From Deltaproteobacteria bacterium (GTDB lineage: Bacteria; Desulfobacterota; Desulfomonilia; UBA1062): a DNA stretch of 50,559 nucleotides. How positions within the stretch are numbered: position 1 is the stretch's first letter; each line of letters starts with the position of its first letter. A program made the translations under genes and the position numbers. The DNA lies in assembly GCA_011046135.1 (NCBI GenBank), contig DSBG01000166.1, forward strand, positions 1 through 50,559. Direction: 5' to 3'. The notes under the pieces are model-generated. The model was not told the DNA's origin. It was given only the letters and a program-made list of their open reading frames with translations, and did not search any database. Positions 1-50,559 of the stretch are shown here, one piece after another.

Positions 1-128
1 CCCATGCACAATGGGTGACGCTGGGCGAGGAACCCGCCCTGCCGAAGCAACGGTTCCGAGAGGGCCGAGCCGGAGGCGTACGACGGGATGCCCGCACGGG
101 GCTGCGTCACGGCATCTCCCGGCACACG

Positions 129-1481
129 CTACTCCACCATGCACGCAGCATAGAAACTCCGGAGGTGCATGCTGTAGTGGCGGAGCTGTTCAGCAATAGC
201 GACGGTAATCTGATCGATTGCCTCATCGCCCCCCTGTTCTGCAACGGATGCAACGAGGTCGCTCATCTCCGCTGATCCGGACACCTCGAACCCGGGGTCC
301 GCCACCAGCCTGGGCGGCATCCAACGCTCCAGGACGGCATCGGTTCTTTCTGCAGCGGCAGCGGCCTGGCTTGCAGCCACCTGCCGGGGGAAGTCGTCGG
401 TGTAGTGTATCATCTCCACCGGGTTTTTCAACGCCTGGAAAAAGGGGTGGTCCTCGCTGTGCTCACGGTGCGCCCTTCTGAGAACCTCCTGCTGGAATTT
501 CTCCATGACCGTGTGGCGGTTCGAGACGATCTGGATTGCATCGTCTCTGCTCTGCGGCATGCCGAGCATTGCCTTGAGGTTGGTCCAGATCATCCTGGTG
601 GGACTCACCCCGGGCAGCACCGAGGCGTGGTAGGGCATGGAGAGATCTCCCAGGTAGTGCATGGCCCAGCCCATGAAGCGCCACCCCCAGTAGTCCTGGC
701 CTGACTGGAACGCGTAGTCCGAGAGCGACTTGTAGAGGTGAATCCGGTATTCGGGATAGGTTTCCTGTAAAAAGGGGCCGAAGAAAAAGACCAGGGGACT
801 CTCGTGGTAGAATCCCATGTGGAATGGCGCCTGGCTGCTGTACTCCAGATTGGGGTTGCCGAAGGGCTGGTTTCCGAAACCATAGAGTGCTCCATAGTCA
901 GTGCCGTTGTCTTCGAACAGGCCGAGGTCGAGCCCGAAATCGGGCTCGTCGTTTGCCGTGCACAGCACCTGCAGCGGAGACACCAGCTCTCCCTCCACGA
1001 GCTCGACATAGCGGGTGCCGTGCATTTCCGAGGTGTCGCTGAGCGTGGTGAGCGTACGCGGTGAGACTTCTTCTTTTCCAGAGGGAGATTCACCGGGGAG
1101 CAGGTGAAGATAGAGTCTCATCTGTGAGTTGGGGTTGATCCGTATGGCATGGAAAAACCGCTTCAGGACGTCATCAGGATTCCCGGTGGCGCGGAATGCG
1201 AGCGTTTCGGGACGGGGCGCATAGTGGGTGAGGTGCTCCCGTGACCACGCTTCCTGGTTCTCCAGCAGGCTTTCCAGCCCTGCTTCCTCCTCCAGGAGAA
1301 AGGTCTTCAGACTCTTCACGGGGATGCCTTCGCGTTGGGCAAGGCCGGGAAGAGGGCTGAGAACGGGGTAGGCGAGCAGGGGGTGCTCAGACCAGGCAGA
1401 GACGGGGCATGATGAGACAAGCACCAGCGCAACCAGCAGGAAACACCACTGCAGGCAGGTTGCCAAGGGTTTTTTATACAT
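129..1481 (-). CDS. Secreted zinc-dependent phospholipase C / S1-P1 nuclease-like protein (tentative)
   Basis: ORF 129..1694; likely start MYKKPLATCLQWCFLLVALVLVSS (signal peptide) at 1481 or MNLSES at 1544. Motif GWAMHYLGDLSMPYHASVLPG resembles His-rich zinc phospholipase C/nuclease motifs. Confidence 0.55.
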   Translation of the reverse strand: MYKKPLATCLQWCFLLVALVLVSSCPVSAWSEHPLLAYPVLSPLPGLAQREGIPVKSLKTFLLEEEAGLESLLENQEAWSREHLTHYAPRPETLAFRATGNPDDVLKRFFHAIRINPNSQMRLYLHLLPGESPSGKEEVSPRTLTTLSDTSEMHGTRYVELVEGELVSPLQVLCTANDEPDFGLDLGLFEDNGTDYGALYGFGNQPFGNPNLEYSSQAPFHMGFYHESPLVFFFGPFLQETYPEYRIHLYKSLSDYAFQSGQDYWGWRFMGWAMHYLGDLSMPYHASVLPGVSPTRMIWTNLKAMLGMPQSRDDAIQIVSNRHTVMEKFQQEVLRRAHREHSEDHPFFQALKNPVEMIHYTDDFPRQVAASQAAAAAERTDAVLERWMPPRLVADPGFEVSGSAEMSDLVASVAEQGGDEAIDQITVAIAEQLRHYSMHLRSFYAACMVE

Positions 1482-1864
1482 GTCAGGGCGGGTCTGTAGA
1501 GAATTTTTCAGGCGATGAGCAAAACAGCTCTCCGATAGATTCATGGACATCTCCCATTCCGTGTGATGCCGGGTAAGTGCAGAGTTCTCTGTCCCATGAT
1601 ATCCATATTTTTCCGTGCCGCAAGATGTTTCTGGGAGGATGAGCGAAAACACCGGGCATCTCGTGCACCGAAGATCCCCTGATCTGCCAGGCAAAAACCC
1701 GCATCCCTGTATCGAACGGCCACAGCTGTATCACCGCTGTACCGCTAATGTACCACCACGGGGGAAGATATGGTATACATACAAGGGATTGATCCCGGAC
1801 ATCTCGAGGGGCTTTCTTCTGGAGCTTTTTAGAGTAACGGCAGGTGAGAGGCGATGTGCAGGAA

Positions 1865-1960
1865 GGACAGAGTAATGAGATTCTCCCAAGCTTCAAGAAC
1901 AGAGCAATGAGATTCTCCCAAGCTTCAAGGACAGGGTAATGAAATTCTCCCAAACTTCAG
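1865..1960 (+). repeat. Three tandem copies of a 32-bp unit (GGACAGAGTAATGAGATTCTCCCAAGCTTCAA), the last overlapping the start of the downstream CDS
   Basis: ATG of each copy at 1875, 1907 and 1939, exactly 32 bp apart; copies differ at only a few positions. Confidence 0.95.
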
Positions 1961-2763
1961 GGTTCCTGCTCCTCCTGCTGTGGTCTCTGCTCTGCCTCAT
2001 GTGGGCATGTGCAGAAAAGATTCAGCTCTCAGGAGAGGAACTCCAGGAGATCGGGCTGCGGGTGTTCGAAAACGAGTGCGGGGGGAGCGAGAGCTGTCTC
2101 ACCTGGTGGAATGCTGGAGAAGATTTTGCCTCACTCGGCATCGGCCACTTCATCTGGTATCCTGCCGGCCGGGAGGGGCCCTTTGAGGAAGGGTTTCCCA
2201 GGCTCATCGCATTCATGAAGAGATGCGGTGTTCACATCCCCGTATGGGTGGAAGACCAGGCCTGCCCCTGGAGCGACCGGGATGCCTTCATGGAGGACTT
2301 CGATTCCGAGAAGATGCAGGAACTGAGGCTCTTCCTGTCAGGCACCAAGGATCTCCAGGCCGAATTCCTGGGCAAGCGCCTTGAAGAGGCCCTGCCCGGG
2401 ATGCTCGCTGCAGCGGATCGGGACAAGCGGTCCCGCGTGCGTTCCCAGTTCTACCGGGTGGCTGGGAGTCCCGGTGGCATGTATGCCCTGGTGGACTACG
2501 TGAACTTCAAGGGTGAAGGCACCTCGCCCACTGAGCGCTACCAGGGACAGGGCTGGGGCCTGCTGCAGGTCCTGGAGCAGATGGATGGGCCAGACAGGGG
2601 AATCGAGGCTGTCGAGGAATTCTCTCGCTCTGCAAAGACTATGCTGCGGATACGGGTGAAAAACTCCCCGAATGACCGCGGCGAGGAACGCTGGCTTCCC
2701 GGGTGGGAAAAGAGGATCGACACCTACCCGGCAGCAGCCCGCCAGGCAGGATCGTCGGCATGA
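1939..2763 (+). CDS. Secreted conserved hypothetical protein
   Basis: 274 aa ORF with N-terminal signal/lipoprotein-like segment (LLLLLWSLLCLMWACA); no family confidently recognised. Confidence 0.75.
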   Translation: MKFSQTSGFLLLLLWSLLCLMWACAEKIQLSGEELQEIGLRVFENECGGSESCLTWWNAGEDFASLGIGHFIWYPAGREGPFEEGFPRLIAFMKRCGVHIPVWVEDQACPWSDRDAFMEDFDSEKMQELRLFLSGTKDLQAEFLGKRLEEALPGMLAAADRDKRSRVRSQFYRVAGSPGGMYALVDYVNFKGEGTSPTERYQGQGWGLLQVLEQMDGPDRGIEAVEEFSRSAKTMLRIRVKNSPNDRGEERWLPGWEKRIDTYPAAARQAGSSA

Positions 2764-2961
2764 CATGAGGATCGAACGCAACCGAACACCGTCGGTTGGT
2801 GTGGCTTTTTATCTTCGATTGCGAGCATCTACGCCACGCCCAGAGCTTTGTGAGTGGGCGCCCCTGTCCATCACCTAATTGAGTTCCCGGCTCAAAGATG
2901 CTACGCTGACGGATAAGTGTTTGTGGCACATGCGAATGGTTTGATGAAAAGGAGGAGCACT

Positions 2962-4353
2962 ATGGCGACAATTTCACTGGAACGGGTAAAGGAACTGCTC
3001 GGGCAGGAAAACGAACGCTTCGTACGTGAGCGACCCAGGTCAAGGGCCCTCTTCGAAGAGGCCAAGAAAAACCTGGTGGGTGGCGTGCCCATGTCGTGGA
3101 TGCGGATCTGGTCTGGAGGGTTCCCTGTCTTTGTAGAAAAGGCACAAGGCGTGTACATCACCGATGTGGACGGCCACCGCTACCTGGACCTCTGCCTGGG
3201 GGACACCGGGGGGCTCTGCGGACACGCCCACCCGAAGATCGTTGAGGCCATCACGGATCAGATGGTGAACCGAGGCACGACCACCATGCTGCCAACTCAG
3301 GACTGCATCTGGGTGGGAAAGGAGCTCGAGCGCAGGTTCGGCCTTCCCTTCTGGCAGGTTCTCATGACCGCGACGGACGCAAACCGCATGGCCCTGAAGA
3401 TCGCGCGCTCCTTTACCGGACGCCAGCTCATCCTCGCCTTCAACGGGACCTACCACGGGTCGGTGGACGAGACCCTGGTGGTGAACTTCTTCGGCGAGCT
3501 CATCAATGTCCCGGGGATGCTGGGGCCCATCGTGCCGGATGCCACGAAGATGACCAGGGTCATTGACTTCAACGATGTGGATGCCCTGGAGCAGGCTCTG
3601 GCCCCTGGCGATATCGCGTGCGTCATCACCGAGCCGGTGATGACCAACATCGGCATCATCGCGCCTGAAAAAGGCTACCACGAAGCCCTGCGGGACATCA
3701 CGAAGAAGTACGGGACGCTCCTGCTCATCGACGAGACCCACTCCATGTGTGCAGGACCCCGGGGCGTCACGGGACAGATGGGGTTGACTCCGGACATCTT
3801 CGTGGCCGGCAAGTTCATTGCAGGCGGCTACCCTGCGGCCATTCTCGGGTTCACCAGCGAACTCTCGGACTGGCTGGGTCAGCGCCTGCCCTGGCATAAT
3901 TTCTTCGGGTTCGGAGGAACCCTCTCGGGGAACGCCACAGCGGTGGCTGGAATACGTGCAGCCCTCGAGCACGTCATCAACGAAGAGAACTACGATCGCA
4001 TGACCCGGCTCGCTCAGCGCATGGAAGAGGGCCTGGCCAGGATCATCAAAGACAACGATCTTGCGTGGTATGTGGCACGTATCGGCTGCAGGGTGGAATT
4101 CCGGTTCCTCCCGAAGCCCCCGAAGAACGGCTCGGAGGCCCTGTTTGCAGAAGTCGACTACAACGAGGTGGACATTGTAACCGAGGGGCTGACAGGCCCG
4201 CTGGATGCGCTCATCCACGTGTGGTGTGCCAACCGGGGGATCCTGCTCACCCCTGTTCACGAGATGGCGCTCGTGGGACCAACGGCAACCCGTGAGGACG
4301 TGGATCACTATGTGGACACCATTGGAGCCCTGGTGAGAGAACTTCTCGGTTAG
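2962..4353 (+). CDS. Class III (PLP-dependent) aminotransferase, glutamate-1-semialdehyde aminotransferase-like
   Basis: ORF 2917..4353; start MATISLERVK preceded by GGAG. Motifs LLIDETHSMCAGPRG and DIFVAGKFIAGGYPAA (PLP lysine region). Confidence 0.88.
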   Translation: MATISLERVKELLGQENERFVRERPRSRALFEEAKKNLVGGVPMSWMRIWSGGFPVFVEKAQGVYITDVDGHRYLDLCLGDTGGLCGHAHPKIVEAITDQMVNRGTTTMLPTQDCIWVGKELERRFGLPFWQVLMTATDANRMALKIARSFTGRQLILAFNGTYHGSVDETLVVNFFGELINVPGMLGPIVPDATKMTRVIDFNDVDALEQALAPGDIACVITEPVMTNIGIIAPEKGYHEALRDITKKYGTLLLIDETHSMCAGPRGVTGQMGLTPDIFVAGKFIAGGYPAAILGFTSELSDWLGQRLPWHNFFGFGGTLSGNATAVAGIRAALEHVINEENYDRMTRLAQRMEEGLARIIKDNDLAWYVARIGCRVEFRFLPKPPKNGSEALFAEVDYNEVDIVTEGLTGPLDALIHVWCANRGILLTPVHEMALVGPTATREDVDHYVDTIGALVRELLG

Positions 4354-4685
4354 GAGGAGGGCGCTCTTCCGAGACGTTTTGTTCTGTATCCAGGGAACAG
4401 GAGGTTTCGTCATGGCTTCTTTGGGAAAACGGTTCAAAGAAGAACTCCCCGCGCAGAAGGAAGAGCTGTTGTACACAGGGCTCTGACGGGAACAGGATCG
4501 AAACGGGCAGCAGCAAAACAGGATCAGGATCCTTCCCTGCAACCCGGTGGGGCCAGAGGGAAATGCTCGACATCAGACACGGTTATGAATAGGATGTGTT
4601 CACGGTGAGGCTCGTACATGAACACGACGTCTTCACCGATACATACGGCATTGAGAGAGATGAGTTCAGCCAAGGAGAGAACCCG

Positions 4686-5573
4686 ATGAAGAGCAGGAAG
4701 AAAAGTGATCTGTTTCCCTCGGCCCGGGACGATGCCCGCTCTGCTGAATTGTGTGAAAAGTCTCCCCAGACCCTCTCGCCCTCGTACCGGCTGGCCTACC
4801 TGGACCAGGAATTTCTGCTCCAGGACGAACTCCGTGCGGTACGCCTGCAGCTGGAGCTCATGAAACCGGAGCTGATCCTCCATGAACACGGCATCGATGA
4901 CACCGTCGTGATTTTCGGGGGGTCCCGGATACCGGAGCCACGGGAGGCGCGTGAGCATGCTGCCGAGGCCGAAGCAGCAGCGGAGAACGACCCGGGAAAC
5001 GAGTCGCTGGAAAGGGCTGCGAGGACGGCACGACGCAGGGTCGAGACATCGCGGTATTACGAAGAGGCGCGCAGGCTCGCCTCCCTCGTTACCCGGGCTG
5101 GAACTGCTTTGAAAAACACCCGGTTCATGATCGTGACGGGCGGTGGTCCGGGGATCATGGAGGCGGCGAACCGGGGAGCCCATGAAATTGGAGGGAAGAG
5201 CATCGGGCTCAACATCGTGCTCCCCTTTGAACAGAAGCCGAATCAATACATATCCCCCGAACTCTGCTTCCAGTTCCACTACTTCGCCATCCGCAAGATG
5301 CACTTCCTCATGCGGGCCAAGGCCCTGGTGGTCTTTCCCGGGGGGTTCGGGACCCTGGACGAACTGTTCGAGACACTGACCCTCATCCAGACGCACAAGA
5401 TCAAACCCATACCGGTGCTCATCTTCGGGCAGTCCTTCTGGGAGGGCGTTGTCCAGTTCGATGCCCTCGTTGAAGAGGGGGTGATCTCACCCGAAGACCT
5501 CGATCTCTTCAGGTACGTGGAAACCGCGGAAGAGGCATGGGAGATCATTTCAAAAACCCATGGGCTTTCGTGA
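4686..5573 (+). CDS. LOG family (lysine decarboxylase-like / TIGR00730-type) protein
   Basis: Motifs VTGGGPGIMEAANRGA and VVFPGGFGTLDELFE; start MKSRKKSD preceded by AAGGAGAG. Confidence 0.88.
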   Translation: MKSRKKSDLFPSARDDARSAELCEKSPQTLSPSYRLAYLDQEFLLQDELRAVRLQLELMKPELILHEHGIDDTVVIFGGSRIPEPREAREHAAEAEAAAENDPGNESLERAARTARRRVETSRYYEEARRLASLVTRAGTALKNTRFMIVTGGGPGIMEAANRGAHEIGGKSIGLNIVLPFEQKPNQYISPELCFQFHYFAIRKMHFLMRAKALVVFPGGFGTLDELFETLTLIQTHKIKPIPVLIFGQSFWEGVVQFDALVEEGVISPEDLDLFRYVETAEEAWEIISKTHGLS

Positions 5574-5704
5574 CGGGTACCCGCTGTCAGGTGGTTCTCT
5601 CTGCTTCTCGTTTTTCAAACTGGGCAAAAAGGGGTAGAGTAAAGAGACAATAGCTTTCGCATGGTGCCTGGATTGGATAGGTGAGCTTTTTTTAGGGAGG
5701 AGTC

Positions 5705-6265
5705 GTGATACGACAGAGTTTTTACCGGCGGATCGTATTTCCCGTTGCACTGATTCTGATCACCATGATCATTGCCCTCAACGGATACGATGTTGCCCGC
5801 AGGATCGAGAGCAGGGTGCTCCACGCCCTTGTCGTCAATGTCTCTCTCATCCTGATGGTCCTGAGCATCTGGTGCGGGGCCATGATCGCAAACACCCTTG
5901 CCTACTTCAGGGGGGCGAGCTTCGGCGAACGGCTCTTCGTGAGCATGTTCACCCCTGTCGTGTTCCTGTTGAAGCAGTGGCTGGGCATCTGGGGGATCTA
6001 CAGCTTCGCTGAGTTCCTCTTCCTGCTGTTTCACCACGTGGTCCTCTCTGCGGTGATCATCAACCTCATCGGCATGGGGCTTTCCGAACTCTGGTGCCGG
6101 ATCATCGACCGCGTGAAGAACCGCGACCCTGCGGTAAAGGTGGTGCAGAAGGGCAATGCCGTTGTCCTGCTGCTCGGTGCAGGGTTGTTCACCCTCATGT
6201 TCTGGCATTTCGGGCACTTCTACTACTACCTGTTCATGGAGGCCTACATCAGGCTGTTCCTGTGA
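5705..6265 (+). CDS. Hypothetical integral membrane protein
   Basis: 186 aa GTG-start ORF with several hydrophobic segments, GGGAGG upstream, 40 bp before the sulfatase gene. Confidence 0.65.
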   Translation: MIRQSFYRRIVFPVALILITMIIALNGYDVARRIESRVLHALVVNVSLILMVLSIWCGAMIANTLAYFRGASFGERLFVSMFTPVVFLLKQWLGIWGIYSFAEFLFLLFHHVVLSAVIINLIGMGLSELWCRIIDRVKNRDPAVKVVQKGNAVVLLLGAGLFTLMFWHFGHFYYYLFMEAYIRLFL

Positions 6266-6304
6266 TCCACAGGAATAACGAGAAGAACTATCGAGGAGTT
6301 GTTC

Positions 6305-7726
6305 ATGACCAAGTTTAGGGAATCGATTTTCTCTCAACCCATGACACGCAGGCAGGCCCTCAAGACCATCGGAACAACGGTTGGTGCCGGGCTTGTCGGG
6401 CTGAAGTTTCCGGGCATTCTCTCCGCAGGAAACAGGAGGCCCAACATCATCTTCATCCTCACCGATGACCACCGCTGGGACGCCTTCAGCTGCATGGATC
6501 ACCCCTTTCTCAAAACGCCCCACCTCGATCGCATCGCCGACGAGGGTCTCATGTTTGAAAACAGCTTCTGCACGACATCGCTGTGCAGTCCATCGCGGGC
6601 AAGTTTCCTGACCGGACAGTATGCACATCGCCACGGGGTGAAGACCAACCACACACCCTGGCAGGAGAGCAACCTCACCTTTATCGAACGCCTCAAGGAT
6701 GCCGGGTACGAAACCGCCTTCATCGGAAAGTGGCACATGCCAGGAGAGGGGCTGCCCGCCGTGCGGGGTCTGGATCACTTCATCACCTTCACCGCGCAGG
6801 GTGGGCAGGGGGTGTACTATGACTGCCCCTTGTACATCGACGGGACCTACACCGAACGCACGGGCAGGTACATCACCGAAGATCTAACGGATTTCGCACT
6901 GCAGTGGATCGAAAAACCTCGCAGGAATCCCTTTTGCCTCTACCTGTCACACAAGGCTGTCCATTTCGGGTTTGTCCCACCCAGGGACCTCGACGGGATG
7001 TACAAGGGGATCGATCTCCATCTCCCGCCGGAGGCGGATGAGTTTGTCCCCCTGACCAACTACCACCTGTTTGTCGGAGCTCCTGCACCCCTGAGCTTCC
7101 TCTACCGCAGGTACTGTGAGACGGTTGTCGGGGTCGACGAGCAGGTTGGCAGGATCCTCGAAAAGCTCGACCAACTGGGAATGGCAGAGGACACGATCCT
7201 CGTCTATGCCGGCGACAACGGGCATCTGTTCGGCGAACACGGGCTCTATGACAAACGCGTGGCCTACGAAGAATCGATCCGCATCCCGTTATTCATCAGG
7301 TATCCGAAGGTTATCCCGGATCCAGGTCGCAGGGCGTGGCAGATGGCCCTGAATATCGACCTCGCCCCGACGCTCGTTGACCTGGCGGGCCTGGATCTTC
7401 CCCCCGGAATCCAGGGACAGAGCCTCGTTCCGTCCATCAGGTCGAAAGACGCCCCGGGAAGATCGTCGTGGCTCTACGAGCATTACCCGGTCTATCCCAT
7501 TCCTATCCCCGGGATTGCGGCTGTGCGCACCGACACGCACAAGTACATCACGTACCAGAACGATTTGAGACAACCCGAGCTGTTCGATCTCGTCTCAGAT
7601 CCTAAAGAGAAACACAACCTCATCAAAACCCAGGAGGGGCGTGATCTGCTCGAAATGATGAAGAGCGAGCTGGAGGCCGTTAAGAAACAGACCGGATTCG
7701 TGGAAAACTGGTCAACCAGGACGTGA
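6305..7726 (+). CDS. Sulfatase (arylsulfatase family, Cys-type) with putative Tat signal
   Basis: N-terminal MTRRQALKTIGTTVGAGLVGL; PNIIFILTDDHRWD; active-site CSPSRASFLTGQYAHRHG (C-x-P-S-R); GDNGHLFGEHGLYDKR. Confidence 0.93.
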   Translation: MTKFRESIFSQPMTRRQALKTIGTTVGAGLVGLKFPGILSAGNRRPNIIFILTDDHRWDAFSCMDHPFLKTPHLDRIADEGLMFENSFCTTSLCSPSRASFLTGQYAHRHGVKTNHTPWQESNLTFIERLKDAGYETAFIGKWHMPGEGLPAVRGLDHFITFTAQGGQGVYYDCPLYIDGTYTERTGRYITEDLTDFALQWIEKPRRNPFCLYLSHKAVHFGFVPPRDLDGMYKGIDLHLPPEADEFVPLTNYHLFVGAPAPLSFLYRRYCETVVGVDEQVGRILEKLDQLGMAEDTILVYAGDNGHLFGEHGLYDKRVAYEESIRIPLFIRYPKVIPDPGRRAWQMALNIDLAPTLVDLAGLDLPPGIQGQSLVPSIRSKDAPGRSSWLYEHYPVYPIPIPGIAAVRTDTHKYITYQNDLRQPELFDLVSDPKEKHNLIKTQEGRDLLEMMKSELEAVKKQTGFVENWSTRT

Positions 7727-7749
7727 AGAGGAGCGAACCCGAGATCAAT

Positions 7750-7779
7750 CCACTCGATGCGTGCCGTACCATCGAGTGG
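7750..7779. other. Perfect 10-bp inverted repeat with 10-nt loop downstream of the sulfatase gene
   Basis: CCACTCGATG-cgtgccgtac-CATCGAGTGG, 24 bp after the stop codon; no T-tract. Confidence 0.7.
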
Positions 7780-7972
7780 AAGGGGTTGCTGGTTCAGGTA
7801 AGGATAGAGGTGTCGCCTGCCGAAAGAGGGAAAAGGAGCCTGCTGCAGCCTTGGATGACTGGCCCCGTGTTCTTCAGGGCGTGTTTCAGCAGGTGCTGCG
7901 TAACACGTCTTCAGAAACGAGACAAGGAGCAGCTCCGAGCGTGTTTTTTGCCACGAGCGCGCGAATCATGAT

Positions 7973-9310
7973 GTGAGGAAAGGAGTGATCGTGAAGGAGG
8001 CCGTGTCCACCATCGTCATACTTGCCTGCATGCTGATGATCCCCGGGGTCTCCTGCGCCCAGATCTACAACCAGACCTGCCAGAGCGCAGAATATGCACG
8101 AATGGTGAACCGGAATGCCGCCACCGATGCCGCGGATATTACGGTTTACAACCCGGCGGGCCTCGTTGATCTTGCCCCCGGGTTTCACCTCAACATCTCG
8201 AACCAGATCTGGGTGCGCAGGCCCTCCCACACCTTCACCGATCCTCTGGGCACGGGGCGTCTGCGCTTTGAAAACGAGGGTGTCGACTGGTTCATTCCGA
8301 GTCTCCATGCCGTATACTCGACGTCGCGGTGGTCAGTTTTTGGGGCGGTCTACATTCCCGGAGGCGGCGCGGCAGTGGATTATCCCGACGGGTCCTATTC
8401 AACCAGGGCCCTCGGCGCAGCCGTGATCGGAGAGGACGGACCTGCCTACATCGCCTACAAGGACATCACAAATGAACGGCTCAAGGGCAGTTCCCGGTAT
8501 GTCGCGGCCAGTGTTGGCGGAGCGTGCCGTGTTTCCGAACAGGTATCGCTGGCGCTTGGCGTACGCACGATCTCGGTTTACAACACTATACAAGCCGGAG
8601 TGACGCTGACCAGGGGATGGCTGGGCCCGCTGACCCCGGATATCCCGCTGATCGTCAGCATTGAGGAGAGGGGTCAGGGAACCGGGGGTGTGTTCGGCAT
8701 TCAGATCACACCGGTGGACAGGGTGAATATCGCCCTCCACGTTGAGTCCCCCGTGCGCTTGAATCTGGAAACTCGTATCAGGAGCAAAGACACTATCAGC
8801 AAGGATGCTGGATTGTTCAGGGACGGTCAGAAGCTCCGGCGGGATTTTCCCGGGATGCTCGGGCTGGGGGCATCCTTCCAGATCACCGACAAGATCCGGG
8901 GCGAGGTGAACGTGAATTACTGGTTTCAGAAGGCAGTGGACTGGGGAGAGACTCACGAGGGAGAGGACATATCAGACCTGGCAGGAGACTCCTGGAGTGT
9001 CGGCCTGGCTGGGGCCTGCGAGGTCTTGCCCAGGCTCGAACTCAGCCTGGGAATGCTCTACACGGTGTACGACTGGGGTGACAAGGATGCTTACTACAAT
9101 GCAAACCTTGGCGCCATCGAGGTGTTTTACGCAGACGACCTCATGGTGGGCTTCGGGTTTGGGTATGCGCTGCACCCGCGGGTGAAGGTGAACCTCGGAA
9201 CAGGAATCATTCTCTACCGGGACGAAACCATCCAGACACCTGTCGGAGCCGTGAAGGTGGAGAATACCTCGTCTACTGCGATCGTCGCCGGAATGAACTG
9301 TTCATTCTAA
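7973..9310 (+). CDS. OmpP1/FadL/TodX-family outer membrane protein
   Basis: Signal peptide; AADITVYNPAGLVDLAPGFHLNISNQIW typical of FadL N-terminus; ends in C-terminal Phe (NCSF). Start may be an in-frame downstream GTG (7991). Confidence 0.85.
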   Translation: MRKGVIVKEAVSTIVILACMLMIPGVSCAQIYNQTCQSAEYARMVNRNAATDAADITVYNPAGLVDLAPGFHLNISNQIWVRRPSHTFTDPLGTGRLRFENEGVDWFIPSLHAVYSTSRWSVFGAVYIPGGGAAVDYPDGSYSTRALGAAVIGEDGPAYIAYKDITNERLKGSSRYVAASVGGACRVSEQVSLALGVRTISVYNTIQAGVTLTRGWLGPLTPDIPLIVSIEERGQGTGGVFGIQITPVDRVNIALHVESPVRLNLETRIRSKDTISKDAGLFRDGQKLRRDFPGMLGLGASFQITDKIRGEVNVNYWFQKAVDWGETHEGEDISDLAGDSWSVGLAGACEVLPRLELSLGMLYTVYDWGDKDAYYNANLGAIEVFYADDLMVGFGFGYALHPRVKVNLGTGIILYRDETIQTPVGAVKVENTSSTAIVAGMNCSF

Positions 9311-9335
9311 CCGTGTTCCGCCATGCGTTGTATCC

Positions 9336-11555
9336 TCAACGAGGTTGACGCCCGAGAAATCTGAAATACTCATACATGAGGGCGTTGGCCTTCACCGCCC
9401 GCTCGGGGGTCTGATAGAAAACGGGCTTGTAGGTGGATCCCTCCACGGAATAGACTGTCTTGCTGTTCATGTCTGTGAGGAGGCTCACCCCGAAAACGGG
9501 TTTCTGGTATTTTTCCATGAGGGTCGCGATGAGCTTCAGGTAGTCTCTCTCAAAGGTGTGCATGTAGGTGCTTGCAGTCTCAAGGAACTCCTTGGTATAC
9601 GTTGGGTCCGCCCTGCCAACTGCATCCAGCATGCGCTCGATGAAAATCGCGCGGCCCATGACTCCGAGATTGAGGACTGAGTCGCACCCATCCCATTTCA
9701 TCAGTTCCTCCATGATGGTGGTCATGAGTGCATTGTCGGGTTCTCCGACGATGTCAACAGGGTTTGCGCGGCTCCAGTAGGCAGGGAGAATCTGGTCAAA
9801 ACGCTCGATGAGTTCCGGTGATAGCTTAGGAAGAACGAGGCCGTAGCTAGCACAGAGATCAGCGGTGATCACTCCCCAGCCACCACCCAGCGTCATGATG
9901 CCAACTCGATTGCCCTTTGGCATGGGCAGCGAAGAAAAAGCTGCCGCAAGATCCAGCAGATCCATGGACTGTTCAACCTTGACGATGCCCGCCTGCCGAC
10001 ACACGGCATCGAAGACCTTGGAATCGGAAGACATGGCACCGGTGTGGCTGGATGCGGCTCGGCTGCCCGCTTCACTCTGACCACCCTTGAGCAGGACAAT
10101 AGGTTTTTTTCTGCTCAACCTTCGTGCACTCTCGAAAAAGCGCCTGCCGTCCCTGACCCCCTCGATGTAGAGGATGATGATCTTGGTGAGATCATCGATC
10201 TCGAAGCTGTCGATGAAATCTTCAATGGTGATCATTGCCTCGTTTCCCGATCCGCAGAAACCACGTATGCCGATGCCCTGCTCCTCGGCAAATCCGAGCA
10301 GCTGCACACCCATGTTGCCCGACTGGGCGACCACCGCTGTCCCGCCCTGCTTGGGGCGAACAGGGGAACCGGTACAGTAGAGGTTGATGTGGGGGTTTGA
10401 CAGCCCCATGGTGTTGGGACCGAGGATCAGGAGCCCCTCGGAGCGGGCCTTCTGCACGAGTTCCTGCTGGAGTCGTATGCCCTCTGCTCCGGTTTCGCCG
10501 AATCCCGAAGAGATGAGTAGCACGTTGCGGATTCCTTTTTCCTTGAGTTTCGGCAGGAGTCCCATGACGTGCCTGGCAGGGATGGTGACAACGGCCAGAT
10601 CCACCTTGTCAGGCATGTCGGTGACATTCGTGAATACATCCCTTCCGGCAATGGACTCACCCTTTTCGTTTACGAGAAAGATGTCGCCTGGAAACCCGCC
10701 GCTGATCGTGTGGGTGAGCAGCAGGTGGCCCCACTTCCCAAGTTTGGATGATGCACCGATGAAGGCGATGGATCGGGGATAGAACAGGGCTCCTATAGCA
10801 TGCGGATCAACGGGGATAGAAGCCGAGGGTTCACCCGGTACTTCTGAGATGACCGCCAGGGCGTCAACTGCGCAGATCCGTCCCTCCCGGGAGACAATCA
10901 GGGGATTGATATCGGTCTCTGCGATATCCGGATAGTCGATTGCAAGTCTCGAGAGTCCGACCAGGGTTGAGATGATCGCATCGCGATCGGCTGCGTTCTC
11001 GCCACGGAAGGCACCCAGAAGTTTCTGGGCCTGAATCTCGGAGATCATCTCGACGGCATCCTGCTCACTCAAGGGGGCGATTCTCAGGGAAATGTCCATC
11101 AGTGCCTCGGTGAAAATTCCCCCAACGCCGAACATGACCACCGGTCCGAACACGGGATCACGGGAGAGTCCTGCCACGAACTCCCGGTTCCCTTTCAGGT
11201 ACGGTTGCACCAGAATGCCTTCGAGTTCTTCCAGTGCCTCATTCTCGATGGCGATTGCTGCCTGTTCGACTGCCGATGATTCGACGAGGTTGAGGTGTAC
11301 GAGGCCACGCTCGGTTTTGTGGAGCAGTCTCTGCCCAAGTCCCTTGAGCACCACGGGGAACCCGATGTCTCGGGCAGCTGCCACTGCGTCAGATGCCGTG
11401 GTTACAACGATCTCCCGAACGACAGGCACTCCGTATGCAGCGAGGATTTTCTTCGATGCGTGTTCATCGAGCGCTGTCTGACCCGATTCCCTGGCCCTGG
11501 ATAGAGTCTCTGCAATGTCCACCAAACCATCCTCCTCTTCTGTGAGCATAACCAT
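9336..11555 (-). CDS. NDP-forming acyl-CoA synthetase (acetate--CoA ligase ADP-forming family), N-terminal ATP-grasp then CoA-binding/ligase domains
   Basis: N-terminal ILAAYGVPVVREIVV...GFPVVLKG...HKTERGLV...DINPLIV; then FYPRSIAFIGASSKLGKWGH, VAQSGNMGVQLL, ASSHTGAMSSD (phospho-His region). Confidence 0.92.
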   Translation of the reverse strand: MVMLTEEEDGLVDIAETLSRARESGQTALDEHASKKILAAYGVPVVREIVVTTASDAVAAARDIGFPVVLKGLGQRLLHKTERGLVHLNLVESSAVEQAAIAIENEALEELEGILVQPYLKGNREFVAGLSRDPVFGPVVMFGVGGIFTEALMDISLRIAPLSEQDAVEMISEIQAQKLLGAFRGENAADRDAIISTLVGLSRLAIDYPDIAETDINPLIVSREGRICAVDALAVISEVPGEPSASIPVDPHAIGALFYPRSIAFIGASSKLGKWGHLLLTHTISGGFPGDIFLVNEKGESIAGRDVFTNVTDMPDKVDLAVVTIPARHVMGLLPKLKEKGIRNVLLISSGFGETGAEGIRLQQELVQKARSEGLLILGPNTMGLSNPHINLYCTGSPVRPKQGGTAVVAQSGNMGVQLLGFAEEQGIGIRGFCGSGNEAMITIEDFIDSFEIDDLTKIIILYIEGVRDGRRFFESARRLSRKKPIVLLKGGQSEAGSRAASSHTGAMSSDSKVFDAVCRQAGIVKVEQSMDLLDLAAAFSSLPMPKGNRVGIMTLGGGWGVITADLCASYGLVLPKLSPELIERFDQILPAYWSRANPVDIVGEPDNALMTTIMEELMKWDGCDSVLNLGVMGRAIFIERMLDAVGRADPTYTKEFLETASTYMHTFERDYLKLIATLMEKYQKPVFGVSLLTDMNSKTVYSVEGSTYKPVFYQTPERAVKANALMYEYFRFLGRQPR

Positions 11556-11938
11556 AAATATCAGGGGTAATCACAGAGGTGATCTTTAAAGAGCAACTAT
11601 ACCATGTCATGAACCTGTCTAAAAGGAAAGGTTTTTGGCCAGTTGCGGATGAAGCTCGCTACCAGGCAGGGGTGTGCCATACCGGAAAACGGGGTGCTTC
11701 GGGATAGGAGGGTGATGACCAAACGACTGACTTCGTGAACTGAAAGCTCCTGCGCGAAGGAAACGGCTCCTGATACACAAGCGGGGAAGGAGGTAAATAC
11801 CGCTGCGGACCCCTGTTCATGGGGGACCCTGCCCAGTTCTGAACCTGCGACCATCCACCCATGTCCGGGCAAAAAACGAACTTCCGAATGTGTCAGTTCG
11901 GCTGTGCGGCCTGATCTCAAGTGGGAGCCCCGTCAGAC

Positions 11939-12511
11939 TCACTTGTTGTTGAATGTATCCTTCTGAACAAGGGCTTCACGATTGATTTTTCGCGGCGCCA
12001 TCCACAGGTGCTTGCTCTCTGGAGAAGATGAGTGGAGAAAGCGCATTCTCGAGGCAAGTTCCCTGCTCATGGCGTCTTCATACCCCGTGACCGTATAGTA
12101 GATCGCCCGATCGAAAAACAGCACGACCTTGTTGTTCAATTCCAGGGACAACGAGAGTTCATAGGCGGATTGATCCATCTGGTTTTCCAGCACAAAGAGC
12201 CAGAGATGCCTCTTTATCAAGAGCAGGGTCACCACCACTTCGTTCAGGGGAATATTTTCTTCGAAGCGTTTTTTCCCGAGATCGATATAGTGCTCCTTTA
12301 TCCCCTCTTTCTGCATTTCCTTGCTGAGCCATGAATCCAACCGCCGGTAGACATCGTAGACTCGGGTGTAGAGCTCATTGACAGGGAGGTACCGATAGCT
12401 CTTTGTTTTTTCATTTGTCAGAATGTCCTTCATCAGACGTCTGGTCAGCGTGTCTGCGTTTTCTTGGATGAGTTCCACCATTTTCTGATATGTTCTCTGT
12501 TCAGTCTCCAT
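11939..12511 (-). CDS. RsbRD N-terminal-like sensor domain protein
   Basis: All-helical 190-aa protein: MVELIQENADTLTRRLMKDILTNEKT...YDVYRRLDSWL...ENIPLNEVVVTLLLIKRHLW, resembling the RsbRD/RsbR-type N-terminal domain. Confidence 0.6.
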   Translation of the reverse strand: METEQRTYQKMVELIQENADTLTRRLMKDILTNEKTKSYRYLPVNELYTRVYDVYRRLDSWLSKEMQKEGIKEHYIDLGKKRFEENIPLNEVVVTLLLIKRHLWLFVLENQMDQSAYELSLSLELNNKVVLFFDRAIYYTVTGYEDAMSRELASRMRFLHSSSPESKHLWMAPRKINREALVQKDTFNNK

Positions 12512-12882
12512 AGCGTTCACCCTCCTTTTCCGTCGTTTGCCCTGTCTTATTTCATACACCTGGCGCTCACAACACCGTACACGTTCAATTCAGAACATCA
12601 GACACAGTATCACGCTGCACCGTGAAAAAAGAACCACACAACCATCATCAGGGGGATTGATCTTGCCAGGGCCGTGTTATTTTCTCTCAGCACTGAAACC
12701 CTCTGAAAAGAAACTCATGTGTGCACCGTGGATACAATTTCATAACAGAACAACGGTACGCATTATACCATACTGGAACGGAAAGCTCAAGGAGAAATAC
12801 GGGATTCCCAAGGAATGAAGACCACGGAACCAGTCTGTTTTTTGTCAGAATTCAGAGCCCGCATCCACCCCGCGGATGATCC

Positions 12883-13203
12883 ATGAATTTCATTGACATC
12901 GGTGATGGAGGGACACATTGTTCATGCATGAATACGATCCCTGTTGCCTGTGCCTTCTGCGGGAGGAGACATGATATTCCCCGTGCAGTTTTGGAGATCT
13001 GGTCCACAGTGTGCCCCTGTGGAGCACGGGGATTCTTGGACTATGAGGAAGAACTCTCCTGTGACTCGAGAAGAGATGAAAGGGGGCCGTCCAGTGAACC
13101 CCTCGCCCTGTTCGGCACGTGCGTGACGTCCTCCACACCGGTGCCGGTTCATATCGACGAACACTACCGCAGGTGGTGCGTCTGCTGGTACCGCGCGAAA
13201 TGA
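12883..13203 (+). CDS. Small zinc-ribbon-like hypothetical protein
   Basis: CAFCGRRHDIP...CPCGARGF paired Cys motifs; true start may be 12928 (MNTIPVACAFCG). Confidence 0.4.
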   Translation: MNFIDIGDGGTHCSCMNTIPVACAFCGRRHDIPRAVLEIWSTVCPCGARGFLDYEEELSCDSRRDERGPSSEPLALFGTCVTSSTPVPVHIDEHYRRWCVCWYRAK

Positions 13204-13444
13204 TCATCGCGGGCAGGGGTCGTCAGAACGGTGGAGGACCAGCAATCACATGGGTGCGGCCGGCAGATGTGTACAGAAAGCCTGGAGAGACAACCACGAT
13301 CCAGGGGAACAGAGGGTTTTCCTTAAGACGTCCTGCCTTGTAATCTTCATGCATCTCCCTATATACAGAAAGCATGAGGAACACCCTTGTGCTCGAAGAG
13401 TGGTCGTCCGGATACCGATGATGGGCCGACGTGGAGGAGGATGC

Positions 13445-14014
13445 ATGGGAATTTTTCAGAGCCTGATGAAACAGCGACGGTCGATACGGGAGTATAAAGA
13501 GAAAGACGTTCCCATCTCTGTGATTCGAGAACTCATTGCAGATGCCTGTGAGGCTCCCAGCGCAGGCAACCGGCAGCCGTGGGGATTCATCGTGATATCA
13601 AACCGTGAGCTCATCGGGCGTCTCTCCGAGGAGAGCAAGAAGAACCTCCTGGAAGACATGAAGGTCATCAGGTCGCCCATCCTGCGGATGTATCGACCTG
13701 TCCTGAAAAATCCCGACTTCAACGTGTTTTACAATGCACCCTGCCTTGTGTACATCACCGGGCCAACGGTGGTTCATTCAGTGCCTGCCGACTGCAGCCT
13801 TGCCGCAGCCTACTTCATGTTCTCGGCAGCCGAGAGGGGGTTGGGCACCTGCTGGGTTGATCTGGGTGCGTATATAAAGGACGAGACGCTCCTCGATGAG
13901 ATTGGTCTTCCAAAGGACTACCGGATCATGGCACCGATTATCGTGGGGTATCCGAAAACGATTCCGGCTCGGCCGCCCCGTAACGAGCCAAGAATTCTAA
14001 AGATCGTGACCTAG
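13445..14014 (+). CDS. Nitroreductase family protein
   Basis: Start MGIFQSLMKQRRSIREYKEKDV with GGAGG upstream; ADACEAPSAGNRQPWGFIVIS; ERGLGTCWVDLGAY. Confidence 0.92.
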   Translation: MGIFQSLMKQRRSIREYKEKDVPISVIRELIADACEAPSAGNRQPWGFIVISNRELIGRLSEESKKNLLEDMKVIRSPILRMYRPVLKNPDFNVFYNAPCLVYITGPTVVHSVPADCSLAAAYFMFSAAERGLGTCWVDLGAYIKDETLLDEIGLPKDYRIMAPIIVGYPKTIPARPPRNEPRILKIVT

Positions 14015-14077
14015 ACATGCAGATTCCCGGGGTGTGACATCACCCAAGATCCGACGGGAGTCCCGGGAGAGGGTTCA

Positions 14078-16267
14078 ATGGTGAGGAAACTCATCGCAAT
14101 GATGCTTGTTGCGCTGTTGATGCCTGCGTGGGTCTCCGCCGAAGGACCCTCGCGGCCGAAGGTCGGCCTTGTGCTCAGTGGTGGAGGCGCCCGGGGCGCA
14201 GCCCACGTGGGGGTGCTCAGAGTTCTCGAAGAACTGCACGTGCCGATTGATTACATCTCGGGAACCAGTATGGGTGCTATCGTGGGAGGGCTCTATGCAC
14301 TTGGAATGCCCCTGGATGAGCTGGAGGCCATTGCAACACAAACGGACTGGGCAGCGATATTTTCCGACACCATCGAGCGGAGGAACCAGCCCTACCGCCT
14401 GAAGGATGGTCCCCAGAACTATTTCCTGACCTACGAGATTGATTATGAGCAGGGCACCTGGCTTCCCAGGGGAGTACTCGCCGGGAAACGCCTCGATCTC
14501 ATGCTCCGATCGCTCACCCTCAATACCGGTGAAGACTTCGATGAATTTCCCATACCGTTTCGGGCCGTAGCTGCAGATATCGAAACCGGGGCTGTCAAGG
14601 TGTTCGGTAGAGGCGACCTGGCACAAGCCCTGAGGGCAAGCATGGCAATACCCGGGGTGTTTTCTCCCGTGGAGTATGAAGGAGTTCTGCTCGTGGACGG
14701 CGGTGTGGTGAACAACCTGCCCGTCGACATCGTGAAGCAGATGGGTGCAGAGAGAGTGATCGCAGTGAACATCGGCACACCCCTGAGAGACAGAGACCAG
14801 CTGAATGATTTTCTTGACATCACAGATCAGATCACCAATATCCTGATCTTCCGCGATGTGGCGGTCCAGATGGAAAATCTCGAGGCGAACGACCTGCTCA
14901 TCGTGCCAGATCTGGGTGACATAACCTCGGCGAGCTTCGACAGAATGCATGAAGCCATGGAGATCGGAAGAAGAGCGGCCCGTGAAGTCGAGGATCAACT
15001 CCTTCGATATGCCGTGGATGAGGAACAGTACCGGGCCATCCTGCGGAAACAGGCTGCACGGGTGAGACGTCCTGAGATCATCGATTTTGTCGAAGTGCGA
15101 CAACCCTCCCTCGTCAGCTCGGATTTTATCAGAAGACGCTTCGAGGAGAGGGTTCAGGAGGTATTCGATGTGGATCTTTTCGCCTACGATGTGTTCGAGA
15201 TCTATGAACAGGCGGATTTCGAGGATATCGACTTCGAACTGGTGGAGAATAACGGTCGGCAGGGCCTGCTCATTGAAGCGGTGGAGAAGACTCATCCACG
15301 ACACAGGGTCCGGTTCGGTGTTGAACTCGCAGACAACTTCGAGGGAGAAAGTTTCTATCTCGTGTTCCTCGATTACACCGTAACCAGGGTCAACCGCCTT
15401 GGTGCCCAGTGGAAGAACGAAGTCTGGTTCGGCAGAACTCGCAGGTTTTTCAGCGAGTTTTACCAGCCTCTGGATCCGTACATCTGGCACGTGTTTCTGG
15501 CCCCCCATGCCGAGTACCGAGTCTTCCCGGTGGATCTGTATGCAGGCAGCAGCAGGTTTGCCCAGTATGAGGTGCAGACACGCACGGGAGGAATCGATCT
15601 GGGACTCCAGATGGGAGAGTACGGGGAGATCAGATTTGGAGCTCTGCGTGGAATGAACAGATCATCTCTCGATATCGGGGACCCAACCCTGCCGGAAGCA
15701 CGCTATGATAATGGCGCGTGGAAACTGAGTCTCGATATCGATCGCCTTGACAGCAGCACACTACCACGGGACGGGGTGAAGATCGAGGCTTCGCTTCTTG
15801 CGGGCAGACATGCCCTTGGTGCGGATGATACCTATGAACTTCTGGAGATTGCGGCTCTGAAGCCATTTACTACAGGACGTCACACCCTGATAGCTTCTGG
15901 AAGATGGGCCACGGTGATCGACAGTTCCGATCCTCTTGCCCAGGGATTTACCTTAGGGGGATTTCTCGACCTCTCCGGACTCAGGCCGGATCAGCTCTAC
16001 GGGCAGCACCTGGTCCTGGGAAAATTGATCTATCAATGTCGGATTCTGCGTCTGCCAGCATTCATGGGAAGAGACCTGTATGCCGGAATGTCTCTCGAAG
16101 CAGGCAACGTGTGGGAGATGCGATCCGACAGGAGCACGGGGGATCTCATCAGAGCAGGAAGCCTGTTTGCCGCTGCGGATACCATCCTTGGACCCATCTA
16201 TCTCGGTCTCGGGCATGCAGAGGGAGGTAACACAGCCGTGTATTTCTCCCTGGGGAGACGGTATTGA
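14078..16267 (+). CDS. Patatin-like phospholipase with C-terminal Omp85/surface-antigen beta-barrel (PlpD-like)
   Basis: Signal peptide; GLVLSGGGARGAAHVGVLRVLEEL, GTSMG nucleophile, DGGVVNNLPV; C-terminal barrel-like region ending in Tyr. Confidence 0.92.
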   Translation: MVRKLIAMMLVALLMPAWVSAEGPSRPKVGLVLSGGGARGAAHVGVLRVLEELHVPIDYISGTSMGAIVGGLYALGMPLDELEAIATQTDWAAIFSDTIERRNQPYRLKDGPQNYFLTYEIDYEQGTWLPRGVLAGKRLDLMLRSLTLNTGEDFDEFPIPFRAVAADIETGAVKVFGRGDLAQALRASMAIPGVFSPVEYEGVLLVDGGVVNNLPVDIVKQMGAERVIAVNIGTPLRDRDQLNDFLDITDQITNILIFRDVAVQMENLEANDLLIVPDLGDITSASFDRMHEAMEIGRRAAREVEDQLLRYAVDEEQYRAILRKQAARVRRPEIIDFVEVRQPSLVSSDFIRRRFEERVQEVFDVDLFAYDVFEIYEQADFEDIDFELVENNGRQGLLIEAVEKTHPRHRVRFGVELADNFEGESFYLVFLDYTVTRVNRLGAQWKNEVWFGRTRRFFSEFYQPLDPYIWHVFLAPHAEYRVFPVDLYAGSSRFAQYEVQTRTGGIDLGLQMGEYGEIRFGALRGMNRSSLDIGDPTLPEARYDNGAWKLSLDIDRLDSSTLPRDGVKIEASLLAGRHALGADDTYELLEIAALKPFTTGRHTLIASGRWATVIDSSDPLAQGFTLGGFLDLSGLRPDQLYGQHLVLGKLIYQCRILRLPAFMGRDLYAGMSLEAGNVWEMRSDRSTGDLIRAGSLFAAADTILGPIYLGLGHAEGGNTAVYFSLGRRY

Positions 16268-16349
16268 TGGTGCTCACCAAGCTTTTTTCCTCCCGCTTAG
16301 GGACGTTTCCTTTCAAGAGAAAAGAAGCGCCTGGTTTCCTGCCGGGCAT

Positions 16350-16391
16350 GTCCGGGTACCATTCCTTTGCTGAGGAACAGAGTACCCGGAC
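16350..16391. other. Long near-perfect hairpin between convergent genes
   Basis: GTCCGGGTAC...GTACCCGGAC (10 bp perfect outer stem) enclosing TTCCT-ttgctg-AGGAA. Confidence 0.8.
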
Positions 16392-16423
16392 GCTGCCCGA
16401 AGAGAAATGACAATGAGGTGTCT

Positions 16424-17077
16424 CTAGTACTTCCATCCCCAGAATCCAAAGGCGAGGATATTCATGATGATGGGTACCGCGTAGATGAACGCCACGATCT
16501 GAAGCTTGGCCTTCATGGTCTTGCGGGTGATCACCCAGATGGCGGCACAGAAGAAGTGGAAATACCCGATGAAGAAGATGAGCCAGATCCCCTTGAAGGA
16601 CAGGTACCAGCAGGGATATTCCCAGACCAGGTGACCGCCGATGTTGAGCAGACACTCGACGAACACGCAGAAAATCGCATACCCGATTGCCCAGAACCAC
16701 ATTTCAGGAAGCCCCAGAATCGTGACCTTTTTGCCTTCGGTGAGCGTGTGATAGAAGACGATACCCAGGAGCAGGAACATGAACATGATCTCTATGTTCC
16801 ACCCCACCATGGTGCGCAGCGCCGTGTCGCCAGGGGTCGTCCAGAAGGCTGATCTCTGGGTGAAGTGCAGGATCCAACCGTTCCAGGTCTCGTTGAAGAA
16901 ATCGACCCCGAAGATGGTGAACCCTGCAAGAACCGCGTTCCAGTTCCCGGTCTCTTTCGCGTGCTTGATCTCCTTGGCGTAGATATAAAACACGATTGCA
17001 AGTAGCGTGATGATGTACCACTTCACCATGGAAAGATCCCTGAGCCCATCGAAAGCCTGTAATGTTGCCTCTGTCAT
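16424..17077 (-). CDS. Hypothetical multi-pass membrane protein
   Basis: 217 aa Trp/Phe-rich ORF with several hydrophobic helices; GGAGG-like site upstream. Confidence 0.75.
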   Translation of the reverse strand: MTEATLQAFDGLRDLSMVKWYIITLLAIVFYIYAKEIKHAKETGNWNAVLAGFTIFGVDFFNETWNGWILHFTQRSAFWTTPGDTALRTMVGWNIEIMFMFLLLGIVFYHTLTEGKKVTILGLPEMWFWAIGYAIFCVFVECLLNIGGHLVWEYPCWYLSFKGIWLIFFIGYFHFFCAAIWVITRKTMKAKLQIVAFIYAVPIIMNILAFGFWGWKY

Positions 17078-17510
17078 TGGTATACCCTCCTTTGTTTTCT
17101 ATACAATGCCCGCCGGAGCGAGCATGAAAGGGACGCCAGGGGAGGTCTGCACAATCTTCTCCGCCTGGGCCCTGTCGTATGTGCGGGCAGAGCTCCCCGG
17201 GAACTCAGGGACTGACTGGAAACATGATGAAGGGTGTGACGAAGACCCCTGTGGTGTGGGGCCGGCGTTTCTGATCCTCGCTGCAGTATACCTTTGCGTA
17301 CGCAGTTTCAGAAAGGCACCGAGAAACCGAACATCCGTACAATCTCTCCCCATTCCAACCCTTATCAATCAAATGAATTGTTTATCTTTAATCTGAACCC
17401 GTTGTTTTGTCAACCCAGGACACCACCGGCGAACCCGATGAGATTGGACGAGTCATCCGGTAGCTGATCTGCTATACTTCACAAAAAAAGAGTGCAGGGA
17501 GATGGGTTAG

Positions 17511-19301
17511 ATGAAGATGAGGAGGAGTATCGCTGGTGCCCTGTGTGCTGCATCCATTGCCGGGCTGCTGATGTGGGGGTGCGCCTCGCTCACTGCAAGG
17601 CCCGAATTCACGAAGAGAGACATGCCTGAGGTCACGAGGTACCTGACCACCCTCATTTCAAAGTCAATGAAGAAAAACAAGATCGTTGGTATGAGCATCG
17701 CGCTTGTAGATGATCAGAAGCTTCTCTGGGCGCGCGGTTTCGGCTTCGCCGATCTGGAAAACAGTGTGCCCGCCACCAAGAACACCGTGTACCGTGTGGG
17801 TTCGATCTCCAAGGTGTTCACCGCAACGGCAGTGATGCAACTGGCACAGGCTGACAAGGTTGATATCGACGCCCCCCTTGGAACCTACGTGCCTGAGTTT
17901 TCCATCCGAACACGTTTTCCCGACGCCCCTGACATCACGGCGAGAAACATCATGACCCACCATTCAGGACTCCCCACAGACTATCTCAGGGGCATGTTCG
18001 CCCAATCTCCGGAGAGCCTTGAGATGCTTGTTTCAAGGATCCATGATGAGTACACGGCATTCCCCTCCGAATACGTTTTCTGCTACTCCAACCTTGCCAT
18101 GAGTATCCTCGGGCGACTGGTGGAACATGTGGATGGGAGAGAATTCTCAAGGTACATGCACGAGGAGATACTCCATCCCCTGGGGATGAATCGATCTTCA
18201 TTCGACCGGAGAGATGAGACAGCAGGGCTCCTTGCAAAATCCTACTACAAGGGCAAACGCCAGGATGAATATCCCCTGCGCGACAAGCCAGCAGGATCCC
18301 TCTATTCAAGTGTTGCGGATATGAGCCTGTTTGTGAGCATGATCTTTGCGGACGGGAGAGCGGGAGAGACGCAGCTTCTCCACCCTTCCGCACTCCAGGA
18401 GATGCTGCGTGTGCAGAACAATGACACCCCTTTGGATTTAGATACGAAGACAGGTCTGAATTGGCTGATTCACGAGAAAGAGGGTATGGGAACGATCGTG
18501 CACCACAGTGGTGGCGTTGTCTCGTTTTACAGTTACCTCTACGCCGTGCCGCACCACAAGATTGCCGCGATCGTGATGACCAATTGTGTGGAGGGTGCAC
18601 GTGCCTCCAATGAGATCTGCATGGAAGCTCTGGAGGCTCTCTATGAACTCAAGACAGGAACAACAGTACCGAAAAACAAGAAACCGGTTCCTGATGTCTC
18701 GTTTGATCCTGAACGGCTTGAAGAATACACCGGCTACTATGACACCATCGCAGGCTTTGTTCCCCTCCGTCTGAAAGGATCCAGGCTGGTAGCCACCATC
18801 GGGGAGAAGCCGTTTGTCCTGGTACCGAGACAAGATGGCACCTTTGGCCTGAAACCCCTGCTCTTCGGGTTCCTTCCCAGAAACAAGCCCGCGTTTAATA
18901 CCATGAACATCGTGTTTAAGGATGTCTCGGGATACCGAATGCTTGCCCACAAGGAGGGAGAAACGCTTACGCGAGTGGGAACACGGCTGGAAGCTCCAGT
19001 GATTCCCGATGCATGGCAGAAACGACTCGGCCGGTACGAGGTTGTGGAACAGGGTGAGTACGGCATCTCTGTGGAGAAGATCACCCTGCGCATGGAAGAT
19101 GGGTTTCTGCTCGGTGATGTTACAGGGGTGCCCCCTTGGGGTACAGGCATCAGCCTGGCCCTGCTCCCCCTTGATAAGGGAACGGCTGTCGTCATGGGTC
19201 TTGGCAGGAGCAGGGGAGACACGGTTACGATTCGGGAATCCGGAGCCGGGGAAGTTCTGTACGTCTATGGGTATACATTCAAACGTATCAGTTTTGAATA
19301 A
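17511..19301 (+). CDS. Serine hydrolase, class C beta-lactamase/PBP-like, probable lipoprotein
   Basis: Lipobox-like LLMWGCAS; GSISKVFTATAVMQL (SxxK); YSNLAMSILGRLVEHV (YxN); HHSGGVVSFYSYL. Confidence 0.9.
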   Translation: MKMRRSIAGALCAASIAGLLMWGCASLTARPEFTKRDMPEVTRYLTTLISKSMKKNKIVGMSIALVDDQKLLWARGFGFADLENSVPATKNTVYRVGSISKVFTATAVMQLAQADKVDIDAPLGTYVPEFSIRTRFPDAPDITARNIMTHHSGLPTDYLRGMFAQSPESLEMLVSRIHDEYTAFPSEYVFCYSNLAMSILGRLVEHVDGREFSRYMHEEILHPLGMNRSSFDRRDETAGLLAKSYYKGKRQDEYPLRDKPAGSLYSSVADMSLFVSMIFADGRAGETQLLHPSALQEMLRVQNNDTPLDLDTKTGLNWLIHEKEGMGTIVHHSGGVVSFYSYLYAVPHHKIAAIVMTNCVEGARASNEICMEALEALYELKTGTTVPKNKKPVPDVSFDPERLEEYTGYYDTIAGFVPLRLKGSRLVATIGEKPFVLVPRQDGTFGLKPLLFGFLPRNKPAFNTMNIVFKDVSGYRMLAHKEGETLTRVGTRLEAPVIPDAWQKRLGRYEVVEQGEYGISVEKITLRMEDGFLLGDVTGVPPWGTGISLALLPLDKGTAVVMGLGRSRGDTVTIRESGAGEVLYVYGYTFKRISFE

Positions 19302-19541
19302 GGACCGTTCCTGAGGGGAATTGATTTTTCAGGGAGTCAGGAAGGAACGTGAAACCGGGCCCGTGCATGTCAAGATGTGCGGTGCATGGGATCATCCCGC
19401 AGAAGAGCTAAGGTACACCCTCAAGCAGCGTGTTTCTGAAAGAACTCATAGACGAGTCGTCTCAGGAGAAATCTCCCTATGGAGGGATATTGTCAAAAAA
19501 AATCCATAACTTTTGGTTATACCCCTCCTTCGGATGCCGGG

Positions 19542-22436
19542 TTACTGAATGTTCAGGGTGACACGTGCGTTGCTGACCCCTTCGATTATCTCAGGGGGGC
19601 TGCCCGATGGCTCGAGGAGAAAGACCCGGTCGGCACCCACCTGAGAATCCTGAACCAGAATGTCCAGTACTGCCTGGGCACGGGATACTGCAAGAGTCCT
19701 CAGGTCGCCCTCCCTGACAGTGATGTGGTCCAGGATCATGTTCTCCATCTCCTCCCTGGGCAGCGCTTTGTCCAGACCGAGCACATTTTTAGGCTTGGGG
19801 AACGTCTCGGCCTTGTATGCCATTTTCAGGTAGTCTTCGTATTCTTGGGATTCAATCGTCAACTCGCCCAGTTCGCCTGGCTCCATGCCTTTTTTCAGCA
19901 TGTCTGAGAGCTTCTGCGCCTTGAGTTTTCGCTCGAAGATGGAGGTGATGAGCGCCTGGCGGTCCTGCTCCACGTCAATAAAACCCTGGAGTTCGAGGCT
20001 GAGGGAAGGTCTGTCGGTGAGGATCTGTCCGAGGGTCTGGATCTTGTGCAGGCTGTCATCAGACAGGTGTGTTGTTCCATAGGAGAATTCCACGTACTGC
20101 AGCTGCTCTGCACCGGGATAGAGCGCAGCGAGAGCACTGAAGGGAGACGCCACGGCTTTTGTGACAATATTCACGATCATCTGGAAGATGATTCGTCCTA
20201 TCTTGAACTCCGGGTCATCGATGCGGCCCGCAACGGGGAGCGTCAAGTCAATCCTGCCCTGACGGTCCTTGAGGAGAGCGACAGCGAGCTTCACCGGCAG
20301 TTTCAATGAATCGGGGCTCGATACCGTCTCGCCAAAGGTGAGCTGGTCGACTGTAATGATATGGTTCGATTGGAGGTTTTTCGCCTGGATGAGGTACTCC
20401 AGATCAAGGGAGAGCTTTCCCTTGTGAATCGTATACCCAACATACTTTCCGGAGTATGGGGAGGCCTGAGTGAGATCGATGTCGGTGAGAGCGGCCTTGA
20501 GATCGACATAGAGGTCTTTGTGCAGGGGATTGATGGTTCCGGCAATGGACAGTGGGGCATGGTTGTTCAGTCGTGCACTCAGGGAAACATCTGCTCGTTT
20601 CGACGCTTTTGAAGAGAGCCCCGTGATGGCCCCGTCGATGTACGAAAGTTCAGAGCTGTACGGTGGAGTAATGGATCTGTCATGGAACGCGAGAAGCCCC
20701 CTTGTGAGGTACACCTTTTCTATCTCGATCGTATCGAACGTCTCATCGGTGTGGGGTGCTGGTGCGCCCTGTTCCATGATTTCATCGTGGTATTCGGGTC
20801 TGCCGGCCAGGATCTTTTCTGCATTGAACGATCCGTCTTCGAACACCGTGATGCGCAGGGATGGGTCAACGAGGCTGATGTCGCTTATGGAGAGCCTTTT
20901 CGGGCGCGGCGTGAACGAGATGTTTTTCAGGGAGAGAGAATTGAACGTGAGGAAATTCTCGGCATTGGCCCTGTCCACGGAAGCAAAACGCTGGACCTGG
21001 GTGTCTCCCTGGAAGGCTACGTTCAGGGATTCTTCTCCTTCTGCTGAAAACGTAACGGAACCTGTTGCGGAGGCGCTCCCACTTTTGATGAGCAGGTCAA
21101 GCACCTCCGAGATGTATGGCTGAAACCACGCAAGCTCGACATCCTTGAGGGCAAAGGTAACCTCACCCGAAACAGGCTCGAGGAGAAGACTCGATTGTGC
21201 GTTGAAACTTCCTGTTTCACCAAGAGCGCAGCTGAAAACGAGTTCGGCAGGTACCTGGGAAGAGGTTGACAGGCCTTGTGCGTTCACTGTGACTTGATTC
21301 ATGGAGAGCTTAACAGGGTCCCTCACGGAGAGATCCATGAAGCGAAAACTTCCCTGGGTGATTTCGCAGGTGTCAATGGCAAGGGCGAGGCGGGGGCGTT
21401 CAGACTCCTTCTCGTCGGGAGCGGCATGCTTCGGGTTTTCATCGCCTAGGAAATCAAGGTTCATTGTGCCGTTCGCCTGTCTGATCAGAACAAGCTGCGG
21501 GCTGGTCACTGCAATACGTTCCAGGTGAATATGGTTTTCAAGGGGCTTCGAGGGTGCAAGTTTCACCATGAGCTCGGGTAAGCCGATCATGGGGTTGTCC
21601 TGAATGTCCAACATGGCAAAATCCTTGAGCACAAACGTGCCTTCCAGTTCGACGGTCGGCTTACGGTCACCCTGCTGCAGGAAGGTCAGGGAAGCGGCGA
21701 TGTCGAGGAAGCCGCTGGGAATTCTGGCCTCGAGCTTCTGGGGTATATAGGAAAGGTAGTAAGGGATATCGATGTTCTCAAACGCTATGTCGAGTCTGGT
21801 CTCAAGTGAGTCTGCAAAGGGCTTGGTCTCTCCCCGGAATGATACCATTTTCCCATTCACCGTGGCATCGAACCTGGGGTGTACGAACACGTCACTGAAA
21901 TAGTCGATATTGGAGATAAAGGGAATTGCAAGGTTGATGTCGCTCACCACGTGGGTCTTTTTCAGAGGCGCATCCAACACGTCAATGCGTCCGTTGAAGA
22001 TCTGGATGTTATCGACGGAAAAGTTGAGAGGCTTGCCCGGTGGAGCGTCATCGGTTGCCAGAAGATCGGAGAAATTGAAGGTGTCTTCGCTCAGCCGGAC
22101 AATCCGTGCCCTTGGTTCGTTGATTCGTGCTTCGCTGATGATGAGTGCCCTTTTAATCGCCGAGATGCTCTGGAGGTTTATGAACAGAGATCGCACGGAA
22201 ACAAAGTCGCTGGTTCCATCCTGATCGTTGATGTCAATACCTTCCACCGTGAGGGAGAAGGTGAACGGGTTGAGCTTCACCCCTTCAACGGCAACAGGAC
22301 GGTTGAGGGTCTGGGAAAGGGTTCTGATCATCATGGATTTCATGACGGGCGGCAGAATAAAGAACCCCACAAGGGAATATGCCCCAAGGATGATCATCAT
22401 CCACAAGAGCACTTTGCGCAGGCTGCCCATGTACAT
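19542..22436 (-). CDS. DUF748 / AsmA-like large envelope protein
   Basis: ~960 aa with N-terminal TM (VLLWMMIILGAYSLVGFFILPPVM); AsmA-type repeats; C-terminal OmpA-like region (LSLELQGFIDVEQDRQAL). Confidence 0.82.
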   Translation of the reverse strand: MYMGSLRKVLLWMMIILGAYSLVGFFILPPVMKSMMIRTLSQTLNRPVAVEGVKLNPFTFSLTVEGIDINDQDGTSDFVSVRSLFINLQSISAIKRALIISEARINEPRARIVRLSEDTFNFSDLLATDDAPPGKPLNFSVDNIQIFNGRIDVLDAPLKKTHVVSDINLAIPFISNIDYFSDVFVHPRFDATVNGKMVSFRGETKPFADSLETRLDIAFENIDIPYYLSYIPQKLEARIPSGFLDIAASLTFLQQGDRKPTVELEGTFVLKDFAMLDIQDNPMIGLPELMVKLAPSKPLENHIHLERIAVTSPQLVLIRQANGTMNLDFLGDENPKHAAPDEKESERPRLALAIDTCEITQGSFRFMDLSVRDPVKLSMNQVTVNAQGLSTSSQVPAELVFSCALGETGSFNAQSSLLLEPVSGEVTFALKDVELAWFQPYISEVLDLLIKSGSASATGSVTFSAEGEESLNVAFQGDTQVQRFASVDRANAENFLTFNSLSLKNISFTPRPKRLSISDISLVDPSLRITVFEDGSFNAEKILAGRPEYHDEIMEQGAPAPHTDETFDTIEIEKVYLTRGLLAFHDRSITPPYSSELSYIDGAITGLSSKASKRADVSLSARLNNHAPLSIAGTINPLHKDLYVDLKAALTDIDLTQASPYSGKYVGYTIHKGKLSLDLEYLIQAKNLQSNHIITVDQLTFGETVSSPDSLKLPVKLAVALLKDRQGRIDLTLPVAGRIDDPEFKIGRIIFQMIVNIVTKAVASPFSALAALYPGAEQLQYVEFSYGTTHLSDDSLHKIQTLGQILTDRPSLSLELQGFIDVEQDRQALITSIFERKLKAQKLSDMLKKGMEPGELGELTIESQEYEDYLKMAYKAETFPKPKNVLGLDKALPREEMENMILDHITVREGDLRTLAVSRAQAVLDILVQDSQVGADRVFLLEPSGSPPEIIEGVSNARVTLNIQ

Positions 22437-22641
22437 TGAGGTTGTTCTCCTTGTTTTCGAATATGATACCGGGGGTTCTGAAAAGCAAGAAAATAGTAGG
22501 GGGAACTCTTCGCATACAACGAGGGAAGGGGTTCTTGGAATCAGCAGACCTTTCGTGTCGATGCCCAGATCAGGATATCTCTGGCGGTCGACACGGTAAT
22601 CTGATAGGAGTGGTGACAATGCACGTATTCAGGGAGGGAGT

Positions 22642-22923
22642 ATGCTGAAAAACGCAAGGCTGTGGTATGTTTTGATGGCAGGGGCCCTTGCGGGATGGGC
22701 CTTTGCGATTCGGGGTCTCGTGAAACCCTATGAAAACGAGGTGCTCGACAAGCTCTCGAAAAAGGTGCTCATGATCTGGGGGCTCGGACACCCCCTGGAG
22801 TTGTTCGTATCCATGGGCATCGCCAGGCGCGCCGGTTTGTCCCCGATACGCGCAATCATAAAAACCGTCCTTTTTGGATTTACCTGGTGGATGCCCGTCA
22901 AACTGGGAGTTTTCAGGAAATAA
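22642..22923 (+). CDS. Small hypothetical membrane protein
   Basis: 93 aa ORF preceded by GGGAGG; hydrophobic segments. Confidence 0.6.
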   Translation: MLKNARLWYVLMAGALAGWAFAIRGLVKPYENEVLDKLSKKVLMIWGLGHPLELFVSMGIARRAGLSPIRAIIKTVLFGFTWWMPVKLGVFRK

Positions 22924-22946
22924 TCCCCTCGTGATGATCGGAGACC

Positions 22947-23076
22947 TTACTGTGGGGAAACCCGGATATATCGCGGTTGGATGTGTGTGCTCCCGTGGTT
23001 GGATGAGTCTGCGCCCACCGAGGAGCAGAAATCCATCTCCGGAACGATGAACCTCTCGGACTCCCTGCCACAGTAA
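22947..23076. ncRNA. Candidate structured RNA (speculative)
   Basis: Closing 9-bp stem TTACTGTGG (22947-22955)/CCACAGTAA (23068-23076), inner GGG-GAAA-CCC, CCGAG/CTCGG and CATC/GATG pairings, internal 18/22 direct repeat (GYGGTTGGATG...). Confidence 0.25.
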
Positions 23077-23229
23077 TGGGCCGGAAACTATTTTGAGCAG
23101 AAACGTTACGTACACGGGAATCACGGGGGCAGGTCATTGCCCGTATACACTAGCGAAGAAACAATTTGCGAAGATAAAGGCACCGGCCGTTGCGAGATAA
23201 AAATTTCTTCGTTCAGCGTACTTCATTTG

Positions 23230-23258
23230 TTGACTAAATTGATTTTCCCGTGTACAAG
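23230..23258 (+). promoter_or_regulatory. Putative sigma70-like promoter for the beta-oxidation genes
   Basis: TTGACT (23230-23235), 17-nt spacer, TACAAG (23253-23258), 79 bp upstream of the ATG at 23338. Confidence 0.4.
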
Positions 23259-23337
23259 ACAAATTGAACAGTGATTCATGTCTCAGTTTCACAATAGTGT
23301 TGGCAAGAAAGTATCTATCACACAATAGGAGGGTAAA

Positions 23338-25743
23338 ATGGTCCAGAGAATCAAAAAGGCCGCTGTGATCGGGTCTGGCATAATGGGTGGCGGGATCGCC
23401 GCTCTCCTTGCAGGTGCTGGTGTAGATGTGCTCCTGCTTGATATTGTGCCGTTCGACCTGAAAGGGGAGGAGAAGAAGGATCCGAAAGCGAGAAACAGGA
23501 TTGTGACTGCAGGGCTTGAGGGCGCACTCAAGGCCAAGCCCCCGCTCTTCTTTTCCAAAGATGATGCAGCACGCATCAGCACCGGAAACCTTGAAGACGA
23601 TTTCGATAAGCTCAAGGACTGCGACTGGATCATCGAGGTCGTGGTGGAGAATCTGAAGATCAAGAACCAGCTTTTCAAGAAGATCGACAAGATTCGCAGC
23701 AAGAACACCATCGTTTCTTCGAACACTTCAGGTATCCCGCTGAAGGCCATGTCCGAGGGGACCAGCATCGGATTCAGGCAGTACTTCCTGGGAACCCACT
23801 TCTTCAACCCGGTGCGCTACATGCACCTCCTGGAGATCATTCCCGGGCAGAACACCAAGAAAGAGGTTCTCGAGTTCGTTGCTTCCTTCGGCGAGACGAG
23901 GCTGGGCAAGGGTATCGTCTGGGCAAAGGATACTCCGAACTTCATCGGGAACCGGATCGGCATTCACGGCATCGGCAAGTGCCTGCAGGCCATGATGGAC
24001 GAAGGGTTGACGATCCCCGAGGTTGATGCGCTGTTCGGAGCGCCAATGGGTCGTCCCAAGACCGCCATCTTCAAGACATCAGATATGGTTGGCCTCGACA
24101 CCATGTCCCATGTCTCGCAGAACACGTACGATCTCTGCACCAAGGACGAGGAGCGCGCCGTGTTCAATCTGCCCAAGTTCGTCAAAGATATGGTTGAAAA
24201 AGGACTGCTGGGTAACAAGACCAAGGCAGGATTCTATAAGACCGATATCACTCCTGAATGGAAGAAGGTCCGCAAGGTCATCAACCCGAAGACCAATGAA
24301 TACGAGGAGTATGGCGCCGTTGAGTTTCCATCCCTGGCCGCTGCGAAAAAGGCTCAGACGTTGCCTGATAAGCTCAAGGCAATCCTGTATGGCAAGGATA
24401 AGGGCGCCAAGTACGCGTGGAAGGTCACGGCAGGCCAGTTTATCTATGCCGCGAACCGCATCCCCGAGATTTCCGATACAATAGTCGAGATCGACAATGC
24501 CATGAAGTGGGGCTACAACTGGGAGTTGGGGCCTTTCGAGACCTGGGATGCCATCGGGCTTGCACAGTCTGTGAAGAAGATGGAAGCAGAAAAGCTGAAG
24601 GTGCCCAAGAAGATCAAGAAGATGCTCGACAGCGGCGCAAAGAGCTTCTACAAGATCAAGGGCGGGAAGAAGTACTACTACGATTTCAAGAGCGAGACCT
24701 ACAAGCCGGTCAAGGCCAGTGAGAAGGCCCTGAACCTGGATACCATCAAGGCACAGAAAAAGGTCGCGCTCACGAGCAAGTCCTGCACCCTCATCGACAT
24801 CGGCGATGGCGTGTACTGCCTCGAGTTCCACACCAAGATGAATGCCCTGAACAAGGAAATGGTCGAGTTCATGGCCAAGGCAGCGGACCATGTCGACAAG
24901 AACGGCGTGGGCATGGTGATCGGGAACCAGGCAGGGGGAATGCCGGGAGCTTTCTCTGCAGGCGGAGACCTGGCCTATATGCTCGGTCTCGCACAGGCAA
25001 AGAAGTTCAAGGAGATCGATCAGTTCATCAGGCAGGCCCATGCAGGCAGCATGCGCACACGCTATTCGGCCTACCCGGTCGTTGCTGCCCCCTTCGGTTT
25101 GACGCTCGGCGGTGGATGTGAAGTTTGTCTGTCGTCAGACAGGATTGTGGCTCACACGGACCTCTTCATGGGTCTCGTTGAGATCGGGGCCGGTCTCGTT
25201 CCCGGTGCGTGCGGCATGATCAACCTCTGGAGGAGATTCATCGAGTCGAAACCTGGGGTGGCCAAGATCACAGACTACGCCGGGTTCTTCATCCAGGCAT
25301 TCATGAGCGTTGCCCAGGCAAAGGTCTCCCGCTCCGCGGCAGATGCCCTCAACAACGGCTTCCTGCGGTCCACAGACAGGATCGTCATGAACAAGGATAA
25401 CCTCATCGGCGAGGCCAAGAAAGAAGTGCTCAAGATGGTGGATGACGGGTATGCTCCTCCCATGAAGAAGAAGATCCCCGTATTCGGCAGAGAGGCCCAC
25501 GGTATGATCTGGGCGGAGATGAACAACATGAAGGGTGGCGGCTACATCACACCTCACATGGAATTCATCGCCAAGAAGATCTGTATCTGCATGTCGGGCG
25601 GTGATGTGCCCACAGGGACCCCGGTCACCGAGGAACACCTCATGACCCTCGAGAGAGAGACCTTCGTGGAACTCTGGAAGACCGAGAACACCCAGAAGAT
25701 GGCCGAGCACATCATGAAGACGGGCAAGCCGTTGTTCCTCTAG
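23338..25743 (+). CDS. 3-hydroxyacyl-CoA dehydrogenase / enoyl-CoA hydratase bifunctional protein (FadN-type domain order)
   Basis: N-terminal KKAAVIGSGIMGGGIAALLAGAGVDVLLLDI; THFFNPVRYMHLLEIIPG; C-terminal crotonase region GAFSAGGDLAYML and FGLTLGGGCEVCL. Confidence 0.94.
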   Translation: MVQRIKKAAVIGSGIMGGGIAALLAGAGVDVLLLDIVPFDLKGEEKKDPKARNRIVTAGLEGALKAKPPLFFSKDDAARISTGNLEDDFDKLKDCDWIIEVVVENLKIKNQLFKKIDKIRSKNTIVSSNTSGIPLKAMSEGTSIGFRQYFLGTHFFNPVRYMHLLEIIPGQNTKKEVLEFVASFGETRLGKGIVWAKDTPNFIGNRIGIHGIGKCLQAMMDEGLTIPEVDALFGAPMGRPKTAIFKTSDMVGLDTMSHVSQNTYDLCTKDEERAVFNLPKFVKDMVEKGLLGNKTKAGFYKTDITPEWKKVRKVINPKTNEYEEYGAVEFPSLAAAKKAQTLPDKLKAILYGKDKGAKYAWKVTAGQFIYAANRIPEISDTIVEIDNAMKWGYNWELGPFETWDAIGLAQSVKKMEAEKLKVPKKIKKMLDSGAKSFYKIKGGKKYYYDFKSETYKPVKASEKALNLDTIKAQKKVALTSKSCTLIDIGDGVYCLEFHTKMNALNKEMVEFMAKAADHVDKNGVGMVIGNQAGGMPGAFSAGGDLAYMLGLAQAKKFKEIDQFIRQAHAGSMRTRYSAYPVVAAPFGLTLGGGCEVCLSSDRIVAHTDLFMGLVEIGAGLVPGACGMINLWRRFIESKPGVAKITDYAGFFIQAFMSVAQAKVSRSAADALNNGFLRSTDRIVMNKDNLIGEAKKEVLKMVDDGYAPPMKKKIPVFGREAHGMIWAEMNNMKGGGYITPHMEFIAKKICICMSGGDVPTGTPVTEEHLMTLERETFVELWKTENTQKMAEHIMKTGKPLFL

Positions 25744-25779
25744 TCGAGTCAATGAGAAAATAATCAGGAGGATAAACCA

Positions 25780-26985
25780 ATGAGAGAAGCATATATCGTT
25801 ACTTCAGTACGGACTCCCGGCTGCAGGAGGGGCAGAGGGGCTTTTGCAACGACCCGGCCCGAGGATCTCCTCAAGGCTGCAATGAACGGGGTTATTGATA
25901 GAACCAAGGGTGTCGAGAAAAAAGACATTGAGGATATCCTGATCGGCTGCGCATTTCCCGAGGCGGAGCAGGGACTCAACATCGGCCGCGTGATCGCGCA
26001 GATGGCCGGATTCCCGGATTCAACCTGCGGGGCCACGGTCAACAGGTTCTGTTCTTCCGGACTCGAGGGAATCGCGTTGCAGGCCATGAGAATCATGGCG
26101 GGCTGGTGCGATGTGGCCATCGGCGGTGGACTTGAATCCATGTCCCTCGTTCCCATGGGCGGAAACCTTCCCAGGCCTCATCCCGAATGGGCCAAGGAAA
26201 ACCCGGATGTCTACATCTCCATGGGCATGACCGCCGAAAATGTGGCCAACCGCTACAAGATCACCAGAGAGATGCAGGACGAGTTCGGTTTCCATTCCCA
26301 GGCCAAGGCGGCTGCTGCCCAGAAGAACAAGAGATTCAAGGAGATCGTGCCCGTGGAGGCCGTTCGGTTCAAGGAGAAGAACGGCATCACCGTGAAGGAG
26401 ACCTTTATCCAGGATTTCGATGACGGTGTCAGGCCCACCACCATGGAAGGTCTTACCAAACTCCGCCCTGCCTTTGCGGCCATGGGCTCGGTCACAGCGG
26501 GCAACTCTTCTCAGACCACGGACGGCGCTGCAGCAACCTTGGTCATGAGCGGCGAAGCCGTCAAGAAGTTCGGCGTGAAGCCCATAGCCAAGATCAAGGC
26601 CTACGTGGTCGCCGGCTGCAGGTCAGACGAGATGGGGGTGGGACCGGCATACGCGATCCCGAAGCTCCTCAAGGTCGCCGGGATGAAGGTCTCGGACATC
26701 AATCTGTGGGAAGTCAACGAGGCCTTTGCATCGCAGTGCATCTACAGCCTGCAGCAGATCGGGCTCTATGACAAGAAAGAGCTCTGGTTGTCTGACAGTG
26801 ACAAGCGCATCATCAACGTCAATGGCGGCGCCATCGCGCTGGGCCACCCGCTCGGGTGCACCGGCGCAAAGCTCTGCGCCCAGCTTATGACTGAGATGCA
26901 GGCCAGGGGTGCCAAGTACGGTGTCGAGTCCATGTGCATCGGCGGCGGCATGGGTGCTGCGGCACTGTTCGAACTCTGCGACTAG
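25780..26985 (+). CDS. fadA: Acetyl-CoA acyltransferase (thiolase)
   Basis: ATVNRFCSSGLEGIALQAMRIMAG (nucleophilic Cys), NVNGGAIALGHPLGCTGAKL, CIGGGMGAAALFE. Confidence 0.95.
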   Translation: MREAYIVTSVRTPGCRRGRGAFATTRPEDLLKAAMNGVIDRTKGVEKKDIEDILIGCAFPEAEQGLNIGRVIAQMAGFPDSTCGATVNRFCSSGLEGIALQAMRIMAGWCDVAIGGGLESMSLVPMGGNLPRPHPEWAKENPDVYISMGMTAENVANRYKITREMQDEFGFHSQAKAAAAQKNKRFKEIVPVEAVRFKEKNGITVKETFIQDFDDGVRPTTMEGLTKLRPAFAAMGSVTAGNSSQTTDGAAATLVMSGEAVKKFGVKPIAKIKAYVVAGCRSDEMGVGPAYAIPKLLKVAGMKVSDINLWEVNEAFASQCIYSLQQIGLYDKKELWLSDSDKRIINVNGGAIALGHPLGCTGAKLCAQLMTEMQARGAKYGVESMCIGGGMGAAALFELCD

Positions 26986-27011
26986 GGTCTGATTCACTTA
27001 AAAAACGAAGG

Positions 27012-27043
27012 CGGGGTGCCGTGATCGACGGCGCCCCGTTTTT
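27012..27043 (+). terminator. Rho-independent terminator after thiolase
   Basis: CGGGGTGCCG-tgatcga-CGGCGCCCCG-TTTTT. Confidence 0.9.
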
Positions 27044-27057
27044 CATTCACCATGGCA

Positions 27058-28008
27058 TCACAAGGACCGGAAACAGACGTTCCCCTTCATCCGGACGTGC
27101 TCGACAAGGTCGCTTTTGAGGAGATCCTCGACATACTTTGCCGCCTCGTTCACATGGATGCCGAGCCCTTCGGCGATATCTTCAAGGGTACACGGACGTC
27201 TGCGGAGCAGATCCAGGACCGTGTCCCTCGTTACAGAGAAATCGGAGGCGCCGTGTATTCCCCTGGATTCTGCGATGACCTCGGCCGGAGGTGAAAACAG
27301 AGATGCGATCTTTTGCAGACGGCTGTGATCCACTCCGGCTGCACAATCTTCAGCAGGGGGTCTGGACACCGTGTTGAGCTGAACCCGATCTGGCCTGATG
27401 CTGCAGGCACGTTCCGCTATCTTCATCGCCTGATGGTGCAGCGCTGTATAGCCCGAGAGAATAAAGGCCTCAAGCCAGAGCTGGCCGGAATATACCTCCC
27501 TGAACGCAGTAAGACCGTCCACCATGAGGTCAAAGGAAATTGATGAGTGAGGCCGGTTGACCGCGGTGAACATGCGCTGGTCCCCGGCATCCAGGGAAGG
27601 GATGACGAGGTGGGCATCCAGGAGCTGTTTTTGCACATCCTCCTGCCAGAGGAGTGACCCGTTGGTCAGGACAGCGACCGGGATGTCCGTCATGGAGCGG
27701 ATGCGTGAAATGAGTTCGCCCATGCGCGAGTACAGCGTCGGTTCACCTGAACCGCTCAGGGTGATCCAGTCCGGCCGGCTCTCCAGCCTGTCCCTCAAAT
27801 CCTCTAAAATTTCTTCCAGGGGGAACCACTCCCGGCGTTCGATGGTGAGGTCTGTGGTCCGTCCGAGCTGGCAGTAGATGCAGTCATAGGTGCAGGTCTT
27901 GAGCGGAACGAGGTCAACCCCGAGGGATCGACCGAGCCGCCTGGAGGGAACAGGCCCGAAGACATGTCCCGGCTTCTCTCTGGTTTTAATGAACGAATCG
28001 TTCGCCAT
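27058..28008 (-). CDS. Radical SAM protein (wyosine-base-formation-like) with C-terminal winged-helix-like domain
   Basis: GPVPSRRLGRSLGVDLVPLKTCTYDCIYCQLG (CxxxCxxC); TLSGSGEPTLY; C-terminal RDTVLDLLRRRPCTLEDIAEGLGIHVNEAAKYVEDLLKSDLVEHV. Confidence 0.9.
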   Translation of the reverse strand: MANDSFIKTREKPGHVFGPVPSRRLGRSLGVDLVPLKTCTYDCIYCQLGRTTDLTIERREWFPLEEILEDLRDRLESRPDWITLSGSGEPTLYSRMGELISRIRSMTDIPVAVLTNGSLLWQEDVQKQLLDAHLVIPSLDAGDQRMFTAVNRPHSSISFDLMVDGLTAFREVYSGQLWLEAFILSGYTALHHQAMKIAERACSIRPDRVQLNTVSRPPAEDCAAGVDHSRLQKIASLFSPPAEVIAESRGIHGASDFSVTRDTVLDLLRRRPCTLEDIAEGLGIHVNEAAKYVEDLLKSDLVEHVRMKGNVCFRSL

Positions 28009-28062
28009 TCTTGTGTCTCTGTTCTCTTGATGGGAAATACTGCACCTGGAAGTGATGACGCT

Positions 28063-28086
28063 CTGTGATGAAGAAACTCATCACAG
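28063..28086. promoter_or_regulatory. Perfect 9-bp dyad between divergent genes; possible operator or hairpin
   Basis: CTGTGATGA-agaaac-TCATCACAG. Confidence 0.45.
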
Positions 28087-28287
28087 GCCGGTTTTGGTGT
28101 ATGGTCATGGATTCAGATGACATCGTGTCTTGTTTCTTTCCTTCCCGAACTCGCTGTATGATACCATCCGTCATCGCAGCTTCCAAGTCAAACGGGAATC
28201 TTGGCTTTGTGGCGTGTGTACGTCTGCTGAAACCACAAATTACACCTTTCTGTTGCAAGGAGACATGCTCTGTACTACACTACCACG

Positions 28288-28920
28288 ATGACAAGGTGCT
28301 CCCCGTTTCAACAGTTCACCGCACAATACGAAGCATGGTTTTCAGAACACTCAATGGTGTATGAAGCCGAACTCAAAGCAGTGAAATCTCTGCTCCCGGA
28401 AGGGAGACGCGGCATGGAAGTCGGGGTAGGTACCGGCAGATTCGCCGTTCCCTTTGGTATTGAAGTCGGTATCGAGCCTTCCACAAATATGGGAGCAGTC
28501 GCCCGGGGGAGGGGGATCAAGGTTCTGGGAGGTGTGGCTGAAGACCTTCCCCTGAAAACGTCGTGCTTCGATGTCATCCTCATGGTTACCACCCTGTGTT
28601 TTCTGGATGATGTGAACAGATCCTTGAGGGAATGTCGAAGGGTTCTGAGACAGGGGGGATACCTCATCATCGGGTTCGTGGATCGCACCAGCCTCATCGG
28701 ACGGGACTATGTACGGCACCGCCATGAGAACGTGTTTTATCGTGAAGCCACCTTCTACTCAGTAGGCGAAGTGATTGAGGCAATGAGCAGCACAGGGTTC
28801 CATGAGTTCACCTTCAGCCAGACCATCTTTGAAGAACTGTCCCGCGTAACAGCCCATGAAGAGGTCAGGCCCGGCTATGGTAAAGGATCGTTTGTCGTGA
28901 TCCGTGGAAAAAAAGTGTGA
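28288..28920 (+). CDS. Class I SAM-dependent methyltransferase
   Basis: GMEVGVGTGRFAVPFGIEVGIEPS; AEDLPLKTSCFDVILMVTTLCFLDD; LRECRRVLRQGGYLIIGFVDR. Confidence 0.92.
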   Translation: MTRCSPFQQFTAQYEAWFSEHSMVYEAELKAVKSLLPEGRRGMEVGVGTGRFAVPFGIEVGIEPSTNMGAVARGRGIKVLGGVAEDLPLKTSCFDVILMVTTLCFLDDVNRSLRECRRVLRQGGYLIIGFVDRTSLIGRDYVRHRHENVFYREATFYSVGEVIEAMSSTGFHEFTFSQTIFEELSRVTAHEEVRPGYGKGSFVVIRGKKV

Positions 28921-28936
28921 TGGAAGGAAGCGGAGC

Positions 28937-29254
28937 ATGAAGAGGTATCAAGAGATCGATGCTGCGCGTACTATTCTGGAACTCCCCGAGAGCGCAACGA
29001 TGAAAGAAATTAAGGCCAGCTATAGGAGGCTGATCAGGAGGTGGCACCCGGACAGGTGCGGAGATAACGCCGATCAGTGCGTCGAAATGACGAGAAAGCT
29101 CATCGCCGCGTATGAGACCATTCTTACATACTGCAAGCACTACCGGTATGCGTTTGCTGAAGAAGAGGTCAAGAAGTACGGATCGGGTGAAGACTGGTGG
29201 ATGGATCGATTTGGAAATGATCCGCTCTGGGGCAATCTCAAAGAAAGAACGTAG
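28937..29254 (+). CDS. J-domain (DnaJ-like) small protein
   Basis: ATMKEIKASYRRLIRRWHPDRCGDN with HPD motif; ~105 aa from MKRYQEI. Confidence 0.85.
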   Translation: MKRYQEIDAARTILELPESATMKEIKASYRRLIRRWHPDRCGDNADQCVEMTRKLIAAYETILTYCKHYRYAFAEEEVKKYGSGEDWWMDRFGNDPLWGNLKERT

Positions 29255-29335
29255 GGTTCGTTCAGACGTGCTGGGTGCCATGGGCTTGCCTGCAATCATT
29301 CTCTCACCAAGAAAACATGGGAAAGGGAGGAATTC

Positions 29336-30340
29336 GTGTCGAAGTTTTCATTGGAGGTCCTCGAGCGGTGTGTGTTCCCTCATGCCGTGACTCATGATCC
29401 TGACGTGCTCCTGGGTTCCGCCTTTGGAGAGGATGTGGCATTGACTCGAGTTGGAGACGATATCCTGGCGTCTCACGTTGACCCGATCATCGGTGCCATA
29501 GACAACATCGGATGGCTCGCAGTGCATGTGGCGTGTAACGACATAGCGGCAAGCGGTATCAGACCGCGCTGGATTCTCGTCCTCGTGCTCGTTCCGAGCA
29601 GAAAGGACGAGGACCTGCTCGAGAGCATCATGGCCGATGTCCATCGCGCTGCTGTTGAGATCAATGTTTCTGTTGTCGGGGGACATACGGGATACTCCAG
29701 TGGCATAAGCCGACCACTGGTTGCAGTGTCCGCCTTCGGTGATGCTCGGGGGAGGACTCCGGTCAGGACAGGTGGTGCAAAGGTGGGTGATCACGTGATG
29801 GTAACCAAGGGGATTGCCCTCGAGGGGACCGCTATTCTGGCTTGTGATTTCGCCGATGTAGCGCGGGATCTTGGCATAACGGATCACGAGCTGGCCAGGG
29901 CAAAAGATCTGATCCTCGATGTCAGTGTTATCCGGGAGGCCGAGGTGTTTGCGGAATTCGGTGCGAGTGCCATGCACGATGTGACACGGGGAGGAATTTT
30001 CGAAACCCTGCTCGAAATGGCGCGGACATCGGGGGTGCGCTTTCGGATCAACATCTCGCTGCTTCCGCAGCGTGCTGTGGTGGAACGCTTTGCTCGATGT
30101 TTTGCCTTTGATCCATTGAGGATGATCTCTTCAGGAACCCTGGTTGCGACCGTTGAGCCCGGAAACGCGGATGCCGCGGCTCGAAGGCTCGGGGAGATCG
30201 GAATTCTGTGTGCCGACATCGGTACCGTGGAGCATGGCGACGGGGTGGAGCTCATTGACGGGGACAAGACCGACCACTTTGACGAGATACGCTGTGAAGA
30301 CGATGAGCTGGCCAGGATGTGGACCCTGTATCCCCGGTGA
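29336..30340 (+). CDS. AIR synthase-related (PurM/HypE-like) protein lacking the HypE C-terminal Cys
   Basis: GEDVALTRVGDDILASHVDPIIGAIDNIGWLAVHVACNDIAASG; VVGGHTGYS; AMHDVTRGGIFETLLEMA; ends ...MWTLYPR. Confidence 0.85.
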   Translation: MSKFSLEVLERCVFPHAVTHDPDVLLGSAFGEDVALTRVGDDILASHVDPIIGAIDNIGWLAVHVACNDIAASGIRPRWILVLVLVPSRKDEDLLESIMADVHRAAVEINVSVVGGHTGYSSGISRPLVAVSAFGDARGRTPVRTGGAKVGDHVMVTKGIALEGTAILACDFADVARDLGITDHELARAKDLILDVSVIREAEVFAEFGASAMHDVTRGGIFETLLEMARTSGVRFRINISLLPQRAVVERFARCFAFDPLRMISSGTLVATVEPGNADAAARRLGEIGILCADIGTVEHGDGVELIDGDKTDHFDEIRCEDDELARMWTLYPR

Positions 30341-30420
30341 TGCAAAGGCTCCTGAAGATTTGAGACCTTGACGTCTATCTCACGGGCAGGTTCTCTGGAC
30401 AATAAAGGGGGGAAGACACC

Positions 30421-31758
30421 ATGAGAGTGATTGTAATCGGAGGTGACGCTGCAGGGATGAGCGCTGCAAGCCAGGTGAAGCGTCTGAAACCGGAATACGA
30501 GGTCATTGTTTTCGAACGGGGCAGATACATCTCGTATGCGGCGTGCGGGATCCCCTATTATATCGGGGGAGCCGTCGGTGCCCTGGAGGACCTGCTGGAA
30601 GTCTTACCCGAGGAAGCACGGGAAAAACGTAACATCGACTTGAGACTCGGTCACCGGGTCGTTTCCATAGACCCTTCAGAGCGAACCGTAACCGTGGATC
30701 ATGAGGGTTCGCGAAGGATCGAGCCCTATGACCGCCTCGTGATCGCTACGGGAGCACGCCCCCAGACTCAGGGGATCGACATCGGGACATTCTCGAATGT
30801 CTTCACCATGAACGACCTCTATGATGCCTCCCTCATCATGGACTTTATTGCCGAACACAAGCCCCGGAGCGTCGCCGTGATCGGTGGTGGCTATATCGGC
30901 CTGGAGGCGGTCGAATCGTTCTGCTCTCTGGGGATCAGCACAACGCTCGTCCACCGGCGGGAAGATCTTCACCGGGCTTTTGAAAAGGAAATCTCCGACA
31001 CCATCAAAGAGAAGCTCACCGAGAACGGGGTGACCCTCAGCCTGGGACACCCCCTCAAAGGGCTGGAACAGCGGGCAGGAAAGATCGGTGTCGTCCGAGA
31101 TACCGACACCATCGAGGTCGATGCTGTCGTGCTCGCCATCGGCGTTGAGCCGAACAGCGATCTCGCTTCCGATGCAGGGGTCACGCTGGGGGCAAACCGG
31201 GCCATCAGGGTGAATGAATTTATGGAAACTGACCGGGACGGGATCTATGCCGCGGGAGACTGTGCCACCGCCAGCATGGCCACCTTCGGGATCGAGGTTC
31301 ATGCCCCGCTCGCACTGAAGGCGAACAAGCAGGGACTCATTGCGGGTATGAACATCGCCGGTGTCCGGGAGGCTTTTGCAGGGGTCATGAACACGGCCAT
31401 CACCAAGGTGTTCGATCTCGGGGTGGCGCGGACGGGACTTTCATTTGCACAGGCACAGGACCTGGGTCTCGACCCTGAGAAGATCATGGTTCAGTCCAGG
31501 GACCGTGCCCGGTATTACCCGGGCTCGTCTTCCATTCAGTCGCTGGTGATCGTCGGCAAAAAGAACCGGCGCGTTCTGGGCGCGCAGCTGGCAGGGAGGG
31601 TCGAGTCGGTCAAGCGGATCGATGTGTACGCAACGGCCCTGTACAACCGGATGACCATCGATCAGCTCTTCGATCTCGACCTTGCCTATGCCCCGCCGTT
31701 CTCGCCCGTGTATGACCCGGTGCTCCTGGCGGCACGGGTTGCACGGAAAAAGAAGTGA
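30421..31758 (+). CDS. FAD-dependent pyridine nucleotide-disulfide oxidoreductase, CoA-disulfide reductase/NADH oxidase-like
   Basis: VIVIGGDAAGMSAASQVKRL; active-site Cys YISYAACGIPYYIGG; SVAVIGGGYIGLE; GIYAAGDCA; C-terminal LDLAYAPPFSPVYDPV. Confidence 0.93.
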   Translation: MRVIVIGGDAAGMSAASQVKRLKPEYEVIVFERGRYISYAACGIPYYIGGAVGALEDLLEVLPEEAREKRNIDLRLGHRVVSIDPSERTVTVDHEGSRRIEPYDRLVIATGARPQTQGIDIGTFSNVFTMNDLYDASLIMDFIAEHKPRSVAVIGGGYIGLEAVESFCSLGISTTLVHRREDLHRAFEKEISDTIKEKLTENGVTLSLGHPLKGLEQRAGKIGVVRDTDTIEVDAVVLAIGVEPNSDLASDAGVTLGANRAIRVNEFMETDRDGIYAAGDCATASMATFGIEVHAPLALKANKQGLIAGMNIAGVREAFAGVMNTAITKVFDLGVARTGLSFAQAQDLGLDPEKIMVQSRDRARYYPGSSSIQSLVIVGKKNRRVLGAQLAGRVESVKRIDVYATALYNRMTIDQLFDLDLAYAPPFSPVYDPVLLAARVARKKK

Positions 31759-31893
31759 GAACAGCCCCTGCACGGACCCTGGAGAAGGAGGCGAAGAGAC
31801 TGCAGGGAGAATCGATTACAGACGCCCCTTGAAGGGAGGCTGAAGAGAATATGCAGGATTACCCGGTACCTTTTTTCATGGTATAGAGAGCAC

Positions 31894-32298
31894 ATGGACT
31901 GCCCCACCTGCTCAAGGGCCCTTGTCACACTCGAGTTCGACGAGCTGGAGGTTGACTACTGCACGCAGTGTGGAGGAGTCTGGCTCGACTCGGGGGAGCT
32001 CGAGTACCTCCTTTCTAACGGCAGCGATCCAGACACGCACCCCACACCATTCATCCCTTCGCTGTCTTCCGAAAAAAAGAAACGCTGCCCGGTCTGCCGT
32101 GTGATGATGGAAAAAATAGCTGCTGGACAGGCTGATTCGATCATCCTGGACCAGTGCAAGCTGCACGGCATCTGGTTCGACAGGGGGGAACTCATCAGGC
32201 TCATGGCACTGGAGAGGGGGACAGAGGCGTCCGGCCAGTCGAATCCTTTGGCGGCCAGGCTCCATGAGATGTTCCCTGATATGAAGGAGATACCATGA
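31894..32298 (+). CDS. zf-TFIIB-type zinc-finger protein
   Basis: MDCPTCSRALVTLEFDELEVDYCTQCGGVWLDSGELEYLL, repeated as CPVCRVMMEKI...DQCKLHGIWFDRGELIRLM. Confidence 0.88.
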   Translation: MDCPTCSRALVTLEFDELEVDYCTQCGGVWLDSGELEYLLSNGSDPDTHPTPFIPSLSSEKKKRCPVCRVMMEKIAAGQADSIILDQCKLHGIWFDRGELIRLMALERGTEASGQSNPLAARLHEMFPDMKEIP

Positions 32299-32314
32299 AA
32301 GGAGAGAATCGGGA

Positions 32315-32884
32315 ATGACAGCAGGAACCCTTGTATTGATTGTTGTGATCGCGGGTGTCGTGGCGATCGTACTCTACGCCGTTGCCACCTACAATGCCCT
32401 GGTGGGCCTGAGGAACCAGATCAGGAATGCCTGGGCCCAGATCGAGGTTCAACTCAAGCGCAGGCACGATCTCATACCCAATCTCGTTGAGACCGCCAAA
32501 GGATACATGGTGCACGAGAGGAGCACCCTCGAAGAGGTGACCAAGGCTCGTACCCGTGCAGCCAGCGCAAAATCCGTACAGGATATTTCACAAGCCGAAA
32601 CAGGACTCTCCGGTGCCCTGGTGAGGTTCATGGCCATCGTGGAGAACTATCCCGACCTCAAGGCGAACCAGAATTTTCTCGCGTTGCAGGAAGAACTCAC
32701 CTCAACGGAAAACAGGATCGCCTTCTCCCGTCAGGCATACAACGACCAGGTCCTGTTCCTGAACAACAAGGTGCAGATGTTTCCCTCGAATATCATCGCC
32801 GGCATGTTCAAGTTCACTCTCGGTGAGTTCTTCGAACTGGAAGACAGCGCACAGCGGGCTGTGCCGAAAGTTCAGTTCAGCTGA
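32315..32884 (+). CDS. LemA family protein
   Basis: N-terminal TM; YNALVGLRNQIRNAWAQIEVQLKRRHDLIPNLVETAKGYMVHE; ENYPDLKANQNFLALQEELTSTENRIAFSRQAYND. Confidence 0.96.
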   Translation: MTAGTLVLIVVIAGVVAIVLYAVATYNALVGLRNQIRNAWAQIEVQLKRRHDLIPNLVETAKGYMVHERSTLEEVTKARTRAASAKSVQDISQAETGLSGALVRFMAIVENYPDLKANQNFLALQEELTSTENRIAFSRQAYNDQVLFLNNKVQMFPSNIIAGMFKFTLGEFFELEDSAQRAVPKVQFS

Positions 32885-32887
32885 TAC

Positions 32888-34378
32888 ATGTTCTGGTCCA
32901 TCATCGCCGCAAACAAGCGCAAGACCGTTATCCTCGTCGTATCCATGGGGATCTTCCTGCTGCTGATGGGATACTTCATCGGTATGGCCGTTGCTGGGCC
33001 CGCTCATCGTCTGGCTGGACTCGGAGGTATCACCATTGCGCTGATCATCTGGGTCGTCATGCTCATGGTGAGCTTCTGGGGTTCTGATCGGCTGTTCCTG
33101 GGCATGTCGAACGCCCGTGAAGTGGACAGGGGTTCCTGGCCCCAGCTTTTTAACGTCGTGGAAGAGATGAAGATCGCTTCATCTCTCAAGAAGATGCCCA
33201 GGATCTATATCGTCGATGACCCGGCGCCAAACGCCTTTGCAGTGGGCAAGTCTGAAAATAACTGTGCGATCTGCGTCACTGCAGGTCTGCTGGCCACCTG
33301 CAGCCGGGACGAACTCCAGGGTGTCGTGGCCCACGAAATCGGCCACATCCTGAACCGTGATATCCTGTACCTGACTGTTGCCGCAACCATGCTCGGGTCG
33401 ATCCTCATCATCAGCGATGTGTTCCTTCGCTCCAGGTGGTACACACCATCTGTGCGTTTCGGGTCCCGATCGAGAAGCAGGAGCGCAGGCAGACTCGGCG
33501 CGGTTGTGCTCCTGGCTGCCTTCCTCCTGGCCATTCTCGGACCTGTACTGGCCCGGATTCTCTACTTTTCCATCTCCCGGAAGCGGGAATACCTTGCAGA
33601 TGCAACCAGTGCACGGCTCACCCGCTACCCGGAAGGTCTCGCCTCCGCCCTGGAAAAAATCGGAGCCGCCACGGCAAGACTCTCCAGTGCCCCTTCTTCG
33701 ATCGCACCGTTCTACACGGTGAATCCCTACAAGCAGCATCTTTCCAGCAGCCCGTTTGCAACACACCCGCCCCTGGACGAACGGATACGGATCCTTCGTG
33801 CCATGAGTATGGGGGCAGGATACCTCGACTACATGAAGGCATACGTAGAGGTAACGAGAAGACGAGTGGCGCTTGTGCAGCCATCCGAGCTGTTAGATGC
33901 CGAGAGGGTGGAGATCAGGGGGTCTTCGGAAGACGCAGGGACCACAAGGATATCGCAGGCAGCGGTGAGGAAGAGAACTGGAGACATGATCCGCGCACTG
34001 AACGACTTCGCCTTTATCACCTGCCCGTGCGGCATGAAAATAAAAGTGCCCCCGGAATACAGCGCCGGTACGATCGCGTGCCCGCGTTGTTCACGGCAGC
34101 ACGCAATTCCCCGTGCCGATTCCGGAGATCTCGGATTGATCCTGTCGCAGCGTTCACTGTTCAGTGAGACGCAGCATTTTTCCCAAGAAACAACCACGAA
34201 AAAAGTTCGAGGTGCTTCCCAGGTGGTGAGCAAAATACCTGGCCAGTGGCAGGAGATCACCTGCGGAACGTGCGGGAAATCTTTTGAACTCTCCCCGGCA
34301 TTCAAGGCGAGTCAGCGCAGGTGTGCACACTGCGGAGCATTGATTTTCATCGAAACGCCACACCTCACGTCTTCATGA
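32888..34378 (+). CDS. M48 family metallopeptidase (HtpX-like) with two C-terminal zinc-ribbon-like motifs
   Basis: VVAHEIGHILNRDI (HExxH); SRKREYLADATSARLT; C-terminal CPCG...CPRC and CGTC...CAHC. Confidence 0.93.
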   Translation: MFWSIIAANKRKTVILVVSMGIFLLLMGYFIGMAVAGPAHRLAGLGGITIALIIWVVMLMVSFWGSDRLFLGMSNAREVDRGSWPQLFNVVEEMKIASSLKKMPRIYIVDDPAPNAFAVGKSENNCAICVTAGLLATCSRDELQGVVAHEIGHILNRDILYLTVAATMLGSILIISDVFLRSRWYTPSVRFGSRSRSRSAGRLGAVVLLAAFLLAILGPVLARILYFSISRKREYLADATSARLTRYPEGLASALEKIGAATARLSSAPSSIAPFYTVNPYKQHLSSSPFATHPPLDERIRILRAMSMGAGYLDYMKAYVEVTRRRVALVQPSELLDAERVEIRGSSEDAGTTRISQAAVRKRTGDMIRALNDFAFITCPCGMKIKVPPEYSAGTIACPRCSRQHAIPRADSGDLGLILSQRSLFSETQHFSQETTTKKVRGASQVVSKIPGQWQEITCGTCGKSFELSPAFKASQRRCAHCGALIFIETPHLTSS

Positions 34379-34422
34379 AGGGAGCACGGGAGGTTTCTCA
34401 CACGGGATTTCCGGACCCTGTG

Positions 34423-34728
34423 TCACTTCAGTATGGAAAAGAAGTTGCTGAAGATTTCGTTGGTCATGTCCAGGATCTCGTGGAAAAAGAATATTCCGAG
34501 GATCCCCCAGGAAAGAGGGATGGCCAGGAGAATCGTGGCCATCGAGCTGAAACTCAGTGCAGAGCCCATCAGGAACATGATGAAAAAAACGCAGAGCACA
34601 ACACAATCGACGAACAGCCCAAAGACTGCGGCTCCGATGAACCTCATGACGCAGGAGACTAGGTCGTACTCGTGCAGGGGGGACGCACCCGCAGATGCTC
34701 TGATTTTTTTCATGGGAAGGTTTCTCAT
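34423..34728 (-). CDS. Small hypothetical membrane protein
   Basis: 101 aa ORF with two strongly hydrophobic segments. Confidence 0.5.
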   Translation of the reverse strand: MRNLPMKKIRASAGASPLHEYDLVSCVMRFIGAAVFGLFVDCVVLCVFFIMFLMGSALSFSSMATILLAIPLSWGILGIFFFHEILDMTNEIFSNFFSILK

Positions 34729-34921
34729 CCAATGAGCCTTATCGAACAGAGCAAGGAATCAGTTTACTGATCACCTTGAGAGCAATGAGGGAAGAGATCC
34801 GGGAAATGATCCTGCGCGCGTGATCACGGGTTGCGGGGTCTGCGTCTTTCGTGATTCGAAGCAGTTCGATGGAGAGTTTCCGCATGAGATTCTCTTCCTT
34901 CTCCAGGGACTCGGCACGGAA

Positions 34922-34951
34922 GAAAAAGGCCCGGCTCAACGTGCCGGGCCT
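34922..34951 (-). terminator. Rho-independent terminator downstream of the 3-hydroxyacyl-CoA dehydrogenase gene
   Basis: Minus-strand AGGCCCGGC-acgttga-GCCGGGCCT followed by TTTT. Confidence 0.88.
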
Positions 34952-34958
34952 CCAGGTC

Positions 34959-36098
34959 TCAAATCTCGATTGTTCCTTCTCGAAGGGTCTTCGTGGGCCT
35001 GAATACCTCGATATCGAATTTCTCTGCAAGCTCTGTGCATCGTTTCACGAGGGTGTCATAGCCGATGCCTTTTGCCAGGGTGAAAGGCCCGATCCCTCCA
35101 CCGCCGTTGGCTATGGCGATATCGATGTCTTTCGGGTCGGACACGACGCCTTCTTCCAGGAGCTTGGTCGCCTCGTTGACCTGCAGGGCAACCATGTGGG
35201 TGAAATCATACTCTGTCGTGGCCGACGAGGTGTCGATTTTAGGCCTGCCTTCAGACCAGTCGTAGATACCTTTCCCGGTCTTCTTACCGAGGGTTCCCGA
35301 CACCACGAGGTCTTTGAGGGCCTTTCTCGGGGTGTAATCAGGTGAGAGGGTTTCGGAGTAGTACTTCTGCGTGTGTAGCACGATGTCGAGGCCCACGTAA
35401 TCGATGAGTTCGAAGGGGGTCATGGGCATGACAGCCTTGAACACGGCATCGAACTGTTCTGGAGATGGGCTCCCCCTGTCGAGGATGAGCTGGAGCAGCA
35501 GGCCTGTGGGTGCGTTCACCCGATTGTAGATGAATCCCGGAGAATCCTTCTGTACGGTCACCGGGATCTTTCCCATCTTTCTTGCAACTGCCGCAACGAC
35601 GGTCAGCGCTTCCGGGGATGACTGTTCAGCAGAGATGACTTCCACCAGCTTGAGCAGAACCGCAGGATTGAAGAAGTGCATTCCGACAACCCGCTCGGGC
35701 CTGGATGCTGCTGAAGCGATCTGGGTGATGCTCATGGATGAGGTGTTGCTGGCAAGAAGTGCCTGCTCCGGGGCAAAAGCTGAGATCTCGGCAAAGGTTT
35801 TTTTCTTGAGATCGAGGTCTTCGGGAACTGCCTCGATCACGAGGTCTGCGTTTTCAACGGCGGTCTTCAGGTTGGTGGTGGGCTGCAGCAGTGACAGAGC
35901 CTCTTTGCTCTGTTCGTCGGTGATCTTGCCCTTTGTGACAAACTTGGCCAGGCTCTCTCTGATGGTATTCACCCCTCTGTCGACAAAACGTTGTTCTATG
36001 TCGTGCATGGCAACCGTGAACCCTGCCATGATACCAACCTGGGCGATTCCATTTCCCATGGCGCCCGCACCGATTACCGCAATTTTGTTCACCTCCAT
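34959..36098 (-). CDS. 3-hydroxyacyl-CoA (3-hydroxybutyryl-CoA) dehydrogenase
   Basis: NKIAVIGAGAMGNGIAQVGIMAGFTVAMHDIE; GMHFFNPAVLLKLVEVI; two C-terminal 3HCDH-like domains. Confidence 0.94.
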   Translation of the reverse strand: MEVNKIAVIGAGAMGNGIAQVGIMAGFTVAMHDIEQRFVDRGVNTIRESLAKFVTKGKITDEQSKEALSLLQPTTNLKTAVENADLVIEAVPEDLDLKKKTFAEISAFAPEQALLASNTSSMSITQIASAASRPERVVGMHFFNPAVLLKLVEVISAEQSSPEALTVVAAVARKMGKIPVTVQKDSPGFIYNRVNAPTGLLLQLILDRGSPSPEQFDAVFKAVMPMTPFELIDYVGLDIVLHTQKYYSETLSPDYTPRKALKDLVVSGTLGKKTGKGIYDWSEGRPKIDTSSATTEYDFTHMVALQVNEATKLLEEGVVSDPKDIDIAIANGGGGIGPFTLAKGIGYDTLVKRCTELAEKFDIEVFRPTKTLREGTIEI

Positions 36099-36119
36099 GA
36101 ATACCTCCCGGGAATCATT

Positions 36120-36890
36120 TCACTCGCCCTTGAAGGCGGGCGGTCTCTTTTCCAGAAATGCGGTGAATCCCTCGATGGCGTCCTTGGATCCAGCACAGAC
36201 CTGACTCCCTTGACCCTCTACCTTGAGGCCCTCATCCATCCCCTTGTCAAGATGCGCCTGGACAGCGCGCAACGCACCACGAACCGCCAGGGGGGCCTTT
36301 TCAGAAAGAGTTCCGGCCATCTGCATGGCTTCGGACATGAGCTCTTCGGCAGGATAGAGGGCATCAACCAGGCCACAGGCGAGGGCTTCTTCGGGTGTCA
36401 GGCGTTTGCTCAGGAGGATGAGATCAAGGGCTTTGGTCCTTCCCAGGAGGCGTGTCAGTCTCTGTGTTCCTCCCCACCCGGGAATGATTCCCAGGTTGAG
36501 TTCGGGACATCCTATCCTGGCCCTGTCACTCTTTGCCATGTACCTGAAGTGACAGGCGAGGGACAACTCGCATCCGCCACCAAGGGCATGGCCGTTGATG
36601 GCCGCGATGACAGGCTTGTCGAATCGGTCCACCTTTGTCCACACCGCCCGACCTACGTCACCGATATCCGGGTGATTCACGGCATCGCTCACATCCATTC
36701 CGGCACAGAAAGACCTGTCTCCCGCACCGGTGATGACCACCACCCGTACTCCACTATCAGACCCCAGTTCATCCAGTGCGCGGTCGATCTCCTGCAGCAT
36801 GGTGTAGCTCACCGCGTTGTTCGGCGGACGATTCAGGGTGATAACGGCGATGGTACCTTGTTTCTCCAGAAGCAGGGTTTCATATCCCAT
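36120..36890 (-). CDS. Enoyl-CoA hydratase/isomerase family protein
   Basis: DRSFCAGMDVSDAV; INGHALGGGCELSLACHFRYMA; LGIIPGWGGTQRLTRLLG; start MGYETLLLEKQG. Confidence 0.94.
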   Translation of the reverse strand: MGYETLLLEKQGTIAVITLNRPPNNAVSYTMLQEIDRALDELGSDSGVRVVVITGAGDRSFCAGMDVSDAVNHPDIGDVGRAVWTKVDRFDKPVIAAINGHALGGGCELSLACHFRYMAKSDRARIGCPELNLGIIPGWGGTQRLTRLLGRTKALDLILLSKRLTPEEALACGLVDALYPAEELMSEAMQMAGTLSEKAPLAVRGALRAVQAHLDKGMDEGLKVEGQGSQVCAGSKDAIEGFTAFLEKRPPAFKGE

Positions 36891-37156
36891 GTCACATTCC
36901 TCCTTGTATCGAGAATGAATAGCACTCAGATCAAGCCCAGTGATTCTACCGGTGGGCGTTGAGGTTGTCAAGGATGTCAGAATCCTGTTCGTCGTCTTCA
37001 CCCATGAAAACTACAACCAGAGCATCACTACCCCTTCATACTCACTGACACAACTATCTAGACATGGCCAACGCGCATCAATGCCCGGGAATGCTGTCGG
37101 GATGCAACACGAGTCCTCAGGTCTTCAGAGTACTGATACGTGCATAATTAGGGCAT

Positions 37157-37188
37157 CTTGCAAAATGACTTCAGAAGTCACTTTCAAG
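37157..37188. promoter_or_regulatory. 32-bp imperfect palindrome upstream of the hydratase/dehydrogenase operon
   Basis: CTTGcAAAATGACTTC-A-GAAGTCACTTTCAAG, near-perfect dyad with one bulge and one mismatch. Confidence 0.55.
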
Positions 37189-37284
37189 CACACAATTGGT
37201 CCAGCGTATAACGAACATAGTAGTACCTGATAGCGGAGGACCCCTCCTGAACCGAATCCGAAATAGCTTTGCCGGGGATCGCCC

Positions 37285-38634
37285 TCAGAAGGAGAAGAAG
37301 AACTGGAAATAGGCACTGTGTGAGTAGGTTCCGAATTCACTCTCGGGCACGAGGAACGAGGTCTGCTCCGAGGAAGGTCTCTTTCCAAACGCAAGGATAC
37401 CGCCGAGGCGAAATTCTGATGCGTCCGAGACGGAATACCTCAGTGCGGGACAAGCAAGGCTCGACCCATCCGAGAGGGAGTATATCCAGGAGAGCCCACC
37501 CGTGATGCGCTGATGAAAATCATAGGATACCTGAAGTCCAGCGAGTTGCCTGGAAAGACTCAGTGTTCCTCCAAGTGCAGACCTCAGCAGGGCATCGAAA
37601 AGGTAATCATCATTTCCCCCGCCGTTGAAGAGGTAGTCTAGATTGAAGAAGAGGCCATTTTCAAAGCGGTGATTCACTCCCAAAACAACTGCCAGGTGGT
37701 TCTCGAAAAGGTCAACCTGGTATTGTTCCGAGGAAGTACCTGCATCGAGGATCAGGACGCTGCTGTCTCCGCGGGCAAGAAACAAGGCTCCCTCTGCGTG
37801 AAGGCCGACGGGACCGAAGGTTTTGTTGAATCCGGCTCCCACCTGGTATCCTCCATAGACTTTTCCTCCCTGGAGGATGAGGTCACTGTCGCGGAGTACC
37901 GTCTGGTATCGTGCTACCAGCGCAGAGGCATACCATTGATCGACACCGAGGTCCTCGGTCAGCACGATGATGCCCGTTCCCGAGACCAGGGGCAGGAGCT
38001 TCCGCCCCGTGGATGCAACGAGGCTCAGCGAAGAGGATTGTTCCATGGCGATGTCCACCCTCAGCGCATCAGATCCCGGTCTATAGTCGCGGTCAAAGGC
38101 GTCCGGGGAAAACGGCTGGAATATATCCAACGGGTTCCAGAAGTATGAGCGGGAGAAATCTATGGCCTGCCGGCCAAGGGTAATGCTCACGGGATTCATC
38201 TCGAGGCTCACGTTCATCCTGTCAGCATTCGTGGTGGTGTTGAAGTCACTGTCTTCAACCAGGTACCAGGCCGGCTTTGAAATCCGGTACGGTGTGTTGA
38301 TTGCCGATGTCCTGAATGCAACCGGGAGCGTTCCTGATGCCTGGGGCTCAGCATACGTTTCCAGGACCAGGTGGAACTCGAAGGAGACATGCTCTCTGAT
38401 GGTTCCTTCAGAAATGATTCGCGCAAACGTCTGCGAGATCACGTCATATCGATTATCGACACCGAAGAGAACAGGATCGTCATAGTTTCGGGTACCTGCA
38501 GCGGTAGACCTGAAATCCCCGGTGATATCCAAGGACACGAATTCCGAAGAAAATGTCCAGAAGGCCTGTGCATGAACGGCGAGTGCAAGGATGAAGAGGC
38601 ACGGCACAATACTTCTGGAGACGGCAGCCAGCAT
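37285..38634 (-). CDS. Putative outer membrane beta-barrel/porin-like protein
   Basis: Signal peptide (LFILALAVHAQAF); alternating barrel-like pattern; ends FQFFFSF with C-terminal Phe. Confidence 0.7.
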   Translation of the reverse strand: MLAAVSRSIVPCLFILALAVHAQAFWTFSSEFVSLDITGDFRSTAAGTRNYDDPVLFGVDNRYDVISQTFARIISEGTIREHVSFEFHLVLETYAEPQASGTLPVAFRTSAINTPYRISKPAWYLVEDSDFNTTTNADRMNVSLEMNPVSITLGRQAIDFSRSYFWNPLDIFQPFSPDAFDRDYRPGSDALRVDIAMEQSSSLSLVASTGRKLLPLVSGTGIIVLTEDLGVDQWYASALVARYQTVLRDSDLILQGGKVYGGYQVGAGFNKTFGPVGLHAEGALFLARGDSSVLILDAGTSSEQYQVDLFENHLAVVLGVNHRFENGLFFNLDYLFNGGGNDDYLFDALLRSALGGTLSLSRQLAGLQVSYDFHQRITGGLSWIYSLSDGSSLACPALRYSVSDASEFRLGGILAFGKRPSSEQTSFLVPESEFGTYSHSAYFQFFFSF

Positions 38635-38803
38635 CTTATCCCCCCTCGTTATGTTCGCGTGATTGAGATGCCGTTGTCAACGGATCATGGCCATGCTCAT
38701 CCTTGGGTGTTGTATCTGCAAACACGCATTATGCGTGAGGACTATACTACAGGGCGGAGGAAAAGGTAAGAACCGAAACACTGTTCGGACAACAGAAAGG
38801 AGA

Positions 38804-38820
38804 AAAGGGTGTCACCCTTT
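38804..38820. other. Perfect 8+8 bp palindrome in the divergent intergenic region
   Basis: AAAGGGTG-t-CACCCTTT. Confidence 0.55.
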
Positions 38821-38990
38821 CCTGACTGGTCTGTTCAGGAGAATGAATTCCTTCGTGGCGCCCGCTCCAGAAAGCAACAATTCGAAGAGTTTTCGATGGG
38901 GCTTGAAAAAGGTGCCCCGTTCTAGTAGGGAAGGGGGGCATTGAGAGCGATACACCCCGAGCGGGAGAGAAGCAAGGAAGGAGTGGCAGT

Positions 38991-40328
38991 ATGAACAATT
39001 CGGGCACGGCCGTACGATTTGTCCTTGTTGCAATGCTTGTTGCTGCCGTTGCGTTCGGTGTCTTCTTCTATCTCGAATGGGAAAAACCTCAGATCAGGCT
39101 TGTTGAACCCCTCGAGATGATCGGCCAGCAGAAGGATCTCACCATAACCTTCGTGGACCTCAAGAGCGGCATCAGAACATACACGGTGTCCCTCATCCAG
39201 GATGACAGGGAGATCGTGGTGGCAGTGCAGGATTTTCCAGACCCGGGGGTCTATGAAAGAACCGTGGAGATTCAGATCATTCCAGGCAAGCTGCAGGTAG
39301 CCGATGGTGAAACAATTTTTCAGGTGAAGGCCGTTGATCATTCGCCCTTGAGAAACAGCACGGTGCTCAGCGTTCCCGTGGTGATCGATTCAATACCGCC
39401 CCAGATCTCCCTGCTCACCTCGGCTCACAATGTTAATCCGGGCGGCTCCTGCCTTTCGATCTACCGGGCAACGAAAGAGGTAATCAGAAGCGGCGTCATG
39501 GTAGGCGAGGAATTCTTTCCCGGCTATCCGGTGGAAAAAGACGGGACAACGGCCTTTGCGTGCTATTTCGCCATCCCCATGGATGTCGAGAAGACCACTC
39601 CTGTCATGGTGAGTGTCACGGACAGGGCGGGCAATGAAGTCTCTCAGCGTATACCCTTTTACATCAGGAGGGCCCACACCTTCAGGAGCGATACCGTGAC
39701 GTTGAGCCCCTCGTTCATAACGGGCAAGGCAATCGAATTTCAGCAGATCGATCGAAGCCTTGCGGGAAAAACACCCCTTGAAATGTTCGTGCACATCAAC
39801 ACCTCTATGCGTGCTGACAACGACAGGGCAATTGCAGAGATCTGCAGGGAAACGGCCCCCGACAAGCTCTGGGATGGCAGGTTCCTGAGAATGGAAAATT
39901 CTGCAACCATGGCACGGTTCGGCGACAGGAGAACCTACCGATTCGAGGGAACTGACATTGGTGAGAGTGTTCACCTGGGAATAGATCTCGCTTCGACGCA
40001 GCATGCGAGCGTGGCCGCAGCGAACACGGGAACCGTGATCTTTGCGGACACCCTCGGGATCTATGGATACTCGGTGATCATCGATCACGGACAGGGGATC
40101 GCCAGCCTCTACTCCCACCTCAGCGTGATCGGAGTCCAGGCAGGACAGACGGTGAACAAGGGCCAGATCATCGGCAATACCGGCACGACGGGTTTTGCTG
40201 GGGGTGACCATCTCCACTTCAGTATCATGGTGGGGGGGAGGTTTGTGAATCCCATCGAGTGGTGGGATGCCCAGTGGATCGATCATAACATCGAGACCAA
40301 GCTTTCAAGCGTGTTTGGTCCACGCTGA
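38991..40328 (+). CDS. M23 family metallopeptidase (peptidoglycan endopeptidase-like), membrane-anchored
   Basis: N-terminal TM; HLGIDLASTQHASVAAANTGTVIFADTLGIYGYSVIIDHGQGIASLYSHLS...GDHLHFSIMVGG. Confidence 0.93.
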   Translation: MNNSGTAVRFVLVAMLVAAVAFGVFFYLEWEKPQIRLVEPLEMIGQQKDLTITFVDLKSGIRTYTVSLIQDDREIVVAVQDFPDPGVYERTVEIQIIPGKLQVADGETIFQVKAVDHSPLRNSTVLSVPVVIDSIPPQISLLTSAHNVNPGGSCLSIYRATKEVIRSGVMVGEEFFPGYPVEKDGTTAFACYFAIPMDVEKTTPVMVSVTDRAGNEVSQRIPFYIRRAHTFRSDTVTLSPSFITGKAIEFQQIDRSLAGKTPLEMFVHINTSMRADNDRAIAEICRETAPDKLWDGRFLRMENSATMARFGDRRTYRFEGTDIGESVHLGIDLASTQHASVAAANTGTVIFADTLGIYGYSVIIDHGQGIASLYSHLSVIGVQAGQTVNKGQIIGNTGTTGFAGGDHLHFSIMVGGRFVNPIEWWDAQWIDHNIETKLSSVFGPR

Positions 40329-40446
40329 AGGGAAAGACCCGGTATCCCCCTGCGTCAGCGACATTCCTGCACGGCTCCCGGTGACCCGGCATCATGACGG
40401 ACGATGCGAGGGAGCATGTATTCCAGGCTGTGCCCGCCCGATTTAT

Positions 40447-42171
40447 TCAACAGGGCATGCCCGTTCCACAAGTCAGGATTTGGCCTGTCCTGCTTTGGTC
40501 TCGATACAGCGTAATTCCTCTGCACTTCAGTTCATAGGCGAGCAGAATCGCATCCCTGATGACGTCAGGGGAGACCGAGGCGGGAAGGTTTATCGTTTTG
40601 GAAACGGCATTGTCCGTGTACTGCTGGAATGCCCCCTGAATCCTCACGTGCTGGGAAGGCGGGATGAAAAATGCCGGAGAAAAGAGATCACGAAACCATC
40701 CAGGAAGGGGCAGGTCATCGGGAAGCAATCCCTTTTCCCTGACAGAGGTTTCCAGCTCACGGCTCAGAAACCCCTGCTCCTCAGCTACGATCCTGAACAC
40801 CGGGTCAAGTTCCTCCACAGAGATGGAGCCCGGAATAATACGGGTAGAGGAGAGGGCGAACAGGGGTTCAATTCCGGATGAACATCCTGCTATCAAACTC
40901 AGAGAGCCGGTGGGCGCAATGGTCGTGACCGTGGCATTACGCATGGGGGGCCTGGTCTGCCTGTCGTAACTACTTCCGGGGAAATTCGGAAATGCCCCCC
41001 TGGTCACGGCAAGCTCACAAGAGACCTCATGAGCCTTTTCCTGGATGAAGCTCATGATCTTTGAAGCGAGGTCGACACTGGTGTGCGATGCGTAGGGGAT
41101 TCTCATCAAGATGAGCATGTGGGCAAATCCCATGATTCCAAGGCCGATCTTACGGTTTCCCCTGGTAATCGTTTCCACCTGCGGCAAGGGGTAGCGATTT
41201 ATCTCGACAACGTCATCCAGGAACCGGACCGCGAGGGGAATGATCTCGGCGAGTCTGTCCCAGTCGATCTCATGGCCAGCCTGTGTCTTTTTCAGCATCT
41301 TTGTAAGGTTGATGGAGCCAAGCGTACATGATTCGAAGGGCAGGAGCGGCTGTTCACCGCAGGGGTTCGTGCTCTCGATGCTGCCGAGGTGCGGTGTGGG
41401 ATTGTGACGGTTGATCTCGTCGAGGAAGAGAATACCGGGTTCACCGCTGTTCCATATGCACTCGATAATGAGATCGAAGATCCGACGGGCGGAGATTTTA
41501 TTCACGAGGGATGCGTTCCTCGGATTGATGAGGCCGAAGAGGCCATCCTGCTCCACGGCTCGCATGAACTCATCCGTGATGCCCACGGAGAGGTTGAAGC
41601 TCGTGAGCTTCAGCGGGTTTCTTTTCACGGTGATGAATTCTTCGATGTCGGGATGATCGATCCTGAGAACTCCCATGTTGGCCCCACGACGAGTCCCGCC
41701 CTGCTTGATGATATCGGTGGCCGTGTTGAACACCTCCATGAACGATACCGGGCCGCTGGCGATTCCGCTCGTGGTGGAGACGTAATCATTCTTTGGACGC
41801 AGGGAACTGAAGGAGAAGCCGGTTCCTCCCCCGCTCTGGTGAATGAGGGCTGTGTTCTTGACTGCTTCAAAGATGGACTCAAGAGAGTCTTCAACCGGCA
41901 GGACAAAACATGCTGCAAGCTGACCCAGGTCTCGTCCCGCGTTCATGAGGGTCGGTGAGTTGGGCAGAAAGCTCAGCGAGGCCATGGCATCGAAGAAGAG
42001 CCGTTCCCATCGATCGGGGTCTTCATGGAAGGTTTTTTCTGCCCCGGCAACATGACGGGCAACCCGTTCAAACATCTCTTCAGGACGTTCGATCACGATT
42101 CCCCTGTCGTTTTTCCTGAGGTACCTGCTCTCGAGAATTCTCAGGGCGCTTTCTCCCCACTCATGCACCAT
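40447..42171 (-). CDS. nrdJ: Adenosylcobalamin-dependent (class II) ribonucleoside-diphosphate reductase, short form
   Basis: LESRYLRKNDRGIVIERPEEMFERVA; FLPNSPTLMNAGRDLGQLAACFVLPVEDS; STNPCGEQPLLPFESCTLGSINL; C-terminal CRGITLYRDQSRTGQILTCGTGMPC. Confidence 0.92.
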   Translation of the reverse strand: MVHEWGESALRILESRYLRKNDRGIVIERPEEMFERVARHVAGAEKTFHEDPDRWERLFFDAMASLSFLPNSPTLMNAGRDLGQLAACFVLPVEDSLESIFEAVKNTALIHQSGGGTGFSFSSLRPKNDYVSTTSGIASGPVSFMEVFNTATDIIKQGGTRRGANMGVLRIDHPDIEEFITVKRNPLKLTSFNLSVGITDEFMRAVEQDGLFGLINPRNASLVNKISARRIFDLIIECIWNSGEPGILFLDEINRHNPTPHLGSIESTNPCGEQPLLPFESCTLGSINLTKMLKKTQAGHEIDWDRLAEIIPLAVRFLDDVVEINRYPLPQVETITRGNRKIGLGIMGFAHMLILMRIPYASHTSVDLASKIMSFIQEKAHEVSCELAVTRGAFPNFPGSSYDRQTRPPMRNATVTTIAPTGSLSLIAGCSSGIEPLFALSSTRIIPGSISVEELDPVFRIVAEEQGFLSRELETSVREKGLLPDDLPLPGWFRDLFSPAFFIPPSQHVRIQGAFQQYTDNAVSKTINLPASVSPDVIRDAILLAYELKCRGITLYRDQSRTGQILTCGTGMPC

Positions 42172-42442
42172 GAATTCGATCCTTTCGCAACCATGGATGC
42201 CCGCGTTGAAGACACGGGGATTCTGTCTCTGGCGATATGATACCGCGGTTTCTCTCTGCATGCAATGGAGGAGGATTCAAACCGGAAACAACACGGGATC
42301 GATGAGGTGCCCGGGGAAGCGCCAAAGGACAAGGACATGAGATTGTATCGTAACAATAGCATAAATTACCAAAAATGGTACGCCCAGAAACGGGATAGAC
42401 CCCTGATAAGTACTTGACTTGGCTGTGGGATATGGCTAATTG

Positions 42443-42464
42443 TACTATTATAAATCATAATGTA
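42443..42464. promoter_or_regulatory. AT-rich imperfect inverted repeat upstream of the GntR gene, possible autoregulatory operator
   Basis: TAC-t-ATTAT-aaatc-ATAAT-GTA, 23 bp before the ATG at 42487. Confidence 0.4.
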
Positions 42465-42486
42465 TTAATATAAAAGGTGGTGCTCG

Positions 42487-43464
42487 ATGAGACAAGAAGC
42501 TCTTTCCAGGGGAGAGGGTATCCCTCTCTATTTGCAGATACGGGATTACCTCAGGGGACAGATCACCTCGGGAACACTCAAGGAAAGGCGGCTTCCGCCT
42601 GTTCGGGTAATGGCCCAGCGTTTCAAAGTAAATCCGAACACCGTGCACAGGGCGTATCAGGAATTGAAGCGGGAGGGGATGATACTCCCGGCAGTCGGAA
42701 GAGGGACCTTTGTGAGTACCGATGTGAAGGGGCTGCAACGGGAAACCCGGGCAGTACTCCTTCGCAAGGCCATAGAGCGATCAGTTGAAGAAGCCCTCTC
42801 CCTGGAGTTCTCCCTTGAGGAGTTCGAAGAAGCCACTCGGACGTATGTTCGGGAAAAAAAGGAATTCATGAAGAAGCTTTCTCTGGTGTTCATCGAGTGC
42901 AACATCGAACAACTCACCTATTTCACTGAACACCTGGATCTCGATCCCCACCTGAAGAGAGTCCCTGTCCTGCTTCAGGATCTGAGGAACAGGGACAAGC
43001 AGGTCATGAGACTGATCCAGCGATCAGATATCGTTGTCACGAGCTTTTACCACCTCGATGAGGTTCACCAGAGATTAGCAAGCCTGGAAATGCCCATCAT
43101 CGGGATCAACCTCGAACCAGAGATGAAGACATTGATCGACATCGCGAAGATCCCCGCCCATTCCACGGTCGGGATCGTCACCACGTCTGAGCAGTTTCGA
43201 AAAGAGATCCGGGGCATCCTGCACCACGCCGGAATCCAGTTCGCTTCTCTTCTCGAAACGAGTTCGGACGACCCCCGCCTGATCACGGACATCGTACAAC
43301 AATGCAGCGCAGTGCTCGTTTCTCCCCACCAGGAAGGAAGTGTTCGCGGTGTAGTGAAGCCGGGAACGAAGGTGATCGAGTTTGTCTTCAGTCCCGACAA
43401 GACATCCATCAACAATCTCAAGGTTGCCCTGCTTGAACTGAAGCGAGGGGTGAGGAACGAGTAG
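42487..43464 (+). CDS. GntR family transcriptional regulator with large non-standard C-terminal domain
   Basis: PLYLQIRDYLRGQITSGTLKERRLPPVRVMAQRFKVNPNTVHRAYQELKREGMI wHTH; ~200 aa C-terminal domain unlike FadR, UTRA or MocR. Confidence 0.9.
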   Translation: MRQEALSRGEGIPLYLQIRDYLRGQITSGTLKERRLPPVRVMAQRFKVNPNTVHRAYQELKREGMILPAVGRGTFVSTDVKGLQRETRAVLLRKAIERSVEEALSLEFSLEEFEEATRTYVREKKEFMKKLSLVFIECNIEQLTYFTEHLDLDPHLKRVPVLLQDLRNRDKQVMRLIQRSDIVVTSFYHLDEVHQRLASLEMPIIGINLEPEMKTLIDIAKIPAHSTVGIVTTSEQFRKEIRGILHHAGIQFASLLETSSDDPRLITDIVQQCSAVLVSPHQEGSVRGVVKPGTKVIEFVFSPDKTSINNLKVALLELKRGVRNE

Positions 43465-43556
43465 AAAAGGGGTGAACCGGATGCAGTGCACCGGATGAAA
43501 AATGAATGCCACTCGGAAACGTATCCGAATGGCGCCTGAGGAAGGGAGGGGTTTCT

Positions 43557-44798
43557 ATGACGATCAGAGTAGCGGAACTGACGTTTCTCGAACACTTTGC
43601 CCCGCGCTATGGGATCCCAGTTCCTCGGCATGTTTCAGGAACCGTGAGCAGGGCAGAGATCAAGAAGGTCTTGAGCGAATGGGGCGGAACAGCACTCGTC
43701 AAGCCGGATGTCCTCACAGGAAAGCGGGGAAGGGCCGGTGCGGTGGTTGAGGTGAGCACCGTCCAGGATGCTCTCCGCGAACTGAAACGTGTCTCGGGTC
43801 TCGAGATCAACGGACATGTCCCCAGGACCGCATACCTCGTGGAGAAGATCCCGGCAGACTATGAGATCTTTACGGCGATTACGTACAACTCGTCGTACCT
43901 GTCACCCACCTTCACCGTCTCTCTAGAGGGAGGAATGGATATCGAGGATGTGGTAGAGGAAAAAAAGATCACGATCCCGGTGGATATCTTCCGGGGGCTC
44001 GACGCCTACCAGGCAGGAGAGCTGCTCGCAGAACTCGGCTGTTCACAGGCCCTCATCAGTCCGCTCTCACGGCACATGGTCTCGCTCTGGGATCTCTTCA
44101 TCTCAACAGGCATGATCTCAGCCGAAATCAATCCCTGGCGGGTAACGTCCCAGGGAAATGCCGTTGCCTGCGATTTCAAAGGGATAGTCGATGAGGCGAA
44201 TTTCAAGGCAAAGGCTCCTGGAATCGAATATCCTGATTACCCTGAATCGATCTCGCTCTTTGAGGAAGAGATGGCTGCATGGAGTGCATCGAGCCATCAG
44301 GGACAGGCCCATGTCTCGGATCTCGGTGGAAAAAAGATCCTTCCCATCATCTTCGGAGGGGGTGCATCGACGATCATCACCGAGACCCTCGAGGTCGCAG
44401 GGGGTGATCCCATGTTTCTCTCAGACTTCGGGGGAAATCCTCCCTATGAGAGGATGCTCCAGAGCGCGAAACTCTGCTTCAATCACAAGCTCTCCCAGGC
44501 AAAGCTGCTCCTCATCCTCGGAGGAAAAGCAAACAACACATACATCGATGTCACATTCAGCGCCATAGCCGATGCCCTGCTGAGTTTTGCCGAGGAGCAC
44601 GGACCACTATCCCTTCCCGTCGTGGTCGGAAGAGGTGGCCCAAGGCTGGTCAAGGGGTTGCTCGCCCTGAAGCAGGCCCTTGAATACCTGAGGTTGCCCC
44701 ATGTCATTTTCGGTCCCGATACACCGGTGACTCTCGTGGCAGAGTATGCGGCAAAGCTGGCGAACGCTCTGCCGGCAGAAAGCGAGGTGAAGTCATGA
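43557..44798 (+). CDS. ATP-citrate lyase-like ATP-grasp (AclB-like / succinyl-CoA synthetase beta-like) subunit
   Basis: ALVKPDVLTGKRGRAGAVVEV; SAEINPWRV; PIIFGGGASTIITETLEVAGG; LILGGKANNTYIDVTFSAIADAL; VVVGRGGPRLVKGL. Confidence 0.82.
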   Translation: MTIRVAELTFLEHFAPRYGIPVPRHVSGTVSRAEIKKVLSEWGGTALVKPDVLTGKRGRAGAVVEVSTVQDALRELKRVSGLEINGHVPRTAYLVEKIPADYEIFTAITYNSSYLSPTFTVSLEGGMDIEDVVEEKKITIPVDIFRGLDAYQAGELLAELGCSQALISPLSRHMVSLWDLFISTGMISAEINPWRVTSQGNAVACDFKGIVDEANFKAKAPGIEYPDYPESISLFEEEMAAWSASSHQGQAHVSDLGGKKILPIIFGGGASTIITETLEVAGGDPMFLSDFGGNPPYERMLQSAKLCFNHKLSQAKLLLILGGKANNTYIDVTFSAIADALLSFAEEHGPLSLPVVVGRGGPRLVKGLLALKQALEYLRLPHVIFGPDTPVTLVAEYAAKLANALPAESEVKS

Positions 44799-46867
44799 GA
44801 GCAAAGACGCTGTCGGATTTCCTGAAAGAGGGAGACAGGGTTGCGGTTTCCAACATTACGGGGAGGGAAGCATCGCGGGTGTCTGAACAAAGCCAGAAAT
44901 ACTGCGGAAATATCGTTGGTGGTTGGGCGCTCGGGAAGAGCGGATCGACCATCGAGACGTCCCGCGGATCAATCCCGGTCTATGCGACGTTCGAAGAACT
45001 CATGAAGCAGACTCCTTCCGAAAGTCGTCCCAACAAGATCATCATTTATTCACCTCCCCAGGCCGTGTATGGAGAGATCAAGGAGGTTGTGGATCACGGC
45101 AGGGAACACATCGAGACGATCTTCGTGATCACCGAGCATGTATCGGTGGAGGTGACCTCGAAGCTCCACGCGATCTGCAGTGAAGCGGGCATCGATGTCG
45201 TCGGGTGCAACACGCTGGGCATGATCAATGTACACGACAGGGTGCGCGTCGGTGCCGTTGGGGGTGACTCGCCCCAGGAGACCTTTATTCCGGGATCCGT
45301 GACGATTCTCTCAAATTCTGGGAACATGGTGAACACCATTGCGAGCTACCTTCTGGCTTCAGGAATGGGTATTTCGTATGGCATCTCCACGGGAAAGGAC
45401 ATCCTCATCCTCACCCCGCTCAAGGATCTGATCTTCCTGGCGGAGACGGATCCGCGTACCAAGGTGATCGTGCTCTACATCGAACCCGGTGGTCTCTATG
45501 AGCATGAAGCCATTGAAGCGATCAAGACTCGTGGCCTTTCAAAACCCGTCGTGGTCTATGTTGCCGGGAAGATCGCCGAGACATACAATGTCTCCCTGGG
45601 TCATGCGGGTGCCGTTGTCGAGGGGAATGTCACGTCTGCATCGGCGAAGATGCGAGCGTTTGATGCCTACTTCGGAATCGAGGCATTCTCTCCCGACAGA
45701 AGATACAAGAAGACGGAACAGCTCCTGGACGTCATGAACAGGGGAGTTCGCGTAACCACGCTTCACCACATTCCCAAGGCGATGAGGCTCATCTGTGACA
45801 CCCTCGGTATCGACCGCGACATCAGCAGCGCCAAGCCATTGAAGCTGAACCCGTGGTTCGTGAACCTCGGAGATGTCGCAAAGCACATCCCCCATGAGCT
45901 GGACCTCGCGCGAGGAACCATCCCTGAGCCATATGCCCAGCAGGTGAAAGAGCAGGAGCAGGCACGACTCGGCATCAGCATGGCTCGTCAGTCCATGAGA
46001 AATGCTTCGCACGCGAGCTCAAACGACGGGGTCACTCCGAGGATCCATGGGTATTCTCTTATGGATGTCATGGCAAAAAAATCCTTTGTCGCCTCCCTTG
46101 TGCTCTCACTCACGGGAGAACTGCCGCGGGATGAGTTTGAGGAGCACCTTGCTCAGATGACCTTTATCGCTTCCCTTACGAACGGACCCGGAACCATATC
46201 TGCCCAGGGTGCCAAATTGTCCTGTTCTGCGGGAAACTCCCCGAACACCGCCATAATCGCCACCCTTGCCGCCATGGGGAGTGTCCATGGGGGAAACGGC
46301 TCACAGGCCGTAAAATTTCTGCTGGATGTCTTCGCCGAGACCGGTATCGAAGATCCCTATGACAGCTCCGTTGATGTGAAGGACCTTGCACAAAAGGCAG
46401 CTGAGGAATTCAAGCGGAAAAAACTGGCTGCCAAGGAGGCCTCCCTCGACTATGCACGGATTCCCTGTCTCGGACACCCCATATTTAAAAAGGACCCGGT
46501 GAACCATGATCCCAGGGAGCAGGTCATCCATGCCTTCATCACATCGCAAGGGAAGTGCAATATTTTCCTTGAGTTCTACCACGCGCTGGTCGAGGCACTC
46601 AAGGAAAATGGTACCACGAATACGGTGATGGCAGTTAATGTTGATGCCGCGCTGGCATGCGTGTGGCTCGGAATCTGCTGGAGACACCTGAGGGAGAAAC
46701 GCATGACCATCCAGCGGGCAATGGATATCCCGTTCATCGTGTTTGCCCTCGGCAGGGCAGCCGGCGGTGCGGCCGAGTTTCTGGATCACCAGGATTTCGG
46801 TACAACCATGGACATGCGCATTCCCACGAGCGAGTGCCGGTCACTCACCAGGTCAAGGAGCCTGTGA
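44795..46867 (+). CDS. ATP-citrate lyase-like CoA-binding + citrate-synthase-homology (AclA-like) subunit
   Basis: SNSGNMVNTIASYLLASG; SLGHAGAVVEG (phospho-His region); C-terminal GSVHGGNGSQAV, CLGHPIFKKDPVNHDPR, MAVNVDAALACVWLG, FALGRAAGGAAEFLDHQ; ATGA overlap with the upstream gene. Confidence 0.82.
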   Translation: MRAKTLSDFLKEGDRVAVSNITGREASRVSEQSQKYCGNIVGGWALGKSGSTIETSRGSIPVYATFEELMKQTPSESRPNKIIIYSPPQAVYGEIKEVVDHGREHIETIFVITEHVSVEVTSKLHAICSEAGIDVVGCNTLGMINVHDRVRVGAVGGDSPQETFIPGSVTILSNSGNMVNTIASYLLASGMGISYGISTGKDILILTPLKDLIFLAETDPRTKVIVLYIEPGGLYEHEAIEAIKTRGLSKPVVVYVAGKIAETYNVSLGHAGAVVEGNVTSASAKMRAFDAYFGIEAFSPDRRYKKTEQLLDVMNRGVRVTTLHHIPKAMRLICDTLGIDRDISSAKPLKLNPWFVNLGDVAKHIPHELDLARGTIPEPYAQQVKEQEQARLGISMARQSMRNASHASSNDGVTPRIHGYSLMDVMAKKSFVASLVLSLTGELPRDEFEEHLAQMTFIASLTNGPGTISAQGAKLSCSAGNSPNTAIIATLAAMGSVHGGNGSQAVKFLLDVFAETGIEDPYDSSVDVKDLAQKAAEEFKRKKLAAKEASLDYARIPCLGHPIFKKDPVNHDPREQVIHAFITSQGKCNIFLEFYHALVEALKENGTTNTVMAVNVDAALACVWLGICWRHLREKRMTIQRAMDIPFIVFALGRAAGGAAEFLDHQDFGTTMDMRIPTSECRSLTRSRSL

Positions 46868-47026
46868 GGGAAGATGGGCACCCTCGTTCCATGGATCATG
46901 TCAGCGAGGGGACCTTGTCTTTTCATTGGGGAGTCATTACTTGTATGGTAACGTTTTCAATGGGGTATGGTTTTTTCATGAGAATGTGCCGGGGAAACAC
47001 GTTCTGAAGATAGTGTCCATGGGGGT

Positions 47027-47503
47027 GTGGGTATGGAGAAGCTGAAAAAGGGAGACAAGGCACCGGATTTTGTTCTCAGTGATCAGAACGGTGCACGGGT
47101 CAGGCGTTCAGACTTTGCGGGAAAGAAGCTGCTGCTTTACTTCTACCCCAAGGCAGGAACTTCGGGGTGTACGGTTCAGACCGAGGCTGTGCGGGATGCA
47201 CAGGAAGAGCTGGCAGCAGGGGGCGTTGCCGTGGTGGGAGTCAGCCCGGACAGTGAGAAGAGCCAGAAGAAATTTGCAGACAAGCTCTCCGTGAGCTTTC
47301 CCCTCCTGTCGGACACGGAGCACACGGCGGCCGAAGCCTACGGGGTATGGGGAGAGAAGACCATGTACGGGAAAAAATACTTTGGGATCATCCGCTCATC
47401 GTTCCTGATCGATGAGCAGGGAAAGGTAGTGGATGCCTGGTACAAGGTAACGCCGGCAAATACCGTACCCAATGTGAAAAAGGCCCTCGGTCTCTCGTCA
47501 TGA
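47027..47503 (+). CDS. bcp: Peroxiredoxin, BCP/thioredoxin-dependent thiol peroxidase-like (single Cys)
   Basis: LKKGDKAPDFVLSDQNG; YFYPKAGTSGCTVQTEAVRD; GVSPDSEKSQKKFADK; only one Cys in the protein. Confidence 0.9.
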   Translation: MGMEKLKKGDKAPDFVLSDQNGARVRRSDFAGKKLLLYFYPKAGTSGCTVQTEAVRDAQEELAAGGVAVVGVSPDSEKSQKKFADKLSVSFPLLSDTEHTAAEAYGVWGEKTMYGKKYFGIIRSSFLIDEQGKVVDAWYKVTPANTVPNVKKALGLSS

Positions 47504-47568
47504 CAGTACGTCTCGTTCGGGTTATCGTGGCAAAACCGCTTTGGTAGGCGTCCTGAAGGTGCACTGAA

Positions 47569-47605
47569 GGGGAGACGCGCGAACGCCCGGCTCCGCGGTC
47601 TCCCC
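47569..47605. terminator. Hairpin between convergent peroxiredoxin and AtuA genes, possible bidirectional terminator
   Basis: GGGGAGAC...GTCTCCCC (8 bp) with inner CGCG/CGCG; no strong T-tract. Confidence 0.45.
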
Positions 47606-47619
47606 CTGTTCGGGCATGA

Positions 47620-49398
47620 TCAGGCGTCTGCGAGCAGGTCTTCGCTGACCTGAATCTCCATGGTAAGAAGACCCTGGGAAAGGGTTTTCCCCTGGTTGTC
47701 CACGAGGAGAGACACGGTTCCTCCACCTCCCAGGGCGCCTTCCAGGATGAAGTTGAGTGAACACAGGTTGTCCAGACGATAGCGGGTGACAGGACCTTTG
47801 ACATTCGTCCTGAAGAAGTGTGCAACCTTCTCTGCAGTCAGTTCCCTCACGATCTCGGGATAGAATTCTGGCTTGAGTGCCGCAACCCCGATGTTGCACG
47901 TATCACCTTTGTCGCCGGAACGGGCGTGAGCTATCCGGTACAGGGGGACCGTTACCCGTTTCCCTGAACCCAGGAAAGGTGGTTCAGTGTCTTCCGGCCT
48001 GATGAGAGGGTCTCCGGAAGGCCCGGATTCACACGGGAAGAACGTTTCTGTTCCCTCGAACACCATACGGGCTGTGACATTGTTCCTCGGGATCAGTGCA
48101 GGCCAGAATCCGAATGCAGGAGAGACATCGGGACGGCCACCCATGACCGTCACTCCGGGGGGGCCGGCGAGTACAAGGCCGGAGATCTCCCGACTCATGG
48201 ACTCCAGCGGCTTCTTTTCTGTTGCACGCCCTGCAAATCTCAGGATTATCTCGTTGGGTTCCACCCGGGGTGCCGCAGATTCACCCCAGCAGGAATTATA
48301 CCCCACGAGGTCGGTGCGCTTCTCGATGAAGTCTCCCTCGACCCTGTCCCAGAACATCTCGGCGAACTTCCTCCCCTTGGCCACCACGTCAGGTCCGCTG
48401 ACCACAAGCGGGGCAACGACCTTGTATCCGGCATCGTAGGTTACCGACACCTTCAGAAAAGGGGTTGGCTTCTGTCCTCGTGCATTCTCTACACGCACCC
48501 TATCTTGTCCCAAATCGTCGAGGGTGAACGACGTGAAGTCTGCGACGACATCGGGGCAGATGTAGACCTGGGGATTCCCGATCTCGTAGAGGAGCTGCTC
48601 CTTCGCAGTTCTGCTGCTCACTAATCCGCCTGTTCCCGGGTGTTTGGTGAGGACGAAGGATCCATCGCGCTGCATCTCCACAAGCGGGAAGCCTATGTTG
48701 TGGTAGCTTTGGACTTCTCTCCACAGGGTGTAGTTGCCGCCCGTGGACTGGGTTCCGCACTCCACGAGGTGGCCGGCAACCAGGGCGGAGGCAAGCTTGT
48801 CGTACTCCTCCCACCCCCACCCGAATTCGTACGCAAAGGCGGCAACCACTCCTGCTGCATCATAGGTGCGTCCCGTGACAACAATGCGTGCCCCTTTCTC
48901 GAGGGCGGCGGCGATGGGGCGTGCACCGAGGTAGGCATTGGCTGATATGACCTTGTCCATGATGGGAACCAGAGACTCGCCGCTGTCCTGGTGGGTGAAC
49001 TCGCACCCTTTTTCCTGCAGTTCCTTCAATCGAGGCATGAGGTCATCACCATCGACAAGGGCAACCGGGAGCCGGATCCCCTGCTCATCCATGACCGCTT
49101 CTAGCGCCCGGGCACATGCCACGGGGTTTATCCCCCCGGCATTTGCGATCACGGTGATGTCGTGTTCGGCGATGTAAGAGAGAAGGCGGCCCATGGCAGA
49201 GACGAAATCCCGAGCATAGCCTGCTTGAGCGTTCTTTGCTTTCTGTCGGGCGAGGATGATCATGGTGATCTCGGCGAGGTAATCCATGGTCAGGTAGTCG
49301 ATGGGCCCTCCCTTTACCTGTCTCTCGATAGCCGCCAGTTCATCACCCCAGAATCCACTCCCATTGGCAACAATGATGGGTTCCCTGTTTCTTCTCAT
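47620..49398 (-). CDS. AtuA-family (acyclic terpene utilization, DUF1446) protein with AtuA-like C-terminal domain
   Basis: PIIVANGSGFWGDELAAIERQV; DYLAEITMIILARQKAKN; NAGGINPVACARALEAV; C-terminal LYRIAHARSGDKGDTCNIGVAAL. Confidence 0.9.
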   Translation of the reverse strand: MRRNREPIIVANGSGFWGDELAAIERQVKGGPIDYLTMDYLAEITMIILARQKAKNAQAGYARDFVSAMGRLLSYIAEHDITVIANAGGINPVACARALEAVMDEQGIRLPVALVDGDDLMPRLKELQEKGCEFTHQDSGESLVPIMDKVISANAYLGARPIAAALEKGARIVVTGRTYDAAGVVAAFAYEFGWGWEEYDKLASALVAGHLVECGTQSTGGNYTLWREVQSYHNIGFPLVEMQRDGSFVLTKHPGTGGLVSSRTAKEQLLYEIGNPQVYICPDVVADFTSFTLDDLGQDRVRVENARGQKPTPFLKVSVTYDAGYKVVAPLVVSGPDVVAKGRKFAEMFWDRVEGDFIEKRTDLVGYNSCWGESAAPRVEPNEIILRFAGRATEKKPLESMSREISGLVLAGPPGVTVMGGRPDVSPAFGFWPALIPRNNVTARMVFEGTETFFPCESGPSGDPLIRPEDTEPPFLGSGKRVTVPLYRIAHARSGDKGDTCNIGVAALKPEFYPEIVRELTAEKVAHFFRTNVKGPVTRYRLDNLCSLNFILEGALGGGGTVSLLVDNQGKTLSQGLLTMEIQVSEDLLADA

Positions 49399-49527
49399 CT
49401 GTGACTCTCCTTTACCCCTGAGCATTCAGCTCCGCTGACGTAAAAAAACTCAGGGAGATGTTCGCATCATACCTGAACCATAGATCAGGCTCCAAGGTGT
49501 GCTGTTTTCCCTACAGGCACGTATTTA

Positions 49528-50556
49528 TCAGGTCTTTTTCAGCTCTGCGAGAATCTCCTGGGCACGATCCATCCTGACCTTACCTTCCTCGACCATCCGT
49601 CTGGCGACCGTGTCGATCAGGTCTCCTTCGGCGCCCGCCATGACCGCAATGTTCTGGGCGTGCAAGGACATGTGGCCGCGCTGGATCCCTTCGGATGCCA
49701 GAGTCCTCATGGCTATGAGGTTCTGGCACAGCCCCAGGGCAACGATGATCTCCCCGAGCTCGGTTGCGGTTTTGACCCCGAGAATCTTGATCACCACCTT
49801 TGACAGCGGATGCAGGGCCGTAGCTCCTCCGACAAGGCCGACCGCCATGGGAAGTTCGAGGGTTCCTGAGATATCCCCCTCCGCTGTCTTTTCCCATTTC
49901 GTCATGGCCCGGTACCGGCCTGATCTGGCCGCATAGCTGTGCGCTCCCGCTTCGATGGCGCGGAAGTCATTGCCAGTCGCGATAACGAGCGGAGTGATGG
50001 CATTCATGATCCCCTTGTTGTGGGTGGCTGCCCGGTGGGGGTCAGCATCCCCGAATGCCCAGGCATAGATCATTCCGTCGACGATGTCGTCTGCCCCTTT
50101 AAGGGTTCCCTTCAGTGCGTCTTTCTTGACTGTGACCCGTGCCCTGCACAGGCGGCGATCCGCGAGATTCGACAGGATCCGCAGGTACACCTTTCCGCCT
50201 GTTATGGCCTCGATGGTTGGCGCAAGGGCCTCTGCCATGGTGTTGACCGCATTGGCACCCATGGCATCACGGACATCCACGATGAGGTGCGAGATCACCA
50301 TGGGACCTGCAGCGGTATCGATCACCCTGACCTCGAGATCTTTCGCTCCTCCGCCGAGGTTCACCAGCACCGGGTCCAGTGTGTTTGCACTGGCGAGGAT
50401 CTCGTCTTTCTTTTCAAGGATCTTCAGTCGTGCACTCTGGGGGTCAGCAAGATTGACTGTCTGGATCTGTGCGATCATGAGGGGACCCGAGTTGCTCGTG
50501 AAGAACCCGCCGCCGCTGCGAGCCATGCCGGCCCCATTGGATGCCCCTGCGACCAC
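49528..50556 (-). CDS. mvaA: Hydroxymethylglutaryl-CoA reductase, degradative (class II), N-terminus beyond window edge
   Basis: [80 protein letters not shown]. Confidence 0.93.
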
Positions 50557-50559
50557 CGA

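Follow-up and report, generated by a model that had tools for sequence, protein, structure and literature searches.

The two adjacent genes at positions 43557 to 46867 of the window probably encode a short type of ATP-dependent citrate lyase, with citrate as the likely substrate, as judged by comparison of sequences. The pair appears to be a short form of ATP-citrate lyase (ACL) that is as yet uncharacterised and stands next to type II ACL. What would be new about it is its architecture: the clade stands apart and has only one lyase module, in which all residues of the catalytic type are kept. No description of this compact two-gene form, or of such a form in the phyla concerned, was found in the literature searched, which consisted mostly of journals readable without a subscription.

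Gene Organization and Domain Content

The window, i.e., the whole stretch of DNA analysed, comprises the complete contig (50,559 bases) of a 2.92 Mb genome in which the gene pair is present in a single copy. Both open reading frames lie on the forward strand; the first (43557..44798) encodes an ATP-grasp/citrate-binding subunit of 413 aa that resembles AclB or the large subunit of citryl-CoA synthetase (CCS), and the second (44795..46867) encodes a large subunit of 690 aa consisting of a CoA-ligase alpha part and one citrate synthase (CS)-homology module. The two genes are coupled by an ATGA overlap at 44795. An earlier note on this DNA had described two adjacent, coupled genes with AclB/AclA architecture, and its coordinates, overlap and domain content were all recovered here. 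The longest open reading frame of the ATP-grasp gene begins at 43506; the start at 43557 was preferred because a ribosome-binding-like run, GGGAGGGG, is located at 43544-43551, about 7–13 bases 5' of it, and because two relatives from the same family carry an ATP-grasp subunit with identical 413-aa length and start.

The ATP-grasp subunit matched the Pfam families ATP-grasp_2 and Citrate_bind, and the large subunit matched CoA_binding, Succ_CoA_lig, Ligase_CoA and Citrate_synt, in all cases above the curated cut-offs. The score against PF16114 (54.9 bits vs. a cut-off of 26.8) revealed the ATP-grasp plus citrate-binding subunit of an ATP-citrate lyase in the broad sense, and a CoA-ligase alpha part with a phospho-histidine, fused to a CS-homology module, was recovered by Pfam, PDB profile and alignment alike. 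No NCBIfam model reached its cut-off for either subunit, and the scores were only 100.8 bits with the SucC model (cut-off 370) and 144.6 bits with the SucD model (cut-off 336). Plain succinyl-CoA synthetase (SucCD), which has the ancestral fold and the phospho-His GHAG motif in common with the pair but is devoid of a CS module and forms a separate, starred clade in the trees, was ruled out on the basis of the domains, the model scores and the tree placement.

With regard to solved structures, the nearest to the pair, both in sequence and in fold, were the CCS (6hxq) and the citryl-CoA lyase (CCL; 6hxp) of Hydrogenobacter. The top PDB sequence match of the ATP-grasp subunit was 6hxq_B (E 4.9e-40; profile E 2.4e-57), the N-terminal part of the large subunit matched 6hxq_A (E 8.6e-43), and its C-terminal part matched 6hxp, to which the CS module also showed a profile match (E 1.8e-14). 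Fold searches with the predicted models (pLDDT 82 and 83) agreed with the sequence searches: 6hxp was the top PDB fold match of the CS module (pLDDT 82; E 3.2e-9) and 6hxq_B that of the ATP-grasp subunit, the model of which was used only for ranking the nearest matches because of its modest pTM of 0.56. Pocket residues and CS-type catalytic residues are also shared with the Hydrogenobacter enzymes. These, however, are three separate proteins, the small CCS subunit being without a lyase module, whereas in the short form the lyase is joined to the small ligase subunit in one chain; the large ligase subunit of CCS is about 28% identical to the short-form ATP-grasp subunit.

Phylogenetic Placement of the Short Form

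The phylum search also yielded proteins of about 903 aa that adjoin an ATP-grasp protein of 421 aa (large subunits L023–L041). These were taken as type II ACL, an enzyme of the tubeworm-symbiont type that is only "tentatively named" so (PMC3522073), because they match the peptides NGFEAIA and VAKEEWF, which are encoded by the published type II primers (PMC3522073). The former reads NGYEAIA in most of them and is exact in one, while VAKEEWF is matched at five of seven positions; overall, the primer peptides gave 5/7 and 6/7 in type II rows, compared to 3/7 and at most 5/7 in short rows. When compared with the type II large subunit, the CS module from the window produced two matches, a weak one at about 390–603 and another of 35–40% identity at about 630–903, and the first type II CS copy lacks the HGG, GHP, DPR and NVD motifs. 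Based on this match pattern and motif loss, type II ACL possesses one degenerate and one intact CS copy, and the short form one intact copy.

Both types consist of two adjacent genes and share the motifs DFGGNPP, ANNT, GRGGP, NGPGTISAQ, HGGNG, HP..DPRE and NVDA, together with 38–40% identity in the ATP-grasp subunit and 35–40% in the intact CS module; in two short-form members, they also share an isocitrate dehydrogenase gene adjoining the pair. They differ in the large subunit, which in type II comprises about 903 aa and two CS copies, compared with about 690 aa and one copy in the short form, and the latter falls outside the type II clade. With canonical ACL (Chlorobium, Methanothrix, human ACLY), the short form shares the domain order of bacterial AclA/AclB, but identity is limited to 26–28% in the ATP-grasp subunit and 20–22% in the CS module, the clades are separate, and GEYSG, ANFT and FGG of canonical ACL contrast with DFGGN, ANNT and HGG.

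In the tree of the ATP-grasp subunit, separate clades, all with starred support, were formed by the short form (19 rows, 97), type II (17 rows, 100), canonical ACL (9 rows, 100) and SucC (9 rows, 100), and the short form and type II were joined at a starred 97. The tree of the N-terminal part of the large subunit likewise placed the short form (starred 96) apart from type II (starred 98), and a concatenation of three parts joined both at 99.5, with the short clade itself at 83. A grouping of the short form with canonical ACL was not rejected by the AU test for the ATP-grasp subunit (p 0.545), nor firmly for the concatenation (p 0.085). Type II was thus the nearest group by sequence and tree; since the trees were quick, contained long branches and included only a few canonical rows, its sister relationship to the short form is favoured, not proven. 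The tree that the earlier note had named as a refutation, with both subunits inside canonical ACL, was not obtained, the short clade lying outside canonical (type I) ACL. Separately, a weak Citrate_bind match and an SGNPT loop were noted in SucC-like ATP-grasp proteins (L114, G347:C236:28734-29093, and G066:C108), which lie outside the groups studied and represent an unassigned CoA ligase.

From these comparisons, it may tentatively be proposed that the pair represents a third ATP-citrate lyase architecture, in which a CCS small subunit is directly fused to CCL and a single CS module is truly catalytic; such an enzyme would be similar to the ancestor of type II before its duplication.

Conserved Residues of the Putative Citrate Pocket and the CS Module

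In the ATP-grasp subunit, the GGG of the GGGAS motif (residues 267–271; 44355..44369, forward strand, as for all residues below) is invariant across the short form, type II, canonical ACL and CCS, as is Arg359 of GRGGP (44631..44633), the equivalent of human ACLY Arg379. In the alignment, N346, F347, T348 and R379 of human ACLY correspond to N326, N327, T328 and R359, respectively, and G309 corresponds to G293. Hence, the positions matching ACLY G281–G283, G309, N346, T348 and R379 are retained, these Gly, Asn, Thr and Arg residues being those which we take to line the citrate pocket of the human enzyme. Pocket positions that are unlike human ACLY agree with CCS. The DFGGNPP motif (residues 290–296; 44424..44444), located at the GEYSG-AP segment of ACLY, reads DIGGNPP in CCS 6hxq_B and DFGGNPP in type II, and the ANNT motif (residues 325–328; 44529..44540), aligned with A345-N346-F347-T348 of ACLY, is likewise ANNT in CCS and type II.

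The earlier note had quoted GGGAS, DFGGNPP, RGGP, GHAGAVVEG, HGG, GHPIFKKDP and NVDA, all of which are present, and had deduced a non-citrate substrate from the altered ones by comparison with human ACLY only. This deduction finds no support, because the motifs in question are those of CCS, CCL and type II ACL. Its broader proposal of an ACL-like CoA ligase/lyase withstood the comparison with respect to the two subunits, the divergence from canonical ACL and the apparent retention of the catalytic residues, but not with respect to the substrate. That the same two-step mechanism operates on 2-methylcitrate, HMG, citramalate or isopropylmalate instead is therefore quite improbable: the low identity to canonical ACL and a pocket loop unlike that of human ACLY would be in keeping with such a substrate, but that loop agrees with CCS and type II ACL.

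Within the CoA-ligase alpha part of the large subunit, His270 of GHAGAVVEG (45602..45604) occupies the phospho-histidine position of the SucD/CCS/ACL family and is invariant in the short form, type II, ACL and CCS. The CS module, defined by its matches to 6hxp, extends over approximately residues 396–690 (45980..46864). Here, the alignment identified His498 of HGGNG (46286..46288), a CS/CCL-type His that is F in canonical ACL, His561 of GHP (46475..46477; GHR in CCL and ACL), Arg574 of DPR (46514..46516) and Asp617 of NVDA (46643..46645; human ACLY Asp1026), which are invariant across 19 short-form members. Canonical ACL lacks the first of this CS-type set, and the short form has all four. HGG and DPR are common to CCL, while GHP instead of GHR is, among the groups compared, common only to type II ACL. 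GHP for GHR counts against a citrate lyase, as does the Gln found in the short form at the position of ACLY His900. A Planctomycetota large-subunit gene (L061, 883-2963) was split into two frames, reflecting an error in the assembly or else a broken gene.

These residues also bear on the site of cleavage. Glu114 aligned with the ACLY segment containing Glu599, presumably in the column of E599 itself, a correspondence that would fit cleavage in the ligase part. For human ACLY, the CS module (model 1) and the ligase part (model 2) are disputed alternatives for the site of cleavage, the latter being argued from data on the human enzyme (PMC10115795). If those data applied to the short form, its CS module would be only a platform for assembly and CoA binding, which we consider unlikely: the position of ACLY Phe347, a key residue in model 2, is occupied by Asn in every row of the short form, type II and CCS, and the full CS/CCL set of His498, His561, Arg574 and Asp617 is retained in the CS module. 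Because of this retention and the absence of Phe347, we infer that model 1 is favoured for the short clade.

Distribution and Genomic Context

A scan of named genomes revealed the gene pair at 22 loci; the 21 genomes concerned belong to Deltaproteobacteria, Spirochaetes, Planctomycetes, Kiritimatiellota and Verrucomicrobia, and identity was 54–74% over nearly all 690 residues; two other genera from the family of the source organism carry both proteins at 74–75% identity. The ATP-grasp gene lies immediately 5' of the large gene in every relative where the contig reaches, most commonly with a 4-base overlap, and the recurrence of the pair is more than chance. Its occurrence is patchy, as it was present in 3 of 24 genomes of the source's own family and in 2 of 395 genomes of the phylum sample, which included only two of the three carriers from that family.

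Directly 5' of the pair, on the same strand, a gene for a GntR-family regulator (42487..43464; Pfam GntR) was found. Homologues with 40–53% identity are located just 5' of the pair in L048, L053 and L058 (one planctomycete and two spirochaete loci) and are absent near it in the remaining loci. The gene is probably a linked regulator of the pair; its C-terminal stretch of about 240 residues matched no Pfam family, which, with the recurrence beside the pair, suggests that the regulator is dedicated to it and has a ligand-binding domain not yet described. In two closely related genomes only (L050 and L054, Kiritimatiellota), a gene for an NADP-isocitrate dehydrogenase of 393 aa ends 13 bp 5' of the ATP-grasp gene; the L054 protein scored 617 bits against TIGR00183 (cut-off 567), and the L050 gene begins with nearly identical sequence. 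At the type II loci of the phylum that were checked, a monomeric or dimeric isocitrate dehydrogenase is also encoded just 5' (the monomeric enzyme, of 738–741 aa, confirmed by model in L076 and L079, with a similar protein in L077, and the dimeric one in L081), and published type II rTCA clusters include aconitase and isocitrate dehydrogenase (PMC6315080).

Beyond the pair, no operon was common to all loci, the 5' side repeating only the GntR gene (three further loci) and isocitrate dehydrogenase (two loci). In the source contig, no citrate gene adjoins the pair, and no further reductive TCA gene was present among the annotated genes near it. The ribonucleotide reductase large chain (604 aa; 40447-42261, reverse strand) adjoins the regulator and is unrelated to the pair. 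On the 3' side, 0.75–3.7 kb from the pair, an AtuA-family protein (47620-49425, reverse strand) and an adjoining degradative-type HMG-CoA reductase (49528-50556, reverse strand; cut by the contig end), both assigned by Pfam, possibly form an HMG/isoprenoid catabolic cluster. Their proximity would speak for a substrate other than citrate, while the linkage to isocitrate dehydrogenase in the Kiritimatiellota speaks against it; HMG or mevalonate as the substrate was rejected, since both genes are encoded on the opposite strand and the neighbourhoods of the pair in relatives show no recurrence of such families.

Proposed Reaction and Its Direction

Other contigs of the genome encode an aconitase, an NADP-isocitrate dehydrogenase and a citrate-synthase-family protein, the last of which counts against a citrate lyase. 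The isocitrate dehydrogenase linkage in two members, the type II context and the presence of aconitase and isocitrate dehydrogenase in the genome favour citrate as the substrate. In this family, the established chemistry of CCS and ACL proceeds from ATP via a phospho-histidine to citryl phosphate and citryl-CoA, which is then cleaved. In the short form, the ATP-grasp subunit and the CoA-ligase alpha part would accordingly use ATP to phosphorylate citrate via His270, the resulting citryl phosphate would be transferred to CoA as in CCS, and citryl-CoA would be cleaved into acetyl-CoA and oxaloacetate, with the CS module as the putative site of cleavage.

A complete reductive TCA cycle could not be established for the genome, in which we found no SucCD-type synthetase and no clear 2-oxoglutarate:ferredoxin oxidoreductase, its 2-oxoacid oxidoreductases best matching pyruvate- or VorB-type models. 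The enzyme might work mainly in the citrate-forming direction, conserving ATP while acetyl-CoA enters a TCA route that is incomplete, as has been proposed for the ACL of Desulfobacter postgatei; this we regard as possible, albeit rather doubtful. It is in line with the title of Moller et al. 1987 (cited in PMC12137691), which claims ACL-dependent ATP synthesis during acetate oxidation, with the aconitase and isocitrate dehydrogenase available downstream of citrate, and with the lack of a clear complete reductive cycle. On the other hand, the citrate-synthase-family gene could itself supply citrate, and sequence is silent on direction. Since only the direction is at issue, this alternative is compatible with a citrate lyase of the short type.

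With regard to the organisms concerned, citrate cleavage may easily be overlooked in these Spirochaetes, Planctomycetes, Kiritimatiellota and Deltaproteobacteria, because both subunits remain below the NCBIfam cut-offs and because a survey of carbon fixation employed only the Chlorobium ACL and the Hydrogenobacter CCS/CCL as references for citrate cleavage (PMC9802188). The short clade also bears on the route that led from CCS and CCL to ACL. If the pair is indeed a third ATP-citrate lyase architecture, it would provide a natural case of cleavage by the CS module and not by the ligase part. Its single CCL-like module and the Asn at the position of Phe347 would allow a direct mutational test of the dispute on the role of the CS module (PMC10115795).
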